Source: Agrobacterium larrymoorei
Lineage (GTDB): Bacteria > Pseudomonadota > Alphaproteobacteria > Rhizobiales > Rhizobiaceae
Direction of reading: 5' to 3'
Length of the DNA stretch: 64,000 nucleotides
NCBI RefSeq assembly: GCF_030819275.1
Contig: NZ_JAUTBL010000002.1
Span: 2,296,501 to 2,360,500, forward strand
The translations under genes were made by a program, and so were the position numbers. Below, piece by piece: positions 1-64,000 of this stretch; within the stretch, counting starts at the first letter, position 1; each line of letters opens with the position of its first letter. Under the pieces are notes generated by a model, which saw nothing but the letters and a program-made list of their open reading frames with translations, was not told where the DNA came from and did not search any database.

Positions 1-1
1 A

Positions 2-625
2 GTGCTCGCTGCCTCAAGCGCAATGGCAGCAGACGCAGTTTACGAAACACCAGCAGCACCTGTCGCAGACGCTGTCCCGGCCTTCAGCTGGACTGGCTTC
101 AATGTCGGTATTCAAGGCGGCTACAACTGGGCCAATCAGGATGTTTCGCTCCTCGGCGCGACTGGCTCCGCGGACGTCGATGGCGGCCTTCTCGGCGGCT
201 TCGTCGGCTACAACCACGAACTCGGCAACAACTGGGTCGTCGGCCTTGAAGCGGACTTCGAAAAGAACTGGGCGGATGATACCGCCGACGTTCTGGGCAC
301 GCCCCTGACCTACGGCCTCGATTGGCAGGGCTCCGTCCGCGGCCGCGTCGGCTACGCCTTTGACCGCGCGCTGGTCTACGGTACGGCCGGCTGGGCCTAT
401 GCCCGTGGCTTCGCAGAAGTTCCAGGCTTCAGCGAAAAGGAAACCTTCAACGGCTACACCGTCGGCCTCGGTGTCGATTACGCCTTCACCGATATGATGT
501 TTGGCCGCATCGAATACCGCTACACCGATTTCGGCGACAAGAACTTCGATCTTGGCGCAGGCGCTACGCTCAACTCAGACGTCAACCAACACGCCATCCG
601 CGTCGGTCTTGGTGTGAAGTTCTAA
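2..625 (+). CDS. Outer-membrane beta-barrel porin, Omp25/Omp31 type (5' end outside window)
   Basis: Eight-stranded beta-barrel outer-membrane protein of the kind abundant in Rhizobiales envelopes. The visible 207 residues begin inside the signal peptide (LAASSAMAADA, with a cleavage site after AMA) and continue into the mature N-terminus with a proline/alanine linker and the hallmark SWTGFNVGIQGGYNW. Alternating aromatic and glycine strands run to a C-terminal phenylalanine (VGLGVKF), the usual signal for the BAM machinery. The GTG at position 2 is probably not the real start, because a hydrophobic signal core should lie upstream of the window edge. It is a paralogue of the porin gene at 9441-10235. 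An IS remnant begins 39 bases after the stop codon. Confidence 0.9.
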   Translation: MLAASSAMAADAVYETPAAPVADAVPAFSWTGFNVGIQGGYNWANQDVSLLGATGSADVDGGLLGGFVGYNHELGNNWVVGLEADFEKNWADDTADVLGTPLTYGLDWQGSVRGRVGYAFDRALVYGTAGWAYARGFAEVPGFSEKETFNGYTVGLGVDYAFTDMMFGRIEYRYTDFGDKNFDLGAGATLNSDVNQHAIRVGLGVKF

Positions 626-708
626 AGGTAGAAGTACACGTTGATCTGAGGAAGCCCGGCTTGTGAACTGACCCCCGAGATTTGGACACCCAACCTCGGG
701 GGTTTTGC

Positions 709-876
709 ATGTCCAAATACAGTTTGGCTTTGAAGCGGGAGGTTGTCGCGTATTATGGCGATGGCGCGCACAGCTACCGAGAGATTGTTTTGCGTCTCGG
801 GTTCCACATTTTCATGATCCGCAGGGGGGCGCAGTCATTCGGCACATGGCGTGGCTGGTTTATCTCGCAAGTATAG
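709..876 (+). pseudogene. IS3-family OrfA fragment (helix-turn-helix start only)
   Basis: The reading frame opens with MSKYSLALKREVVAYY, the characteristic start of IS150-type OrfA, which carries the DNA-binding helix-turn-helix. Similarity fades after about 35 residues (HSYREIVLRLGF) and the frame stops at residue 55, well short of the roughly 100-170 residues of a complete OrfA. It begins 20 bases inside the left inverted repeat and cannot encode a functional protein. Confidence 0.65.
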
Positions 877-1057
877 CCACTATGATTCGCAGCTCAGGCT
901 GTCAGCCCTTGAACGAATGTGGAAAAATAGATTGTCCCGTCGGAAGGTGACTGCGCCTTTTTAACATTCGTACAGCTTACATCTCAGTCTGGGAGGATCG
1001 CTATGACCGCAGCGACCTTGATGCCTTGGCTCCGCGTTAAAAGGAAGGCCGCGCTCT

Positions 1058-1201
1058 ATGCCCAAGCCGCCTATCGACCGCTTCAAAAGCATCGACAGAC
1101 TACGCGACGGCGTCGAGGGCTACATTCACTACGGCAACAACGACCATATTCGCTTAAAACTAAAAGGGCTAAGCCCTGTGCAATACAGACCCAGCCTTTA
1201 A
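1058..1201 (+). pseudogene. IS3-family OrfB transposase, C-terminal fragment
   Basis: The 47 codons to the TAA at 1199-1201 read as the tail of an IS3 DDE transposase: the spacing FKSIDRLRDGVEGYIHYGNN followed by RLKLKGLSPVQYR is typical of the last 50 residues, near the end of the integrase core. The DDE catalytic residues would lie upstream and are absent. The stop codon is 20 bases before the right inverted repeat, as expected for an intact right end. Confidence 0.7.
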
Positions 1202-1280
1202 ATCATCCCTACCAATACACCGTCCAACTCTATGGGGTCAGTTCAAAGCGAGTCCCATCGTCAATGCGGGACGGTATTGA

Positions 1281-1412
1281 CTACTGTGTTTGCTTGAGCA
1301 ACCATAGGGTCGCTCCCGCCAACACGTACAGTCCGGCAAAAACAAGTATTAGTATCTGCAAGGCTTTCGTCAAACGGGGATCTTGGTGTTGTTTCTTTGG
1401 CGGCTTTTTCAT
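1281..1412 (-). CDS. Possible small single-pass membrane protein (43 aa)
   Basis: A short minus-strand frame starts MKKPPKKQHQDPRLTK, a basic cytoplasmic tail, followed by one strongly hydrophobic segment of about 22 residues (LQILILVFAGLYVLAGATLW) and a short polar end. This positive-inside, single-helix layout is hard to get by chance, but there is no strong Shine-Dalgarno sequence and I recognise no family. It lies just outside the IS remnant. Treat it as a candidate gene only. Confidence 0.35.
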   Translation of the reverse strand: MKKPPKKQHQDPRLTKALQILILVFAGLYVLAGATLWLLKQTQ

Positions 1413-1948
1413 AGCTATTTTAGCTATATCTAATTATCAGTACTTCAAAGAACCAAAATTGGGCTAGGGCATCGTCAAGTTTGAAGTAATCAACCTTGCG
1501 ACAGGCCAGCAAAGATGATGACGCCGCGAGACTTTGGCGTGATAGGGATTGCCGAGGACATTGCCTGACCAGGCGTGACTCTCGGCTGTGGAATTTTCAA
1601 TGTTGTCAGCATGCCGCCAACGATCTGGAAGATAACGCCAACAGAAGTTTCCGCACTGAGCTGCGCCGAACATTGCATGAAGAGGGCGAAGAACACATCG
1701 GCGGCAATGGTGATTTTTCATGAGGGCTGCTTTTTTGCGGAGTGAAGCAGAGAGCACTCAAAGAACAATAATGAAGGCTTTTGTCGATCCCTTTTGCCAG
1801 GAGAACCAGAATTTTAAAAATTCCGACTGCGAGTGTCAAAATTCCGAAACCGCGCTACAGAGTACAACAATACGTTCGGCACGAGATTGTCACCTATGTC
1901 TCAGGTACAAACTGTTACCTATCTCTTCGGTCCGGACAATTGGGAAAA
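1413..1948. other. Gene-poor stretch with no supportable gene
   Basis: Several short frames on both strands are interrupted and none matches a family I can name. A minus-strand frame around 1490-1700 has some hydrophobic character and could be decayed remains of a membrane protein, but it lacks a convincing start. With the neighbouring IS remnant, the impression is of decaying accessory DNA between the porin gene and the tRNA. Confidence 0.4.
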
Positions 1949-2025
1949 TGGTAGCGGGAGAGGGACTTGAACCCCCGACACGCGGATTATGATTCCGCTG
2001 CTCTAACCACCTGAGCTACCCCGCC
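1949..2025 (-). tRNA. tRNA-Met (CAT), elongator type
   Basis: The minus strand folds as a full cloverleaf. The acceptor begins GGCGGGG and pairs, with G-U wobbles, to TCCCGCT. The D-arm region is AGCTCAGGTGGTTAGAGC, the anticodon stem-loop is GCGGAATCATAATCCGC with anticodon CAT, and the T-arm contains GGTTCAAGT. The 3' CCA is encoded (positions 1949-1951). A G-U pair at the top of the acceptor rather than the C1-A72 mismatch of initiators, and a non-initiator anticodon stem, favour elongator Met. A CAT tRNA modified to read AUA is less likely but cannot be excluded by eye. Confidence 0.93.
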
Positions 2026-2159
2026 ACGAGGGAAACAAAGCTGCGATGTGCGGCCCGTTTCATCAAGATGAGCGGCTTATAAGGTGCCGCTCCCTAAAGT
2101 GTCAAGCGCAAGATGCGCAAAAAGTCAGTCTTTCGACAGACTTGGCCGGGAAGCCGATT

Positions 2160-3356
2160 TCAGGCCGCGACCGGGTTGGCGAGCAGCGCTTTGAGCGATG
2201 CTTCGGCTTCTGCCGAGCGTTCCGAGCGTTCGATGAAACCGCCGCCGTACACGCGCGCATCTGCGCCCGGTGCGGAGTAGAGAACGCAGGCCTGGCCGGG
2301 CGCAATGCCCGCCTCACCGATGGCGAGATCGACATAGATGCCGTTCTCGTCACTGTGGAGAACAGCTTCTGCCGGTGGGCGGGTGGAGCGGACCTTGGCG
2401 AAGCAGGCAAAGCCACCGGCCGCGTCGTCTTCAAGCGCGCCATCGCCAAGCCAGTTCATGTCACGCAGATAGACGCGGTGCGTTTCAAGCGCCTCACGCG
2501 GGCCGACAATCACACGGCGGCCACGGGCGTCGAGATGCACCACATAGAGCGGCTCGCCGGTTGCGACACCGATGCCGCGGCGCTGGCCGATCGTGTAATG
2601 CACGATGCCATCGTGGCGACCAAGCACGCGGCCATCCAGATGGACGATATCGCCCACAAGCGCCGCATTTGGCTTCAGCTTGTTGATGATGTCGGTATAC
2701 TTGCCCTGCGGCACGAAACAGATGTCCTGACTGTCCGCCTTCTTGGCCACCACCAGGCCCATCTCTTCCGCCAGCGCACGCGTCTCCGCCTTGGAGAGAC
2801 CACCAAGGGGAAAGCGCAGATAATCGATCTGCTCCTGCGTCGTTGCAAACAGGAACCAGCTCTGGTCACGGTCGCTATCGATCGGGCGATAGAGCGCCCG
2901 GCGGTTTGGGTTTCCCGGCACGGGGTTACGGCGTGAGCGGATATAGTGGCCCGTTGCCAGCGCGTCGGCCCCCAGTTCCTGGGCGGTCGCGAGCAGATCG
3001 GCGAACTTGACGGTCTGGTTGCAGGCAACGCAGGGCACCGGCGTTTCGCCCATGGCGTAGGCCTCGGCAAAGGGGTTGATCACCGTCTCGCGAAAGCGCG
3101 CTTCGTAATCCAGCACATAATGGGGAATGCCGAGCGTTTCGCAGACGCGGCGTGCATCGTCGATATCCTGGCCTGCGCAACAGGATCCGGCGCGGTGCAC
3201 GGCGGCGCCATGGTCGTAAAGCTGCAGGGTGATGCCGAGGACGTCATAGCCCTCACGCTTGAGAATGCCAGCCACCACGGAGGAATCGACGCCACCGGAC
3301 ATGGCAACGACAATCCGGGTATCTTCCGGCTTCTTGTCAAAGTCGAGCGTATTCAA
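2160..3356 (-). CDS. mnmA: tRNA-specific 2-thiouridylase MnmA
   Basis: Cytoplasmic enzyme that installs the 2-thio group on the wobble uridine of tRNA-Lys, -Glu and -Gln, using ATP and a persulfide relay. The 398 residues match the family. A PP-loop ATP-binding motif SGGVDSS lies at residues 20-26, the catalytic cysteine is in PVPCVAC near residue 109, and the second cysteine is in the [12 protein letters not shown] block near residue 215. C-terminal beta-barrel motifs such as [12 protein letters not shown] follow. It is transcribed away from the tRNA-Met gene and lies downstream of the OpgC-type gene on the same strand, separated by about 190 bases with a hairpin. Confidence 0.96.
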
Positions 3357-3493
3357 GGTTTTTCCAATCGTCAGTCATAACGGGGGTAAAGGCCCCGCCG
3401 CCTGTCGTCAAATCCAAGTGGGTCAGTCTCAAGAGGCGCGTGAGCTTGGATTTTCAAGCGCTGCATATAGAAAAAAAAGGCCGTAAACGCAAG

Positions 3494-3519
3494 TACGGGG
3501 CGGCATATGCCACCCCGTA
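3494..3519 (-). terminator. Hairpin after the OpgC-type gene
   Basis: A 26-base near-perfect hairpin (stem TACGGGG, inner palindrome GGCATATGCC) lies just downstream of the stop codon of the minus-strand gene at 3545. The nearest minus-strand T run (complement of 3472-3480) is about 14 bases further on, so termination may be imperfect. Confidence 0.45.
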
Positions 3520-3544
3520 GAGCTTTTGTCGATGAGCCGTCGGA

Positions 3545-4732
3545 TCAAGCGCCAGCGGTCTTCTGGCCGCTGCCGATCCACTTGTCACGTTCGCGCCAGA
3601 GAGCGGGGATCGCCAGCATCGCAATACCGATTGCGGCGATGGCCGTCTTCTGGATCTGCGTCAACTCAGCCGTGCGGCCATCCAGATAGTAGATGCCGTA
3701 GACGATCGCGACATGCCAGACATAGACCTGAAGCGAGTGGCGGCCAAGAAGCTGCAGGAACTTCAGGGACAGCACCCAGATCACGCCAGCGGCGATCTTC
3801 TGCACGATCGGATTATGATGCTTAGGACCGGCAATGATCAACCATGTGAGACCAACACCAACGGCCAGGAAGTTGATCAGGTAAACCGGGCCGAAATCGG
3901 CGCGGATTTCCATGGTCGAGAATTTGCCCAGCATGAATTCCGGCATCAGGTTCCAGGCGGTCGCAATACGCAGCGGCACGAAGAACAGGCAGACGATGAG
4001 CGCCGCCTTGGCAATCCAGCTGCGTTCCGGCGAAAAGATCTTCGTCCACGGAATACGGTTCTGCGCCGTCATGGCACCCAGCACCAGTGCTGTGTAGAAC
4101 ACCAGCTGCCAGCCAAACAGGTTGAAGCTGACGCGGATGCCCTGCTCGTCCACGCCCTTGACGATCTCGTTCATCGGCGCGGTAAAAAGCTGCTGCAAGC
4201 CAAGCTGACCAGCCATCCACACCAGCAGCGAACCGGCCATGACATAGGCCCACTTGCCATCAAGGCAGAGCTTCACCAGGAAGGGCGCGAAGATCATATA
4301 GACGATGTATTGCGGCAGAATATCCATGAAAGTCGGCTGGAACAGGAAGGTGGCAATCGCTGCCAGACGCAGCGGATCGTCAAAGGACGTCATGCCCAGC
4401 CAGTTGTACCAGATGTAGGGCGCGTGTGGGATGACCATGCGGGCAAAGAGCACCGCAATCACCAAGCCCATCGCATATTTGTACAATTCGAGCGCGCGGC
4501 TCCAGATCATGTCGCGCCCGGCCTCGTAGCCGTATTTCACCATCTTGCGGGCATAGACCATGCCGATGAGGAGACCGGACAGGAAGACGAAGCCCTGTGC
4601 ATCCTCAACGAAGGCGAACTGACGGTGATTGATTTCCACCAGCCAGAAACCGCCTGCAAACACCAGATGGTTGATCAGCATAAAGACGAGGAAATAGCCG
4701 CGCATCCCGTCGATCAGGTCGAAGCGTTTCAT
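3545..4732 (-). CDS. OpgC-domain integral membrane acyltransferase-like protein
   Basis: A polytopic inner-membrane protein of 395 residues that starts MKRFDLIDGMRGYFLVFMLINH, the signature opening of the OpgC family (DGxRGxxL, then an H on the first helix). OpgC proteins transfer succinyl groups to periplasmic glucans; in Rhizobiales, relatives modify cyclic beta-glucans or other envelope sugars. About ten hydrophobic segments are spread along the chain and a late motif GRHSLQVYVWH is typical of the family. Family membership is clear; the substrate is inferred only. Confidence 0.85.
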   Translation of the reverse strand: MKRFDLIDGMRGYFLVFMLINHLVFAGGFWLVEINHRQFAFVEDAQGFVFLSGLLIGMVYARKMVKYGYEAGRDMIWSRALELYKYAMGLVIAVLFARMVIPHAPYIWYNWLGMTSFDDPLRLAAIATFLFQPTFMDILPQYIVYMIFAPFLVKLCLDGKWAYVMAGSLLVWMAGQLGLQQLFTAPMNEIVKGVDEQGIRVSFNLFGWQLVFYTALVLGAMTAQNRIPWTKIFSPERSWIAKAALIVCLFFVPLRIATAWNLMPEFMLGKFSTMEIRADFGPVYLINFLAVGVGLTWLIIAGPKHHNPIVQKIAAGVIWVLSLKFLQLLGRHSLQVYVWHVAIVYGIYYLDGRTAELTQIQKTAIAAIGIAMLAIPALWRERDKWIGSGQKTAGA

Positions 4733-5042
4733 CGTGTCTGCTCTCCATTTCGCGGACCGCGCTTATGGCAGGTCGCCTGTTCCTCTGCTCGGGTTTAGTC
4801 CGAAGGTCGGCCCGAAGTTCGGATTGTCAACGCGAATAAAAGGCGGGAGTTCCGCCTATGAACGCATTTGCTAAAACGCGAACAGTTCACATTGACGTGT
4901 GCCTTGCTGGGTTAAAAGGCAGTGACTGAATGTGAGATGAACGAAAAAAGGCAATAAATGGACAGGGGTGCGGCGCACCCCGTTGCGGAGTTTGATCCAA
5001 GGGCCTGAACCGCCTGCCCACCAGTGCGAAGCGCCGAAAAAG
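4733..5042. other. Intergenic region between the OpgC-type and Tim44-like genes
   Basis: About 310 bases without a gene. It should hold the promoter of the minus-strand OpgC-type gene. Short minus-strand frames here (5080 down to 4871) have no family character and run through the downstream terminator. I see no RNA gene or repeat. Confidence 0.5.
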
Positions 5043-5071
5043 AAAAAAGTGCCGGGATCGAACCCCGGCAC
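5043..5071 (-). terminator. Rho-independent terminator of the Tim44-like gene
   Basis: An 8-bp perfect stem, GTGCCGGG at 5049-5056 with CCCGGCAC at 5064-5071, is followed on the minus strand by six T (complement of 5043-5048). It lies 28 bases beyond the stop codon at 5099. Confidence 0.85.
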
Positions 5072-5098
5072 CTTCATCATGTCGAAAAAACTTAAGAT

Positions 5099-6172
5099 TT
5101 ATGCGGCAGCCTGGATTGCGGCCACTTGCCACTCCGAGCCGTCCTTGCGAACGAAGGTCCACATCTCGACTGATTCTTCCGGCTCATGCTCATTGCCTTC
5201 AATGACCTTGCCCGTGGCACGGTCGCGCATGATGTCGATGGCCGAGTAGCGCATGGCAACGGTGGCGAAGTCCTGGCCTTCTTCGTGCCATGCTTCCGCA
5301 ACGTCGCCCTGCAGCAGCGTCACATCGCGAACGTCGTTCTTCACGCCGCTCGTCGCGTGGTCGCTGAGCTCTTCGGCAAGGTAAGACATGGCTTCCGGCG
5401 TCGTCAGCTTGCGCAAAGTGCCGTAATCTTCCGCAGCATAAGCGGACTGAACCTGTTGCAGCATGTGCTGGAAGGTTTCCAGGTCGCCATGCGTCACGCC
5501 GATTTCGTCACCTTCGGACATGGCATTTTCATGCGGTGCAGCTCTGGTGGCAACGGGAGCGGCAGCGGCCGTTGCGGCGGCAGCGCCACCGAAGGCACCG
5601 GCGCGCGATCCCATCTGCGGGATCTTGAAGCCACCCTGGCCTTGACCGTTATTGGCAGAATAGTCGCTGCGCGCATTGTTCTGGCCGGAGGCACCGCCAT
5701 AGGCCGGCTGGCCCTGACGACGCGAGGCGAAGAAACGCATGGCGAGCATGACGACACCGCCGATCAGCAGCACCTGCAGCAACATGCCGAAGAAGCCTGC
5801 CATGCCACCGAAACCGCCGCCCATCAGCATGCCGAAAAGGCCGCCCATCAACAGGCCGCCCATGAGCCCGCCCATCATGCCACCGAACATGCCGCGGCTC
5901 TGCTGCGGCGCCTGCGCGGTCGGACGTGCCGGCTGCGCTGCGCCTGGTTGCGCACCCTGGTTGGTGTTCGGCGTCATGCTGCGGTTGATCGGTGCGGACT
6001 GACCAGGCGCCGTGTTGGTTGCGGGCGGCGCCGAAAAGGTGCGCGTGCCGCGGCTGCCGAAACCGCCGCTGGCGCGGCGCGCTTCTGCCATATCGACAGC
6101 CACGAACGAAACCGCAATCCCCAGAGCGGCAACTGCGAACAAACCTTTAAAGCGCCGAATGGCAGCAAACAT
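5099..6172 (-). CDS. Tim44-like domain protein, membrane anchored
   Basis: A 357-residue protein with an N-terminal hydrophobic signal or anchor (FKGLFAVAALGIAVSFVA), a low-complexity proline/alanine/glutamine stretch, and a very glycine- and methionine-rich hydrophobic block near residues 115-170 (repeats of GGLMGGLLMGG type). The C-terminal Tim44-like (NTF2-fold) domain is roughly residues 225-357 and contains DLETFQHMLQQVQSAYAAED. Bacterial relatives are membrane proteins of unknown role. The start at 6172 is chosen because AGGAGA stands just before it; the frame opens 20 codons earlier without such a signal. It is followed by a clear terminator and is probably monocistronic. Confidence 0.85.
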   Translation of the reverse strand: MFAAIRRFKGLFAVAALGIAVSFVAVDMAEARRASGGFGSRGTRTFSAPPATNTAPGQSAPINRSMTPNTNQGAQPGAAQPARPTAQAPQQSRGMFGGMMGGLMGGLLMGGLFGMLMGGGFGGMAGFFGMLLQVLLIGGVVMLAMRFFASRRQGQPAYGGASGQNNARSDYSANNGQGQGGFKIPQMGSRAGAFGGAAAATAAAAPVATRAAPHENAMSEGDEIGVTHGDLETFQHMLQQVQSAYAAEDYGTLRKLTTPEAMSYLAEELSDHATSGVKNDVRDVTLLQGDVAEAWHEEGQDFATVAMRYSAIDIMRDRATGKVIEGNEHEPEESVEMWTFVRKDGSEWQVAAIQAAA

Positions 6173-6311
6173 CGTTATCTCCTGTTGGGTCGCCCTCCCA
6201 TTGAGCGACAAAGAACGACAGGGATATAGCAACTATCGGTCTTCATTTTGAGGGTATGAACCATAAATATTTCGTGATGCGCAACCTTTGGTAGATTGCG
6301 TTCCAACGGAG

Positions 6312-6351
6312 AAGAAAAAGCCCGGCGCGGAAGGCTATCCGCACCGGGCTT
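6312..6351 (-). terminator. Rho-independent terminator of serA
   Basis: A 14-bp stem with one mismatch (6318-6331 with 6338-6351, loop of six) is followed on the minus strand by TTTTCTTC. It begins 25 bases after the serA stop codon. Confidence 0.85.
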
Positions 6352-6376
6352 GAGGATGAGAAAGACGTTGAGCCGA

Positions 6377-7972
6377 TCAGTCGATATTGAAGGTCAACGG
6401 CTTGACCTGGCGGATCGCCGGGTTGGCGCGCAGCTTGTTCAAGACGTCTTCGGACACAGGACCATCGACATAGAGAAGCGCGATGGCATCGCCGCCATTG
6501 ACTTCGCGACCCAACTGGAAGTTCGCGATGTTGACGCCTGCTTCACCGAGCGTTGTCCCCATGAAGCCGATCATGCCGGGCACGTCGGTATTGGTGATGT
6601 AGATCATATGCTGACCGACATCGGCATCCATGTTGATGTTCTTGATCTGGATGAAACGCGCCTTGCCATCCGAGAACACCGTACCGGCCACCGAGCGAAC
6701 CTGGTTTTCGGACTTGACTGTCAGCTTGATGAAGCCGTCATAGACACCGGTCTTGTCGCGCTTGACCTCGGACAGGATGATACCCTTTTCCTTGATCATG
6801 ATCGGCGCGGAAACCATGTTGACGTCTGCCACCTGCGGACGGATCAAACCGGCCAGAAGTGCGCTCGTCAGTGCCTTGGTGTTCATGCTGGCGGTTGCGC
6901 CATCGTAAAGGATTTCGATTTCCTTGGTGGCGCTTTCCTGTACCTGACCGACAAAGGAACCGAGAACATCGGCCAGCTTGATGAAGGGCTTTAGACGCGG
7001 CGCTTCGTCAGCCGTGATCGAAGGCATGTTGATGGCGTTGGAAACCGCACCCTTGACGAGGTAATCCGACATTTGCTCGGCAACCTGAAGAGCAACGTTT
7101 TCCTGCGCTTCCGTGGTGGATGCGCCAAGATGCGGCGTGCAGACGACGTTCGGCAGGCCGAAGAGCGGGCTCTCGGTCGCGGGCTCGACTTCGAAGACGT
7201 CGAAACCGGCACCGGCGACATGGCCGGACTTGATGGCGTCGGCAAGTGCTGCCTCATCCACCAGACCGCCGCGGGCGCAGTTGATGATGCGAACGCCGGG
7301 CTTCGTCTTCGCAAGGTTTTCCGCGCCCAGAATGCCGCGGGTCTTGTCCGTCATCGGAACGTGAAGCGTGATGAAGTCGGCCTGGGCCAGCAACTCGTCG
7401 AGCTCGACCTTGGTCACACCCATTTCCTGGGCGCGCTCCGGCGACAGGAAGGGATCGTATGCCAGCACATTCATCTTGAGGCCAAGTGCGCGCGAGCAGA
7501 CGATGGAGCCGATATTGCCGGCACCGATGACGCCGAGCGTCTTGCCGGTGATCTCGACACCCATGAATTTCGACTTTTCCCACTTGCCGCCTTGCGTGGA
7601 GGCATCGGCTGCCGGAAGCTGGCGAGCCACGGCAAACATCAATGCAATGGCGTGTTCGGCAGTCGTGATCGAGTTGCCGAACGGCGTGTTCATGACGATG
7701 ATACCGCGGCGCGATGCGGCCGGAATATCGACATTGTCGACGCCGATACCGGCGCGGCCGATGACCTTGAGATTGGTCGCGGCTTCGATCAGCTTTTCCG
7801 TCGCCTTTGTCGCGGAGCGGATGGCTAGACCATCATAATTGCCGATGATTTCAGCAAGCTTGTCCTTGTCCTTGCCGAGCTTCGGCTGGAAATCCACCTC
7901 GACGCCACGGTCGCGGAAGATTTGAACGGCGGTTTCCGACAGTTCGTCAGATACGAGTACGCGAGGTGCCAT
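6377..7972 (-). CDS. serA: D-3-phosphoglycerate dehydrogenase SerA
   Basis: First enzyme of serine synthesis: oxidises 3-phosphoglycerate to 3-phosphohydroxypyruvate with NAD. Its 531 residues are the long form, with a catalytic D-isomer dehydrogenase domain, a Rossmann motif GVIGAGNIGS near residue 147, the catalytic Arg in INCARGGLVDE, the Glu in VFEVEP, and the His in CTPHLGAST. An intervening allosteric domain (about 315-455) and a C-terminal ACT domain (about 457-531, with DVPGMIGFMGTTLGEAGVNI), the usual serine sensor, follow. It is 80 bases downstream of serC on the same strand, so the pair forms a serine operon, terminated by the hairpin beyond its stop. Confidence 0.97.
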   Translation of the reverse strand: MAPRVLVSDELSETAVQIFRDRGVEVDFQPKLGKDKDKLAEIIGNYDGLAIRSATKATEKLIEAATNLKVIGRAGIGVDNVDIPAASRRGIIVMNTPFGNSITTAEHAIALMFAVARQLPAADASTQGGKWEKSKFMGVEITGKTLGVIGAGNIGSIVCSRALGLKMNVLAYDPFLSPERAQEMGVTKVELDELLAQADFITLHVPMTDKTRGILGAENLAKTKPGVRIINCARGGLVDEAALADAIKSGHVAGAGFDVFEVEPATESPLFGLPNVVCTPHLGASTTEAQENVALQVAEQMSDYLVKGAVSNAINMPSITADEAPRLKPFIKLADVLGSFVGQVQESATKEIEILYDGATASMNTKALTSALLAGLIRPQVADVNMVSAPIMIKEKGIILSEVKRDKTGVYDGFIKLTVKSENQVRSVAGTVFSDGKARFIQIKNINMDADVGQHMIYITNTDVPGMIGFMGTTLGEAGVNIANFQLGREVNGGDAIALLYVDGPVSEDVLNKLRANPAIRQVKPLTFNID

Positions 7973-8052
7973 GGTGTGGGCTCCTTGAAAAACGGTTTAT
8001 GCGGGAAAGCGAAAAGTGTGTGCGGCCCTGCAATCCGCAGGGCCGGAATGGA

Positions 8053-9232
8053 TCAGGCCGCAGCCTTGGCAAGCGTTGCCTTCTGGGTTTCGAAGGCCCA
8101 CTTCAACCATGGCATCACAGCCTTCATGTCGGCCGTTTCGATGGTCGCACCAGCCCAGATACGAAGGCCCGATGGCGCGTCGCGGTAGGCACCGATATCG
8201 AGCGCCACATTTTCCTTTTCGAGAAGGGAAACCATGCCCTTGGCGAAATCGGCCTGTGCAGCCGCATCAAGGGCTGCAACATCCTTGCAGACGATCTTGA
8301 GGCAAACGGAGGTGTTGGAGCGCGTCTCATCGACAACCGCCAGATTGGCGATCCAGTTGTTTTCGGCCACGAAGTCGAAGATGACCTTGGCATTGGCGTC
8401 AGCACGCGCGATCAGCGCCTTCAGTCCGCCCAGGTTCTTCGCCCAGAGAAGCGCATCGATATAGTCTTCGACGCAGAGCATCGAAGGCGTGTTGATCGTC
8501 TCGCCCGGTGAAGATGCCTTCGATCAGCTTGCCGCCAGAGGTCATGCGGAAGATCTTCGGCAGCGGCCAGGCCGGTACATAGGTCGTCAGGCGCTCGACG
8601 GCGCGTGGCGACAGAATGATCACGCCATGGCCACCCTCGCCGCCCAGAACCTTCTGCCAGGAGAAAGTGACGACATCGAGCTTGGCGAAATCGAGATCCT
8701 GCGCGAATGCGGCAGAGGTCGCGTCGCAGATGGTGAGACCCTTGCGATCGGCAGGAATGAAATCGGCATTGGGAACACGAACACCCGATGTGGTGCCGTT
8801 CCAGGTGAAGACCACGTCGCGGTCGAAATCCACTTCGGACAGGTTCGGCAGGAAACCGTAATCGGCCTCGAACTTGCGAACATCCTTGAGCTTCAGCTGC
8901 TTGACGACATCGGTGACCCAGCCGGCACCGAAGCTCTCCCAGGCGAGCATGTCCACGCCGCGTTCGCCGAGCAGCGACCACAGGGCCATTTCAACGGCGC
9001 CGGTGTCGGATGCGGGAACGATACCGATACAATAATCGGCAGGAACGTTGAGAACTTCGCGGGTGAGATCGATGGCCTGCTTCAGCTTGGCTTTGCCAAC
9101 CTTGGCGCGATGCGAACGACCAAGCGGTGCATCGGCGAGAGCATCAAGCGACCAACCGGGGCGCTTCGAGCAGGGACCTGAAGAAAAATGCGTATTGCCT
9201 GGACGCACGTCCGGCTTCACTGTATCTGTCAT
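8053..9232 (-). pseudogene. serC: Phosphoserine aminotransferase SerC, interrupted by a single-base frameshift
   Basis: PLP enzyme converting 3-phosphohydroxypyruvate and glutamate to phosphoserine; also used in pyridoxal phosphate synthesis. The N-terminal part (starting [20 protein letters not shown]) is coherent to about residue 243 and contains the PLP-lysine motif [12 protein letters not shown]. It then reads [14 protein letters not shown], whereas the family continues [19 protein letters not shown]. That continuation is present one frame over (8053-8481, ending in WAFETQKATLAKAAA). Removing one base of the CCC at 8504-8506 restores a 392-residue protein of normal length. All other parts look intact, so the lesion is recent or a sequencing error. 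The gene heads the serC-serA operon behind a structured leader. Confidence 0.9.
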
Positions 9233-9234
9233 TT

Positions 9235-9290
9235 GACTATCCTTCCAGATAGGCGCTCCACGTTAGGGTGGAGTGTCCTGACGCCGTTGC
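9235..9290 (-). ncRNA. serC leader RNA motif (5' UTR cis-regulatory structure)
   Basis: On the minus strand directly ahead of the serC start codon, two adjacent helices can form. One is GGCG/CGCC (9282-9285 with 9252-9255) enclosing a perfect CTCCAC/GTGGAG hairpin (9268-9273 with 9256-9261). The second is CTATC/GATAG (9248-9252 with 9237-9241), whose loop TGGAAG contains the ribosome-binding site, three bases before the ATG region. This placement and shape match the serC RNA motif described in Alphaproteobacteria ahead of serC-serA operons. The family is known; its ligand, if any, is not established. Sequestration of the Shine-Dalgarno sequence suggests translational control. Confidence 0.7.
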
Positions 9291-9440
9291 TATTCCTCTC
9301 CGCCACTTCCGTCAAGCGGAATATGTCGCAAGCTTCAACAATTTTGTCCGATATGCGCCAGACGCCGATAACCGCACAAAAGAAAACCGCCCGTATCGAC
9401 AGGATACGGGCGGTCGAAGTCTACGATCGGTCTGTGACGT

Positions 9441-10235
9441 TTACTTGTAAACGGCGGGCTGAACCGGAATATCGGCGGGCGGCATATACTGTGCGGTGTC
9501 GCAGCCGTTGAAGACATAGCGGCCACCGAGACGGACTTCATGCGAGGTCAGGCCCTTGTCGCGGCCAGGACCGGCAGCGCCGTTGAGACCGAACATTTCG
9601 CCTTGCCCGATCTGACGGAAGCGATAGCCGATATCGGCCTTGAAATCGCAGGTGACGTCAACCGAGGCGCCAGCCATCAGAGCGTAGGCGAAGCGCCAGT
9701 TGCTCTTGCCGTCGAACTCGCAGCAACCGGAATCGGTCCTGAACGTGTCCCACTTCACATAGGCGCCACCGATACCCGCGCCGACATAAGGCGTGACGCG
9801 GCCATAGGTGCCGAGATCGACATAGGCGTTCGCCATCAGGCCATAGGCCGTGAGCGAGGTGTGAGACGACAGGTCTGGTGCCGTGCCACGGAAGTTGGAT
9901 TTCGACAAATAATCGAAAGTCAGGTCGGTGCGCAGATAGTTGTTGATCTGGTAGCCCACACCTGCGCCAAAGAGGACGCTGTCCTTCTGGGACGCGCTGG
10001 TAAAGCTGACATCTTCCATCGCAGATGCCGACACCGCCCGGTTGAAGCTGCCGCCGCGGAACTTGTTGAAGGAATAGCCAACATCGCCACGCAGATACCA
10101 GCCGCTCGCTTCCTTCACCTGAATTTCCGGTGCAGTCTCAATGTAGGCTGGTGGGGCTGGTTGATAGACATCCGCAGCAAGTGCGTGTTGACCTGCCATC
10201 AGAGCGGCAACAATACCGATCAGGCTCTTCTTCAT
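9441..10235 (-). CDS. Outer-membrane beta-barrel protein, Omp25/Omp31-like
   Basis: A 264-residue porin-like protein with a signal peptide (MKKSLIGIVAALMAGQHALAA, cleavage before DVYQP), a short proline-rich linker, then a barrel beginning GWYLRGDVGYSFNKF, a start common to rhizobial small OMPs. Strands end near EVRLGGRYVF, followed by a tail with a cysteine and prolines instead of a terminal phenylalanine. Two adjacent cysteines (GCCEF) lie in a predicted loop. I chose the start at 10235 because it gives a proper signal peptide preceded by GGAG; the frame opens 19 codons earlier. A CtrA-like box lies 81-95 bases upstream. Confidence 0.85.
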   Translation of the reverse strand: MKKSLIGIVAALMAGQHALAADVYQPAPPAYIETAPEIQVKEASGWYLRGDVGYSFNKFRGGSFNRAVSASAMEDVSFTSASQKDSVLFGAGVGYQINNYLRTDLTFDYLSKSNFRGTAPDLSSHTSLTAYGLMANAYVDLGTYGRVTPYVGAGIGGAYVKWDTFRTDSGCCEFDGKSNWRFAYALMAGASVDVTCDFKADIGYRFRQIGQGEMFGLNGAAGPGRDKGLTSHEVRLGGRYVFNGCDTAQYMPPADIPVQPAVYK

Positions 10236-10315
10236 ATAGGTGGCTCCATAAGCGGCACACGCAAGTGGCGCGTACACCAGTGAATTCTTCACTTATGAAA
10301 CCTGAATGAAATTGG

Positions 10316-10330
10316 TTAAGTGACGATTAA
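10316..10330 (-). promoter_or_regulatory. Possible CtrA-binding box upstream of the porin gene
   Basis: TTAA at 10316-10319 and TTAA at 10327-10330 are separated by exactly seven bases, the full CtrA site layout. It lies 81-95 bases upstream of the porin start codon, in its promoter region. CtrA control of outer-membrane proteins is known in related Alphaproteobacteria; binding here is inferred from the motif only. Confidence 0.4.
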
Positions 10331-10737
10331 TATTACCGCCAGTAAAGGCTGTTTTACTAATAAATACAGTCAACGCCGCGTTAACGGCAGCAATGTCAGC
10401 AGCTAAAGCTGCGCAAATGCACCCGTAGCGGGCTTAAGTACATCCCGTAGCTGCACCAGAACAGATCAGCACAACTGTGCCGAATCGATGTGTTTCTTTC
10501 GAATTCGTCCTGTCGATGGACAACAGTATTAACCGGTATCCAGTATAAAACGAAAAGCGCGTGCAACAGCCCGAAACTTTGACCTCTCAGGCATGTTCAC
10601 GCGCAGAACGTTTCGACATCGCCCGTCATCGTCCCGCATTGACCATGACGGCGCCACTCGCTGCGTTCGGCAACAGCTGAAATCGCGACTAACCCGTTGA
10701 AGAAGACGGTACAACAACCTGTCCAGAGTGGCCCTCG
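10331..10737. other. Divergent intergenic region between the porin and GGDEF-EAL genes
   Basis: About 400 bases without a supportable gene. It contains a short perfect hairpin (GCAGCT/AGCTGC at 10399-10412) and an AT-rich segment around 10520-10555 that could hold the promoter of the downstream plus-strand gene. I see no RNA gene or mobile element. Confidence 0.45.
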
Positions 10738-12689
10738 GTGAAAACAAATCTGAAAAGCATCTTCGACTTCGCGCCCACGCCACAGGACAATCCGGTGTTG
10801 TTGCGAGCGCAATATACGGCCTTCAGCCGGCAGATGCCGATGATGTACTTCATCCTGCTGTCCAGCACCTGGGCGCTGGCCCTGACCTATTTGGACGCCG
10901 CACCGAGGTTGCTGTCGCTTGGCGTTCCATCTGTCTTCACGGTCCTGTGCGGTGCGCGCATCCTCTTCTGGCTACGGTCTCGGGGTGAAACCCCTTCCAT
11001 TGCAGCCGTCGCGGCCACCATGCGGTGGATAAACATCCTCGGGGCAGGAATTGCCGCGGGCTTTACCACTTGGTCCTGCCTGCTCTACCCCTATGGCGAT
11101 GACTTCCAGAAGTCACACGTGGCCTTCTATATGGCGATCACCGTCATTTCCTGCATCTTTTGCATGATGCATGTGCGCTCTGCCGCCCTGATGGTGACGG
11201 CGATCGTCAACGGCACGTTCGTCGTCTTCTTCGCGTCCACCGGGCACATGACGCTGGTTGCCACGGCCATCAACATTCTGCTCGTCTGCTTCGGCATGCT
11301 GGTCGTGCTCAAGATCAACTACGACAATTTCGAGCAAATGGTGCTGGCCCAGCAGAAGACCGAAGCGCTGAGCAATGAGAACCTCAAGCTGGCCAACATC
11401 GATAGCCTCACCGAACTCCCCAATAGACGCGCATTCTTCCATCATCTCGACGCATGCTTCACGCTCGCCCAGGCCGAAAAGCACCGGCTGGCGGTGGGCG
11501 CGATCGATCTCGACGGCTTCAAACCCGTCAACGACCTTTACGGTCACTCCGCCGGCGACCGGCTCTTGAAAGAAGTCGGCAAGAGGCTGCAGGACGTGTG
11601 TAGCGCACAAGGCATCTTCCTGTCCCGCCTGGGTGGCGATGAGTTCGCCTTCATCATCTCCGGTCAAGTCAACGAGAATACTGTGCTTACCGCTGCCACA
11701 TGATGGGCGCCAAGCTTCGCATCCCCTTCGAAACGCCGGATGCCAAGATCATGATTTCCGCTTCGATCGGCATCGCCATCTATCCCGATGTCGCCTCGAC
11801 GCCCGAAGAACTCTTCGACCGCGCCGACTATGCACTTTACCAGAGCAAGCGGGAGCATCGCGGGAACAGCACGCTCTTCACCACCAAGCATATCGTCGAA
11901 ATCCACCGCGATGCGCGCGTCGAGCAGACGCTGCGACAGGCCGATCTCGCCAAAGAATTGTCGGTGGTCTATCAGCCGATCCTCGACGTCACCTCCGGCA
12001 AGACCGTCGGCTTCGAGGCGCTCGCGCGCTGGGAGAGCAGAGTTCTCGGAACGGTCGGGCCCGCACAATTCATCCCGATTGCCGAGCGCGCCGGCATCAT
12101 CAGCATGCTGACGAAACCGCTATTGAAACAGGCACTCGCTGCGGCAAAGACCTGGCCGAAGGATGTGCGCCTGTCCTTCAATCTCTCAGCCCAGGCTGTC
12201 AACAGCACGGAAGCCACGCTTGGCATCATCGCCATCATCGCCACCAGCGGCTTCGACCCCCAGCGGCTCGACCTGGAGATCACCGAAACAGCGATCATTC
12301 ACGACACCCGAAAGGCACGCAATTCCGTCGAGATGCTCCGAAAGATCGGCTGCGGCATTTCGCTCGACGATTTCGGCACCGGCTATTCGAGCCTGACCTC
12401 TCTGCACTCGCTCCCGCTGACCAAGCTCAAGATCGACCGGAGCTTCGTGAGAAACATTCAGGACAGTGCCGCAAGCTACAACATCGTCCGCTCGCTCCTG
12501 ACCCTCAGCCGCGAGATGGGCCTAAACACGATTGTCGAAGGCGTCGAAACCCAGGCCGAACTCGACGTCATCAAGACGCTCGGCGGAACGCTGGTGCAGG
12601 GCTACGTCTTCTCCCGACCGATCCAGACGGAGAAGGTGCACGCATTTCTGAACGGGGACTTGGAGGAGAGCCTTCAGAAGCGGGCGTGA
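10738..12689 (+). pseudogene. Membrane-anchored GGDEF-EAL protein split by a frameshift
   Basis: Cyclic-di-GMP turnover protein. The first reading frame (10738-11703, GTG start, 321 aa) has about five to six membrane helices, then a GGDEF domain from LANIDSLTELPNRRAFF to the active-site RLGGDEF near residue 298, and stops at a TGA inside the domain. The second (11700-12689, 329 aa) resumes with the rest of the GGDEF fold (SASIGIAIYP, RADYALYQSK) and a complete EAL domain with FEALARW, DDFGTGYSS and GVETQAELD. The two frames overlap by ATGA. A single inserted base near 11690-11697 would fuse them. Either the diguanylate cyclase half is lost, or two coupled polypeptides are made, or the base is a sequencing error. 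Confidence 0.8.
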
Positions 12690-12814
12690 CGGGGGTAAGC
12701 GCAGACATCCCTCGCGTGCGACCCAACCGACGCCTCAGCCCATGATCCGCTATCCGACGTTGAAGCAAGGGTGAAAGGGCGTCCCGTCGGATGCGAGCGC
12801 CCTCTGCGGATATG

Positions 12815-14167
12815 TCAAGCCGCCGACTTCACACTGCCGATCACGCCGACCAGATCATTCACGATCCGCTCGACCTGCGCACTGTCATCGCCTTCGGCCA
12901 TGACGCGGATCAGCGGTTCGGTGCCCGATGGGCGAATGACGAGGCGGCCCTTGTCGGCGAGTGCGCTTTCGGCATCGGCGATCGCCTGCTTTACAACGGG
13001 ATTCTCGAGCGGCTTGCCGCCGGAAATGCGGACATTCTTCAACAGTTGCGGCACAGGCTCGAACTTACGGCAGACCTCGCTCACCGTCTTGCCCGACCGC
13101 TTGACGCGCGCCAGAACCTGAAGCGCTGCCACAAGACCATCGCCCGTGGTGCCGTAATCGGACAGCACGATATGGCCGGACTGCTCGCCGCCGACATTGA
13201 AGTCGTGGTTGCGCATATGCTCCACCACGTAACGGTCGCCCACCTTGGTGCGCGCCAGCGTCAGCCCCTTGTCGCCAAGGAACCGCTCCAGGCCAAGATT
13301 GGACATGACGGTTGCGACAATGCCGCCGCCTCGCAGGAGGTTGTCCTCGGCCCAGCTATGGGCAATGGTTGCCATCAATTGGTCGCCATCGACGATCTGG
13401 CCGCGCTCATCGACGATGATCACGCGATCGGCGTCGCCATCGAGCGCAATGCCGATATCGGCACGCACTTCATGAACCTTTTTCTGCAAGGCTTCCGGAT
13501 GGGTCGAGCCGCATTCAAAATTGATGTTGGTGCCATTCGGCTCGTTGCCAATGGTCACAAGCTCGGCACCCAGTTCCCAAAGCGCGGTGGGAGCAACCTT
13601 GTAGGCTGCACCATTGGCGCAATCGATGGCAATTCTGAGCCCGTTCAGCGTCACATCGCGCGGCAGGGTGCGCTTGACGAATTCGATGTAACGATAAATG
13701 TCGCCATCGACGCGCTTTGCGCGACCGATCTCGTGCGGCTTGGCAAGCTGGGCGTAGATGTCTTTGTCGAGCAGGTCTTCGATCTCCAGCTCCAGCTCGT
13801 CGGAAAGCTTGTAGCCATCCGGGCCGAAGAGCTTGATGCCGTTATCGGCGAAGGGATTGTGCGAAGCGGAAATCATCACGCCGATATCGGCACGAAGCGA
13901 ACGCGTCAGCATGGCAACCGCAGGTGTGGGGATCGGGCCAAGCAGGAAGACATCGAGACCGGCAGCGGTAAAACCAGCGACCAGGGCGTTTTCCAGCATA
14001 TAGCCGGACAGGCGAGTATCCTTGCCGATCACGACGCGATGACGGTGATGGCCACGACGGAAGATCGTACCGACAGCAATCCCCACCCGCATCGCCAGAT
14101 CCGGGGTCATGGGGAAAACGTTGGACTGCCCGCGAATGCCGTCAGTTCCGAAATAGCGACGTGTCAT
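12815..14167 (-). CDS. glmM: Phosphoglucosamine mutase GlmM
   Basis: Interconverts glucosamine-6-phosphate and glucosamine-1-phosphate on the route to UDP-GlcNAc for peptidoglycan and lipid A. The 450 residues are the normal length. It starts [13 protein letters not shown], the phosphoserine catalytic loop is [15 protein letters not shown] near residue 100, the metal-binding loop is ALDGDADRV near residue 240, and the C-terminal phosphate-binding loop is [13 protein letters not shown]. It lies downstream of ftsH on the same strand, a placement conserved in many bacteria, but 270 bases and a terminator separate them, so it likely has its own promoter. Confidence 0.97.
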
Positions 14168-14386
14168 GTGAACTCCAAATATTGAGGACGACCACTGGTC
14201 GAGTCCAAGCGTCCTTCTTCGCTAGATGCCACAAAGCGAGTCTGGCGGCACGTAAATTACCGCAAAAACGGAATATATGTCGTGAGTGGTCGGGTTTCTC
14301 CCCAGGAAAGCGTTAGGGTTTTCAGGCGAAGCGCCAGCAACGGGAGAGGCTAGCCCGCCGAATGGGAGCGGTGCAAACACCCAGCA

Positions 14387-14414
14387 AAAAGGCCGCCCTG
14401 TCGGAGCGGCCTTT
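14387..14414 (-). terminator. Terminator after ftsH
   Basis: A perfect 9-bp stem (14388-14396 with 14406-14414, AAAGGCCGC/GCGGCCTTT) lies 25 bases beyond the ftsH stop codon. Its A/T-rich base allows function in either direction, but context favours the minus strand. Confidence 0.75.
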
Positions 14415-14438
14415 CTATCGTAAACTTATGCACCAAGC

Positions 14439-16385
<1,947 letters not shown>

Positions 16386-16523
16386 TGAACTCCCCGAACT
16401 CCAACGGACGGAGGACCGCCCGCCATTATGTTGCCCCTAACATAAGGAGGACAGGTGCGGTTGCCAAGGCGAAGGGAGAAAGGAGATGTGTTTTGCGGTA
16501 AAAACTCTGCGAATTTTACCGCA

Positions 16524-17843
16524 CTAGTATACCGGAAGCTGCGGATAGACGCCGCGCCCAAGGCTGAGCGCAATCGCATTTGCCAGTTCAAGATCGAAGC
16601 GGGGCAGAAACAGGTCATAAGGCGCAATCAAGGGGCGGATCGTTACCGCTCCAATATCAGCGCTCCCCTGCCCTGAACCCTCCGGCCTAACAAGCGGCTG
16701 CGCAAGCTTCGCCCGTTTGAGCACGCCGGTCGGAACTGCGGTCGGCGCGAGATCTTCTTCATATGCAGCCACCCCGCCGGAAACGCTTACCGCGACCTTG
16801 GAACGGTTGACGATCTCGAACCGCTCATCCCACAGGCCGGTTTCACCGGGAGCAACGGTGATCGTCGGCACGTCCCGGTTCTCACGCATCAGGTAGAGCC
16901 CCTCCTTGCGCCTGTCGAAGATGACACGCCCCGCTGTCAGCCTGCCTGGCTCTCCACCGGCAACGAAGGCCATCACCCGATCCATACTCTCCGCCGCAAG
17001 CGGATAGGCCCTGCCGCCAGTGACGCCAGCGAGGGCTGCGAGGGCATAGCGGATGACGTTAGGATCATCGATAAGGCAATCAGCGTGGAGCTTGATCAAG
17101 CCCCCCGGATAAGCCTGCACGGCAGCAGACACAAGAGCGGCGGCTCTGGATGCAAGCTCTGTCCTGTCGAGCAGCGGCTCGCTGGACGGAACATCGGCGT
17201 CCGTGGAGCGCTTGCGCACCCGCACACGCTCATACTTGTCGTCTTCATTGCTGGGGTCGTCGACCCAGCCCTGCCCTCTGGCCAGGAGATAGCGGCGGAT
17301 ATCCTCACGCCTCACGCCCAGGAACGGGCGCAACACCCAGTGACGGGCATTGTAGAGAACCGCATCTGCCATGCCGGAAAGCCCGGGCAGGTTCGCTTGC
17401 GCGCCCCGATAACTGCGCATGGCAATCGTCTCGCGCTGGTCGTCAAGCGTGTGCCCGACCACGATGGCGGTCGCACCAATCTTGCCGGCGACCTCTCCGA
17501 TCAGCCGATACCGCGCCAGCCGTGCTGCGGCGGAGATGCCGGTTTTCGGTTTCTCGTCGGTCCAGCGACGGATGTGATGAGGAATGGAGAGCGTGCGACA
17601 CAGCGACTTGACGGCCTCCGCCTCATCCGCCGCTTCGGGCCGCAAAGCATGGTCGATGGTCACGGCATGAAGCTGGACATCGTCTCGACCGCAGACAAGC
17701 AAAACCTCGTGAAGCGCCAGAAGCAGGCCGGTGGAGTCGCTTCCGCCTGATATAGCGACCAAAAGAAGGGCAGGTTTTTGAATTCGTTCTAGAAAATTCC
17801 GCGCTGCCTCGATCGGCGCTAGCGGAGAAGACGGGATCGCCAT
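16524..17843 (-). CDS. tilS: tRNA(Ile)-lysidine synthase TilS
   Basis: Attaches lysine to the wobble cytidine of the CAU-anticodon tRNA-Ile, switching it to read AUA. The PP-loop ATP-binding motif SGGSDS is near residue 34 and downstream motifs include GHTLDDQRETIAMR and RPFLGVRREDIRRYL. At 439 residues it carries the extra C-terminal region of proteobacterial TilS. It lies between cpoB and ftsH, the usual alphaproteobacterial order. The stretch after [20 protein letters not shown] ends in a short tail and looks complete. Confidence 0.94.
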   Translation of the reverse strand: MAIPSSPLAPIEAARNFLERIQKPALLLVAISGGSDSTGLLLALHEVLLVCGRDDVQLHAVTIDHALRPEAADEAEAVKSLCRTLSIPHHIRRWTDEKPKTGISAAARLARYRLIGEVAGKIGATAIVVGHTLDDQRETIAMRSYRGAQANLPGLSGMADAVLYNARHWVLRPFLGVRREDIRRYLLARGQGWVDDPSNEDDKYERVRVRKRSTDADVPSSEPLLDRTELASRAAALVSAAVQAYPGGLIKLHADCLIDDPNVIRYALAALAGVTGGRAYPLAAESMDRVMAFVAGGEPGRLTAGRVIFDRRKEGLYLMRENRDVPTITVAPGETGLWDERFEIVNRSKVAVSVSGGVAAYEEDLAPTAVPTGVLKRAKLAQPLVRPEGSGQGSADIGAVTIRPLIAPYDLFLPRFDLELANAIALSLGRGVYPQLPVY

Positions 17844-17863
17844 GGCGGGGGCTGCGAGCAGGC

Positions 17864-18880
17864 TCAGCAGCCGATGCGCTTCTGTTCGCTGGTGACTTTG
17901 CCGAGAACGGTCTTGGAGGCGCTGGGGTAGCGCTTCGGCACTTCGCGCAGCGTGGCGCAGGCCGTGTCCTTGTTGTCGAGTGCGGCAAGCGACATGCCGA
18001 GCTTCAGCAGCATTTCAGGCGCCTTGGGAGACTTGCCGTAATTCTTGTGTCCATCGAGAAAGGTCTTCGCGGCAGCGGTGAACTTACCCTGCGAGTACTG
18101 CGCTTCGCCAAGCCAGAAGCTGGCATCCGCCGCCTTCGAGCCATTGGGATAGCCCTGGATATATTGTTCGAAGCCCTGCTCCGCCTGCTTGTAATCGCCC
18201 GCCAGCACATGGCTGTAGGCCGCCTGATAGATGTCGTTTTCGCTGGTGAGTGCGGCGGTATTGACCGGATCGGTGCTGGTGGACTTGCCACCCGTGCTCA
18301 CACCTGGAAGCGCGCCCGCAGAATTATTGGCGTTCGAATTCAACGTGCCGCCAATCGGCATGCCACGCGAATCGAGCTCGATCGAGCCAAGCGTCGTTTC
18401 CCCAGGTGCGGCGTTGGACCGCGGCCCGGTGGGCGCCACACCGCCGGACGCCGAAGCGCCGTTGGAAGACGGCTCTTCGATGATGGTTGCGACATCGTCA
18501 GACGGACCGGCGGAAGAGCCTGCAGGCGGAAGATCCGCCTCGGCCTTTTTCTTCGGTGCTGCAGCCGGTGCGGACGACTTGCCGCCGCCTTCCAGTTCCT
18601 GGAAGCGGTACTCATTGTCTTCCTGCGCCTTGCGAATGGTCTCCTGCATCTGGAGAAGCTGGAAGCTCATCTCTTCGATACGACCGTTCAACTGACGGAT
18701 CTGCTCTTCAAGCTGCTGTACACGGTAGGTCTCGTTGGCCTGGACATTGACCACCGGAGCCCGCGAATTGGTCGTGCTAGGGTTCCCACCCCAGCCAAAC
18801 AACGGCTGCGACACTGCAGTGCCGCTCAAGCCGGTGCAGGCTGCAAGCCCCAGCATTCCCGCCACGACAAGTTTCTTCAT
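17864..18880 (-). CDS. cpoB: Tol-Pal coordinator CpoB (YbgF)
   Basis: Periplasmic protein that links peptidoglycan synthesis to Tol-Pal driven outer-membrane constriction. The 338 residues comprise a signal peptide (MKKLVVAGMLGLAACTGLSG), a coiled-coil trimerisation region about residues 45-100 (RVQQLEEQIRQLNGRIEEM), a long alanine/serine/proline linker, and three TPR repeats in the last 120 residues (YSHVLAGDYKQAEQGFEQYI). I chose the start at 18880 because it gives the signal peptide; the frame is open further upstream. An LAAC sequence could be read as a lipobox, but CpoB proteins are normally soluble. Confidence 0.9.
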   Translation of the reverse strand: MKKLVVAGMLGLAACTGLSGTAVSQPLFGWGGNPSTTNSRAPVVNVQANETYRVQQLEEQIRQLNGRIEEMSFQLLQMQETIRKAQEDNEYRFQELEGGGKSSAPAAAPKKKAEADLPPAGSSAGPSDDVATIIEEPSSNGASASGGVAPTGPRSNAAPGETTLGSIELDSRGMPIGGTLNSNANNSAGALPGVSTGGKSTSTDPVNTAALTSENDIYQAAYSHVLAGDYKQAEQGFEQYIQGYPNGSKAADASFWLGEAQYSQGKFTAAAKTFLDGHKNYGKSPKAPEMLLKLGMSLAALDNKDTACATLREVPKRYPSASKTVLGKVTSEQKRIGC

Positions 18881-18974
18881 AGTGCTTCCTGTCTCATTGA
18901 TTTGCGCCCCAGCGGCGCAACTCCGGATTTTTTCCATCTGCGATGAAAAAGCAACTTAACTTCGGCCAAACTAT

Positions 18975-19008
18975 GAAAAAAACGAAAGGCGACCCGAGGG
19001 CCGCCTTT
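18975..19008 (-). terminator. Terminator after pal
   Basis: AAAGGCG (18985-18991) pairs with CGCCTTT (19002-19008), and a T-rich run follows on the minus strand. It lies 30 bases beyond the pal stop codon, so cpoB may be partly uncoupled from the genes upstream. Confidence 0.65.
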
Positions 19009-19037
19009 GCAAATTTCATCACGATTGCGCGAGGCAA

Positions 19038-19574
19038 TTACATGCCTGCGCCACCGAGAACGGTAACCGCGCGGCGGTTCTGCGACCAGCAGGAGATGTC
19101 GTCGCACACAGCCACCGGACGTTCCTTGCCGTAGGAGATCGTCTTCATGCGGTTTGCCGGAACGCCCTGGGACGCCAGGAATTCCTTGGTGGCGGCTGCA
19201 CGGCGTGCACCAAGCGCCAGGTTGTATTCGCGCGTGCCGCGTTCGTCGGCATGGCCTTCGATGGTGATGGCGTAGTTCGGGTAACGAGCAAGCCACTGAG
19301 CCTGGCGCTGCAGCGTCTGCTGTGCGTCGGCACGGATCGAGGTTGAGTCGGTATCGAAGAAGATGCGGTCGCCGACATTGACGGTGAAGTCCTGCTGCGA
19401 ACCAGGCGTCGCGGAACCGGCACCACCGCCGAGGCCAAGCTCGCCAGCGCTGTTCGGCATGTTCTTCTTGTTCGCGCAACCGGCAAGTGCCAGAGCGAGC
19501 GTCAGAGCGATGACAGCCGGATTGCGGGCGATTCTCTGCATTGGGCTAAGCGCCGAAGTTTGTGTACGGCTCAT
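19038..19574 (-). CDS. pal: Peptidoglycan-associated lipoprotein Pal
   Basis: Outer-membrane lipoprotein that binds peptidoglycan and TolB. The 178 residues start with a lipoprotein signal peptide ending in the lipobox LALAGC (lipidated Cys about residue 33), then a glycine-rich linker and an OmpA-like domain with DRIFFDTDSTSIR, the diaminopimelate-binding region IEGHADERGTREYNLALG, and GKERPV. It follows tolB on the same strand and has a terminator just after it. Confidence 0.96.
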   Translation of the reverse strand: MSRTQTSALSPMQRIARNPAVIALTLALALAGCANKKNMPNSAGELGLGGGAGSATPGSQQDFTVNVGDRIFFDTDSTSIRADAQQTLQRQAQWLARYPNYAITIEGHADERGTREYNLALGARRAAATKEFLASQGVPANRMKTISYGKERPVAVCDDISCWSQNRRAVTVLGGAGM

Positions 19575-19780
19575 CGCCGGTCTCTCCTTAGGATTTCGAT
19601 AACGTTGCCAGACGCTAACCGATTGAGGTTAACGGCCCCCGAACGCTTATGGTTAACAAAAAGGAAATGTCCCACTTTTTTGCTCCCTCACAGCACTTTG
19701 CGGCAAGAAAGAGGCGCATTCCCGGCATTCTCCACAAAACCGCCGCAACGCCCCGGTTTGGGACGCTGCGCCCGGAATTA

Positions 19781-21094
19781 TCAGTCAAGCAGCGGCGACC
19801 AGGCCGGGTCCGAGGCATAGGTCGGGGTCTTGACCATCTGCTCGTTATACCCCGTCAGATCGATGGAATAGAGCTGCGGGCCACCGGCACCGGCATTCTG
19901 GCGGAAGAACATCAGCACGCGTCCATTCGGTGCCCAGGTCGGTCCTTCATTGTGGAAGCCGGACGTCAGAATGCGCTCGCCCGAACCATCGGGCTTCATC
20001 ACGCCGATGGAGAACTTGCCGCCCGACTGCTTGGTAAAGGCAATCAGATCGCCGCGCGGAGACCAGACCGGCGTGGAGTAAGAGCCGTCGCCGAAGGAAA
20101 TACGCGTCTGGCCGGAACCGTCGGCATTCATGACATAGATCTGCTGGCGTCCGCCGCGGTCGCTTTCAAAGGCGATGCGCTGGCCATCCGGCGAATAGGA
20201 CGGTGCCGTGTCGATGGCACCCGTGTTCGTCAAACGCGTCGTCGTGCGCGAGCGCAGGTCCATCGTGTAGATATTGGCATTGCCTTCCTGCTGAAGGCTC
20301 ATGATCACCTTCTGACCGTCCGGCGAGAAGCGCGGGGAGAAGGTCATGCCCGGGAAGTTACCGACGACTTCGCGCTGTCCGGTTTCCAGTTGCAGCAGAT
20401 AGACGCGCGGCTGGTTGCCCTCGAACGACATGTAGGTGACTTCCTGACGGTTCGGCGAGAAGCGTGGCGTCAGCACGAGGTCGTTGGTGTTGGTCAGGTT
20501 GCGAACGTTGAAGCCGTCCTGATCCATGATCGACAGCTGGCGCTTGCGCTGCTGCTTCGGACCGCTTTCGGAAACGAAAACGACGCGGGTGTCGAAGTAA
20601 CCCTTCTCGCCGGTGATACGCTCATAGATGGCGTCGGCGATGATATGCGCGACACGGCGCCAGTTTTCCGGCTGGGTGAAGAACTGCTGGCCCATCATCT
20701 GCTGGCCGGCAAAGGTGTCCCACAGACGGAACTCGGCACGAAGACGGCCATCGGCCTCCTTCGTTACCCGGCCCGTGACCAGTGCCTGGGCGTTGATGAC
20801 CTTCCAGTCTTCAAAACGCGGCGGCTGATCCGGATTGCTGATCTTTTCGATGAAGGCGCTCTTGTTGATCGGCGCAAAAAGGCCGGAGCGCTGCAAGTCC
20901 GCGGCGACCACAGCGGAAACCTGCGCACCGATGCCGTCACCCGACATGAAATCGGTAATCGCAATCGGCAGCGGCTGCACATTGCCCTTGGTGATATTGA
21001 GCCGAACTTCCGCGTTGGCCGGAGTGATCGCAACGAACGACAGGATGAGGCCGGAGGCCACCATCATCGCGCGAAGGAAAGAGAACTTGATCAT
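19781..21094 (-). CDS. tolB: Tol-Pal periplasmic protein TolB
   Basis: Soluble periplasmic six-bladed beta-propeller that cycles between Pal and TolA during cell-envelope constriction. The 437 residues include a signal peptide ending near ITPANA, an N-terminal alpha/beta domain (with [17 protein letters not shown]), and repeated propeller blades with the signature FSPDGQKV and [16 protein letters not shown]. Length and order are standard. It is 78 bases downstream of tolA. Confidence 0.96.
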
Positions 21095-21171
21095 CGAGAC
21101 AAGCCTTTCAGCTTTTTTTCATAAATTGCACATCGATTGGAATACGGATGCCTGGCGCCCGAAGCGGCTGC

Positions 21172-22356
21172 TCAGACACCGAAGTCTTCCGGCGTGAACG
21201 TCAACAACAAGGTGTTCCATCCTTTTTCACCGTCGTACTTATCCGGTGGGAGATTGGTAAAGGGCGCAGACCGGGTGACGGCGCGTCTTGCGCTGCCTTC
21301 CACCGCACGGCGCGTCCCGTCAGGGCCGCCTGTCGCCGAAACCTCAAGCTGGCCGACGATCTCACCAGATCGGTCGAGATGCACGCGGACTTCAACGACC
21401 ACCTGCGCAACGTCGGTCAGGCCGGCGACCATCGACCAGTTCTTGGATATCTGTCCCCGAAGAGCATCCATCTCGCTGGCGCTCAAGCCCGTGCCAATCG
21501 TCTTCTTCCCGCCAAGGGCCGCCGTCTGGGTGGAGCGCTTCGCGCCGCCGCCGGATGGTGCCTGCTTGTTGAGAAGGGCGGAAATCTCATCGGCGTTGAA
21601 CTCGCTCTGCTGCGTTGCTGCAGCTTTCGCCGTTTCCTGCTTGCGATCCGCGACCTTCTTGTCGGAAGGCTTTTCGTTGGCTTTTGCCTGGTCGGTCTTC
21701 TTTTCGGTCGGCTTTTCCGCGGGCTTCTGCTCAGCCGGCTTTTGCGTCTCGGGCTTTGGCGGCTCGGGCGGCTGCGGACGTGCATTCGGGCGCGGCACAT
21801 TCTGCGGCACGGCAATTTCCGCTGGTTCCTGGCTCTGCGGCGGCGGCTCCTGAGCTTTCTGCTCGGCTGGCGGCGGCTCGGCAGGCTTCGGCGGTGTCGC
21901 GATCTCAGGCTTTGGCTGTGGAAGGGCTGCCATTTCCTGCGGCTTCGGTGCGGTCTCTTCCTTCACGATGTCCTTGACGTCGTTCGGATTGGTATCAACC
22001 ACCGGTGCCGGATGCTCCTGCTTTGGCGGAGCGGCAGCGCTGACATTGTTGTTTGGCTTTTCGGTCGGCGTTGGCGGCGCATCGAGGTCGGCACTGTTGT
22101 TACCGATATTCTGTGCGTTGGGCACGGTGTCAGGACGCGTCGTCGGAACGGGGGCAGATTTCTCCGCCTTCGGCGCCTTCTTGTCACCCTGCTGGATCTG
22201 CGTCATTTCCTCGACGGACACGAGTTCGACAGGCATCGACTCGGCCTGAGACACCTCGAGCGGTGCCGGCGAGCCCAAGGACACAAGGGCAAAGGCCAGC
22301 AGCGAGGCGTGCACGATCGCAGATGTGGTGAGGCTGCCCTTCATCGCCGAGGTCAA
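21172..22356 (-). CDS. tolA: TolA-like inner-membrane envelope-spanning protein
   Basis: Links the TolQR motor to TolB/Pal. The 394 residues have one N-terminal membrane anchor (IVHASLLAFALVSLG), a very long proline-, lysine- and glutamate-rich spacer (about residues 40-285) and a C-terminal TonB-like domain with GLSASEMDALRGQISKNWS. The N-terminus overlaps the tolR stop by four bases (ATGA), so translation is coupled. Alphaproteobacterial TolA is poorly conserved, so position and architecture carry the call. Confidence 0.9.
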   Translation of the reverse strand: MTSAMKGSLTTSAIVHASLLAFALVSLGSPAPLEVSQAESMPVELVSVEEMTQIQQGDKKAPKAEKSAPVPTTRPDTVPNAQNIGNNSADLDAPPTPTEKPNNNVSAAAPPKQEHPAPVVDTNPNDVKDIVKEETAPKPQEMAALPQPKPEIATPPKPAEPPPAEQKAQEPPPQSQEPAEIAVPQNVPRPNARPQPPEPPKPETQKPAEQKPAEKPTEKKTDQAKANEKPSDKKVADRKQETAKAAATQQSEFNADEISALLNKQAPSGGGAKRSTQTAALGGKKTIGTGLSASEMDALRGQISKNWSMVAGLTDVAQVVVEVRVHLDRSGEIVGQLEVSATGGPDGTRRAVEGSARRAVTRSAPFTNLPPDKYDGEKGWNTLLLTFTPEDFGV

Positions 22357-22814
22357 TTGTCCTGTTTCTGTTGTGTTACGAGGCCGATATTCTTGAAGCC
22401 TGCACCCTGGATACGCGCCATGACGTCCGCGACAACACCGTAAGCGGCGACGGAATCGGCGCGCACGAAGACGCGTTCATTGTATCCGGTGGTGGCGATC
22501 GCCTTCAGCTTGTCCGCCACTTCCGCCGCTTCGATCGGCGTTTCCTGCAAATGGATCTGGCCATTGGCATTGACCGAAATGGTAATCGGCTGCGTTTCCG
22601 AGTTCAGCGCCGAGGCAGAGGTCTGCGGCAGATCGACCGGAACACCGACCGTCATCATCGGTGCTGCCACCATGAAGATGATGAGCAGCACGAGCATGAC
22701 GTCCACGAGTGGCGTCACGTTGATTTCGCTGATCGCACCGCCGCCACGGCGACCGCGTCCACGGCCGCGACGACCGCCCGAACCACCACCGCTACCGCCT
22801 GCTGACATACCCAT
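22353..22814 (-). CDS. tolR: Tol-Pal motor protein TolR (ExbD family)
   Basis: Proton-channel partner of TolQ. The 153 residues begin with a glycine/arginine-rich cytoplasmic tail, then one membrane helix with the conserved proton-carrying aspartate in TPLVDVMLVLLIIFMVAAP, and a periplasmic domain. It lies between tolQ (34 bases upstream) and tolA (overlapping by four bases), the standard operon order. Confidence 0.95.
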   Translation of the reverse strand: MGMSAGGSGGGSGGRRGRGRGRRGGGAISEINVTPLVDVMLVLLIIFMVAAPMMTVGVPVDLPQTSASALNSETQPITISVNANGQIHLQETPIEAAEVADKLKAIATTGYNERVFVRADSVAAYGVVADVMARIQGAGFKNIGLVTQQKQDN

Positions 22815-22848
22815 CGCGTTTTACTCCACTGGCTTTCGGCGTTGCGTT

Positions 22849-23568
22849 TTACTGCGCGGCCTGACGCGTCTGCAGCTTCTCGTCGATCTGGCGAGACAGG
22901 ATCGCGGAAAACTCGTCGGCAAAACCTTCCATGCGCGAGGAAAGCTTGTGCGCGTCGCCCATGAACTTGTTGTAGGCCATAACGGCCGGAATAGCGGCCA
23001 CAAGGCCGATTGCCGTTGCCAGAAGCGCTTCGGCAATACCGGGCGCCACGACCGCAAGGTTGGTGGACTTCGAACCGGCAATCGCCTGGAACGAGGTCAT
23101 GATACCGACGACCGTACCGAAGAGACCGATGAACGGACCGGCAGAGCCGATCGTTGCCAGCGAAGCGAGGCGGGCTTCGAATTGCTCGCTCTCGCGCGCC
23201 ATCGTCACATCCATGGCCCGGTCGATACGCATCTGCAGACCGATGGGCGAACGCGCGCCACGCTCGAAAGACTTCTTCCATTCGCGCATGGCAGCCACGA
23301 AGATCGCCGCAAGGCCGCCATTCTGGCGTTCGGCCAGCGTGCGGTACAGCTCTTCAAGCGACTGACCGGACCAAAAGACTTGTTCGAACTGGTCGAACTG
23401 GCGCCGCGCCTTGGTGAAGCTCATATATTTGTCGATGACGATGGCCCATGTCCAAACCGAGGCGGCCAGGAGGCCGATCATCACCAGCTTGACGATGAAT
23501 CCGGCCTGCATGAACAGTGCCCAAAGACTCACATCATGCGTTGCCGCTGCCAAACCTGCCTGTTCCAT
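22849..23568 (-). CDS. tolQ: Tol-Pal motor protein TolQ (MotA/ExbB family)
   Basis: Inner-membrane proton-channel subunit that powers TolA. The 239 residues contain three membrane helices. The conserved block GSAGPFIGLFGTVVGIMTSF, then IAEALLATAIGLVAAIPAVMAYN, forms helices two and three around the ion path. I prefer the start at 23568 (MEQAGLAAATHDVSLW), which resembles family N-termini; the frame opens eight codons earlier at 23592. It heads the tolQRA-tolB-pal run. Confidence 0.95.
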   Translation of the reverse strand: MEQAGLAAATHDVSLWALFMQAGFIVKLVMIGLLAASVWTWAIVIDKYMSFTKARRQFDQFEQVFWSGQSLEELYRTLAERQNGGLAAIFVAAMREWKKSFERGARSPIGLQMRIDRAMDVTMARESEQFEARLASLATIGSAGPFIGLFGTVVGIMTSFQAIAGSKSTNLAVVAPGIAEALLATAIGLVAAIPAVMAYNKFMGDAHKLSSRMEGFADEFSAILSRQIDEKLQTRQAAQ

Positions 23569-23833
23569 AAATATTCCAATCCCCGAATCCAAACGCCCGG
23601 TGCATGACCGGGCGATTCAAACACGCATTGATGCGTTAAGCCTCGCGGTTGAAACTCCGCCAGCCCGTCGCCTTTGCCCCGATAAGTGCCAGTACGCCTT
23701 ATTCGCCGCTAAATTTGGTAAAAGGAAGGCGCATAGCCCACAAATACCGGGCGTTTTAGTAAGACTACATTATGGTTAAGGGAGTGTTACGAAACATCGG
23801 GCCGCGGGCGGGTTTTCTGTCCCGCCTTCGGGT

Positions 23834-24274
23834 TTACTTCAAAAACTTCTCGGCAACGGTCTCCGGCAGACGTCTTGGTCTTCCCTTGCCGTTGATCACG
23901 GCAATGATCACTTTCGCCGCAACCAGCAGCGTCTCGCCCCGTCGGATCTCCTGGTTCAGCACCATCTTTGCCCCACCCGCCTTCTCGGTGATGGTGGTGA
24001 TGGTCAGCACATCGTCCATCCGCGCTGGCGTCTTGAAGTCGATCTCCATGCGGTGAACCACGAAGACCAGCCCTTCCTCATCAGCCGTCAGGAGCGCGCT
24101 CTGCTCGCAGCCAAGGCAGCGCAGATAATCTGTGCGGCCGCGCTCGAGGAAGTGCAGATAGCGCGCATGATAGACAAGGCCGGAAAAATCCGTGTCCTCG
24201 TAATAGACCCGCTGCACCAGCCTGTGGCCATGCTCGATCAACTCGCCGGAAAGAGAAACGGTGATGTCAGTCAT
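23834..24274 (-). CDS. ybgC: Tol-Pal-associated acyl-CoA thioesterase YbgC
   Basis: Hot-dog fold thioesterase, cytoplasmic, coded at the head of Tol-Pal clusters in Proteobacteria and thought to act on short-chain or phospholipid-related acyl thioesters. The 146 residues contain the catalytic motif YYEDTDFSGLVYHARYLHFLERGRTD-like region (key Asp in DTDFSGLVYH, near residue 28). It is about 265 bases ahead of tolQ, a longer gap than usual, so tolQ probably has its own promoter. Confidence 0.94.
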   Translation of the reverse strand: MTDITVSLSGELIEHGHRLVQRVYYEDTDFSGLVYHARYLHFLERGRTDYLRCLGCEQSALLTADEEGLVFVVHRMEIDFKTPARMDDVLTITTITEKAGGAKMVLNQEIRRGETLLVAAKVIIAVINGKGRPRRLPETVAEKFLK

Positions 24275-24285
24275 TGTTTGTCCTA

Positions 24286-24789
24286 TTATTTGCCTTCGCG
24301 CACGATCACATGCTGATGGCGCTCCGGCAGCGTCTCGATACTATCGGCGATGAAGGCCGGACGCAGATCGTTCTCGCGCAAGGCCTTGACCATTGCAGGC
24401 AACCAGCGGAACTCCACCTCGCCCCCATCGGCAACGCGGTGGATGATATCATTCTCATGAAACGGAAAAGCCTCTTCCAACCGGACCTGATAATAGAAGG
24501 CCATCTCATGCGCCTGGTAGTCGCCGTAAGCAAAGAAGTTTTCCGCAGACCAGACAAGACGCTCGATACTCGCCTTCACATGCAGTTCTTCCTCAATTTC
24601 GCGCAGAATCGTCTCTTCGGTGCTTTCCCCGATTTCGGCGCGACCACCCGGCAGCGCCCAGTAACGATCGACCACACTCCGGTTCACCAGAAGATAGGCT
24701 TCATGGAAGATCAGGGCTGCCACGCGAAAGCTGAAGAGCTGCGGCTTGTGGTCCAGCCGGATCATGTGGCGCGGTTGAGAATGGCTCAT
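24286..24789 (-). CDS. NUDIX hydrolase (second of a tandem pair)
   Basis: A 167-residue protein with a NUDIX box at about residues 48-70: GGRAEIGESTEE followed by REIEEEL, keeping the metal-binding glutamates. The glycine usually found after REUxEEx is replaced by His (ELHV). NUDIX enzymes hydrolyse nucleoside diphosphates linked to another group; the substrate here is unknown. It overlaps the upstream NUDIX gene by four bases (ATGA), and the two share parallel features such as ENFF near residue 90 and a C-terminal LPxRHxxV, so they look like an old duplication. Confidence 0.85.
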   Translation of the reverse strand: MSHSQPRHMIRLDHKPQLFSFRVAALIFHEAYLLVNRSVVDRYWALPGGRAEIGESTEETILREIEEELHVKASIERLVWSAENFFAYGDYQAHEMAFYYQVRLEEAFPFHENDIIHRVADGGEVEFRWLPAMVKALRENDLRPAFIADSIETLPERHQHVIVREGK

Positions 24790-25298
24790 TTGTCGTCCAG
24801 ATTGCCGTCGTCCCAGACCACGTGACGCGTGGAGGCGGGCAGGTTTTCGATCTCTGCGGCGATGAAATAGGGCGGGATGTCGAGCGCGGTCAATGCCTCC
24901 GTCGTCGCCTTGGCCCAGCGAAATTCGAGGGCATTCTTTCCATCCTGAACACGATGGACGATCTTTTGCTCATCGAAGGGAAAGTTTTCGGGTAGCTCCA
25001 TCAGGTAGTAGAGGCCAAGCTCGTGCCAGTCCTTGCCCTCGTAATGGAAGAAGTTCTCTACCACCCAGAGCAGCCGTCCAACCGAAACCTCGGCCCCCAG
25101 TTCTTCCACCATTTCGCGCGCCAGCGTCTGTTCCGATCGCTCGCCCATTTCCGCCCGTCCGCCGGGAAAGGTCCAGAATTTTTCATGGGTGGCGCGATGC
25201 ACCAGCACATGGCCGTTGCGAAAGGCGATACCGGCGACGCGCATCTGGAAAATGCGCTTCGGCTTGAATTTCATACGAATGCGGGTGTCTTCGACCAT
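24786..25298 (-). CDS. NUDIX hydrolase (first of a tandem pair)
   Basis: A 170-residue protein with a complete NUDIX box: GGRAEMGERSEQ followed by REMVEELGA, about residues 45-68. The N-terminus (KRIFQMRVAGIAFRNGHVLVHRA) is the usual first strand of the fold. It is followed by the downstream NUDIX gene with a four-base overlap. The two proteins share order and length but differ considerably in sequence, so they probably act on different substrates or as a heteromer; neither is known. Confidence 0.88.
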   Translation of the reverse strand: MVEDTRIRMKFKPKRIFQMRVAGIAFRNGHVLVHRATHEKFWTFPGGRAEMGERSEQTLAREMVEELGAEVSVGRLLWVVENFFHYEGKDWHELGLYYLMELPENFPFDEQKIVHRVQDGKNALEFRWAKATTEALTALDIPPYFIAAEIENLPASTRHVVWDDGNLDDK

Positions 25299-25313
25299 CA
25301 GGCGTCCAAAGGA

Positions 25314-25880
25314 TTAAACAGGAAACATCAAATCAGTTCCCGTCCATCCTAATGCCTGTAATTCGGTTTTGCGAACAGGAGCATCGTCTCCGACGATAAA
25401 TTCATCAAGCTGTGGCGGCTTGAGGCGCGTGCCGGACAGCATCGCATGGACTTGGCCGCGATGATGCGTCTGGTGCTGGAGGAGGTGCGAGAGAATATCG
25501 TCGCAACGATCTTCCTGCACCCGATGACCCCGATGAACATGAACCGTCGCAGCAAGCCCCGCCGCGTCGAGACCGTCGACGAAAGCAATCAAATCCATAT
25601 CGAGTGCAGCTTGCGCCTCTGCAAGCGCCGCCATCTCCGTATAGGGCTCGCTCTCACCGAAAACACTGTGCCCCAGGGATCCGCCCTTTATCGCATCGAG
25701 ATAGAACACATCCACCAGGTAAATATGGTTGAGCGTTTCACGGATCGTCGGAAAGAAGCTGGTGCGTGGTGCCACCAACTCCTCAGCGGTCAATTGAAGA
25801 CAGGTCTGGTGAAGGCGAAGGTTGGCCAGTCTGTTGTTGCGCGCCAGCTTTTTGAACACCCGCGTCGGATCATAGGTCAT
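25314..25880 (-). CDS. DinB-family putative metal-dependent hydrolase
   Basis: A 188-residue four-helix-bundle protein of the DinB/YfiT group. The metal-ligand histidines are visible: one in ETLNHIYLVD near residue 50 and a pair in LLQHQTHHRGQVHAML near residues 138-142. Members often use thiol cofactors, but no substrate can be read here. It sits 15 bases ahead of the tandem NUDIX genes on the same strand and may be co-transcribed. Confidence 0.85.
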   Translation of the reverse strand: MTYDPTRVFKKLARNNRLANLRLHQTCLQLTAEELVAPRTSFFPTIRETLNHIYLVDVFYLDAIKGGSLGHSVFGESEPYTEMAALAEAQAALDMDLIAFVDGLDAAGLAATVHVHRGHRVQEDRCDDILSHLLQHQTHHRGQVHAMLSGTRLKPPQLDEFIVGDDAPVRKTELQALGWTGTDLMFPV

Positions 25881-25968
25881 CTCGCCACCCCTCTCGCATA
25901 TAAGCCATAAGGCCCGACGCGATCAGCGCCTCGGGCCTCTCTTTAACACGTGGCGGCGACCTGCCGGC

Positions 25969-26187
25969 TCAACTCGCCTTATCAAGCTCCGAATGGCTCT
26001 TCAGAACTTTGCCGCCGTCTTCCTGCTCAATCAGATAGGCAGGCTCATCCTTGCTTGCCTTCCGCTTGATCGTCGAGCCGTCGATCTTGCGCTCGACATC
26101 GTCGGTAAAGCTCTCGGCCACCTTGCCCTCGCCCTTGCCGTTGCCCCACTTCCAGCTCACCTTGGTGCCTTTGCGATATGTCGTCAT
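25969..26187 (-). CDS. DUF2945 / hypervirulence-associated TUDOR-domain small protein
   Basis: A 72-residue basic protein beginning MTTYRKGTKVSWKWGNGKGEG and containing a mid-chain TIKRKASKDEPAYLIEQEDG block. This layout is that of the DUF2945 (HVA1 TUDOR) family, small proteins widespread in soil bacteria whose function is not established. A good Shine-Dalgarno sequence (GGGAGAAG) precedes the start. Confidence 0.85.
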   Translation of the reverse strand: MTTYRKGTKVSWKWGNGKGEGKVAESFTDDVERKIDGSTIKRKASKDEPAYLIEQEDGGKVLKSHSELDKAS

Positions 26188-26241
26188 GCAGCTTCTCCCA
26201 TTGAAAGAACGGGAAAGCGCGGCAGCGGTAGTCTGGTTCCG

Positions 26242-27135
26242 TCAGCCGACGAGATCGATCACAACGATTTCCGGTGGCGACATGAAGCGGATCGGGGCGC
26301 CCGAACAGCCAAGCCCTCCAGACACAACGAGGTGGCGATTGTTCTCCACCTTGTGACCATAGGCATAGCGCTCACCGAAGACGGACGGAACGACCGGCCT
26401 CCAGCCGAAGAGGTTGACCTGTCCACCATGAGTGTGACCCGACAAGGTCAGCGACACGCGATCCGGCACCATTGGAAAGATGTCCGGCTCATGCGCCATC
26501 ATGATGATTGGCGCATTGTCGGTGATCTGCGCCAGCGTGCCGGGGAGATCGTCAAGCCCGACCGTCTCGCCGCGCTCACGATAGGCCCACTGATCCTCAA
26601 GTCCGGCAATCCAGAAGGGATGCTCCTCGCTTCCCGTTCGGATCGCAGTGTTGGAATGAACGGTAATGCCGACAGCGCGAAGCGCCCGGTGTGACAGGGT
26701 TTCTCTCAGTCGAAACCGCTGGGCCTCCGGATCCTGTGCCCAATCGTGATTGCCGCAGACGGCATGAACGCCATAGGGTGCCGTCAAACCCGAAAGCGCC
26801 TGCGCCCATTCCTGTGGGGGGACGATATCGGTGATGAAGTGTTGCATGCCAGTGACGTAGTCACCGAGGAGCAGCATAATATCGCCGCCAAGCGTATTGG
26901 CGTAGTTGGAGATGCGCGCAATCCGCTCCGGTGACATCCACGGTTCGCAGGCATGGACATCGGCGAGGACGACGATGCGCAGGTTTTGCCCTTCCGGCCA
27001 ATTGGGTGGGGTGATCCGGTAGCGCGTCGTGGTAAGACGCAGCATGGGCTCGACCCCGCCTGCATAGGCCCCAAGAGAAAAGAACGCCGCGCTTGCGGTC
27101 GCAGCCATTTTAAGAAGCGCACGGCGCGTGATCAA
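26242..27135 (-). CDS. Metallophosphoesterase, YkuE-like, probably Tat-exported
   Basis: A 297-residue calcineurin-like phosphoesterase. Metal-binding motifs occur in order: VLADVHACEP near residue 56, GDYVTG near 93, CGNHDWA near 127, and SGHTHGGQVNLFGW near 240. The N-terminus MITRRALLKMAATASAAFF carries a twin-arginine and hydrophobic segment that suggests Tat export or anchoring. YkuE-like enzymes act on membrane lipid intermediates; the substrate here is not known. It starts two bases after the ruvB stop, so it may be transcribed from the ruv operon. Confidence 0.88.
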   Translation of the reverse strand: MITRRALLKMAATASAAFFSLGAYAGGVEPMLRLTTTRYRITPPNWPEGQNLRIVVLADVHACEPWMSPERIARISNYANTLGGDIMLLLGDYVTGMQHFITDIVPPQEWAQALSGLTAPYGVHAVCGNHDWAQDPEAQRFRLRETLSHRALRAVGITVHSNTAIRTGSEEHPFWIAGLEDQWAYRERGETVGLDDLPGTLAQITDNAPIIMMAHEPDIFPMVPDRVSLTLSGHTHGGQVNLFGWRPVVPSVFGERYAYGHKVENNRHLVVSGGLGCSGAPIRFMSPPEIVVIDLVG

Positions 27136-27137
27136 AT

Positions 27138-28178
27138 TTATTCGTCCTCGAGAGAAAGGCGGAACTGCGCCGCTTCCAGATCCTTAGGCGGCTGCATACC
27201 GAGATGCTTCCACGCCGTCGCGGTCAAAATACGGCCACGCGGCGTTCTCTGGATAAATCCCTGCTGGATCATATAGGGCTCGATAATGTCTTCGATGGCA
27301 TCGCGGGGCTCTGAAAGACCTGCTGCGATAGTTTCGATACCCACAGGCCCGCCGCCGAAATTCATCGCGATCATCGTCAGATAGCGCATATCCAGCTGGT
27401 CGAGACCCATATTGTCGACCAGAAGCCGGGTCAGCGCCTCGTCGGCAATCTCCCGCGTCACGGCCTCGGCGCGCGCAACTTCAGCAAAGTCGCGCACGCG
27501 GCGCAACAGGCGCCCGGCAATACGTGGCGTGCCGCGGGCGCGACGGGCGATTTCCCGCGCACCCTCATCCGTCATCGGCAGGCCCATCAGGCGCGCACCA
27601 CGCCGCACGATCAGTTCCAGCTCATCCACCGTATAGAAGGAAAGCCGCACCGGAATGCCGAAACGATCGCGCAGCGGCGTGGTCAAAAGACCAAGGCGCG
27701 TGGTGGCCGCAACGAGGGTAAACTTCGACAGATCGATCTTCACAGACCGCGCCGCAGGCCCTTCACCAATGATCAGATCAAGCTGAAAATCTTCCATGGC
27801 CGGATAGAGGATTTCCTCGACGGCCGGATTGAGGCGGTGGATTTCATCGATGAACAGCACATCACGCTCTTCCAGATTGGTCAGCAGCGCGGCAAGATCG
27901 CCCGCCTTGGCGATGACCGGACCGGAGGTAGACTTGAAGTTCACCCCAAGCTCCTTGGCCATGATTTGCGCCAGCGTCGTCTTGCCGAGGCCGGGCGGAC
28001 CGACGAAGAGCACATGGTCCAGCGCCTCGCCACGGTTCTTCGCCGCTTCGATAAAGATCTTCAGATTGGCGCGCGCCTCCGCTTGGCCGGTAAAATCATC
28101 CAGCGTCTGCGGGCGCAGCGTCGTGTCGATATCCTCGCCGCGCTTCTCAGCAGAAATCAGCCGTGCAGCCTCACTCAT
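27138..28178 (-). CDS. ruvB: Holliday junction branch-migration ATPase RuvB
   Basis: AAA+ motor of the RuvAB complex, driving branch migration. The 346 residues contain Walker [10 protein letters not shown] near residue 63, Walker B FIDEIHRL, sensor and arginine-finger region [20 protein letters not shown], and a C-terminal winged-helix domain ([19 protein letters not shown]). Its start overlaps the stop of the PIN-domain toxin gene by four bases, an unusual arrangement because ruvA and ruvB are normally adjacent. Confidence 0.97.
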
Positions 28179-28582
28179 GTCAAAAGTTCCATTCCGGGTA
28201 TTTTTCGCGCTGCTTTGATGTCAAAAGTATATGTCGTCGCACAACCCGATAGTCTGTTCAGTTCTGAAATAATAGCGTCCGAAAAATCGGCTGTTGTTCC
28301 ACGGCATATGTCAATGGCATTTCCGACAACCTGATAATCCGGCACTTCGACTTCGCGTCGCTCGAGAATAGCCTGGAGAAAGTCGAGAACCTGTTCCTTC
28401 GGGTATTCGTAAAGGCGCTCAAGCACCCATGCCACTTCCAATATGACCGGCAGACTGACGATCAGCACGTCATCCTCTCCCAAGCTTTGAAGAAGCGTCT
28501 TCACCTTCTCTCTTTGGCCAGGATCGTCGTCGATTGCCACGCGCAACAGGACATTGGTATCGAGCCCGAATCGGCGCGTCAT
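28175..28582 (-). CDS. PIN-domain toxin, VapC-like
   Basis: A 135-residue PIN-domain protein, normally an endoribonuclease toxin. The acidic metal site is complete: Asp near residue 8 (GLDTNVLLR), Glu near residue 49 (PVILEVAW), and the Asp cluster in [12 protein letters not shown] near residues 98-101. It overlaps the AbrB-like antitoxin by four bases upstream and ruvB by four downstream, so all three are translationally coupled. RNA target unknown. Confidence 0.9.
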
Positions 28583-28851
28583 TCATCGTCCTCGGGCAGC
28601 ATCGACTCCCCATAGTGATCCGCAGCCACATAGCCAGGATCCAACTCTTCGATCGTCAGCCTTTTGCCATTTGGCGGTGCACCAAGAAGTCCTGCGAGAT
28701 CATTGAAAGACTTGTTGCGCGGCACCACGATCATCTCACCATTGCGCACCCAAACGTAGCACTTGTCGCCAGGCTTAAGCTCCAGCTCGTCGCGCACATT
28801 CTTCGGTACTGTCATCTGCCCTTTGGAAGTGATCGTCGTTTGAAAACCCAT
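28579..28851 (-). CDS. AbrB/SpoVT-type antitoxin of the PIN toxin
   Basis: A 90-residue protein whose first 45 residues are a swapped-hairpin AbrB DNA-binding domain (TTITSKGQMTVPKNVRDEL, then KPGDKCYVW), the usual VapB class. The acidic C-terminus ([11 protein letters not shown]) would bind the PIN partner. I chose the start at 28851 because it begins the fold; the frame opens 17 codons earlier. VapB-type antitoxins normally repress their own promoter, here within the ruv operon. Confidence 0.88.
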   Translation of the reverse strand: MGFQTTITSKGQMTVPKNVRDELELKPGDKCYVWVRNGEMIVVPRNKSFNDLAGLLGAPPNGKRLTIEELDPGYVAADHYGESMLPEDDE

Positions 28852-28905
28852 CAGCGCGAACTTTCTTACTTTTTGCAGAATGTAAGGAGAATAACACGCC
28901 ATGTG

Positions 28906-29523
28906 TTATCGCGAAAGTTCCTTCAAACCCAGCCTAATCAGCTTGGCGCTGTCTGCACCCTCACCACCATTCTTCAAGGCGGCGGCCACGGCATTGGCAG
29001 CCTGATCGCGCGAATAGCCGAGATTGGTCAACGCCGAGACGGCGTCGGCCACGGGTGCCGGTGCCGCTCCTTCGCCGATCTCCTGCTTGAGACCGATGGC
29101 ACCTGCCGCCTCTCCAGCAAAAGCAGGGGCCTTGTTGCGCAACTCGGTGACGATACGGATCGCCACCTTCGGGCCGACGCCGGGTGCACGCGACACCACA
29201 GCCTTGTCCTGCAGCGCGATGGCATTGGCAAGTTCGGAGGGCGAGAGGGTGGAAAGCACTGCGAGCGCCACTTTGGAGCCCACACCCTGCACGCTCTGCA
29301 ACAGGTTGAACCACTCGCGCTCCAGCGCGCTCATGAAGCCGAAGAGCTTCAACTGGTCCTCGCGCACGTAGGTCTCGATGAACAGCACCACGGCCTCGCC
29401 GACCGAACCCAGCCTGGACAATGTGCGGGCGGAGCAATGCGCCACATAGCAGACGCCATGAACGTCAACGAGAACATAGTCGTCGCCGATTTCCTCTATG
29501 GTGCCTTTGAGTTTGCCGATCAT
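28906..29523 (-). CDS. ruvA: Holliday junction DNA helicase subunit RuvA
   Basis: Binds Holliday junctions and loads RuvB. The 205 residues have an OB-fold N-terminus ([21 protein letters not shown]), two helix-hairpin-helix motifs ([19 protein letters not shown] and [17 protein letters not shown]), and a C-terminal RuvB-binding domain after an acidic/alanine linker ([16 protein letters not shown]). It is 42 bases after ruvC and 54 bases ahead of the antitoxin gene. Confidence 0.96.
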
Positions 29524-29565
29524 CGTCGCGTCCGTGATGTTTGAGAGAGAGGTGAAAAGCCGACG

Positions 29566-30078
29566 TTAGCCCGCGGCAAGGAGCCGGCGCATCCGGTCGC
29601 CCCCGCGGTTATGGGCATGGCAGATAGCAATCGCCAGCGCATCGGCGGCGTCGTTACCCTTGAACTCAGCCTTCGGCATCAGGATTTTCAGCATCATGTG
29701 GATTTGCTGCTTTTCCCCATGCCCCACACCGATCACCGCCTTCTTGACCGCATTCGGTGCATATTCGGACACATGGAGACCGGCGCGGGCGGGAACGAGC
29801 ATGGCAATGCCACGCGCTTGGCCAAGCTTCAGGGTCGCCACCGCATCCTTGTTGACGAAGGTCTGCTCCACCGCCGCCTCGTCCGGCTGGTACGAATGAA
29901 CGACATCCGCCAGCCCGTCATGCAATTGGCAAAGACGGGAGGCGAGATCCATGTCGCCATCCGACGTGACGGTGCCGGACGCCACGAAACGCAGGCTGTT
30001 GCCGATCGTCTCGATGATACCCCAGCCCGTGCGTCTCAGCCCCGGATCAATGCCGATAATTCGAATCGCGTTCTGCAT
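29566..30078 (-). CDS. ruvC: Holliday junction resolvase RuvC
   Basis: Endonuclease that resolves Holliday junctions. The 170 residues show the RNase H-like fold with catalytic acids in [13 protein letters not shown] (Asp near residue 11), DEAAVEQTF (Glu near 70) and [16 protein letters not shown] (Asp near 143-146). It is the first gene of the ruvC-ruvA-(toxin-antitoxin)-ruvB run, all on the minus strand. Confidence 0.96.
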
Positions 30079-30291
30079 GTCTCAAACCCTATCCTGTGGC
30101 CTTGAAACCTGCCAGCCATAAGTGAACAAAACAAAAACATTCAACGGGAAAATACGTCCCGCATGCGGATCGCCATCCATTCGGGGGCCGTCAGTTTTTT
30201 TGAACCATGAATCAATTCGCTGCGACGACTATCGCAAATGCCGCGCTGCACATTACATTCCCTTATAAAGAAATGCCGTAAGGAGCATGCC

Positions 30292-31293
30292 ATGATTCCC
30301 TTTTCCATTCTCGATCTGTCGCCGATTGGCGATGGGGAGAACGCAAGCCAGGCGCTCGACAATTCCCGCCGCATGGCGATCAAGGCGGAAGAACACGGCT
30401 ATGAGCGTTTCTGGCTTGCCGAGCATCACGGCATGCCGGGTATTGCCAGCGCCGCCACATCGATCGTTATCGCCCATGTAGGTGCGGCGACCTCGCGCAT
30501 CCGCGTCGGCTCGGGCGGCATCATGCTGCCGAACCATTCTCCGCTCGTCATTGCCGAACAGTTCGGCACGCTGGCAGCGCTTCTACCGGGCCGTGTCGAT
30601 CTTGGCCTTGGCCGCGCCCCGGGTACGGATATGCGCACCGCGCGTGCGCTCCGCCGCAATCTCGATGCCGGTGCTGAAAACTTCCCGCATGATATTGTCG
30701 AGCTTCAGCGCTACCTCGGCGCGCCGGAACCGGATCAGGCGATCCTCGCCGTTCCGGGCGTCAATTCCAATGTGCCGATCTGGCTTTTGGGCTCCAGCAT
30801 TTATAGCGCGCATCTGGCCGCAGCGCTTGGCCTGCCCTATTCCTTTGCCTCGCATTTCGCCCCGGACATGCTGATGGATGCGATCGCCATCTATCGCGAG
30901 CGCTTTCAGCCGTCTGCGACGCTAGCGGAACCGCATGTCATGGTGGGCATCATGGGCGTCGGCGCGGATACGGACGAAGAAGCACGCCATCTCTTCACCT
31001 CGGCCCAGCAGCAATTCGTCAATCTGCGCAAGAATGTCCGCACGCCCTTCCCGCGTCCGGTGGAGAGCATGGACGGCTACTGGAACGACATGGAGCGGAT
31101 CACGGTAGAACACACGTTGCGCTATGCCGCCGTCGGTTCGCACGCGACCATCGAGAACAAACTCCAGCAGTTCCTGGGCGAGACCGGCGCAGACGAATTG
31201 ATCGTCTCCATGCCGATCCACGACATCAACAAGCGGCTGCGTTCGGTCGAGATTTTTGCCGACGTGCGCAATGGCGTGAAGAAGGCGGCGTAG
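30292..31293 (+). CDS. LLM-class flavin-dependent oxidoreductase (luciferase-like)
   Basis: A 333-residue flavin-dependent oxidoreductase of the bacterial-luciferase fold. Typical features include [11 protein letters not shown] at the start, the [15 protein letters not shown] motif near residue 43, and [24 protein letters not shown]. The family is broad and no substrate can be assigned. The start at 30292 has AAGGAG eight bases ahead, while the frame opens 18 codons earlier. It is divergent from the ruv genes. Confidence 0.9.
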
Positions 31294-31391
31294 AGGCCAG
31301 GAGACAAACCAGTCCTTGCCTTGATAGAAGCCGACCGTTTGTCTCTGCTTCATCGTCAGGTCGATGGCGCGGGCTCGTGCCCCTCTCCACC

Positions 31392-31476
31392 GTCATCCTC
31401 GGCCTTGATGCGAGGATCCATATTTTCGGCGCGTCACGAGCGGGTTAGATCCTCGCCTCAAGGGCGAGGATGACGT
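31392..31476. repeat. Pair of inverted CTTGA-loop hairpin repeats (REP-like)
   Basis: Two 28-base units at 31392-31419 and 31449-31476 are inverted copies matching at 26 of 28 positions. Each is itself a hairpin around a CTTGA-type loop, with the second unit giving a perfect ATCCTCGCC/GGCGAGGAT stem. Such units are scattered through rhizobial intergenic DNA. They lie at the convergent end of the LLM gene and the YebC gene and may also terminate transcription. Confidence 0.7.
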
Positions 31477-31498
31477 CGCGGAATGGTCGAAACCGATA

Positions 31499-32245
31499 TC
31501 AGGCAGACAGCTTCGCCATAACCTCTTCGGACACTTCGAAGTTCGAATAGACGTTCTGCACGTCGTCATCGTCTTCGAGGTTGTCGATGAGCTTCATCAG
31601 CGACTGAGCCTTTTCCTCATCCACCGGAACGGTGTTCTGCGGACGCCAGACGGCCTTCACGCTGTCGGCTTCGCCGAGCGTGGCTTCAAGCGCCTTGGAC
31701 ACTTCGTTGATATCTTCGAAACCGCAGATGATCGTGTGGCCGTCTTCACCGCTTTCCACGTCTTCGGCACCGGCTTCGATCGCCGCTTCCATCACCTTGT
31801 CGGCATCGCCAACGGATGCCTTGTAGGTGATTTCGCCAACCCGGTCGAAGGAGAAGGAAACCGAACCGGTTTCACCCAGCGCACCGCCAGCCTTGGTGAA
31901 GATCGAGCGAATGTTGGAAGCCGTACGATTGCGGTTGTCCGTCAGCGCTTCGACGATGACCGCCGTGCCGCCTGGGCCGTAGCCTTCGTAGCGAACGGAA
32001 TCGTAGTTTTCCGCATCTGCGCCCGACGCCTTCTTGATGGCGCGGTCGATATTGTCCTTCGGCATGGACTGCGCCTTGGCGTTCTGCACGGCAAGGCGAA
32101 GAGCAGCATTCATGGTCGGGTCCGGAAGACCGGACTTGGCTGCAACGGTGATTTCACGAGCAAGCTTGGAGAACATCTTCGAACGGATCGAATCCTGTTT
32201 CCCCTTGCGATGCATGATGTTCTTGAACTGTGAATGGCCAGCCAT
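31499..32245 (-). CDS. YebC/PmpR-family DNA-binding transcriptional regulator
   Basis: A 248-residue protein starting [18 protein letters not shown], the invariant opening of the YebC family, followed by [14 protein letters not shown] and the conserved [19 protein letters not shown]. Members bind DNA as regulators, and some assist ribosomes at proline stretches. YebC often neighbours ruvC-ruvA-ruvB in Proteobacteria, which holds here with one flavin enzyme gene between. I chose the start at 32245 from the family N-terminus. Confidence 0.95.
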
Positions 32246-32449
32246 GGCACCCCTGATCGGATCGTTTGTTTGGATTGGGGGCCTTATAAGTGCGATGGCG
32301 CGGCTGTTCAAGCCCGTAGGCCTTTCTTCTCACATCCGAACGACAGCGTTCAAAGGAACGGAAATCCTCTCCCGCCGTTCTGATCACAGATGGCGCGATC
32401 GCAATCAGATCGTCGCCGACAGGAACAGGAACCGGAAGGAGATCACTGA

Positions 32450-32953
32450 ATGGTAAGTCTGACTGAAGCACGCGAACAACCCGCCCGTCAGCTTTGGGAC
32501 GAGATCAACTCCGTCCATGCAGGCATGTTGGGTCTGGAAGGTCTCCACAGCCACATGCAGCCCATGGCGCCGCATGCGGACCCGAAGACCAACACCATCT
32601 GGTTCTTCTCCAAGAAGGATACGGACCTTGTTCAGTCGCTGAAGTCCGGCTCGCGTGCGCATTTCTGCGTTATCGGCAAGGATCATGATTACCACGCCTG
32701 CCTGTCCGGCAAACTCGAAGTGCGCGACGACAAGGCTAAGCTCGACGAATATTGGAACTCCGTCACCGCCGCCTGGTATGAGCACGGCAAGAGCGACCCA
32801 CAGCTCGTCATGCTGGCCCTCCATGTGGACGATGCCGATATCTGGGCCTCCACCGACAGCACGCTGAAATTCGGCTGGGAAATCGCCAAGGCCAATATGT
32901 CCGACGAAAAGATGCCGGATGTCGGCGTTCGTCAGCACCTGGCCTTTGCCTGA
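32450..32953 (+). CDS. Pyridoxamine 5'-phosphate oxidase family, general-stress-protein type
   Basis: A 167-residue split-barrel flavin-binding protein. The N-terminal helix (LTEAREQPARQLWDEI) and blocks HADPKTNTIWFFSKK, ARAHFCVIGKDHDYHA and the C-terminal DDADIWAS are typical of the general stress protein 26 group rather than true PdxH. Members bind FMN or FAD; their role in stress is not settled. It has a good GGAGAT ribosome site upstream. Confidence 0.88.
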   Translation: MVSLTEAREQPARQLWDEINSVHAGMLGLEGLHSHMQPMAPHADPKTNTIWFFSKKDTDLVQSLKSGSRAHFCVIGKDHDYHACLSGKLEVRDDKAKLDEYWNSVTAAWYEHGKSDPQLVMLALHVDDADIWASTDSTLKFGWEIAKANMSDEKMPDVGVRQHLAFA

Positions 32954-32976
32954 CCTTAGTCTTTTATTGATCTGCG

Positions 32977-33007
32977 AGCGCCGCGTATCCCTGAGACGCG
33001 CGGCGCT
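32977..33007. terminator. Hairpin between convergent genes
   Basis: AGCGCCGCG (32977-32985) pairs perfectly with CGCGGCGCT (32999-33007) over a 13-base loop. It sits 24 bases after the stop of the plus-strand stress-protein gene and 47 bases from the end of the minus-strand MBL gene. The T tract is short (CTTTC), so termination may be partial. Confidence 0.5.
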
Positions 33008-33053
33008 TTCGCGTTGAAAATGAAGGGTCTCAGAAATTGCCCACGGGCAATTG

Positions 33054-33893
33054 TCACATCCCTTGCGGCACAAGAATCTGCGGCTGCTTGGGAAGATTGC
33101 GCATCGAAACGCGGATGACCGGGTCGCTGGCATAGGCGATCTTGAACTGGGGGCCGAAGGCGACGAGAAACCGCTCAAGGGCGCTCGGCTGGTGCATGGG
33201 CAGGATGAGCGCGGACCGTAACCGTTTGACGATCCGGCTCATGCTGTCGGCGCCCATCGTCAACCCTCCATCCACCGGCACCATCAACACATCCAGCCTG
33301 CCGATCTCCGCATATTGCGTTTCCGTCAGCTCATAATGCAGGTGTCCGAGATGGCCGATGCAGAGCCCGGCGACCTCGAAAATAAAGATCGAGTTGCCGT
33401 CCTTCGTCAGCAGGCCGCCTCCACCCCAGCGATTGCGGATATCCGAGGTGACATTGCGGATATAGACGTCGCCCACTTCCAGCTTATGCACGGCCTTTTC
33501 GCCCGGCACATCGCTCCAGCCATGCAGCACGTATTTGATCTCAGGCTCCGGCGAGAGCGTGTAATGCGTCGTGTGCGCATTGTTCATCGTCGCCACGGTG
33601 GGCATGACAGGCGGGCGGTACACCCCATTATAATCGGTCGCAATCACTACGCCCCCGGGCGACTCGATCGTGTAGGTGGAATGCCCTATATACTGGATCT
33701 TTACCTCTTCCCGTTCGCTGAGCTGCGCCTTTTTCACGTCTGAAGGCTTGAAGCTTGCAAAGGTAACGCGGGGAAGCGCCTGCGCGATCGCCTGGCACTG
33801 GCTGACGGGAGGTCGATGGGGAGGCTCCTGCGCGGCTACGGAAGCGGCGCTGAACAGCAGGGCGATCAATGCAGGCATGAACATGCGAGGCAT
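33054..33893 (-). CDS. Secreted MBL-fold metallo-hydrolase-like protein
   Basis: A 279-residue protein with a clear signal peptide (MPRMFMPALIALLFSAASVAAQ). The core begins VKIQYIGHSTYTIESPGGVVIATDYNG and includes GHLGHLHYELTETQYAEIGRLDVLMVPVDGG, the pattern of UlaG/COG2220 type metallo-beta-lactamase-fold proteins. The classic HxHxDH metal cluster is not visible in standard form (HTTHYTLSPEPE in its place), so catalytic activity is uncertain. It appears monocistronic. Confidence 0.8.
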   Translation of the reverse strand: MPRMFMPALIALLFSAASVAAQEPPHRPPVSQCQAIAQALPRVTFASFKPSDVKKAQLSEREEVKIQYIGHSTYTIESPGGVVIATDYNGVYRPPVMPTVATMNNAHTTHYTLSPEPEIKYVLHGWSDVPGEKAVHKLEVGDVYIRNVTSDIRNRWGGGGLLTKDGNSIFIFEVAGLCIGHLGHLHYELTETQYAEIGRLDVLMVPVDGGLTMGADSMSRIVKRLRSALILPMHQPSALERFLVAFGPQFKIAYASDPVIRVSMRNLPKQPQILVPQGM

Positions 33894-34019
33894 GGCACCA
33901 CTCCCCGGAAAGGCGAATGGAGGAAAAGATGCGGCAAGGATAGGGGTTCGTCTAGGCGTAAGCGCTGGGGGGCGCTCACATTGTTGTCATCTGGCGTTGG
34001 TGGGTGGGGCTCTACCCCC

Positions 34020-34163
34020 CTCTGTCCTGCCGGACATCTCCCCCTCAAGGGGTGAGATTGGCTAGACGAGCGCTACCCGCTTCATCCGCAACATGGAAGA
34101 TATACGAGCGAGCGCCACAAATCGATCTCCCCCCTTGAGGGGGAGATGTCCGGCAGGACAGAG
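34020..34163. repeat. Perfect 33-base inverted repeat pair with 78-base spacer
   Basis: Arms at 34020-34052 and 34131-34163 are exact reverse complements over 33 bases, beginning CTCTGTCCTGCCGGACATCT. The spacer holds no frame. The sequence belongs to a kind of intergenic repeat that I recall as common in Agrobacterium/Rhizobium genomes. It lies between the MBL-type gene and the ymdB-like gene. Confidence 0.85.
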
Positions 34164-34203
34164 GGCGGGGGTTAGAACCACAACCTCCAACCCCACCAAA
34201 AAA

Positions 34204-35028
34204 TCACGCCCAAAACGCCGGAACAGTCTCCGCCAATCTCGGCCCGATCCGCAAAGGCGCGATCTTCTCCGCCAAGCCGGTGCTATCGGAAATCTCAACC
34301 CCAACGCCGCACAGTGTCGCCGGGCCACTGGCCGCCTCAAAGCGACCCTTCGGCATTTTCGAGATAAACCGATTGATCGGCTCTTCCTTTTCCATGCCGA
34401 GCGAGGAATCGTAATCGCCGCACATGCCCGCATCCGACATATAAGCGGTTCCGCCGTTCAGGATCTGTGCATCCGCAGTCGGCACGTGCGTATGGGTGCC
34501 GACGACGAAGCTGGCGCGGCCATCGACGAAATGGCCGAAGCACTGCTTCTCGCTGGTCGCTTCCGCATGAAAATCGAAGATGATCGCATCCGCCTGCTCC
34601 TTCAGCGGGCAGGCCGCCAAGATGTTCTCCGCCGAGCTGAAGGGATCATCCAGCTCAGGATGCATGAAGACGCGGCCCATGATGTTGGCGACCAGCACAC
34701 GCGCGCCATTGCGGGCATAGAACAGGCCCGACCCCTTGCCGGGCGTGCCCTTCGGATAATTGGCGGGACGCAGGAACTGGTCGTGGCGTTCGCAGAAGGA
34801 GACGGCCTCTTTCTGGTCCCAGACATGATTGCCGGTGGTGACGACGTCAGCGCCAGCATTGATGGTTTCCAGATAAATCTCTTCCGTAATGCCAAAGCCG
34901 CCAGCGGCGTTCTCGCCATTGACGATGACGAAATCCAGTTTCAGGTCGGAGATCAGCCCCGGCAATTTTTCCCAGACCGCCGTGCGTCCGGTCTTGCCCA
35001 CCATATCTCCGAGAAAAAGTAGTCTCAT
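34204..35028 (-). CDS. YmdB-family metallophosphoesterase
   Basis: A 274-residue cytoplasmic phosphoesterase of the YmdB/TIGR00282 group. The iron-binding motifs run MRLLFLGDMVGKTGR, VNGENAAGGFGI, VVTTGNHVWDQKE, and VGTHTHVPTADAQIL. Bacillus YmdB cleaves 2',3'-cyclic nucleotides, but the role in Alphaproteobacteria is unproven. Its start overlaps the stop of the 5-formyl-THF cyclo-ligase gene by four bases, a coupling common in Rhizobiales. Confidence 0.92.
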   Translation of the reverse strand: MRLLFLGDMVGKTGRTAVWEKLPGLISDLKLDFVIVNGENAAGGFGITEEIYLETINAGADVVTTGNHVWDQKEAVSFCERHDQFLRPANYPKGTPGKGSGLFYARNGARVLVANIMGRVFMHPELDDPFSSAENILAACPLKEQADAIIFDFHAEATSEKQCFGHFVDGRASFVVGTHTHVPTADAQILNGGTAYMSDAGMCGDYDSSLGMEKEEPINRFISKMPKGRFEAASGPATLCGVGVEISDSTGLAEKIAPLRIGPRLAETVPAFWA

Positions 35029-35621
35029 GCCCCTGCCCTGCCAGAAAAATGCCGCAAGCCGCTTTCGGTCAAAATTGCGTCCAGCGCAACGTCATGCGCT
35101 TCCGCCGGCACTGATGGCACTTCCTGGCAGTCGAATGCAATGCCTATCAGCAAGGGTTCCAGCCCTTTTGCGTGCAGGCGGGCGATAGCCCGGTCATAAT
35201 GCCCGGCCCCATAGCCGATCCTCTGCCCTTTGCCATCGAAGGCAGACAGCGGAACGAGCAGGATTTGCGGGTCGAGCTCGGCAGCGTTCTCATCCGGCCC
35301 CTTGGTGCCGAAACCGGTCTTGACCAGTTCCGTGCCGCGGGTGAATTCGCGAAAGACGATGGTTTCCCGGTCGAGCATCACCGGCAGGCAAAGCGTGGCG
35401 CCCTTGTCGCGAAGGGCTTCCATCAAAGGTCTGGTGTCGGCTTCGGAGCGGATCGGCATGAAGCCGGAAATTACCGTGCCGGGGACGAAGGACAAAGCGT
35501 CCGCGCCCTTCTCAGCCATGACAAGGCTCTTGGTCGCGCGTTCTTCAACGGAAAGAGCGTCCCGCAGGGCGAGACGCTCGATACGCAATTGCGCTTTTGT
35601 CAGAGAACCGGCTTCGCTCAT
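35025..35621 (-). CDS. 5-formyltetrahydrofolate cyclo-ligase
   Basis: Converts 5-formyl-THF to 5,10-methenyl-THF with ATP, recycling a storage or inhibitory folate. The 198 residues include the basic N-terminal helix LRIERLALRDALSVEERA and the signature GQRIGYGAGHYDRAIARL near residue 138. It lies downstream of the CorC-type gene with a one-base stop/start overlap and upstream of the ymdB-like gene. In many bacteria this gene (ygfA/fau) is a neighbour of zapA and 6S RNA, which is nearly true here. Confidence 0.93.
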   Translation of the reverse strand: MSEAGSLTKAQLRIERLALRDALSVEERATKSLVMAEKGADALSFVPGTVISGFMPIRSEADTRPLMEALRDKGATLCLPVMLDRETIVFREFTRGTELVKTGFGTKGPDENAAELDPQILLVPLSAFDGKGQRIGYGAGHYDRAIARLHAKGLEPLLIGIAFDCQEVPSVPAEAHDVALDAILTESGLRHFSGRAGA

Positions 35622-36946
35622 CAGGCAGCCCGGCTGACCAGGACCTTGTCGATGCGATGGCCATCGAGATCGATGACCTCAAAGCGCCAGCCGTTGCGCG
35701 TTATGTGCTCGCCCAGTTCCGGCAGGCGACGGAACTCGTCCAGCACCAGACCGGCGACGGTTTCGAATTCGGCATCCTCATCGATCTGGAAGCCCATGCG
35801 ATCGGCAAACTCGTCGGCAGCCATCCAGCCAGCAACCAGGAAGCTGCCATCCTCGCGCTCCACCATCGCAGGCTCTTCACCATCGTCCTCCTGAAAGGCG
35901 CCGGTAATGGCCTCCAGAATGTCGCCGGAGCTGATGATGCCTTCGAAGTGGCCATATTCGTCATAGACGAGGACCATATGCACCGTGGAACGGCGCAGCG
36001 ACTGGATCACGTCGACCGCGCTAGTGAGGTCGGAGACAACCGGCACTTCACGCAGCAACTCGCGAATGTTGAGCTCCTTGCCGGACGCCAGCGCATCGAA
36101 GGCATCCTTGGCGAAAAGCACGCCGAGGATCTCATCCGAAGCCCCGTTGCGCACCGGCAGGCGCGAACGCTGGGTGCCACGAAGCTGCTCACGGATTTCC
36201 TCAGCCGTGTCCTCGATGTCGACGACTTCCACATCGCGACGCGGCGTCATCAGGCCGCGGGCGTTACGGTCGGCAAGGCGCATGACGCCGGTGATCATCG
36301 CCGATTCTTCGGTTTCGATCACGCCGGCACTATGCGCTTCGGCCAGAACCGTGCGGATTTCGTCATCGGTAACAGAGGCGCTCGATTCACCGCTGTGACC
36401 CAGCAGCGCCAGCACGATCTTGCCCGACTTGTCGAGAAGCCAGACGACCGGTGCGCCGATCTTCGACAGGAACACCATGGCCGGTGCCACGCGGGCTGCA
36501 ACCTTTTCAGCGTCGCGCAGCGCGATCTGCTTGGGCACAAGTTCGCCGACGATCAGCGACAGGTAGGTAATGGCCACGACCACGACACCGACGCCAAGCG
36601 CATCGGCGGCACGGTCCGGCACGCCCTGTTCGGCAAGCCAAAGCGTGAAGCGGGCACCGAGTGTGGCGCCGGAAAAGGCACCGGAGAGAACGCCGACCAG
36701 CGTAATGCCGATCTGCACAGTGGACAAAAACCGTCCGGGATTTTCAGAAAGATTGAGCGCCATCGTGGCACCCTTGCTGCCTTGAGCGGCCAGCACTTTA
36801 AGTCTCGCCGGTCTGGAAGAGACGACAGCAAGCTCGGACATGGCGAGCACCCCGTTCAATACGGTGAGCAGGACCACGATCATAATTTCAGTAAACAAGT
36901 TTAGCTCTTTGGGCTGTTGAACGGCACGTCGCGGTTGCAACCGCAT
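35621..36946 (-). CDS. Hemolysin-family CNNM/CorC-type membrane protein
   Basis: A 441-residue protein with an N-terminal CNNM transmembrane domain (about residues 20-200; FTEIMIVVLLTVLNGVLAMSE), two CBS domains (about 215-345; TPRRDVEVVDIEDTAEEIR), and a C-terminal CorC/HlyC domain (DRMGFQIDEDAEFETVAGLV). Relatives handle divalent cation (magnesium, cobalt) efflux; the haemolysin label is historical. It overlaps the cyclo-ligase gene by one base, forming a three-gene operon. The N-terminal 20 residues are polar, so the start could lie later. Confidence 0.92.
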   Translation of the reverse strand: MRLQPRRAVQQPKELNLFTEIMIVVLLTVLNGVLAMSELAVVSSRPARLKVLAAQGSKGATMALNLSENPGRFLSTVQIGITLVGVLSGAFSGATLGARFTLWLAEQGVPDRAADALGVGVVVVAITYLSLIVGELVPKQIALRDAEKVAARVAPAMVFLSKIGAPVVWLLDKSGKIVLALLGHSGESSASVTDDEIRTVLAEAHSAGVIETEESAMITGVMRLADRNARGLMTPRRDVEVVDIEDTAEEIREQLRGTQRSRLPVRNGASDEILGVLFAKDAFDALASGKELNIRELLREVPVVSDLTSAVDVIQSLRRSTVHMVLVYDEYGHFEGIISSGDILEAITGAFQEDDGEEPAMVEREDGSFLVAGWMAADEFADRMGFQIDEDAEFETVAGLVLDEFRRLPELGEHITRNGWRFEVIDLDGHRIDKVLVSRAA

Positions 36947-37154
36947 TCGCCTTTAGGAGAGGCTGAACGGACATACCAATCCGAATAATAAAGAATTGTT
37001 CCACCAATGCAATGACAAGATCGTGCCATCGCAAAGCTTTCATCATAAACCGAATAAAATAATCGTGGGCGTCACGTGCGAGGCAAAAGGACGCAATTTA
37101 AAACCGATGGTTTGTTGCCACGCCACAAACGTGGCGAAATCGCCTAAGCTAAAA

Positions 37155-37322
37155 AAGTAAAGTGCGTCCGCGACGACCGATGGAGATTTACGATCCTGGG
37201 TGCCTACAAAAGTAGGTGGGCACCGTGTGTCCAGCCCCACGAGGCCGGACAGGGACAGCTCCCTTTGGATCGAGTATGGCCCCAGGGATTGTGGTTCCTG
37301 TCGAGAAGCGCAGAACGCACTC
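37155..37322 (-). ncRNA. ssrS: 6S RNA (SsrS), RNA polymerase-binding regulator
   Basis: The minus strand folds as 6S RNA of about 165 nt. The closing stem pairs GUGCGU at the 5' end (37320-37315) with ACGCAC near the 3' end (37167-37162), extended by UC/GG and GCG/CGC around a single bulge. A large single-stranded bubble follows, then an upper stem GGGGCC/GGCCUC topped by AGGGA/UCCCU. A U-rich run follows the 3' arm. It lies directly downstream of zapA and near the 5-formyl-THF cyclo-ligase gene, the classical neighbours of ssrS. Known 6S RNA binds sigma-70 holoenzyme in stationary phase. Confidence 0.75.
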
Positions 37323-37324
37323 TC

Positions 37325-37353
37325 TATATATGATGGATCGATGCGTTTCGAAA
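37325..37353 (-). promoter_or_regulatory. Promoter of the 6S RNA
   Basis: On the minus strand a -35-like TTTCGA (37353-37348) and -10 TATATA (37330-37325) are separated by 17 bases. The predicted start, around 37318-37320, coincides with the first paired base of the 6S closing stem. Confidence 0.6.
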
Positions 37354-37402
37354 GAGGCTGCCGAGGATATTCTTGATGGCACCGCTTATGTGAGGCGCAG
37401 GC

Positions 37403-37780
37403 TCAATTGACCGAAGGCTTCGGCCTTTCCACCAGCTTTTCGGTAATGCCGTTCAGCCGCATGGCGAGATCGGAAATGGCGAGCACGATCTGCTCGTCGG
37501 CCTTCGCCTTGCTTTCAGCCATGCCGTCGCGGTTCTGCTGCAACGAGGCGACCTGGTTTTCCAGCGCTTCGATCTTGCGCGACAGCTCCGACATCTCGTC
37601 GGTGATCATGATGCCGGCCATGACGGTCAATCTCAGATCGCCGATCTCGCCGAATTGGCTTTTCAGATGACCGACATAGCGGTCGAAACGGGCGGCGAGA
37701 TCGGTGAGGTGGTCTTCCTGTCCTGCTTCGCAGGCCATGCGATAGGCCTTGCCGTCGATCATCACGGTGACTTGAGCCAT
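37403..37780 (-). CDS. zapA: Cell-division protein ZapA
   Basis: Cytoplasmic protein that binds and bundles FtsZ at midcell. The 125 residues open MAQVTVMIDGKAYRMACEAGQEDHL, the ZapA fold, with LRLTVMAGIMITDEM marking the first helix and a coiled-coil region following (ELSRKIEALENQVASLQQN). It is 12 bases downstream of the DUF4164 gene, likely one operon that reads towards the 6S RNA. Confidence 0.92.
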   Translation of the reverse strand: MAQVTVMIDGKAYRMACEAGQEDHLTDLAARFDRYVGHLKSQFGEIGDLRLTVMAGIMITDEMSELSRKIEALENQVASLQQNRDGMAESKAKADEQIVLAISDLAMRLNGITEKLVERPKPSVN

Positions 37781-37792
37781 GGGGGCCTCCTC

Positions 37793-38065
37793 TTATCTGT
37801 CCAGCACGGCGCGGATGGTTTCCATGGCCGTGACAAGACGGCGCGAGACCTCGCGGTTCACCTCTTCGAGACGGTTGGCGCGGAACTGCGACTGATCGAG
37901 TTCCTGGGCAAGGCGGGCACGATCCACATGCACGCGCTTGACTTCACTCTCCACCTCGCCGCTTTCCCGCTGGCGCTCGAGGCGCATGTCGAGGGCGTTT
38001 TCAAGGCTGGTGATTGCGGAGCTGAGCTCCGACAGCGCAACATGTATGGTTTTTTCCGCCGTCAT
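37793..38065 (-). CDS. DUF4164 coiled-coil protein
   Basis: A 90-residue, almost entirely helical protein (TAEKTIHVALSELSSAITSL followed by long charged heptads). The family is restricted to Alphaproteobacteria and is usually encoded just before zapA, which suggests a cell-division role, though none is shown. I place the start at 38065 because it begins the conserved sequence. Confidence 0.85.
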   Translation of the reverse strand: MTAEKTIHVALSELSSAITSLENALDMRLERQRESGEVESEVKRVHVDRARLAQELDQSQFRANRLEEVNREVSRRLVTAMETIRAVLDR

Positions 38066-38429
38066 CGTTTCTTCCAAACCGCGTAAGCGGCAAGCCGAAT
38101 CGTTGCCGCCCGATGTCACCCAAGGCCAAGACACGATATTACCCGTTTTGCGCCCGCGTCAATCAAACCAATACATTCAAGCACTTTGCGCTGTGGATGA
38201 ATGCAGCTTGCCAACGATCCCGTGAAGTCGCCCTGCCCGATTATGGCCACAGCTTGGGAGGAGGATTGGTCGAATGCATGGCAGGCGGACGCGAAACGAT
38301 TTTTGTTGCCGAACGAACCGCAACGAAGGCCGCATTTGTTGACAGAGCCGCCCTACCTGCTATGGATCAACCCGCTTTTTGGATAGTTAGAACGACTATC
38401 TCCTTTCACCCGGAACAGACGGAAAAGCC
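38066..38429. other. Divergent intergenic region between the DUF4164 and tkt genes
   Basis: About 360 bases without a supportable gene. It should hold the promoter of the DUF4164-zapA unit on the minus strand and of tkt on the plus strand. I see no operator, repeat or RNA structure I can name. Confidence 0.45.
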
Positions 38430-40412
38430 ATGATTTCTCGCGACAAACACGACCGGATGGCCAATGCAATCCGATTTCTTGCCATGGATGCTGTGGAGAA
38501 GGCCAATTCCGGCCATCCTGGCTTGCCGATGGGTGCAGCGGATGTCGCCACGGTCCTCTTTACCCGCTATCTGAAATTCGACCCCAAGGCGCCGCATTGG
38601 CCCGACCGCGACCGTTTCGTGCTGTCCGCCGGCCACGGCTCCATGCTGCTCTACTCGTGCCTGTACCTCACCGGCTACGAGGACATGACGATCGACGAGA
38701 TCAAGCGCTTCCGTCAGCTCGGCTCCAAGACCGCCGGCCACCCGGAATACGGCCATGCCACCGGCATCGAGACCACCACCGGCCCGCTCGGCCAGGGCAT
38801 TGCCAATGCTGTCGGCATGGCGATTGCCGAGCGCAAGCTGGAAGAAGAATTCGGCTCCGATCTGCAGAGCCATTATACTTACGTTCTGTGCGGCGACGGC
38901 TGCCTGATGGAAGGCATCAGCCATGAGGCGATCGCGCTTGCCGGCCATCTGCGCCTGAACAAGCTCGTGCTCTTCTGGGACAACAACAACATCACGATCG
39001 ACGGCGCAGTCGGCCTGTCCGACTCCACCGACCAGATCGAACGCTTCAAGGCGGTTCACTGGCACACGATCGAGATCGACGGCCACGATCCGGAAGCGAT
39101 TGCCGCTGCCATCGAAGAAGCCCACAAGTCCGACCGCCCGACCTTCATCGCCGCCAAGACCACCATCGGCTTCGGTGCCCCGAACAAGGCCGGCACCCAC
39201 AAGGTTCACGGCTCGCCACTCGGCGCAGAAGAAATTGCCGCAACCCGCAAGCACCTGAACTGGGAAGCCGAACCCTTCGTCATTCCCGAAGACGTGCTCG
39301 ATGCTTGGCGTCTGGCAGGCCTGCGCTCCACCAAGACCCGCCAGGAATGGGAAGCCCGTCTGGAAGCGGCAGAAACTCAAAAGAAAGCCGAGTTCAAGCG
39401 CCGTTTCGCCGGCGATCTGCCCGGCAATTTCGACAGCTCCATCGACGCCTTCAAGAAGAAGGTCGCCGCCAACAATCCGACGGTTGCCACCCGCAAGGCT
39501 TCCGAAGACACGCTCGAAGTCATCAACGGCGTGGTGCAGGAAATGCTCGGCGGCTCCGCCGACCTGACGCCTTCCAACAACACCAAGACCAGCCAGATGG
39601 TGTCGATCACGCCGACGGACTTCTCCGGTCGCTATATGCATTACGGCATTCGCGAACACGGCATGGCAGCGGCCATGAACGGCATTTCGCTGCATGGCGG
39701 CCTGATCCCCTACTCCGGCGGCTTCCTGATCTTCTCGGACTATTGCCGTCCGTCGATCCGCCTTGCCGCACTGATGGGCATCCGCGTCGTTCACGTCCTG
39801 ACGCATGACTCGATCGGCGTTGGTGAAGACGGCCCGACCCACCAGCCGGTGGAGCAGATTGCAGCGCTGCGCGCCATTCCGAACCTCCTGGTCTTCCGCC
39901 CGGCAGACGAGACGGAAACGGCAGAAGCCTGGCAGCTTGCCCTGCATGAAAAGCATCGTCCGTCTGCACTGGCACTCACACGCCAGAACCTGACGCCCGC
40001 TCGCAAGGACTATGAGGAGAAGAACCTCGTTGCCTATGGTGCCTACGAACTGGTTTCGGCAAGCGACGCGAAGGTCTCGATCTTCGCCTCGGGCTCGGAA
40101 GTGGAGCTTGCGCTGAAGGCCGCCGCCACGCTGAAGGACAAGGGCATTTCCGCCCGCGTCGTTTCCGTGCCCTGCTTCGAACTCTTCAAGGAGCAGCCGG
40201 AGAGCTATCGTCAGGCCATCATCGGCAACGCGCCGGTCAAGATCGCCGTCGAAGCGGCAATCCGCCAGGGCTGGGATTACTTCATCGGTAATGACGGCGC
40301 TTTCGTCGGCATGCAGTCCTTCGGTGCTTCTGCACCGGCCAAGGACCTCTTCCCGCACTTCGGCATCACCGCAGAAGCGGTTGTCGCCGCAGCCGAAGAA
40401 AAGCTCGGCTGA
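38430..40412 (+). CDS. tkt: Transketolase
   Basis: Thiamine-diphosphate enzyme moving two-carbon units in the pentose phosphate and Calvin cycles. The 660 residues are standard. The N-terminal [19 protein letters not shown], the ThDP motif [13 protein letters not shown] near residue 155, and the pyrimidine-domain [19 protein letters not shown] near 402 are all present. It heads a plus-strand run of central carbon genes with gap, pgk and an aldolase. Confidence 0.96.
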
Positions 40413-40553
40413 TCCCATTGGCCGGAGGAAAGGTGCTTTCCGCGCCCCACCTTCGGCTGTCGACCGCCGCAAGCGGTGGAGGCTCCAAGCCTGCGCCGCT
40501 TCGCGTTCATGTTATTCCATTGAGAACCAGACTTATTGATCGGGAGACTGTAA

Positions 40554-41564
40554 ATGACTGTAAAAGTAGCCATTAACGGCTTCGGCCGTATCGGCCGTAA
40601 CGTCCTTCGTGCCATCGTTGAATCCGGCCGCACCGACATTGAAGTCGTTGCCATCAACGACCTCGGCCCCGTTGAGACCAATGCGCACCTGCTGCGTTAC
40701 GACTCCATCCACGGCAAGTTCCCGGCCGATGTGAAGGTCGAAGGCGACTCGATCATCGTTGGCGGCGGCAAGCCGATCAAGGTGACCGCCGTTCGCGATC
40801 CCGCAACGCTTCCGCATGGCGAACTCGGCGTCGACATCGCGCTGGAATGCACGGGCATCTTCACCGCCCGCGACAAGGCTGCCGCTCACCTGACGGCTGG
40901 CGCAAAGCGCGTCATCGTTTCCGCTCCGGCTGACGGCGCTGATCTCACGGTTGTTTTCGGCGTCAACCACGACCAGCTGACGAAGGATCACCTCGTCATC
41001 TCGAACGCATCCTGCACCACCAACTGCCTGGTGCCGGTCGTCAAGGTTCTCGATGACCTGATCGGCATCGACCATGGCTTCATGACGACGATCCACTCCT
41101 ACACCGGCGACCAGCCGACGCTGGACACCATGCACAAGGATCTGTACCGCGCCCGCGCCGCAGCACTTTCGATGATCCCGACCTCGACGGGCGCTGCCAA
41201 GGCCGTTGGCCTGGTTCTGCCACACCTCAAGGGTCGCCTTGACGGCACGTCCATCCGCGTTCCGACGCCGAATGTCTCGGTCGTCGATTTCAAGTTCGTC
41301 GCCAAGAAGAACACGTCCGTTGCCGAAATCAACGACGCCATCAAGGCTGCCTCCAACGGCGCCCTGAAGGGCGTTCTCGGCTACACCGACGAGCCGCTGG
41401 TATCGCGTGACTTCAACCACGACAGCCACTCCTCGATTTTCGCCACCGACCAGACCAAGGTCATGGAAGGCAACTTCGTGCGCGTTCTCTCCTGGTACGA
41501 CAACGAGTGGGGCTTCTCCAACCGCATGTCCGACACGGCCGTGGCTTTCGCCAAGACCATCTGA
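40554..41564 (+). CDS. gap: Glyceraldehyde-3-phosphate dehydrogenase
   Basis: NAD-dependent phosphorylating dehydrogenase of glycolysis. The 336 residues have the Rossmann start [19 protein letters not shown], the catalytic cysteine in [17 protein letters not shown] near residue 157, the histidine in [10 protein letters not shown], and the C-terminal [19 protein letters not shown] ribosome site precedes the ATG, and a strong terminator follows the stop. Confidence 0.98.
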
Positions 41565-41589
41565 TCCGGCAGTCAGTACCGATCCAAAG

Positions 41590-41622
41590 AACCGGTGGGA
41601 GCGATCCCGCCGGTTTTTGTTT
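41590..41622 (+). terminator. Rho-independent terminator of gap
   Basis: An 11-bp stem (41590-41600 with 41605-41615, one G-U pair) around a GCGA tetraloop is followed by TTTGTTTTT. It lies 25 bases after the gap stop codon. Confidence 0.9.
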
Positions 41623-41834
41623 TTGCACATGGCGAAAAGCTCGCTTGAGACGGCAACCATAAGTAATCAAAATTTGGAAATAACGGCTTCTTTACCTTCG
41701 TTATGACGCGAATATATCCGTTTAAGTTGAGCAATCTATTTTCCACTAATTTTATGGAATACCATTTCTTCATTCTTGCCGCCGCCTGGATCATCTTCAG
41801 CCATCGCCGCAATCGACAGGCCAAAGGAGAGATC

Positions 41835-42764
41835 ATGTCGGGTTTGAAGGGGTATTTCGCAATTGCCACAGCAACGCTTCTATCGCTCGCCGCAGCGACG
41901 GGCGCGAGCGCATCGGACGCGCTGGTCAGCGCGCAATGGGTCCAGGACAATCTGAAGAACCCCAAGGTAAAGATCTTTGAAGTCAGCGTCGATCCGGGCG
42001 TCTTCGAGCGTGGCCATATTCCAGGCGCCCAGAACCTCAACTGGCACACGGATCTTGTCGATCCGACCCGACGCGATATCGCCAGCCGCGAAGCCTTCGA
42101 AAAGCTTCTGCGCCAGGCGGGCGTCGACAAGGACAGCACCATTGTTCTCTACGGCGACAACAACAACTGGTTCGCCGCCTGGGGCGCCTGGGTTTTTGAA
42201 ACTTACGGTCTCGGCGACCGTGTGAAGCTTCTGGATGGCGGGCGCAAATTATGGGAAGCGGAAGGGCTGCCGCTCGACACCGCAGCCATCGAGACCAAGG
42301 GTAGCAACATCGAGTTGCCGGATCGCGATCCGGCCATCCGTGCCCGCTTTTCAGAGGTCGTGGCCGTGGCCGAAGGCAAGCACGATATCAAGCTCATCGA
42401 TATCCGTTCCGCCGACGAATATAACGGCAAGATCTTCGCGCCCGATGGCGTGAAGGAGCTTTCGGTGCGCGCTGGCCACATACCTGGCGCGGTCAACGTG
42501 CCCTGGGGCACCATCGTCAATAAGGATGGCACCTTCAAATCGGCGGACGAGATCAAGGCCATCTATGCGGAGAAGGGCATCGACGGCTCCAAACCCATCA
42601 TCACCTATTGCCGCATAGGCGAGCGTTCCAGTCATACATGGTTCGCGCTGAAGAAAATCCTCGGCTACGACGTCAAGAACTATGACGGCTCCTGGACCGA
42701 GTACGGCAATGCCGTCGGCGTGCCGGTAAAGAACCCCGCTGGCACCGTCTGGAACGGCAAGTAA
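41835..42764 (+). CDS. Rhodanese-type sulfurtransferase, exported
   Basis: A 309-residue thiosulfate or 3-mercaptopyruvate sulfurtransferase with tandem rhodanese domains. A signal peptide (LLSLAAATGASA) indicates periplasmic location. The first domain (about 30-145) is the inactive one; the second contains the catalytic-cysteine loop ITYCRIGERSSHTWFAL near residue 258. The start at 41835 has AAAGGAGA just upstream. It is 72 bases ahead of a YeeE-like transporter gene, suggesting joint handling of external thiosulfate. Confidence 0.9.
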   Translation: MSGLKGYFAIATATLLSLAAATGASASDALVSAQWVQDNLKNPKVKIFEVSVDPGVFERGHIPGAQNLNWHTDLVDPTRRDIASREAFEKLLRQAGVDKDSTIVLYGDNNNWFAAWGAWVFETYGLGDRVKLLDGGRKLWEAEGLPLDTAAIETKGSNIELPDRDPAIRARFSEVVAVAEGKHDIKLIDIRSADEYNGKIFAPDGVKELSVRAGHIPGAVNVPWGTIVNKDGTFKSADEIKAIYAEKGIDGSKPIITYCRIGERSSHTWFALKKILGYDVKNYDGSWTEYGNAVGVPVKNPAGTVWNGK

Positions 42765-42836
42765 TCCGCAATTCACGTTCCTCCCCGTCCGGTGGGTGCC
42801 TCGGCACCTGCCGGATGTCCCATACTCGGTAGCGAC

Positions 42837-44021
42837 ATGACAATCCGGATTGCCCCTCTCATCTCCGTCGCCCTCCTCCTGCTGATCGGCATCTGGGGTT
42901 GGTTTCTCTCGCAGGAAAGCGGCGGTCGGATCCTTGCCCTCTCGGTTCTGGCGGGTGCCGCCTTCGGCATTGTGTTGCAGCGCGGCCGCTTCTGCTTTCT
43001 CTGCAATTTTCGCGACCTGGTGGAAAAGCGCGAGGCTGGTGGCGTGATCGCTATTCTGGTGGCGCTTGCAGCCGGTGCGGTCTTCTACCAGATCGTTATG
43101 ACCGCATGGGCGCCGGTACCGCAGCCAGGACGCCTGCCACCCGGCGCGCATATCGGCCCGGTCGGCTGGGTGCTGGCGCTCGCCGCCGCCATCTTCGGTC
43201 TCGGCGCCGCCCTTTCCGGCTCCTGCCTCTCGGCGCATTTCTACCGGCTCGGAGAAGGAGCCTTTGGCTCGCTGGTAGCGCTCGCCGGCGCAGGCCTCGG
43301 CTTCATTGCCGGTTTTGCCAGCTGGAACAGCCTCTACACAGCCACTGTTTTCGATGACGCGCCGCTCTGGTTGCCTCACGGCCTCGGCTATAGTGGCGCT
43401 CTGCTTCTCAGCCTTGCTCTTCTTTTTCTCCTCGTGATCGCAGCCCTCTGGTGGAGCAAGGGACGACTGCATGCGGCGGATCGCGAGCGACGATCACCCT
43501 CAACCCTGCCAGAGATTTCTCGCGCTCTTTTCATCGACCGCTGGCCGCCCGTCCTCACTGGCATCCTCATAGCCTTGATCAGCGCTTTTGCCTATTTTCG
43601 TATTGCCCCACTTGGTGTGACCCAGGAACTTGGAAGCGTGGTGCGCACCGGCGGCCTCAGCCTTGGATTGGTGCCGGAGACACTGGCTGGTCTCGACACC
43701 GCACGCGGCTGCATCAGCGCCATCAAGACAGCCCTTCTTTCGCCCAACGGCCTCTTCGTCAGCGGCCTCATTCTGGCAAGCTTCGCCTCGGCGCTCTTTG
43801 CCGGTCAGTTCAAACCGGTCTGGCCGAACGGGCGAGGCCTTGCACTGCGCTTCATTGGCGGTCTCCTGATGGGCTGGGGCGGCATGACCGCGCTTGGCTG
43901 CACCGTCGGCGTGCTGCTCTCCGGCATCCATGCCGGTGCTGTGTCTGGCTGGGTGTTTTTGCTGTTTTGCGCGCTGGGAACGCTCGTTGGACTGCGACTG
44001 GTGAAGGCGATCGGCGGCTGA
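42837..44021 (+). CDS. YeeE/YedE-family sulfur-compound transporter
   Basis: A 394-residue polytopic inner-membrane protein with about nine to ten helices. Conserved cysteines that line the path in thiosulfate transporters of this fold are present: GRFCFLCNFRDL near residue 57, SGSCLSAHFYRLGEG near 128, ARGCISAIKTALLSPNG near 286, and ALGCTVGVLLSGIH near 350. Pairing with the sulfurtransferase gene upstream supports thiosulfate import and sulfur transfer. The start at 42837 follows an AGCG-like site. Confidence 0.88.
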   Translation: MTIRIAPLISVALLLLIGIWGWFLSQESGGRILALSVLAGAAFGIVLQRGRFCFLCNFRDLVEKREAGGVIAILVALAAGAVFYQIVMTAWAPVPQPGRLPPGAHIGPVGWVLALAAAIFGLGAALSGSCLSAHFYRLGEGAFGSLVALAGAGLGFIAGFASWNSLYTATVFDDAPLWLPHGLGYSGALLLSLALLFLLVIAALWWSKGRLHAADRERRSPSTLPEISRALFIDRWPPVLTGILIALISAFAYFRIAPLGVTQELGSVVRTGGLSLGLVPETLAGLDTARGCISAIKTALLSPNGLFVSGLILASFASALFAGQFKPVWPNGRGLALRFIGGLLMGWGGMTALGCTVGVLLSGIHAGAVSGWVFLLFCALGTLVGLRLVKAIGG

Positions 44022-44467
44022 TGTGCGTTATCGACACAGTGCCCGGGCAGTGGAGACCATGGGCCAACCACCTCTCCGCGCTCATGCTCGGGCTAGACCC
44101 ACTCCTGTCAGGTTTAAATTGGGGAGAGGTGTTTGGGCGAGAGGTTTTCTCTTTCCGTCACCTTGCCGAGAGGCCCCCCTCTGTCCCGCAGCGCAGAGGG
44201 GGATGCCACGCATTCAGAGCTGTCGTAACAGTTCCGGCCCCATAAACCGGTCAGCGGCGGGCCGCGCCCAAGGATGACGACGGAGAGGTTTGCAGGTCCG
44301 CGCCACAAACCGCAATCGGCGCAAGCAATCCCACGCTGTCTTCCTTTAGCCTCCGACCCACACATCCTCCATCTTTCCTCACATCCGCCTTGCTCTGGTC
44401 CATTTTGCGACAGAACAATCGCTCACAAGATTCGGCACCGGCAGATGTGGCACTGCGCGCCGGATTC
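44022..44467. other. Intergenic stretch before the antiporter gene
   Basis: About 446 bases with no convincing gene. Both strands carry only short frames. A GC-rich hairpin (CCCCCTCTG with CAGAGGGGG) at about 44175-44202 could terminate the upstream YeeE gene. The promoter of the antiporter gene should lie near its 3' end. Confidence 0.4.
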
Positions 44468-46312
44468 ATGGGCGCGGGTGCGAAGGGTAGAGCATTGGAA
44501 TCATTTTATCTCTTGCTGCTGGTTGCCAACGTTCTTGTTCTTGCAGCCGCCTTTTCCAGCCTGATTGCCTACCGCTTCGGCGCGCCACTGCTCCTTCTCT
44601 TCCTGATGATCGGGCTTGCCGCGGGCAAGGATGGTCTCGGCATCGAATTCACCAATAGCGCGCTCGCCTATATGCTCGGCTCGCTGGTGCTTGCCGTTAT
44701 CCTCTTCGATTCCGGCTTCAGCACGCCCTTGCAGACTTTTCGGCTGTCCTCCCGGCCCGCGCTCACGCTTGCGACAGTCGGCGTCGTCCTGACGGCTGTG
44801 TTCTTCGCCGGGGCCGCAGCGCTTCTGCTCGGTTTCTCCTGGCTTGAAGGACTGCTCCTTGGCTCCATCGTTGCTTCCACCGATGCGGCTGCCGTGTTCT
44901 TCCTGCTGCGCATCGGCGGAATTCACATCCGCGATCAGGTGCGCTCGACGCTGGAAGTAGAATCCGGCACCAACGATCCGATGGCAATCTTCTTGACCAT
45001 CGCGCTGGTGGAAGTCGTCAGCCGCGGCAAGGGGCTGGCAGGCTTCGACAGCAGCTTCATCCTGATGTTCCTCGAAGAGATGGGGCTTGGCCTGATCTTC
45101 GGCCTGCTTGGCGGCCTGATGATCGTCAACATCGTCAACCGCTTCACCATGGATCGCGGCCTGGCGCCCATTCTCGTTCTGGCGCTGGCGCTTCTCGTCT
45201 TCTCCTTTACCGGCGCGCTGCATGGCAGCGGCTTCCTCGCCGTCTATGTCGCCGGCATCGTCGCGGGCAATCGCAAGATTTTCGCCAAGGGCGCGATCCG
45301 TCGCTTCCATGAGGGCATGACGTGGCTGGCGCAGATCATCATGTTCCTGATGCTCGGCCTGCTGGCCACGCCCTCGCAGTTTCCGGCCATCATCATTCCC
45401 GCTGTTCTGCTGGCGCTCTTCCTGATCTTCGTCGCAAGGCCGCTCGCCGTGTGGCTCAGCCTCATGCCTTTCAACTACACCCAGCAGGAAACCAGCTTCG
45501 TCGCTTGGGTGGGTCTGCGCGGCGCCGTCTCGATCCTGCTTGCCATTCTTCCGGCGCTGGGCGGGCTCAACAATGCCGAGATCTACTTCAACGCCGCCTT
45601 CATCATCGTGCTGGTCTCGCTTCTGGTGCAGGGCTGGACGATCAAGCCCGTCGCAACCCGCCTCGGCCTCGTCGTACCGCCGCGGATGGGTGAAGTGGAC
45701 AAGCTGGAAGTGGACCTGCCCGGCACCGCAACCCATGAGCTGATCTCCTATCGTGTTGCCAAGGGCAGCGCGATTTTGCAGGGCGAGCGCATTCCCCGCT
45801 GGGCGATGCCGTCTCTCGTGGTGCGCGACGGTAAATCCATCCGCTATCAATATGCCGGCAGGCTTCGGGAAAACGATCTCGTCTATCTCTTCGTCATTCC
45901 CAGCAATGCGAAGCTGCTCGACCGGCTCTTTGCCAGCGCCAAGCCGGTGACCACCGATGACGAGGACATCTTCGGCACCTTCGCCATTTCGCCACAGCGC
46001 CCGGCCAAAGAGCTCGACGCATCCTATGGCCCGGGGCTGATCACCGCGCAGGAGCAGTCGCTGACCGTTGGCGAATTGATCGAATTCCGCCTTGGCGGCA
46101 AGGCGGAATATGCCGACCGTATCCGCCTCGGTTCGCTGATCCTGATCGTCCGCGATCTCGATGAAAATCACGCAATCTCCAGCATCGGCATTTCGCTGGA
46201 ACCGGTGGAGCCCGCCACCACCTTGCCGATCTTCATCAGCCTGAAAGACATCATCCACCGCGCCCGCGAGCATCGCAGAGAGAAGCGCCGCGCCCGCAGC
46301 CAGAGCCTTTGA
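44468..46312 (+). CDS. Potassium/proton antiporter, CPA1 type with C-terminal RCK_C domain
   Basis: A 614-residue inner-membrane antiporter. The N-terminal two-thirds has about twelve helices with the FDSGFSTPLQTFRL and ESGTNDPMAIFLTIALVE signatures (Asp near residue 169 carries the ion). A TrkA-C regulatory domain (about 405-480) follows, then a CorC-like C-terminal domain (ISPQRPAKELDASYGPGL). This is the layout of CvrA/NhaP2 family proteins that adjust K+ and pH. Start choice is uncertain: the ATG at 44468 is used, but the TTG at 44495, preceded by AAGGG, would give a cleaner N-terminus. Confidence 0.9.
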   Translation: MGAGAKGRALESFYLLLLVANVLVLAAAFSSLIAYRFGAPLLLLFLMIGLAAGKDGLGIEFTNSALAYMLGSLVLAVILFDSGFSTPLQTFRLSSRPALTLATVGVVLTAVFFAGAAALLLGFSWLEGLLLGSIVASTDAAAVFFLLRIGGIHIRDQVRSTLEVESGTNDPMAIFLTIALVEVVSRGKGLAGFDSSFILMFLEEMGLGLIFGLLGGLMIVNIVNRFTMDRGLAPILVLALALLVFSFTGALHGSGFLAVYVAGIVAGNRKIFAKGAIRRFHEGMTWLAQIIMFLMLGLLATPSQFPAIIIPAVLLALFLIFVARPLAVWLSLMPFNYTQQETSFVAWVGLRGAVSILLAILPALGGLNNAEIYFNAAFIIVLVSLLVQGWTIKPVATRLGLVVPPRMGEVDKLEVDLPGTATHELISYRVAKGSAILQGERIPRWAMPSLVVRDGKSIRYQYAGRLRENDLVYLFVIPSNAKLLDRLFASAKPVTTDDEDIFGTFAISPQRPAKELDASYGPGLITAQEQSLTVGELIEFRLGGKAEYADRIRLGSLILIVRDLDENHAISSIGISLEPVEPATTLPIFISLKDIIHRAREHRREKRRARSQSL

Positions 46313-46427
46313 GCGCGAAGTGAGAAAGCGTCACCGCATCGTGATGAAAACGCCTTGCACCGTCGGTCAGGCATAGTATGGTCGCGCCCGAAGACATTGT
46401 TTCAAACACGTTTTACAGGATCGATCT

Positions 46428-47630
46428 ATGCCCGCCTTCAAGACCCTTGACGACCTCACCGACATTTCCGGAAAGCGCGTTCTCGTTCGTGTCGATCTCA
46501 ATGTGCCGGTTGCTGATGGCAAGGTGACGGACAAGACCCGCCTTGAGCGCGTGGCGCCCACCATTCTGGAACTCTCGCAAAAGGGTGCCAAGGTCATTCT
46601 GTTGGCACATTTCGGCCGCCCGAAGGGTGAGCCGGTTGCCGACATGTCGCTCTCGCTCATCGCTCCCGCCTTGGAAGAAGTTCTGGACCACGCCGTGCTC
46701 TTTGCCAGCGATTGCATTGGCTCTGCTGCGGCCGAAGCCATCGCCAAGATGAATGACGGCGATATCCTGCTTCTGGAAAACACCCGCTTCCACAAGGGCG
46801 AGGAAAAGAACGATCCCGCTTTTGTCACGGAGCTTGCCAAGAACGGCGATATCTTCGTCAACGACGCCTTCTCCGCCGCCCACCGCGCCCACGCCTCCAC
46901 CGAAGGTCTTGCCCGCCATCTGCCGGCCTATGCCGGCCGCACCATGCAGGCGGAACTGGAAGCGCTGGAAAAGGGTCTCGGCGCCCCTGCCCGCCCGGTC
47001 GTTGCCATTGTCGGCGGCGCAAAGGTCTCCACCAAGATCGATCTCCTGATGAACCTCGTCAAGAAGGTCGACGCGCTGGTGATCGGCGGCGGCATGGCCA
47101 ACACCTTCCTCGCTGCACGCGGCACACAGGTCGGCAAGTCGCTCTGCGAGCATGATCTTGCCGAAACCGCAAAGCAGATCATGATCGAGGCTGCGACGGC
47201 TGGCTGCGCCATCGTCCTGCCGGATGACGGCGTTGTGGCCCGCGAGTTCAAGGCCAATGCCGCCAATGAGGTGGTCGATATCAACGCCATCCCCGAAGAC
47301 GCCATGGTGCTCGACGTCGGTCCGAAGTCGGTCGAAGCGATCAAGGGCTGGATTTCGCGCGCTGAAACGCTGGTCTGGAACGGCCCGCTCGGCGCCTTCG
47401 AAATCGAACCATTCGACACCGCAACCGTCGCTGCCGCCCGCCATGCCGCCGAATGCACCAAGTCCGGCAAACTCGTCTCCGTCGCAGGCGGCGGTGATAC
47501 GGTGGCCGCGCTGAACCATGCAGGCGTTGCCGAAGACTTCACTTACATCTCGACCGCAGGCGGCGCCTTCCTCGAATGGATGGAAGGCAAGGTGCTTCCG
47601 GGTGTCGCTATTCTGCAAGAGCAGAAGTAA
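46428..47630 (+). CDS. pgk: Phosphoglycerate kinase
   Basis: Transfers phosphate from 1,3-bisphosphoglycerate to ADP. The 400 residues contain the substrate motif [13 protein letters not shown] near residue 22, AHFGRPKGE near 60, and the ADP-binding [12 protein letters not shown] near 350. It follows the antiporter gene by 115 bases and is followed by a terminator. Confidence 0.98.
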
Positions 47631-47664
47631 TTCACCTCTGCCAAAACACATCCGAGTAAAAACG

Positions 47665-47703
47665 AACGACCGACGCCACGACCGGCGTCGGTCGTTTTAT
47701 TTC
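47665..47703 (+). terminator. Rho-independent terminator of pgk
   Basis: A perfect 13-bp stem (47665-47677 with 47684-47696, loop ACGACC) is followed by TTTATTTCTT. It lies 34 bases beyond the pgk stop codon. Confidence 0.92.
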
Positions 47704-47895
47704 TTGAGCAAGCGCCTCACTCTTCGGAACCAAACAGCGCATCAAGCGTCTTCTTCTTCGGCAATTTCACGCGCCGCACATACTCGGAAACACATTCGCT
47801 GACTAAAACTATTTCAAACGATTCAAGGCCTTAGCCTGCCATCTTTCTGCCTCTGTCTGGTATCTGAGTATGATCATGTATTGGGAGAACTGGAA

Positions 47896-48921
47896 ATGAC
47901 CGAACGTCTTCAAGATATTGCATTTAAAATGATGTCGAACGGCAAGGGACTGCTGGCGGCGGATGAATCCACCGGCACCATCAAGAAGCGCTTCGACACG
48001 ATCGGTCTGGAATCGACAGAAACCAGCCGCCGTGATTATCGCGAAATGCTGTTCCGCACCGACGAGGCGATGACGAAGTGCATCTCCGGCGTCATTCTCT
48101 ATGAGGAGACGCTGTTCCAGAAGGCGGCTGATGGCACGCCCTTCGTCGAGATCATCAAGGCAGCGGGCGCCGTTCCCGGCATCAAGGTGGACAAGGGCGC
48201 CAAGCCGCAGGCCTTCTTTCCCGGCGAGACGGTGACCGAGGGCCTCGACGGCCTGGCGGATCGACTGAAGACCTATTACGAAGCCGGTGCGCGCTTCGCC
48301 AAATGGCGCGGCGTCATCGCTATCGGCGATGGACTTCCGACATGGGGCTCGATCAAGGCGAATGCCCAGGCGCTGGCCCGCTATGCAGCGCTTTGCCAGC
48401 AGGCCGGCATCGTGCCGATCGTCGAGCCGGAGGTGTTGATGGACGGCAAGCCCGGCACACACAGCATCGATCGTTGCGCCGAGGTGACCGAATGGGTGCT
48501 GCGCACGGTGTTCACCGATCTTTACGATGCCCGCGTCGATCTGGAAGGCATGATCCTGAAACCCAACATGGTCATCGACGGCAAGAATGCCCGCAAGGCA
48601 GGCATCGAAGAGGTTGCCGAAAAGACCGTGAAGGTGCTGAAGGCCACCGTGCCATCCGCTGTACCCGGCATCGCCTTCCTCTCCGGCGGCCAGTCGTCGG
48701 AAGAAGCCACCGCCCACCTCTCGGCCATCAATGCGAGCTATGACCTGCCATGGTCCGTCACCTTTTCCTATGGCCGCGCATTGCAGGAAACGGCACTCCA
48801 TGCCTGGGGCGGCAAGCAGGAAAATGTCGCAGCCGGCCAGCGCGCCTTCCGCCACCGCGCCGAGATGAATTCTCTGGCAGCGCGCGGCAACTGGAAGCAG
48901 GAGCTTGAGAAGGCGGCGTGA
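47896..48921 (+). CDS. fba: Class I fructose-bisphosphate aldolase
   Basis: Splits fructose-1,6-bisphosphate to two triose phosphates through a Schiff base. The 341 residues are of the class I (metal-independent) type. The active-site lysine is in LEGMILKPNMVIDGKNA near residue 220, and the conserved LAADESTGTIKKRF opens the barrel near residue 21. The start at 47896 is preceded by TGGGAG; the frame opens five codons earlier. It completes the lower-glycolysis set started by gap and pgk. Confidence 0.96.
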   Translation: MTERLQDIAFKMMSNGKGLLAADESTGTIKKRFDTIGLESTETSRRDYREMLFRTDEAMTKCISGVILYEETLFQKAADGTPFVEIIKAAGAVPGIKVDKGAKPQAFFPGETVTEGLDGLADRLKTYYEAGARFAKWRGVIAIGDGLPTWGSIKANAQALARYAALCQQAGIVPIVEPEVLMDGKPGTHSIDRCAEVTEWVLRTVFTDLYDARVDLEGMILKPNMVIDGKNARKAGIEEVAEKTVKVLKATVPSAVPGIAFLSGGQSSEEATAHLSAINASYDLPWSVTFSYGRALQETALHAWGGKQENVAAGQRAFRHRAEMNSLAARGNWKQELEKAA

Positions 48922-48963
48922 CGTCGCTTCTCTCTACTTAAGCCCTATCTGAGACTGTACCGG

Positions 48964-48992
48964 AAAGCCGCTCTCCTCGAGCGGCTTTTTCT
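48964..48992 (+). terminator. Rho-independent terminator of the aldolase gene
   Basis: AAAGCCGCT (48964-48972) pairs with AGCGGCTTT (48980-48988), followed by TTCTTTT. It is 42 bases after the stop codon. Confidence 0.88.
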
Positions 48993-49153
48993 TTTCCCGG
49001 CGGCTCGCCACTCTTCAAATTCACGCTCGCCCGGCGCAGTATGCCGCCATGACAGGCCCGTCACCGTCCCGACAGCAACCCGACAGTCGGGCGGATGACG
49101 TGGTGATCGATGGCGGTTTGCGGAAATGTCGGTCGCGTCGAACCTTGGAGAGA

Positions 49154-49636
49154 ATGATGCTGGTACAGAAACTCAGGCTACAGCGCGGCTGGTCGCAGGA
49201 GCAGTTGGCAACCGTCAGTGGCTTGAGCGTGCGCACCATTCAGCGTATCGAGCGGGGTCAATCCGCGAGCCTGGAAACGCTCGCAACCCTGGCATCCGTC
49301 TTCGAGATCGACGTGTCGCAACTGACCGTAGAAAAGGAAACGGATATGCAAAGCATTGCTGTCGACTCCAGAGAAGCCGAAGAAGCCCTCGCATTCGAGC
49401 GCGTGCGAAAGATCAAGAAGTTCTACCTGCATGTCGCGCAATATGTCTTGGTCATCGCCATGCTGGTCGTCATCAACCTTGTTACCAGCCCGCATTACTT
49501 CTGGGCCATCTGGCCGGCCCTCGGCTGGGGTGTCGCCCTTGCGATGAACGGCATGACCACCTTCGACCTCGTGCCCTTCCTCAATGCCGCATGGGAGCGC
49601 AAGAAGGTCGAGGACTATCTCGGGCGCAAGCTCTGA
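49154..49636 (+). CDS. XRE-family helix-turn-helix protein with 2TM domain
   Basis: A 160-residue protein with an N-terminal DNA-binding domain (KLRLQRGWSQEQLATVSGLS, then RTIQRIERGQ; about residues 5-60) fused to a 2TM domain: two membrane helices (YVLVIAMLVVINLVT and FWAIWPALGWGVALAMNG) near the C-terminus. This fusion is a known family type and places a repressor-like domain on the membrane. The start at 49154 is chosen for its TTGGAGAG ribosome site; the frame is open earlier. Target genes unknown. Confidence 0.85.
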   Translation: MMLVQKLRLQRGWSQEQLATVSGLSVRTIQRIERGQSASLETLATLASVFEIDVSQLTVEKETDMQSIAVDSREAEEALAFERVRKIKKFYLHVAQYVLVIAMLVVINLVTSPHYFWAIWPALGWGVALAMNGMTTFDLVPFLNAAWERKKVEDYLGRKL

Positions 49637-49710
49637 TCATCTAAAGCGCCGTGCGTTTTGTTAAACGCCCAAAGGACGCTTTCGCTTTTTGACGCTACGC
49701 ATCGTGCTTT

Positions 49711-49734
49711 CCGAAAATCGAGAGCGATTTTCGG
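49711..49734. repeat. Rhizobial intergenic hairpin (CCGAAAATCG type)
   Basis: Ten-base perfect arms CCGAAAATCG/CGATTTTCGG flank an AGAG loop. The surrounding sequence (CATCGTGCTTTCCGAAAATC) is of a type I recognise as repeated in Agrobacterium/Rhizobium intergenic regions. No T run follows, so it is probably a repeat, not a terminator. Confidence 0.5.
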
Positions 49735-49778
49735 GCCGATGCTGTAGGCGCTTCCATCATCGATGGGAGCGCCAAAAT

Positions 49779-49934
49779 TCATGGCCGCAGGAGCAGCACC
49801 AGCGTCCATAGAACAAAGGCCACCACGGCGATCTTCCAGAAATCGGCGCGTCGTCTAAAGCCCGGAAATCCGAGCGGGCGGATGAGCTGTATCCCCATGG
49901 CCAAAAGTAGCAAAAGGCCGATCGCCTTCGTCAT
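49779..49934 (-). CDS. Small membrane protein (51 aa), conserved-looking
   Basis: A minus-strand frame of 51 codons with an AAAAGG ribosome site ten bases ahead. It encodes MTKAIGLLLLLAMGIQLIRP, a basic hinge (GFPGFRRRADFWK), then IAVVAFVLWTLVLLLRP: two short hydrophobic helices around a positively charged turn, as in a hairpin inserted in the inner membrane. Codon use and the good start signal support a real gene. I recall similar short proteins in Rhizobiaceae but no named family or function. Confidence 0.65.
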   Translation of the reverse strand: MTKAIGLLLLLAMGIQLIRPLGFPGFRRRADFWKIAVVAFVLWTLVLLLRP

Positions 49935-50183
49935 CACGCAACCTTTTGGCTCAATCGGGCAAGCTGTGTGCCACCGTTTCTGCCATCTTCTGAGGGAACC
50001 CTTGGCAGCTGCCGCCGGTTCAACTGCAAATGTCTATTAAAGGGCTTGCCGCATCCGTGAGCCAAATGTCAAACTCATTCTACATCGTCACAGGGTGGAC
50101 ATTTTTATGCTCACCATGGCGGCGTCTTATTCGCGCCATCTTCCGCATGATACCGGCAATAGCATCAGCATGAGAGAGACTTT

Positions 50184-51467
50184 ATGAGCAGAAATATTCT
50201 ACCCGTATTCGCTCTTCTCACCAGCACCCTCTTCCTCTTCCTTGGCAATGGCCTGCAAGGCCTGCTTCTGCCGGTGCGCGGTTCGGAAGAAGGTTACTCC
50301 AACGAAGTGCTCGGTTTTCTCGGCACCTCCTGGGCGGCGGGCTTCGTCATCGGCTGTTTCGTCGCACCCGCCATCGTGCGCCGGGCTGGCCATATCCGTG
50401 CCTTCGGCAGCTTCGTCGCCGTCATCTGCCTCACCGTTCTCCTGACCGGGCTCTTCATCGACGACGTCTCCTGGGTGGCCCTGCGTGCCCTGACCGGTTT
50501 CTGCACCGCCGGAACCTCGATGATCATCGAAAGCTGGCTGAACGAGCGCGCCACCAATGAAAGCCGCGGTGCGATCTTCTCGCTCTATATCGCCATTACG
50601 CTCTTCGGCGTGGTAGCCGGACAGCTCGTCATTCCCTTCGGCCATGTGGGCAATACATCGCTCTTCATGGTCTGCGCCATCATCTATTGCGTCGCGATCC
50701 TTCCCGCCATGCTTTCCAAGGCGGAAAGCCCGCAGCCGCTAAAGAAGGTCAAGCTCGATCTGCCGGCGCTCTACCGCAATTCACCCGTGTCCTTCGTCGG
50801 CATCCTGCTGGTCGGCATCGCCAATGGCGCCTATGGCACGCTGGCTGCCGTCTTTGGCGCGCGTGCGGGTCTTGACCCCACCACCATCGCCATCATGGTC
50901 AGTTCCACCATCTTCGTCGGCGCACTCGCCCAATTTCCGGCGGGCAAGCTGTCCGACCGCATCGACCGTCGTTTCGTGCTGGCAGGCCTCTCGGCGCTCG
51001 CCGCCGTTGCAGGCCTTGCGATCGCGATCATCCACCCAACACATGTCTATGTGCTGATCGGAATGATCTGCGTTTATGGTGCCGCCGCCAATGCGCTCTA
51101 CCCGATTGCGGTCGCACATGCCAACGACTTCGCCTCCTCGGAAGATTTCGTCAAAGTCTCAGGCGGCCTGCTCCTGCTTTACGGCATCGGCACTATTATA
51201 GGTCCGACGCTTGGTGGACCGATCATGACATCCTTCGGTCCTTACGCATTGTTTCTGGTCACGGCGGTTTCGCATCTTCTGATTACGGCCTACTCTATCT
51301 TCCGCTCAAGGCAGCGCGCTGCACTCACCACTGCGGAAAAGGACAACTTCTCCACCATGCCAACGGCCCCCGCGCCGCTCTTGACACCGGAGAGTGCCTC
51401 GCTTGACCCCAGAGCACCGCAATATCCTGAAGAGGAAGCAGATTTGCAGAAGGGAGCAGGAATATGA
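50184..51467 (+). CDS. MFS transporter, YcaD/UMF3-like
   Basis: A 427-residue major facilitator superfamily permease with twelve helices. Visible hallmarks are GFLGTSWAAGFVIGCFVAP near residue 46, a second-half GKLSDRIDRRFVL signature near 255 (the loop 8-9 equivalent of the family motif), and a polar, proline-rich C-terminal tail. The tail overlaps the next gene start by four bases. Substrate unknown; the group resembles YcaD-type uncharacterised transporters. Confidence 0.88.
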   Translation: MSRNILPVFALLTSTLFLFLGNGLQGLLLPVRGSEEGYSNEVLGFLGTSWAAGFVIGCFVAPAIVRRAGHIRAFGSFVAVICLTVLLTGLFIDDVSWVALRALTGFCTAGTSMIIESWLNERATNESRGAIFSLYIAITLFGVVAGQLVIPFGHVGNTSLFMVCAIIYCVAILPAMLSKAESPQPLKKVKLDLPALYRNSPVSFVGILLVGIANGAYGTLAAVFGARAGLDPTTIAIMVSSTIFVGALAQFPAGKLSDRIDRRFVLAGLSALAAVAGLAIAIIHPTHVYVLIGMICVYGAAANALYPIAVAHANDFASSEDFVKVSGGLLLLYGIGTIIGPTLGGPIMTSFGPYALFLVTAVSHLLITAYSIFRSRQRAALTTAEKDNFSTMPTAPAPLLTPESASLDPRAPQYPEEEADLQKGAGI

Positions 51468-51661
51468 GTATCTTTGACGACGATCTTCCGCAAAAGCAGA
51501 ACATCACCCACATTATCGGCGCCGATCTGACGCTGCTTTCCGTGGATGATCTGACCGCTCGCATCAATATTCTGACGGCCGAGATTGAGCGGCTGGAGGG
51601 CGAGAGGGAGAAGAAATCGGCGGGCCGCAAGGCGGCTGAAAACCTGTTTCGCACGAGATGA
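51464..51661 (+). CDS. DUF1192 small protein
   Basis: A 65-residue protein starting MSIFDDDLPQKQNITHIIGAD, the DUF1192 family of Alphaproteobacteria. The C-terminal half is a charged coiled coil (LTARINILTAEIERLEGERE). Function unknown. Start and stop overlap the MFS gene end by ATGA, so the two are coupled. Confidence 0.85.
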   Translation: MSIFDDDLPQKQNITHIIGADLTLLSVDDLTARINILTAEIERLEGEREKKSAGRKAAENLFRTR

Positions 51662-51714
51662 GCTCGGCAACGCCGAACAAACGTTAGCCCCGCGGCACAG
51701 TTTTTCATTTACCA

Positions 51715-51729
51715 TTAACCAAATATTAA
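51715..51729 (+). promoter_or_regulatory. CtrA-binding box, upstream copy
   Basis: TTAA at 51715-51718 and TTAA at 51726-51729 are separated by exactly seven bases. A -10-like CTATAC (51746-51751) follows 16 bases later, placing the box over the -35 region, as in CtrA-activated promoters. The probable transcript is the small RNA candidate at 51755-51853. Confidence 0.55.
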
Positions 51730-51754
51730 GCTTTCTAAGAGATTACTATACATG

Positions 51755-51853
51755 TTCAGTTCTGCTGAACCTCAGGCAGTTTCTCCTATCGGCGAATTGG
51801 TCTGATTTTTCTCCCTGTTTTACCTTGAGAGCCGCTTTTGCGGCTCTTTTTTT
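51755..51853 (+). ncRNA. Candidate small RNA with hairpin start and terminator end
   Basis: The interval has no frame. Near its 5' end is a perfect GTTCAG/CTGAAC hairpin (51754-51770). A pyrimidine-rich, probably unpaired middle (TTTCTCCTAT, TTTTTCTCCC) resembles anti-Shine-Dalgarno segments of base-pairing RNAs. The 3' end is a classic terminator: AGAGCCGC/GCGGCTCT (51828-51847) followed by seven T. A promoter with a CtrA box over the -35 lies just upstream. It could instead be a long leader of the DUF1465 gene with an attenuator, but the strong terminator argues for a free RNA of about 100 nt. Confidence 0.55.
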
Positions 51854-51854
51854 A
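51828..51854 (+). terminator. Rho-independent terminator of the small RNA candidate
   Basis: An 8-bp perfect stem (51828-51835 with 51840-51847) with a TTTT loop is followed by a run of T. Because the DUF1192 stop lies 167 bases upstream, it more likely ends a separate short transcript. Confidence 0.85.
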
Positions 51855-51885
51855 TTCTGTTGGAAAACCCGTAAAACTGTGGGTA

Positions 51886-51900
51886 TTAACCTTTCTTTAA
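51886..51900 (+). promoter_or_regulatory. CtrA-binding box upstream of the RcdA-like gene
   Basis: TTAA at 51886-51889 and TTAA at 51897-51900 are separated by exactly seven bases, the full CtrA site. It is 115-129 bases upstream of the DUF1465 (RcdA-like) start. In Caulobacter and Brucella, rcdA is a CtrA target, so direct control is plausible here. Confidence 0.6.
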
Positions 51901-52014
51901 TAATCAGCTTGCGCATTTGCGGTATTGGTATCATCCTGAAAATACAAAGGCCGGAACAATTCACCCGCTAACTCCGTTGCCTCACCGTATCATGCGTAAG
52001 CAGGGATTAAAGAA

Positions 52015-52527
52015 ATGTCGGAACAGGTTTTGAATACCATCAGCTTCGCCGGCCGCGCCGCAGCCTCGAACCAGTTCAAGACTCTCTATGCCGAAGGCAT
52101 GGGCCTTGTGGAAGAAACGGCAAGCTACCTCGATGGCTCCGGTCGTGCTGCATCGAAGGTGCTGCCACGTATGGCCTCGGTTCTCTACGCCGCAGAATCC
52201 ATGCGCCTCACCACGCGCCTGATGCAGATGGCCTCCTGGCTGCTTCTGCAGCGCGCCGTCAACAATGGCGAGATGACCCGCGATCAGGTTCTCAGCGAAA
52301 AGAACAAGGTCCGCCTCGACAACTTCAACGTCGATCGCAACGCTCCAGGCTGGAATGACCTGCCTGAATCCTTCCGCGACCTCGTCGAGCGCTCGCTCCG
52401 CCTCCAGAACCGCGTTGCCCTTCTCGACCGCGAAATTTACCGCCCGTCGGAAGCAAAGGTTCCCGACAACGAGAACAGCGTTCAGGCTCAGCTCAACCTG
52501 CTGCGCACGGCATTCAACAGCAACTGA
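52015..52527 (+). CDS. RcdA-like protein (DUF1465)
   Basis: A 170-residue helical protein of the DUF1465 family, which includes RcdA of Caulobacter, an adaptor that helps ClpXP destroy the master regulator CtrA at the cell pole. Conserved parts include FKTLYAEGMGLVEETASYLDG, RLTTRLMQMASWLLLQRAVNNGEM, and the charged SLRLQNRVALLDREIY. The CtrA boxes upstream fit an RcdA role. The ATG at 52015 follows AAAGAA. A terminator lies after the stop. Confidence 0.88.
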   Translation: MSEQVLNTISFAGRAAASNQFKTLYAEGMGLVEETASYLDGSGRAASKVLPRMASVLYAAESMRLTTRLMQMASWLLLQRAVNNGEMTRDQVLSEKNKVRLDNFNVDRNAPGWNDLPESFRDLVERSLRLQNRVALLDREIYRPSEAKVPDNENSVQAQLNLLRTAFNSN

Positions 52528-52557
52528 TCTGGCTTTACCCTACGCATGATTTTGAAG

Positions 52558-52583
52558 AAGCAGGCTCAGGCCTGCTTTTTTGT
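52558..52583 (+). terminator. Rho-independent terminator of the RcdA-like gene
   Basis: AAGCAGGC (52558-52565) pairs perfectly with GCCTGCTT (52570-52577), followed by TTTTGTTT. It lies 31 bases beyond the stop codon. Confidence 0.9.
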
Positions 52584-52715
52584 TTCTGGGGTATGATCCG
52601 TCATCAAGCCAGCACGTTCCGAAAGCACTTGGAAAGCAAACGCTGCTTCACATCATCGGTACGCCGGACACCGATCCTTCGTACATGAAGCCGAACTCCG
52701 CTCCGCCATCCAGAC

Positions 52716-52745
52716 AACAAAAAACCCCGGATCGCTCCGAGGTTC
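52716..52745 (-). terminator. Terminator of rpmE
   Basis: On the minus strand the stem AACCTCGG/CCGGGGTT (one mismatch) is followed by TTTTTTGTT. It lies 25 bases beyond the rpmE stop codon. Confidence 0.8.
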
Positions 52746-52769
52746 TTTTGCAGTCCATGATCAAACGAA

Positions 52770-52991
52770 TTAGAGGCCGAGGCCGCCGAAACGCTTGTTG
52801 AACTTGGAAACGCGACCGCCGCGGTCCATCAGCTGCTGGTTGCCACCAGTCCAGGCCGGATGGGATCTGGGATCGATTTCGAGGTTCATAACTGCGCCCT
52901 CGGAACCCCAGGTCGAACGGGTTTCGTATTCGGTACCATCGGTCATGACAACTTTGATCATGTGATAGTCGGGATGGATTTCAGCCTTCAT
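52770..52991 (-). CDS. rpmE: Ribosomal protein bL31
   Basis: Large-subunit ribosomal protein of 73 residues: [32 protein letters not shown], then [15 protein letters not shown] and the C-terminal [13 protein letters not shown]. No cysteine is present, so this is the zinc-independent form. The start at 52991 is the family start; the frame opens 17 codons earlier. Monocistronic, with a terminator. Confidence 0.95.
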
Positions 52992-53230
52992 GACAATCTT
53001 CCTGCGTAAGTGGGTGCGGACCATTTGCCGCAATTGCGTCAACTGAGCCGATTCAATAAATGAAACCTGAGCCCTTTAGGCCATGGCTTCCCAATTTGAT
53101 GCGGAGCCTATACATGAAGGGCGCCCAGATAACAAGTGCCTGCCGCTCACGGTAAGACACATATGAAGACGCGAAAAATGCGTCGCCGCAAGGAGCTTTT
53201 TACGCCCCGCGGTATGAAGGAGTGATGCAC

Positions 53231-55021
53231 GTGGCAGACATTGAGGGACAGAAGGCAGCCGAGCGCAGGACATTGAAACCTCTGGCGAGCCTCTTTCCCT
53301 ATCTCAAGCGCTATCGTGGCCTTGTCGCCGCCGCCCTCTTCGCTCTCGTGCTGTCGTCGGCCACCACGCTGGCGCTCCCGCTTGCCGTGCGCCGCATCAT
53401 CGATCACGGCTTTGAAGCGACCGACGGTGCGATGATCAACAACTATTTCGCCATGCTGCTGGCCATTGCCGTCGTTCTCGCGCTCGCCAGCGCCATGCGC
53501 TATTATTATGTGATGATCATCGGCGAGCGTGTGGTGACCGATCTGCGCCGCGATGTCTTCGCGCATCTGACGTCGCTGTCACAAGCATTCTTCGATACCA
53601 ACCATTCCGGTGAACTGACCTCGCGGCTGACCGCCGATACGGTGCAGATCCGCTCCGCCTTCGGCTCGTCTGCTTCCGTGGCGCTGCGCAACACGCTGCT
53701 CTGTCTGGGTGCTGTGGCGATGATGGTCTATACCAGCCCAAGCCTTGCTGGCCTTGCACTTCTCGCCATTCCCTTCATCGTCTTTCCGCTGATCGCCTTC
53801 GGCCGGTCGGTGCGCTCCCGCTCCAGAACCACGCAGGATACGCTTGCCGCCTCTTCCGCCTTCGCCTCGGAAACGATTTCCGCCAGCCGCACCATCCAGT
53901 CCTTCAATGCCGAAACACTGGCGAACAGCCGCTACGACGCCGCAGTCGAGAAAGCCTATCATGGCGCCCGCGCCGCCATCAGCGCCCGCGCCATTCTGAC
54001 CGCCGTTGCCATCAGCCTGGTCTTCGGCAGCGTCGTTGCCATCCTCTGGTACGGCGCACATAGCGTGCTGAGCGGCACGATCTCCGGCGGCACGCTCAGC
54101 CAGTTCGTTCTCTACTCGGTCATCGCCGCAAGCTCGCTCGGCCAACTCTCTGAAGTCTGGGGCGAGCTGTCGCAGGCTGGCGGCGCGGCCGAACGCCTCT
54201 CCGAATTGCTGGCGGAAAAGTCACCCGTCGAAGAACCGGCCTCGCCTGTTTTGCTTCCCGTCCCACCGCGGGGCGAGGCAAGCTTCGAGCATGTGGCCTT
54301 CCATTATCCGAAGGGTGCAGGAAAACCGATCCTCTCCGACCTCTCCTTCCACGTCGCCGCTGGCGAAACGGTGGCGATCGTCGGCCCATCGGGTGCCGGA
54401 AAAAGCACCGTCTTCTCGCTTCTGATGCGCTTCTACGATCCGCAATCCGGCCGCATCACCATCGACGGCACCGATATCCGCTCCGTCACTCTGAAGGAGC
54501 TGCGCTCCAGGCTTGCCATTGTCCCGCAGGACGTGGCGATCTTCGCTTCCTCCATCCACGACAACATCGCCTTCGGCAGACCCGACGCCACGCGTGAGCA
54601 GGTTCAGGCCGCAGCGATGGCCGCGCAGGCTGATGGCTTGATTGCAAGATTGCCGGAAGGGTATGATACCGTGGTCGGCGAACGAGGCGTCACCCTCTCC
54701 GGCGGCCAGCGTCAGCGCATCGCCATTGCCCGCGCCATCCTGCGCGATGCGCCGATCCTGCTCCTGGATGAAGCAACCTCAGCGCTGGACGCCGAGAGCG
54801 AAACGCTGGTGCAGAAGGCGCTGGACGAGCTGATCGCCAAGCGCACCACCATCGTCATTGCCCATCGCCTCGCCACCGTTCTGAAGGCCGACCGTATTCT
54901 GGTGATGGATGAAGGCCGGATCATCGAGGAAGGCACGCATCAAAGCCTGATCCGCCAGGGCGGCCTCTATGCCAAGCTTGCGAGACTGCAATTCAATACG
55001 GACGCCAACGACGCGGCCTAA
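53231..55021 (+). CDS. ABC exporter, fused membrane and ATPase domains (MsbA-like)
   Basis: A 596-residue half-transporter that works as a dimer. Six membrane helices (about residues 25-310; begins FPYLKRYRGLVAAALFALVL) precede an ATPase with Walker A GPSGAGKST near residue 383, the Q-loop VPQDVAIF, signature LSGGQRQRI near 491, and Walker B ILLLDEATSALD near 511. It resembles lipid or multidrug exporters; the substrate is unknown. Start: GTG at 53231 has GGAG eight bases ahead; the ATG at 53225 lies too close to that site. Confidence 0.9.
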   Translation: MADIEGQKAAERRTLKPLASLFPYLKRYRGLVAAALFALVLSSATTLALPLAVRRIIDHGFEATDGAMINNYFAMLLAIAVVLALASAMRYYYVMIIGERVVTDLRRDVFAHLTSLSQAFFDTNHSGELTSRLTADTVQIRSAFGSSASVALRNTLLCLGAVAMMVYTSPSLAGLALLAIPFIVFPLIAFGRSVRSRSRTTQDTLAASSAFASETISASRTIQSFNAETLANSRYDAAVEKAYHGARAAISARAILTAVAISLVFGSVVAILWYGAHSVLSGTISGGTLSQFVLYSVIAASSLGQLSEVWGELSQAGGAAERLSELLAEKSPVEEPASPVLLPVPPRGEASFEHVAFHYPKGAGKPILSDLSFHVAAGETVAIVGPSGAGKSTVFSLLMRFYDPQSGRITIDGTDIRSVTLKELRSRLAIVPQDVAIFASSIHDNIAFGRPDATREQVQAAAMAAQADGLIARLPEGYDTVVGERGVTLSGGQRQRIAIARAILRDAPILLLDEATSALDAESETLVQKALDELIAKRTTIVIAHRLATVLKADRILVMDEGRIIEEGTHQSLIRQGGLYAKLARLQFNTDANDAA

Positions 55022-55038
55022 ACGAGTGTGTTCGATAA

Positions 55039-55058
55039 GGGCGGCGAATGCTCCGCCC
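55039..55058. terminator. Hairpin between convergent genes
   Basis: GGGCGG (55039-55044) pairs with CCGCCC (55053-55058) over an eight-base loop. It is midway between the plus-strand ABC exporter stop and the minus-strand MotB-like stop. The lack of a strong T run makes it a weak terminator at best. Confidence 0.45.
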
Positions 55059-55070
55059 ATCTTACACGCA

Positions 55071-56102
55071 TCAGCGCTCCGTCAGCTTCAACTCGATACG
55101 GCGGTTTTGCGAGCGCGCTTCAGGGGTGTCGCCTTCCGCCAGCGGCTGATATTCACCGAAGCCGGCTGCCACCAGACGGTTGGCCGGCACGCCCTTGGAG
55201 ATCAGGAATTTGACGACCGAGGTGGCGCGAGCCGACGATAGCTCCCAGTTGTCGCGGAACCGGCCCGAGCCGGACAGCGGCACATTGTCGGTGTGACCGT
55301 CCACACGCAGCACCCAGTTGATTTCAGGTGGAATTTCCTTGGCAAGATCGATCAGTGCGGTAGCAAGCTTCGCCATCTCCACCTGCCCTTCGGGATTAAG
55401 ATCCGTGCCGCCGGACGGAAACAGAACTTCCGACTGGAAGACGAAGCGGTCGCCGACAATGCGGATATTTTCGCGATCCGAGAGAATTTCGCGCAAACGT
55501 CCGAAGAAGTCGGAGCGATAGCGGTTCAACTCCTGCACACGCTGCGCCAACGCCACGTTCAGACGGCGACCGAGATCGGCGATCTTGACCTGCGACGATG
55601 CGTCCTTGGCTTCCGACGCCTGCAATGCCGCCTCGACGGAAGCGATCTGGGCTCTCAGTGCCGCGATCTGCTGATTCAGCAATTCGATCTGCGTCGAGGC
55701 TCTGGCACCGGCCTCGCGCGCATCATCAAGCTCACTGGTCAACTGGCCGACACGCGCATTGGCGGCGGAACTGTTGCCCGCACCGGAATCAAGAAGTGCC
55801 TGCAGGCGCGAGCGCTCGTTTTCAGATTGCGCAAGGGTCGATTGCAGGTTGGCAAGCGTATCTTCGATATCCTGCTTGCTGCCCTTTTCCAGCGCCAGCA
55901 ATTCGGTGAGCTCGGCGATCTGGTTGTTGAGGCGGGTCATGACCTCATCCTTGCCGGAAATCTCCCGCGAGAGCACGAACTGCGCCAGCACGAAGACCGT
56001 GAGCAGAAACATGATCGCCATAAGCAGCGTCGACAGCGCATCGACGAAGCCCGGCCAGTAATCGACGCCTCTGTCGCGACGACGGTTGCGCGCAAGCGCC
56101 AT
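55071..56102 (-). CDS. MotB/OmpA-like peptidoglycan-binding motor partner
   Basis: A 343-residue protein with one N-terminal membrane helix (FVDALSTLLMAIMFLLTVFVLAQFV) that carries an Asp near its start, the proton-acceptor position of MotB-like proteins. A long coiled coil (about residues 48-180) and a C-terminal OmpA/MotB domain with INWVLRVDGHTDNVPLSG and FGEYQPLAEG-like motifs follow. It lies two bases after the MotA-like gene, so they form one two-component ion-driven complex that is not part of a flagellar cluster. Confidence 0.85.
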   Translation of the reverse strand: MALARNRRRDRGVDYWPGFVDALSTLLMAIMFLLTVFVLAQFVLSREISGKDEVMTRLNNQIAELTELLALEKGSKQDIEDTLANLQSTLAQSENERSRLQALLDSGAGNSSAANARVGQLTSELDDAREAGARASTQIELLNQQIAALRAQIASVEAALQASEAKDASSQVKIADLGRRLNVALAQRVQELNRYRSDFFGRLREILSDRENIRIVGDRFVFQSEVLFPSGGTDLNPEGQVEMAKLATALIDLAKEIPPEINWVLRVDGHTDNVPLSGSGRFRDNWELSSARATSVVKFLISKGVPANRLVAAGFGEYQPLAEGDTPEARSQNRRIELKLTER

Positions 56103-56104
56103 GG

Positions 56105-57130
56105 CTACTCGCTCCCGTTATCGTGGGGCACGGAACGCTTGGCAGCCGCTTTCTGATCGGCATCGATGCGAGCGGTCAGCCGATCGAGTGTACGGCGCAA
56201 CGCCTTGGACTCCTCCTGCTGCGCTTCGATCCAATCACGCAGCATCTGCTGCTCGCCACGCATATTCTTCACCAGCCCCTGAATGCCTTCCGCCAGATTA
56301 TGCATGGCGGCAAGCGAGCGCTCCGTGCCAGCGGCACCGGCCGCCGCAACAGGCTTGCCGTCAACGGAGAGATCGACGCCGGGATCGGTGACGGACGACA
56401 GCCAGTTTTCCAGCTGCGTGTAGAAGCGGTTTTGCGCGCGGCCTGCCTGGAGATCGAGGAAGCCGAGGATCAGCGAGCCGGAAAGACCGAGCAGCGAGGA
56501 CGAGAACGCCGTTCCCATGCCCGACAGCGGCGCCGTCAGGCCGGATTTCAGCGACGAAAGAATATCGCTGCTATCGCCCGATGTCGGATCGAGGCCCTGG
56601 ATGACGTCGCTGATGGCGCCGATCGTGCCGATCAGACCCCAGAAGGTGCCGAGCAGGCCGAGAAAGACCAGGAGGCCGATGAGATAACGTGACGTATCGC
56701 GCGATTCATCCAGACGCGTAGCGATGGAATCAAGAATGGAGCGCTGCGTGACAGTCGAGACCCGCACCTCCCCGCGCTTGCCGATCAATGCGCGCATGGG
56801 CGCCAACAGCTTCGGTGGGCGTCCGGCCTTGTCGACGCTACCGGCGGCCTGGAAATTATTGAACCAGCGCACTTCCGGGCGCAGGCTCAAGATCTGCGTA
56901 AACACCAGAACGATGCCGATGGCGAGAACGCCGAGAATGAAGCCATTCAGCCCCGGATTGGTCATGAAGGCCGATTGCGCCTGCCGAAACAAAATGGCGG
57001 CTAGGAAGGCCACGATGATGAGAAAGATCATCATCGTCCATAAGAACGGCGTCGGGCTGGACAGCTTGTGGTGATATTCTTTCGTCAGCGGTTTCTCGAC
57101 GCCGACATCGAGCAGTTCCGTATCCGCCAT
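56105..57130 (-). CDS. MotA/TolQ-ExbB-like proton channel
   Basis: A 341-residue inner-membrane protein of the MotA/TolQ/ExbB superfamily. Two hydrophobic helices near residues 30-55 and 63-85 precede a cytoplasmic part, and the conserved channel block RYLIGLLVFLGLLGTFWGLI, then GTAFSSSLLGLSGSLILGFL, forms helices three and four. The C-terminal third is coiled coil (MRGEQQMLRDWIEAQQEES). Its partner is the MotB-like gene immediately downstream. Such orphan pairs are conserved in Rhizobiales; their job is not known. Confidence 0.85.
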   Translation of the reverse strand: MADTELLDVGVEKPLTKEYHHKLSSPTPFLWTMMIFLIIVAFLAAILFRQAQSAFMTNPGLNGFILGVLAIGIVLVFTQILSLRPEVRWFNNFQAAGSVDKAGRPPKLLAPMRALIGKRGEVRVSTVTQRSILDSIATRLDESRDTSRYLIGLLVFLGLLGTFWGLIGTIGAISDVIQGLDPTSGDSSDILSSLKSGLTAPLSGMGTAFSSSLLGLSGSLILGFLDLQAGRAQNRFYTQLENWLSSVTDPGVDLSVDGKPVAAAGAAGTERSLAAMHNLAEGIQGLVKNMRGEQQMLRDWIEAQQEESKALRRTLDRLTARIDADQKAAAKRSVPHDNGSE

Positions 57131-57321
57131 AGGGCCCGTTCCTCTAATGCTGCCATGACCTTGCCCTCAAGACTGGGACATCAGCATGGTTCGGAGCGGA
57201 AGCTAGAGTAAAATTACGACGAATTGAAGTGAAAAGCCTTTTGAGAACAAAGCTTTTTCGAGGGGTCGAAGGAGGCAAAAGCCAGAACCCGGCGACAGAG
57301 GCTTAAAACCTCTAGGGCGTC

Positions 57322-57344
57322 ATGGTCGGACTTGATCCGACCAT
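57322..57344. repeat. CTTGA-loop hairpin repeat (single copy)
   Basis: ATGGTCGGA/TCCGACCAT arms (57322-57330 with 57336-57344) around a CTTGA loop, preceded by GTC, have the same layout as the repeats at 31392-31476 but a different stem. It lies downstream of the inositol-phosphatase family gene and upstream of the MotA-like gene on the minus strand. Confidence 0.6.
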
Positions 57345-57412
57345 CCATGCCCACCGAAGCCGTGGGGACCTCGGGGCAGGCCCGGGGACAAAACCGCGTG
57401 TGCCGGGATGCG

Positions 57413-58213
57413 TTAGCGACCCGGAACGGGACGGTTGACCACTTCCAGCAGGGCCTTCTGGATATATTCGTTGCCTGCAACCACGCTGCGGCTTTCGAAC
57501 ATGCTGTTGGCGCCGCCCATATCGGAGACGAAGCCGCCGGCTTCACGGATCAGCACGATGCCTGCGGCAATATCCCAAGGGGACAGCTCCGCTTCCCAGA
57601 AGCCGTCGAAGCGGCCAGCTGCGACATAGGCGAGATCGAGAGCAGCAGCACCCATGCGGCGCACGCCTGCGGTTTCACCCATCACATGGCGAAGCTCGAC
57701 GAGGAACTTGCCGTGGTTGCCGCGGCCAAGATGCGGAACGCCGCAGCACACGACGCTGTCGGAAAGCTGCTTGCGGGCCGCCACGCGGATGCGGCGATCA
57801 TTGAGAAACGCGCCGCCGCCACGCTCTGCGGTGTAGAGTTCGTCCGTTGCCGGGTTGAAGATAACGCCAGCGACGATTTCGCCACTGCGCTCCAGGCCGA
57901 TGGAAACGGCAAATTGCGGAATGCCGTGCAGGAAGTTGGTGGTGCCGTCCAGCGGATCGACGATCCAGCGATGCGCGCCATCGGTGCCGATTTCCTCGCC
58001 GCCCTCTTCACCCAGGAAACCATAGGTCGGACGGGCCTTCATAAGCTCGTCGCGAACGATCTTTTCAGCCTTCAGATCGGCCTGAGAGACGAAGTCGCTC
58101 GGTCCCTTGACCGAAACCTGCAGGTTCTGCACTTCACCGAAGTCACGCGCCAAAGACTTTCCCGCCTTCAAGGCGGCCTGAACCATGACATTGAGAAGGG
58201 CTGAACGGGCCAT
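57413..58213 (-). CDS. suhB: Inositol monophosphatase family protein (SuhB-like)
   Basis: A 266-residue magnesium-dependent phosphatase fold. Motifs: TYGFLGEEGGEE (metal Glu near residue 67), WIVDPLDGTTNFLHGIPQF near residue 83, and ELSPWDIAAGIVLIREAGG near residue 210. These act on inositol phosphates or, as SuhB, on other phosphates and in ribosomal RNA transcription. The start at 58213 is chosen from family N-termini (MARSALLNVM). Confidence 0.93.
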   Translation of the reverse strand: MARSALLNVMVQAALKAGKSLARDFGEVQNLQVSVKGPSDFVSQADLKAEKIVRDELMKARPTYGFLGEEGGEEIGTDGAHRWIVDPLDGTTNFLHGIPQFAVSIGLERSGEIVAGVIFNPATDELYTAERGGGAFLNDRRIRVAARKQLSDSVVCCGVPHLGRGNHGKFLVELRHVMGETAGVRRMGAAALDLAYVAAGRFDGFWEAELSPWDIAAGIVLIREAGGFVSDMGGANSMFESRSVVAGNEYIQKALLEVVNRPVPGR

Positions 58214-58343
58214 GAAAACATTCCTGGAAGGTGGCTGAACCAGCCGCGTAGGACACGGGCAGGCAGGCATATTGGTTTCTATTTTAGGTTTGCGGGTTCA
58301 AGACCACAAAACGTACTGAAATTCAAGGCTAAAGCATAGTCGC

Positions 58344-58423
58344 GCAAAAGTGTGCAGCGGTTTTGCGATAACGACATGCGATCGTAAGACGCACGGTCGG
58401 GCAAAAGTGTGGAGTGGTTTTGC
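58344..58423. repeat. Two 23-base direct repeats before the Sel1 gene end
   Basis: Copies at 58344-58366 and 58401-58423 match at 21 of 23 positions, beginning GCAAAAGTGTG and ending GGTTTTGC. Each has GCAAAA/TTTTGC ends and could fold weakly. The second copy ends three bases before the stop codon of the minus-strand Sel1-repeat gene. They may be a degenerate rhizobial repeat. Confidence 0.55.
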
Positions 58424-58425
58424 CG

Positions 58426-59673
58426 TCAGTTGGGCCGATACTTGTTGGCCGCATCGATGGCTTGCTTCTGCTGGGCATCCTCGATGCCGAGATAGAAGTC
58501 CTCTAGTGCCGGGTCCTTCAAGCCAGCGCGGCGCGACAGCACATACCACTTTGCCGCCTCGATTGGATCGGGCCGCGTTCCCAGCGCCTGGATGTAAAGA
58601 TGTGCGACCTTGTTCTGCGCCACGACATTGCCGCGCTGCGCCGCACCGTTCAGCCAGCGAAAGCCTTCTTCCAGATCGCGATCGCCGCCTGTGCCATTGA
58701 CCAGCCAGATGCCGAGATCGACCTGCGCGGTATCGAAGCCCGCCTTCGCCGCCCGCGTCAGCCATTCCCGCGCCTTGGCCTTCTTTTCCTTCGGCACCTC
58801 CGGCACGTTCAAATAGATCTGCGACACGGCATATTGGGCATCCGCAATCCCTTTTTCCGCCGATCTCTCATAGAAGGGCAGCGCCGCCAGCAGGCCCTTT
58901 GGCCCGGGCGTTTGCGAAACGAGGATCTGCGCCCAATTGAATTCCGCTTCCGGATTGCCTGCTTCTGCCGCGCGGTGCATGTAGTCGTCGGCGAGCGTCT
59001 TGTCGTGCTTGACGAGCCGGCCTTCCATCAGGATCAGTGCGTATTTGAACATGGCGACCGGGTCGCCATTCTTGGCCGCCTGCTCGTACCAGAAGGCGGC
59101 GGTCTTATCGTCGCGGGCAATGCCGAGGCCACGGCTCATCATTTCGGCGACAAGTGTCTGCGCCGCCGCATCGCCGTCCTGCGCACGGGTCAAAGCCTTA
59201 TCCAGCGCCTGGACATACTCGCCGCGCTGATAATGGCCGTAGGCCTCGTCGATCTTGCCCTTGAATTCCTTTTCCTTCGGCAGCGGCGGAAGCTCGGCCC
59301 CCATGCGCTGATAGACGGTCACGCCCTCCGAAGGCTGCAAATCCTTCTGATCCCCGCCAGTCACCCGCCCTTTTCGCAGCGGATCGGCATCCTGATCGGT
59401 CGGTCGCGACAGAACGTCAGGACCCTGTTTCACCGCCGGTCCGAAATCGGTGTCCTCCTCATCCGCACCGTCTGCACCTTGCGCCTGCGGCTGAAGGCCC
59501 GGCAGAAGGTCGGAGTTCCCCTGCGGCTGAGCCTGCTGCGGCGTGGGCTGATGGCCAGCGGCTGGCGCCTGGCCTTGCGCCAAGGCAGGCGCCGCAATCA
59601 GGGCGGAAGCGAAGGCCAGAAGCGAGGCCGATGGGGAGAGGCGGAAAAAGCGAAGGATCATCGCCCGTATCAA
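58426..59673 (-). CDS. Exported Sel1/TPR-repeat protein
   Basis: A 415-residue protein with a signal peptide (LLAFASALIAAPALAQ), a glutamine/proline-rich linker, and about six Sel1-like repeats of roughly 36 residues (for example MFKYALILMEGRLVKHDKT and AQYAVSQIYLNVPEVPKE), a scaffold often used in periplasmic interactions. A four-base overlap with the upstream ThiE-like gene suggests coupling. Function unknown. Confidence 0.85.
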   Translation of the reverse strand: MIRAMILRFFRLSPSASLLAFASALIAAPALAQGQAPAAGHQPTPQQAQPQGNSDLLPGLQPQAQGADGADEEDTDFGPAVKQGPDVLSRPTDQDADPLRKGRVTGGDQKDLQPSEGVTVYQRMGAELPPLPKEKEFKGKIDEAYGHYQRGEYVQALDKALTRAQDGDAAAQTLVAEMMSRGLGIARDDKTAAFWYEQAAKNGDPVAMFKYALILMEGRLVKHDKTLADDYMHRAAEAGNPEAEFNWAQILVSQTPGPKGLLAALPFYERSAEKGIADAQYAVSQIYLNVPEVPKEKKAKAREWLTRAAKAGFDTAQVDLGIWLVNGTGGDRDLEEGFRWLNGAAQRGNVVAQNKVAHLYIQALGTRPDPIEAAKWYVLSRRAGLKDPALEDFYLGIEDAQQKQAIDAANKYRPN

Positions 59674-60323
59674 CCGTCAAACCGTGGCGCTTTTTCGTCA
59701 AGCAATGCATTGGCTTCGGCAACGGCTTGAGCTGCGCCGCCCGCATGGGCAAAGACGGCCTGACGCAGTGCGACGAATTCCACGCCGCTTTCGGCAACGG
59801 GAACCACCGAGGCGACATCCGAGCCGCCCATGACAATGGCCGGAATTTCGATCATCGAGGCCCACCATTCGCCGAGTGCGACGTTCTTTGGGTGCGGCTC
59901 CGGCTTGATATCGCCTTCCAGCTTGCCGAAGAAGATATAGTCGGGGCTGGCTTCGCCCTGCTCCAGCGCCTTGTGCCGGTCATCGGCATTGCCGCCGCCG
60001 ACGATCAGCTTCGGGGTGAATTTCTCCACGGCTTCCGCCAAGGGCTCCAAGCCGCCGACAACGTGCAGACCGTCAGCCTTGACCCGGCCTGCAACACGGC
60101 TGTCGCCAGCAACGAGTGCTGCGGCACCTGCCGCCTGCACGATCGGCACCAGCACCTCCGCACGTTTCTGGAAGCTGTCATCATCGAGCGCATATTGGGG
60201 AATGATGACGGAGGCGACATCGCCGCCCCTTAGCGCATCCTCCAGCGTCTTGGCTTGCAGGCTAGCATCTTCAGCTTGCGGCACGATCAGAACCAGACGG
60301 CAGCGATCTTCAGGAGAACCCAT
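59670..60323 (-). CDS. Thiamine-phosphate synthase family protein (ThiE-like)
   Basis: A 217-residue TIM-barrel protein of the ThiE family. IPAIVMGGSDVASVVPVAESG near residue 165 is the phosphate-binding region. Some ThiE catalytic residues at the pyrimidine site appear changed, so whether it makes thiamine phosphate or is a TenI-type relative is uncertain. It overlaps the Sel1-repeat gene by four bases. Confidence 0.75.
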   Translation of the reverse strand: MGSPEDRCRLVLIVPQAEDASLQAKTLEDALRGGDVASVIIPQYALDDDSFQKRAEVLVPIVQAAGAAALVAGDSRVAGRVKADGLHVVGGLEPLAEAVEKFTPKLIVGGGNADDRHKALEQGEASPDYIFFGKLEGDIKPEPHPKNVALGEWWASMIEIPAIVMGGSDVASVVPVAESGVEFVALRQAVFAHAGGAAQAVAEANALLDEKAPRFDG

Positions 60324-60503
60324 GATTTTTCCATTTCCCGCAGAAAGAACGCTTCATCGCCAATCTGCACTCGTTTTCATATACTGTTTCCGATAAACCG
60401 GACTGCACGAAGGATCAACAGTCCATAGCTGGACTCTTTGTCGTCCTTTTCCTTCGCGGCCTGTTCCAACGGCCGTCTCACACGCTCATCTCAAGTCCTG
60501 ATC

Positions 60504-61268
60504 ATGTCGCTCGATCTCCATTTCTTTCTCGTTGCCATTCCCGCAGTCATTCTGGTCGGCCTGTCCAAAGGCGGACTTGGCGGCGCCTTGGCCCTGATGG
60601 GGGTGCCGCTGATGGCGCTCGCCGTGCCGCCGGTGCAGGCCGCGGCCATCTTCCTCCCCATCCTGATCGTCATGGATCTCGTGGCGCTCTGGGCATGGCG
60701 CCATCACAACCACCGGGAAACGTTGTTGTTGATGCTGCCGGGCGCCATTGCCGGCATCGCGCTCGGCTGGGCCACCTCGACGCTGATTTCTCCCGACGCC
60801 ATGCGCCTTGTCGTCGCAACCGTCACCATCATCTTCGTGCTGCGCTACTTCTATGAGAGCTTCCGCACCCACCATGGACAGGAGATTGCGCCAAAACCGC
60901 AAAGACCGGCCGCCGCAACCCTCTGGTCGTCGCTCTCCGGCTATGCCAGCTTTGTGGCACATGCGGGCGGCCCGCCCTTCCAGATCTATGTGCTGCCGCT
61001 GAAACTCGACCCGAAGACCTATACGGGCATGAGCGTGCGCTTCTTCGCCATCATGAATGCGATCAAGCTCATTCCCTATTTTGCGTTGGGCGCGCTCGAT
61101 TCCACCAACCTCACAACCTCCGCCACACTGCTGCCGGTGGCGATGATTGCCACATTTGCCGGTGCCAAAGTGGTGAAGTACATGAAGCCCGCCGTCTTCT
61201 ATCCTCTGATGTACAGTATGGCCTTTCTTGCGGCGCTGAAACTGCTCTGGGATGGCCTGCCGGTGTAA
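60504..61268 (+). CDS. TauE/SafE-family sulfite or anion exporter
   Basis: A 254-residue inner-membrane permease with about eight helices. The family motif GLSKGGLGGALALMGVPLMA lies near residue 18 and a second copy region GHAGGPP-like (FVAHAGGPPFQIYVLPLKL) near 150. These proteins move sulfite, sulfoacetate or other anions, usually outward. The start at 60504 begins the first helix; the frame opens 22 codons earlier. Confidence 0.9.
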   Translation: MSLDLHFFLVAIPAVILVGLSKGGLGGALALMGVPLMALAVPPVQAAAIFLPILIVMDLVALWAWRHHNHRETLLLMLPGAIAGIALGWATSTLISPDAMRLVVATVTIIFVLRYFYESFRTHHGQEIAPKPQRPAAATLWSSLSGYASFVAHAGGPPFQIYVLPLKLDPKTYTGMSVRFFAIMNAIKLIPYFALGALDSTNLTTSATLLPVAMIATFAGAKVVKYMKPAVFYPLMYSMAFLAALKLLWDGLPV

Positions 61269-61316
61269 CGGCAAACCGCTGACAAGCACCCTTTTCGCAC
61301 CCTTCCACAGACCCAA

Positions 61317-61361
61317 CGAAAAGGCCCTGATCGCGCTTTGCAACCAGGGCCCTGAACTTTT
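61317..61361. terminator. Bidirectional terminator between tauE-like and DUF465 genes
   Basis: GGCCCTG (61323-61329) pairs with CAGGGCC (61345-61351); A/T-rich sequence flanks both sides (ACGAAAA on the left, ACTTTT on the right). It lies between convergent genes and can serve both. Confidence 0.65.
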
Positions 61362-61411
61362 ACCGCTTCTCAGGCGACGTCTCGCCCTGCGGTCTCAATA
61401 GTCGTTGAAAA

Positions 61412-61588
61412 TCAATGTTTCGTGGTCGCTTTCAGTCTCTGCAACTCGTCCTTAAGGCGCAGCTTCCTGCGTTTGATATTGGCAATCTCCCGATCATCGG
61501 AAGATGGGGAAGCAAGAATACTCTCGAGCTCTTCCTCCAGAGCACCGTGTTTCTTTTCGAGCGATGCAATATGAGCCTGAATGGTCAT
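61412..61588 (-). CDS. DUF465 (YdcH-like) coiled-coil small protein, minus-strand copy
   Basis: A 58-residue helical protein, MTIQAHIASLEKKHGALEEE, then NIKRRKLRLKDELQRLK, matching the DUF465/YdcH pattern of two antiparallel helices. The ribosome site AGGAAGG stands before the ATG. The function of the family is unknown. A second DUF465 gene is transcribed in the opposite direction 235 bases away. Confidence 0.8.
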   Translation of the reverse strand: MTIQAHIASLEKKHGALEEELESILASPSSDDREIANIKRRKLRLKDELQRLKATTKH

Positions 61589-61823
61589 GCGGCACGTCCT
61601 TCCTTGTTGAACCTACCTCCAGCTCTCCATCGCTGGAGTTTCAGGTTTACGACACCAATGTGACATGGAAAGCGAGGTTTGTCGAAGGCGAAATAGAGGC
61701 AATAGTGCGGCAAAAATGGCCTTAAGGAAAACTTCCCGTTACCGCCATTTGATGGTACAGGCACCAAGACCGATAACAAACATGCCGGATGGCGGTCCGG
61801 TTCATTAGAATGGGGATGACGAG

Positions 61824-62027
61824 ATGGCCGACCAGGAACAGGCGGACGTCCGGCTTACGCTGGCAAGGCTGAGGCAGGAGCACGAGGATTACGACGCGGC
61901 CATCAACGCGATGATCCAGACCAATTGCGAAGCGCTCAGAATTCAACGGATGAAGAAGAAGAAGCTGGCCATCAAGGACAAGATGACCCAGATCGAAGAT
62001 CAGATCATCCCGGATATCATTGCCTGA
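61824..62027 (+). CDS. DUF465 (YdcH-like) small protein, plus-strand copy
   Basis: A 67-residue helical protein (VRLTLARLRQEHEDYDAAI, then RIQRMKKKKLAIKDKM) of the DUF465 type. It lies 42 bases ahead of purE and could be co-transcribed with purEK. The region between its stop and purE holds a 15-base direct duplication. Function unknown. Confidence 0.8.
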   Translation: MADQEQADVRLTLARLRQEHEDYDAAINAMIQTNCEALRIQRMKKKKLAIKDKMTQIEDQIIPDIIA

Positions 62028-62056
62028 CAACCTCTGGACCGTGACAACCTCTGGAC
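62025..62056. repeat. Short tandem duplication before purE
   Basis: The 15 bases TGACAACCTCTGGAC occur at 62025-62039 and 62042-62056, a tandem duplication with a 17-base period. The first copy contains the stop codon of the DUF465 gene. An AAGGAGAGG ribosome site for purE follows at once. Confidence 0.6.
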
Positions 62057-62069
62057 AAGGAGAGGCCGC

Positions 62070-62570
62070 TTGACCACCGAAACTCCGCCCGTCGCCATCA
62101 TCATGGGAAGCCAGTCGGACTGGGAAACCATGAAAAACGCCGCCGATACGCTGGATGCGCTCGATATCGAATATGAGGCGCGCATCGTTTCCGCCCACCG
62201 CACGCCGGAGCGCATGTTCGATTTCGCCACCAATGCGAAGGACGAAGGCTTCAAGGTCATCATTGCCGGTGCAGGCGGTGCGGCCCATCTTCCGGGCATG
62301 ACGGCAGCGCTCACCCCTCTTCCCGTCTTCGGCGTTCCGGTTCAGTCGAAAACCATGTCCGGCCAGGACAGCCTCTATTCCATCGTTCAGATGCCGGCAG
62401 GCATTCCGGTCGGCACGCTTGCCATCGGCAAGGCAGGCGCCATCAATGCCGCCCTTCTGGCTGCCGCCGTGCTGGCGCTTTCCGATGAGGATCTGGCCGA
62501 CCGGCTGGATAATTACCGCGCCCGCCAGACGGCCATCGTTGCCGAATACCCCATGGACGCTCCGCAATGA
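62070..62570 (+). CDS. purE: 5-(carboxyamino)imidazole ribonucleotide mutase PurE
   Basis: Moves the carboxylate of N5-CAIR to give CAIR in purine synthesis. The 166 residues have [12 protein letters not shown] near residue 11, the [11 protein letters not shown] motif near 47, and [14 protein letters not shown] near 70. It starts with TTG at 62070, preceded by AAGGAGAGG. It overlaps purK by four bases. Confidence 0.96.
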
Positions 62571-63658
62571 AATCCTCCACCATCGGTATCATCGGCGGCG
62601 GCCAGCTTGGCCGCATGCTGGCCATGGCAGCCGCCCGCCTCAATTTCCGCACCGTGGTGCTGGAACCGCAGGCCGATTGTCCCGCAGCCCAGGTCTGCAA
62701 CCGCCAGATCGTCGCGGCTTACGATGACGAGACGGCGCTGGCCGAGCTCGCAAGCCTCTGCGATGTCGTGACCTATGAATTCGAAAACGTACCGGTCGTT
62801 GCCGCCGAGACGCTGGCCGCTTCCGTGCCGGTCTATCCCCCGGCTGAGGCGCTGAGCGCCTCGCAGGACCGCTTGACGGAAAAGCGTTTCCTCAATGGCT
62901 GCGGCATCCCGACCGCCGATTTCCGCGCCGTGGACGATCAGGCGGGCCTGGAAGAAGCACTCGCCGCATTTGGCGGCAAGGGTGTGCTCAAAACCCGCCG
63001 CATGGGCTATGACGGCAAGGGCCAGCGTGTCTTCAAGGGGGGCGAGGATCTGACGGGCGCTTTCGATGCGCTTGGCAAGGTGCCACTGATTCTGGAAAGC
63101 TTCGTGCCCTTCGAGCGCGAGATTTCCATCATCGCCGCACGTTTTCAGGATGGCACCGTTACCTGCTACGATCCGGCTGAAAATGTTCACCTGAACGGCA
63201 TTCTCCACACCTCGACCATTCCAGCCGCTCTCTCTGACGCTGCAAGAACCGTCGCCGTGGAATCGGCTGAGAAGCTGCTGGCCGCGCTGAACTATGTGGG
63301 CGTCGTCGGCATCGAGTTCTTCGTGCTGCCGGATGGCTCGCTGGTGGCCAATGAAATGGCGCCCCGCGTCCACAATACCGGCCACTGGACGGAAGCGGCC
63401 TGTGTCGTCTCGCAGTTCGAGCAGCATATCCGCGCAGTCGCGGGCCTGGCGCCCGGCAGCACGTCGCGTCACTCCGATTGCGTGATGACCAATCTGATTG
63501 GTGACGACATCGACAGCGTGCCGGACTGGCTCCGACAAAAAGACTGCCTCGTGCATCTTTACGGCAAGACGGAGGCCCGTCCGGGCCGAAAGATGGGCCA
63601 TGTGACGCAACTCACCAACGCTGGAACGCCGGGCTTTTCCCCGCAAAAGCTTGCGTAG
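62567..63658 (+). CDS. purK: 5-(carboxyamino)imidazole ribonucleotide synthase PurK
   Basis: ATP-grasp enzyme carboxylating AIR to N5-CAIR, the substrate of PurE. The 363 residues open [22 protein letters not shown]-grasp features include [17 protein letters not shown] near residue 143 and [18 protein letters not shown] near 261. It starts inside the last codons of purE (ATGA overlap), so translation is coupled. Confidence 0.96.
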
Positions 63659-63702
63659 CGTGTTGACATGTGGGTGCCGAAAGGGTATCTGCCTGCCAAC
63701 CG

Positions 63703-63730
63703 AAAAAGGCGCGCCCCGTTGCGCGCTTTT
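63703..63730 (+). terminator. Terminator after purK
   Basis: AAGGCGCG and CGCGCTT pair with one bulged G, followed by TTTGATTGTTT. It lies 45 bases beyond the purK stop and ahead of rpmJ. Confidence 0.6.
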
Positions 63731-63780
63731 GATTGTTTAGATTATGCGTGCGAAAGCCCGCCAAACTGCGGACCAGAAAA

Positions 63781-63906
63781 ATGAAGATCAAGAACTCGCT
63801 CAAAGCGCTTAAGGCTCGTCACCGCGACAACCGTCTGGTTCGCCGCAAGGGCCGCGTCTACATCATCAACAAGCAGAACCCACGCTTCAAGGCTCGTCAG
63901 GGCTGA
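63781..63906 (+). CDS. rpmJ: Ribosomal protein bL36
   Basis: A 41-residue ribosomal protein, [20 protein letters not shown], then [21 protein letters not shown]. No cysteine is present, so it is the zinc-independent (YkgO-like) form, common in Alphaproteobacteria. It is separated from purK by a terminator. Beyond it, to the window end, I see no gene I can support. Confidence 0.93.
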
Positions 63907-64000
63907 TTGCGTTTCTGCAGTGTTCCGTTTGAAAAAGCGGATCACTTTGTTGATAGCCGACAGAATTCGATTTCCTAATTGGCGCATACGGATTATCGTG

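Follow-up and report, generated by a model that had tools for sequence, protein, structure and literature searches.

A conserved small RNA gene upstream of rcdA in Agrobacterium larrymoorei is a predicted member of the CtrA regulon

Upstream of the rcdA-like gene of Agrobacterium larrymoorei, two full CtrA-type boxes flank a candidate short transcript, which raises the question of which gene these boxes serve. A sequence-only reading of this DNA had proposed a negative-feedback module, in which CtrA would drive its own adaptor RcdA and also a small RNA (sRNA). We analysed the locus in a window of 64,000 nucleotides, which is the whole stretch of DNA considered here, and in related genomes. In our judgement the locus probably holds a stand-alone sRNA gene that precedes rcdA and belongs to the CtrA regulon; it would be activated by CtrA, and its RNA would pair with mRNAs. 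The gene order is an MFS transporter gene, a DUF1192 gene, box 1, the sRNA, box 2 and the DUF1465 gene (rcdA), with rpmE on the opposite strand, and the features are the following.

51464..51661, + strand: gene for a DUF1192 protein (65 aa), the upstream neighbour (PF06698, 79.1 bits)
51715..51729, + strand: CtrA-type box 1, TTAACCAAATATTAA, an exact TTAA-N7-TTAA and putative sRNA promoter
51744..51749, + strand: possible -10 element TACTAT, proposed from the sequence
51754..51854, + strand: small RNA of the BjrC1505 / Sm84-SmelC671 type (RF02356, our own model and the fold)
51754..51770, + strand: stem-loop 1 (MFE structure; 3 of 6 pairs of the equivalent helix changed on both sides in 32 relatives)
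51772..51805, + strand: stem-loop 2 (MFE structure; 3 of 5 pairs of the equivalent helix changed on both sides in relatives)
51806..51826, + strand: unpaired stretch (MFE and centroid) with CUCCCUGUU (51811-51819), the proposed mRNA-pairing site
51827..51848, + strand: intrinsic terminator stem-loop, then a T tract (5 of 8 pairs of the equivalent helix changed on both sides)
51886..51900, + strand: CtrA-type box 2, TTAACCTTTCTTTAA, rcdA-proximal, an exact TTAA-N7-TTAA
51908..51913, + strand: possible rcdA -35 element CTTGCG, 7 nt after box 2, with a putative promoter role
52015..52527, + strand: rcdA-like gene, DUF1465, 170 aa

The downstream gene had been called RcdA-like, and this identity is confirmed: PF07323 matches residues 14-167 of 170 at 203.9 bits, the DUF1465 domain spanning the whole length of the protein. 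The same model also matches Caulobacter vibrioides, one of our control genomes. A ctrA gene is present in the window's genome (G000:C2:2257185-2257862). By RcdA, the nearest genome (99%) among the best 80 of 514 named Rhizobiaceae is that of Agrobacterium cavarae.

Both TTAA-N7-TTAA sites are exact and lie where they had been reported. Three exact boxes occur in the window, against 0.14 expected from shuffles. The whole genome contains 45 such sites against 43 for the reversed pattern, which is no enrichment, so a single box alone carries no weight. The third box of the window, at 10316-10330, lies between an Omp25/31-like open reading frame (9441-10292, - strand) and a GGDEF-type one that starts at 10738 (+ strand), both named by eye from their translations.

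We found rcdA in 119 of 121 genomes of the family and took 110 loci, the window's genome included (L001-L110). Within 450 nt ahead of rcdA we counted 160 TTAA-N7-TTAA sites, spread over 97 of the 110 loci. Any other spacing between N3 and N12 was seen in 1 to 5 loci, and Markov-simulated sequences gave 1.5 loci on average. On these counts, the boxes upstream of rcdA are not due to chance; they are N7-specific and conserved across genera. An sRNA core was recognisable in 104 of the 110 loci, that is all except L037, L039, L040, L043, L065 and L110; for L037, L040 and L065 the match to the Rfam family RF02356 (BjrC1505) is located elsewhere in the genome. Within the 104 loci, box 1 is exact in 73 and has at most one mismatch in 99 (N6 control, 1 and 29), and box 2 is exact in 84 and has at most one mismatch in 90; the controls for box 2 are 4 and 19 with N6, and 1 and 44 with N8, this last value being high. 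Both boxes are exact in 65 of the 104 loci, and the conservation of the pair in Rhizobiaceae relatives, which had been put forward as a check, was thus observed. Among the best 80 of 514 named Rhizobiaceae (no named S. meliloti locus is among these 80), the proximal box is exact in all 80 and two exact boxes are present in 67, 48 of them counted by script and 19 read from the listing where the sRNA anchor failed. The remaining 13 offer at best a distal match with one mismatch, which is possibly a chance one in some genomes.

These data also bear on the idea that a regulator other than CtrA binds the boxes, or that they are AT-rich parts of promoters, kept for a different reason. Such an idea would be compatible with a simple motif that shows no genome-wide enrichment; however, the spacing is strictly N7 while the inner bases vary, in family and order loci alike, and ChIP-seq in S. 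meliloti puts CtrA at the rcdA promoter (PMC4433202). We consider this explanation very unlikely and infer that CtrA is the protein that binds.

What lies between the boxes had been described as a candidate sRNA. The RF02356 model covers it entirely (positions 1-140 of 140) with a score of 34.0 bits, under the gathering score of 50. Scores of close relatives at the same place straddle this cut-off, 66 of 121 family genomes being above it. We therefore relied on position and on a model of our own, R1, built from 32 loci of relatives without those nearest the window (L001-L026); R1 matches the window at 54 bits over 51739-51853, with a rough E value of 8e-11. Judged by its position and this independent model, the window's sRNA is real and is a divergent member of RF02356. 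Its 5' end is a presumed one, giving about 100 nt as in SmelC671, and its 3' end was placed in the T tract. RF02356 matches were found in 96 of 121 genomes of the family, 166 of 199 of the order and 25 of 240 of the class, and in none of 14 control genomes, Caulobacter vibrioides among them.

The window RNA is predicted to fold into three stem-loops, with a folding z of -5.47, the window's own version of stem-loop 2 being diverged. In the 32 relatives, 11 of 19 pairs have changed on both sides, whereas shuffles gave a mean of 3.8 and none of 500 was as high; all three helices contribute to this count, which was made on the relatives, the window not being included. The sliding control (95.6% of cells paired, against 28-49% for slid structures) favours the structure, since we selected by hand, out of 135, the 32 sequences that aligned cleanly, and wrote the structure by hand from the same 32. 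The compensatory changes support the three stem-loops and, together with the R1 match, the RNA itself; selection on the RNA structure is what the alignment indicates. Loop and spacer lengths vary freely, which argues against a coding stretch. RNAalifold on 136 sequences recovered the terminator only, and a hairpin scan (88 of 136 against 69 expected) was uninformative, its windows being badly placed. In the unpaired stretch, CTCCCTG is nearly invariant in alignment A1; the same motif was described for RFMSmelC671 (PMC3927594).

The founding paper of BjrC1505 is reportedly that of Madhugiri in 2012. In S. meliloti, SmelC671 is an RNA of 100 nt at 2986421-2986520 on the + strand (PMC7143759, Table 1), detected by RNA-seq and earlier as sm84 (PMC2873474, PMC2573895); sm84 was placed between SMc03988 and SMc03989, and we read its band as about 80 nt (PMC2573895), and a sigma-70 promoter was predicted for it (Valverde 2008, PMC2573895). 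The 6S RNA of S. meliloti, at 2972090-2972252 on the - strand, is 14.2 kb away from SmelC671 (PMC7143759, PMC2873474). In the window, the 6S RNA is at 37162-37319 on the - strand, 14.4 kb from the sRNA, with the same orientations. The serC leader (window 9232-9283), used with the 6S RNA as a position marker, lies on the same side in both species, at 42 kb here and 48 kb in S. meliloti. By this conserved position relative to published coordinates, the window's sRNA is the ortholog of Sm84/SmelC671, whose counterpart in R. etli is ReC71. The literature that we found gives no function for Sm84/SmelC671 and nowhere joins its names with that of BjrC1505; both are brought here under one identity. 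CtrA is not mentioned in the accessible text of two Sm84/SmelC671 papers (PMC3927594, PMC2573895).

Other known sRNAs were considered and rejected. The match to MmgR (suhB, RF00519) is weak, 26.9 bits for a cut-off of 41, and scores under that of RF02356; a CUCCCU stretch and a terminator are common to both RNAs, and the S. meliloti locus is a different one (SmelC689, PMC7143759). SorY and the other Rfam matches are weaker and also below cut-off. GspR (SmelC775) and EcpR1 (SmelC291) are rhizobial cell-cycle sRNAs with other targets and other loci, between SMc03844 and SMc03845 for GspR (PMC5928217) and downstream of divK-pleD for EcpR1 (PMC4414408).

The two boxes differ in how far they are conserved. 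We chose, from other families of the order, 40 loci with an sRNA adjoining rcdA. Their sRNA-promoter box is exact in 17 and has at most one mismatch in 38, being inexact in 23 of the 40; the controls are 0 and 8 for N6, 2 and 3 for N8, and 0 and 10 for N9. Between the sRNA and rcdA of the same 40 loci, no exact box was found, and boxes with at most one mismatch (7/40) equal the N6 control (7/40). In addition, 11 sRNAs are not next to rcdA: those of L151-L153 and L155 are at another place in the genome, that of L154 is some 1.4 kb distant, and L156-L161 come from genomes in which no DUF1465 gene was matched. All 11 keep the box after the move, 6 exactly and 5 with one mismatch; the controls with at most one mismatch are 2 for N6 and 2 for N8. 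Since these counts give 38/40 for the sRNA box against a control-level 7/40 for the other, and 11/11 for the displaced copies, the sRNA box is the conserved site in the order, and box 2 is restricted to the family in our sample. CtrA control of the sRNA, as predicted from these alignments, looks like the conserved link. Seven sRNA loci outside the order have a box as well, exact in 3 and with one mismatch in 4.

Two second copies of the sRNA were also seen, L162 and L163 (genomes G143 and G215); the box of L162 has one mismatch, and L163 has lost its box and has a changed terminator. Outside the order, L166, L167 and L168 have both an exact box and a match to RF02356; at least in L166 and L167 the next gene, named by eye, is metY-like (O-acetylhomoserine sulfhydrylase) and not rcdA.

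The displaced copies also bear on the possibility that the RNA is a terminated leader of rcdA, in which transcription from box 1 would normally stop at 51848 and sometimes read into rcdA; CtrA would then set rcdA by attenuation, with the sRNA as a by-product. Among the matches listed (142 for the RNA and 127 for DUF1465), 125 of the 127 order genomes that have both carry the sRNA at most 1.1 kb upstream of rcdA in the same orientation, and agrobacterial rcdA (atu3742), with a CtrA site upstream, has several starts in all three lineages (PMC10469942); both observations suit a leader. However, the 11 displaced sRNAs have retained both the promoter box and the terminator, and in six of these genomes (L156-L161) PF07323 gave no DUF1465 match. 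The terminator is the best-kept helix, paired in 97.7% of cells, and the single-stranded CUCCCUG is nearly invariant and would be unnecessary for attenuation. A leader is in our view unlikely, and we retain a stand-alone sRNA gene.

We then considered whether CtrA would activate or repress this gene. A scan of both strands of 51400-52100 for a sigma-70 consensus promoter found none. The geometry of the promoter is fixed: of 90 promoters with an exact box, 82 have a recognised stem-loop 1, and in 76 of these the stem-loop begins 23-25 nt past the box. The Rfam model itself includes the box, because it extends about 45 nt beyond stem-loop 1 on the upstream side. If the transcript starts at stem-loop 1, as one of 100 nt would, box 1 begins at -39, so that a conserved TTAA-N7-TTAA lies near -35 of the presumed start. 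A box that covers the core promoter can block polymerase, and box 1 might accordingly be an operator, the RNA being made when CtrA is absent, in S phase. In Caulobacter, a CtrA motif at -14 is associated with repression, and full motifs starting near -35, in one case at -39, are associated with activation (PMC4287350). The position given here depends on a 5' end taken from stem-loop 1, which leaves some room for an operator; however, -39 is an activation position, and a separate -35 consensus is absent, as expected if CtrA is needed. Repression is in our opinion quite improbable, and we infer that CtrA activates the sRNA.

The steps of such an activation would be as follows. Phosphorylated CtrA would bind box 1, which would substitute for a -35 element, and would switch on an RNA of about 100 nt with three stem-loops and its own terminator. 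Its unpaired CUCCCUGUU would pair with mRNAs near their ribosome-binding sites and lower their translation. Box 2 would be a second CtrA site, which in the family may act on rcdA or merely add occupancy. GCTTGCG is prominent in the consensus of 89 proximal boxes. Because it lies 7 nt ahead of the conserved CTTGCG, box 2 would be more distant from the rcdA start.

How much then remains of a module in which RcdA and the sRNA are both raised by CtrA and in turn lower it? The statement that rcdA is a CtrA target in Caulobacter agrees with its listing as such (PMC4287350), and CtrA control of rcdA was predicted in cluster A (PMC2877005). In S. meliloti, CtrA was found by ChIP-seq at the rcdA promoter, the box not being specified, and RcdA, reported as an adaptor for ClpXP degradation of CtrA, lowers CtrA (PMC4433202). 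An sRNA that lowers ctrA, GspR, is also known in Sinorhizobium, at another locus (PMC5928217). That CtrA drives its own adaptor is favoured by the exact box 2 in 84 of 104 family loci, but box 2 is at control level in the 40 order loci, none exact, and rcdA mRNA is unchanged on CtrA depletion in S. meliloti (PMC4433202). The module is thus partly supported: its parts, namely boxes, sRNA and an RcdA-type gene, are present, and it is the link from CtrA to rcdA that is weakened.

The link from the sRNA to ctrA was examined by pairing, with the ctrA start located in 28 of 30 loci (not in G004 and G039); here and below, the null comes from plain shuffling of the letters, and the genomes compared are related. 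We rejected ctrA as a direct target at its start: none of 24 genomes showed pairing of at least 7 nt in -40..-1 (0.07 of trials under the null). Further upstream, 7 nt are reached in 7/24 (null 0.22), and 9 nt in 2/24 (null 0.014), that is in two genomes only. An unrestricted duplex calculation on ctrA was discarded, as it allowed very long bulged duplexes. The pairing data also argue against the complete module, which we hold to be improbable.

The stand-alone sRNA gene offers, as far as genome comparison goes, one account of several published observations. The conserved sRNA box could explain why CtrA is at the rcdA promoter of S. meliloti when rcdA mRNA does not change. One study scanned CtrA motifs upstream of protein-coding genes and reported one for rcdA (PMC3616915). 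In rhizobia and agrobacteria, such CtrA sites and the extra starts attributed to rcdA may instead be those of the sRNA. The words "small RNA" and "non-coding" are absent from the accessible text of PMC4433202, and one review mentions sm84 and CtrA in separate passages of its accessible part (PMC7143759). For BjrC1505, SmelC671 and sm84, the literature searched, which did not cover subscription papers, contains no statement linking the sRNA with CtrA or rcdA. The sRNA family is thus known, and what is new, within the searchable literature, is its predicted membership of the CtrA regulon, which provides a putative regulator for a widely conserved alphaproteobacterial sRNA that had been an orphan.

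The described example of a CtrA-controlled cell-cycle sRNA is CcnA of Caulobacter crescentus, whose clear homolog was not detected in S. meliloti according to the accessible text of the CcnA paper (PMC8959179). The RF02356 model has no match in the Caulobacter control genome. As a speculation that we find rather unlikely, the CtrA-activated sRNA would be present throughout the order Hyphomicrobiales as the functional counterpart of CcnA: when CtrA is high, it would shut the ribosome-binding sites of growth genes (cdnL in the family, rcdA in the window's close relatives), slow growth and delay the destruction of CtrA, which would be a positive feedback.

Candidate targets were also sought. The seed ACAGGGAG, complementary to the sRNA, followed by N1-18 and ATG occurs at 17 places in the window's own genome, against 10 for the backward control, and 5 lead to open reading frames of at least 45 aa. 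Two of these five were examined further, cdnL and an Omp25/31-like gene. The cdnL gene, for a CarD-type RNA polymerase regulator, has AACAGGGAG-type complementarity ahead of its start codon, with AACAGGGAGTTT in its leader at G000:C2:2855307-2855329 (loci L187 and L225). Of the family genomes, 17 of 30 have ACAGGGAG at cdnL. It is absent from all 19 genomes of the rest of the order and all 10 of the class in which a start was located, loci lacking one having been left out of the scan (9 of 28 and 19 of 29, respectively). Pairing between cdnL and the sRNA reaches 9 nt in 13 of 23 pairs (null 0.003). Three genomes in which no sRNA was found (G005, G006 and G026) have no cdnL seed, and several sRNA-bearing genomes have none either. 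Given the letter-shuffle null, the relatedness of the genomes and the choice of cdnL for its seed in the window's genome, this gene is a lead only, that is a candidate target at family level; no target site was found conserved over the range of the sRNA. At rcdA, 8 of 23 close relatives show pairing of at least 7 nt (null 0.04), as do 14 of 73 others (null 0.06).

An Omp25/31-like gene was rejected as a conserved target, its relatives being present in 9 of 31 family genomes. It lies at G000:C2:2296472-2297122, starts 29 bases before the window and carries ACAGGGAG at its ribosome-binding site.
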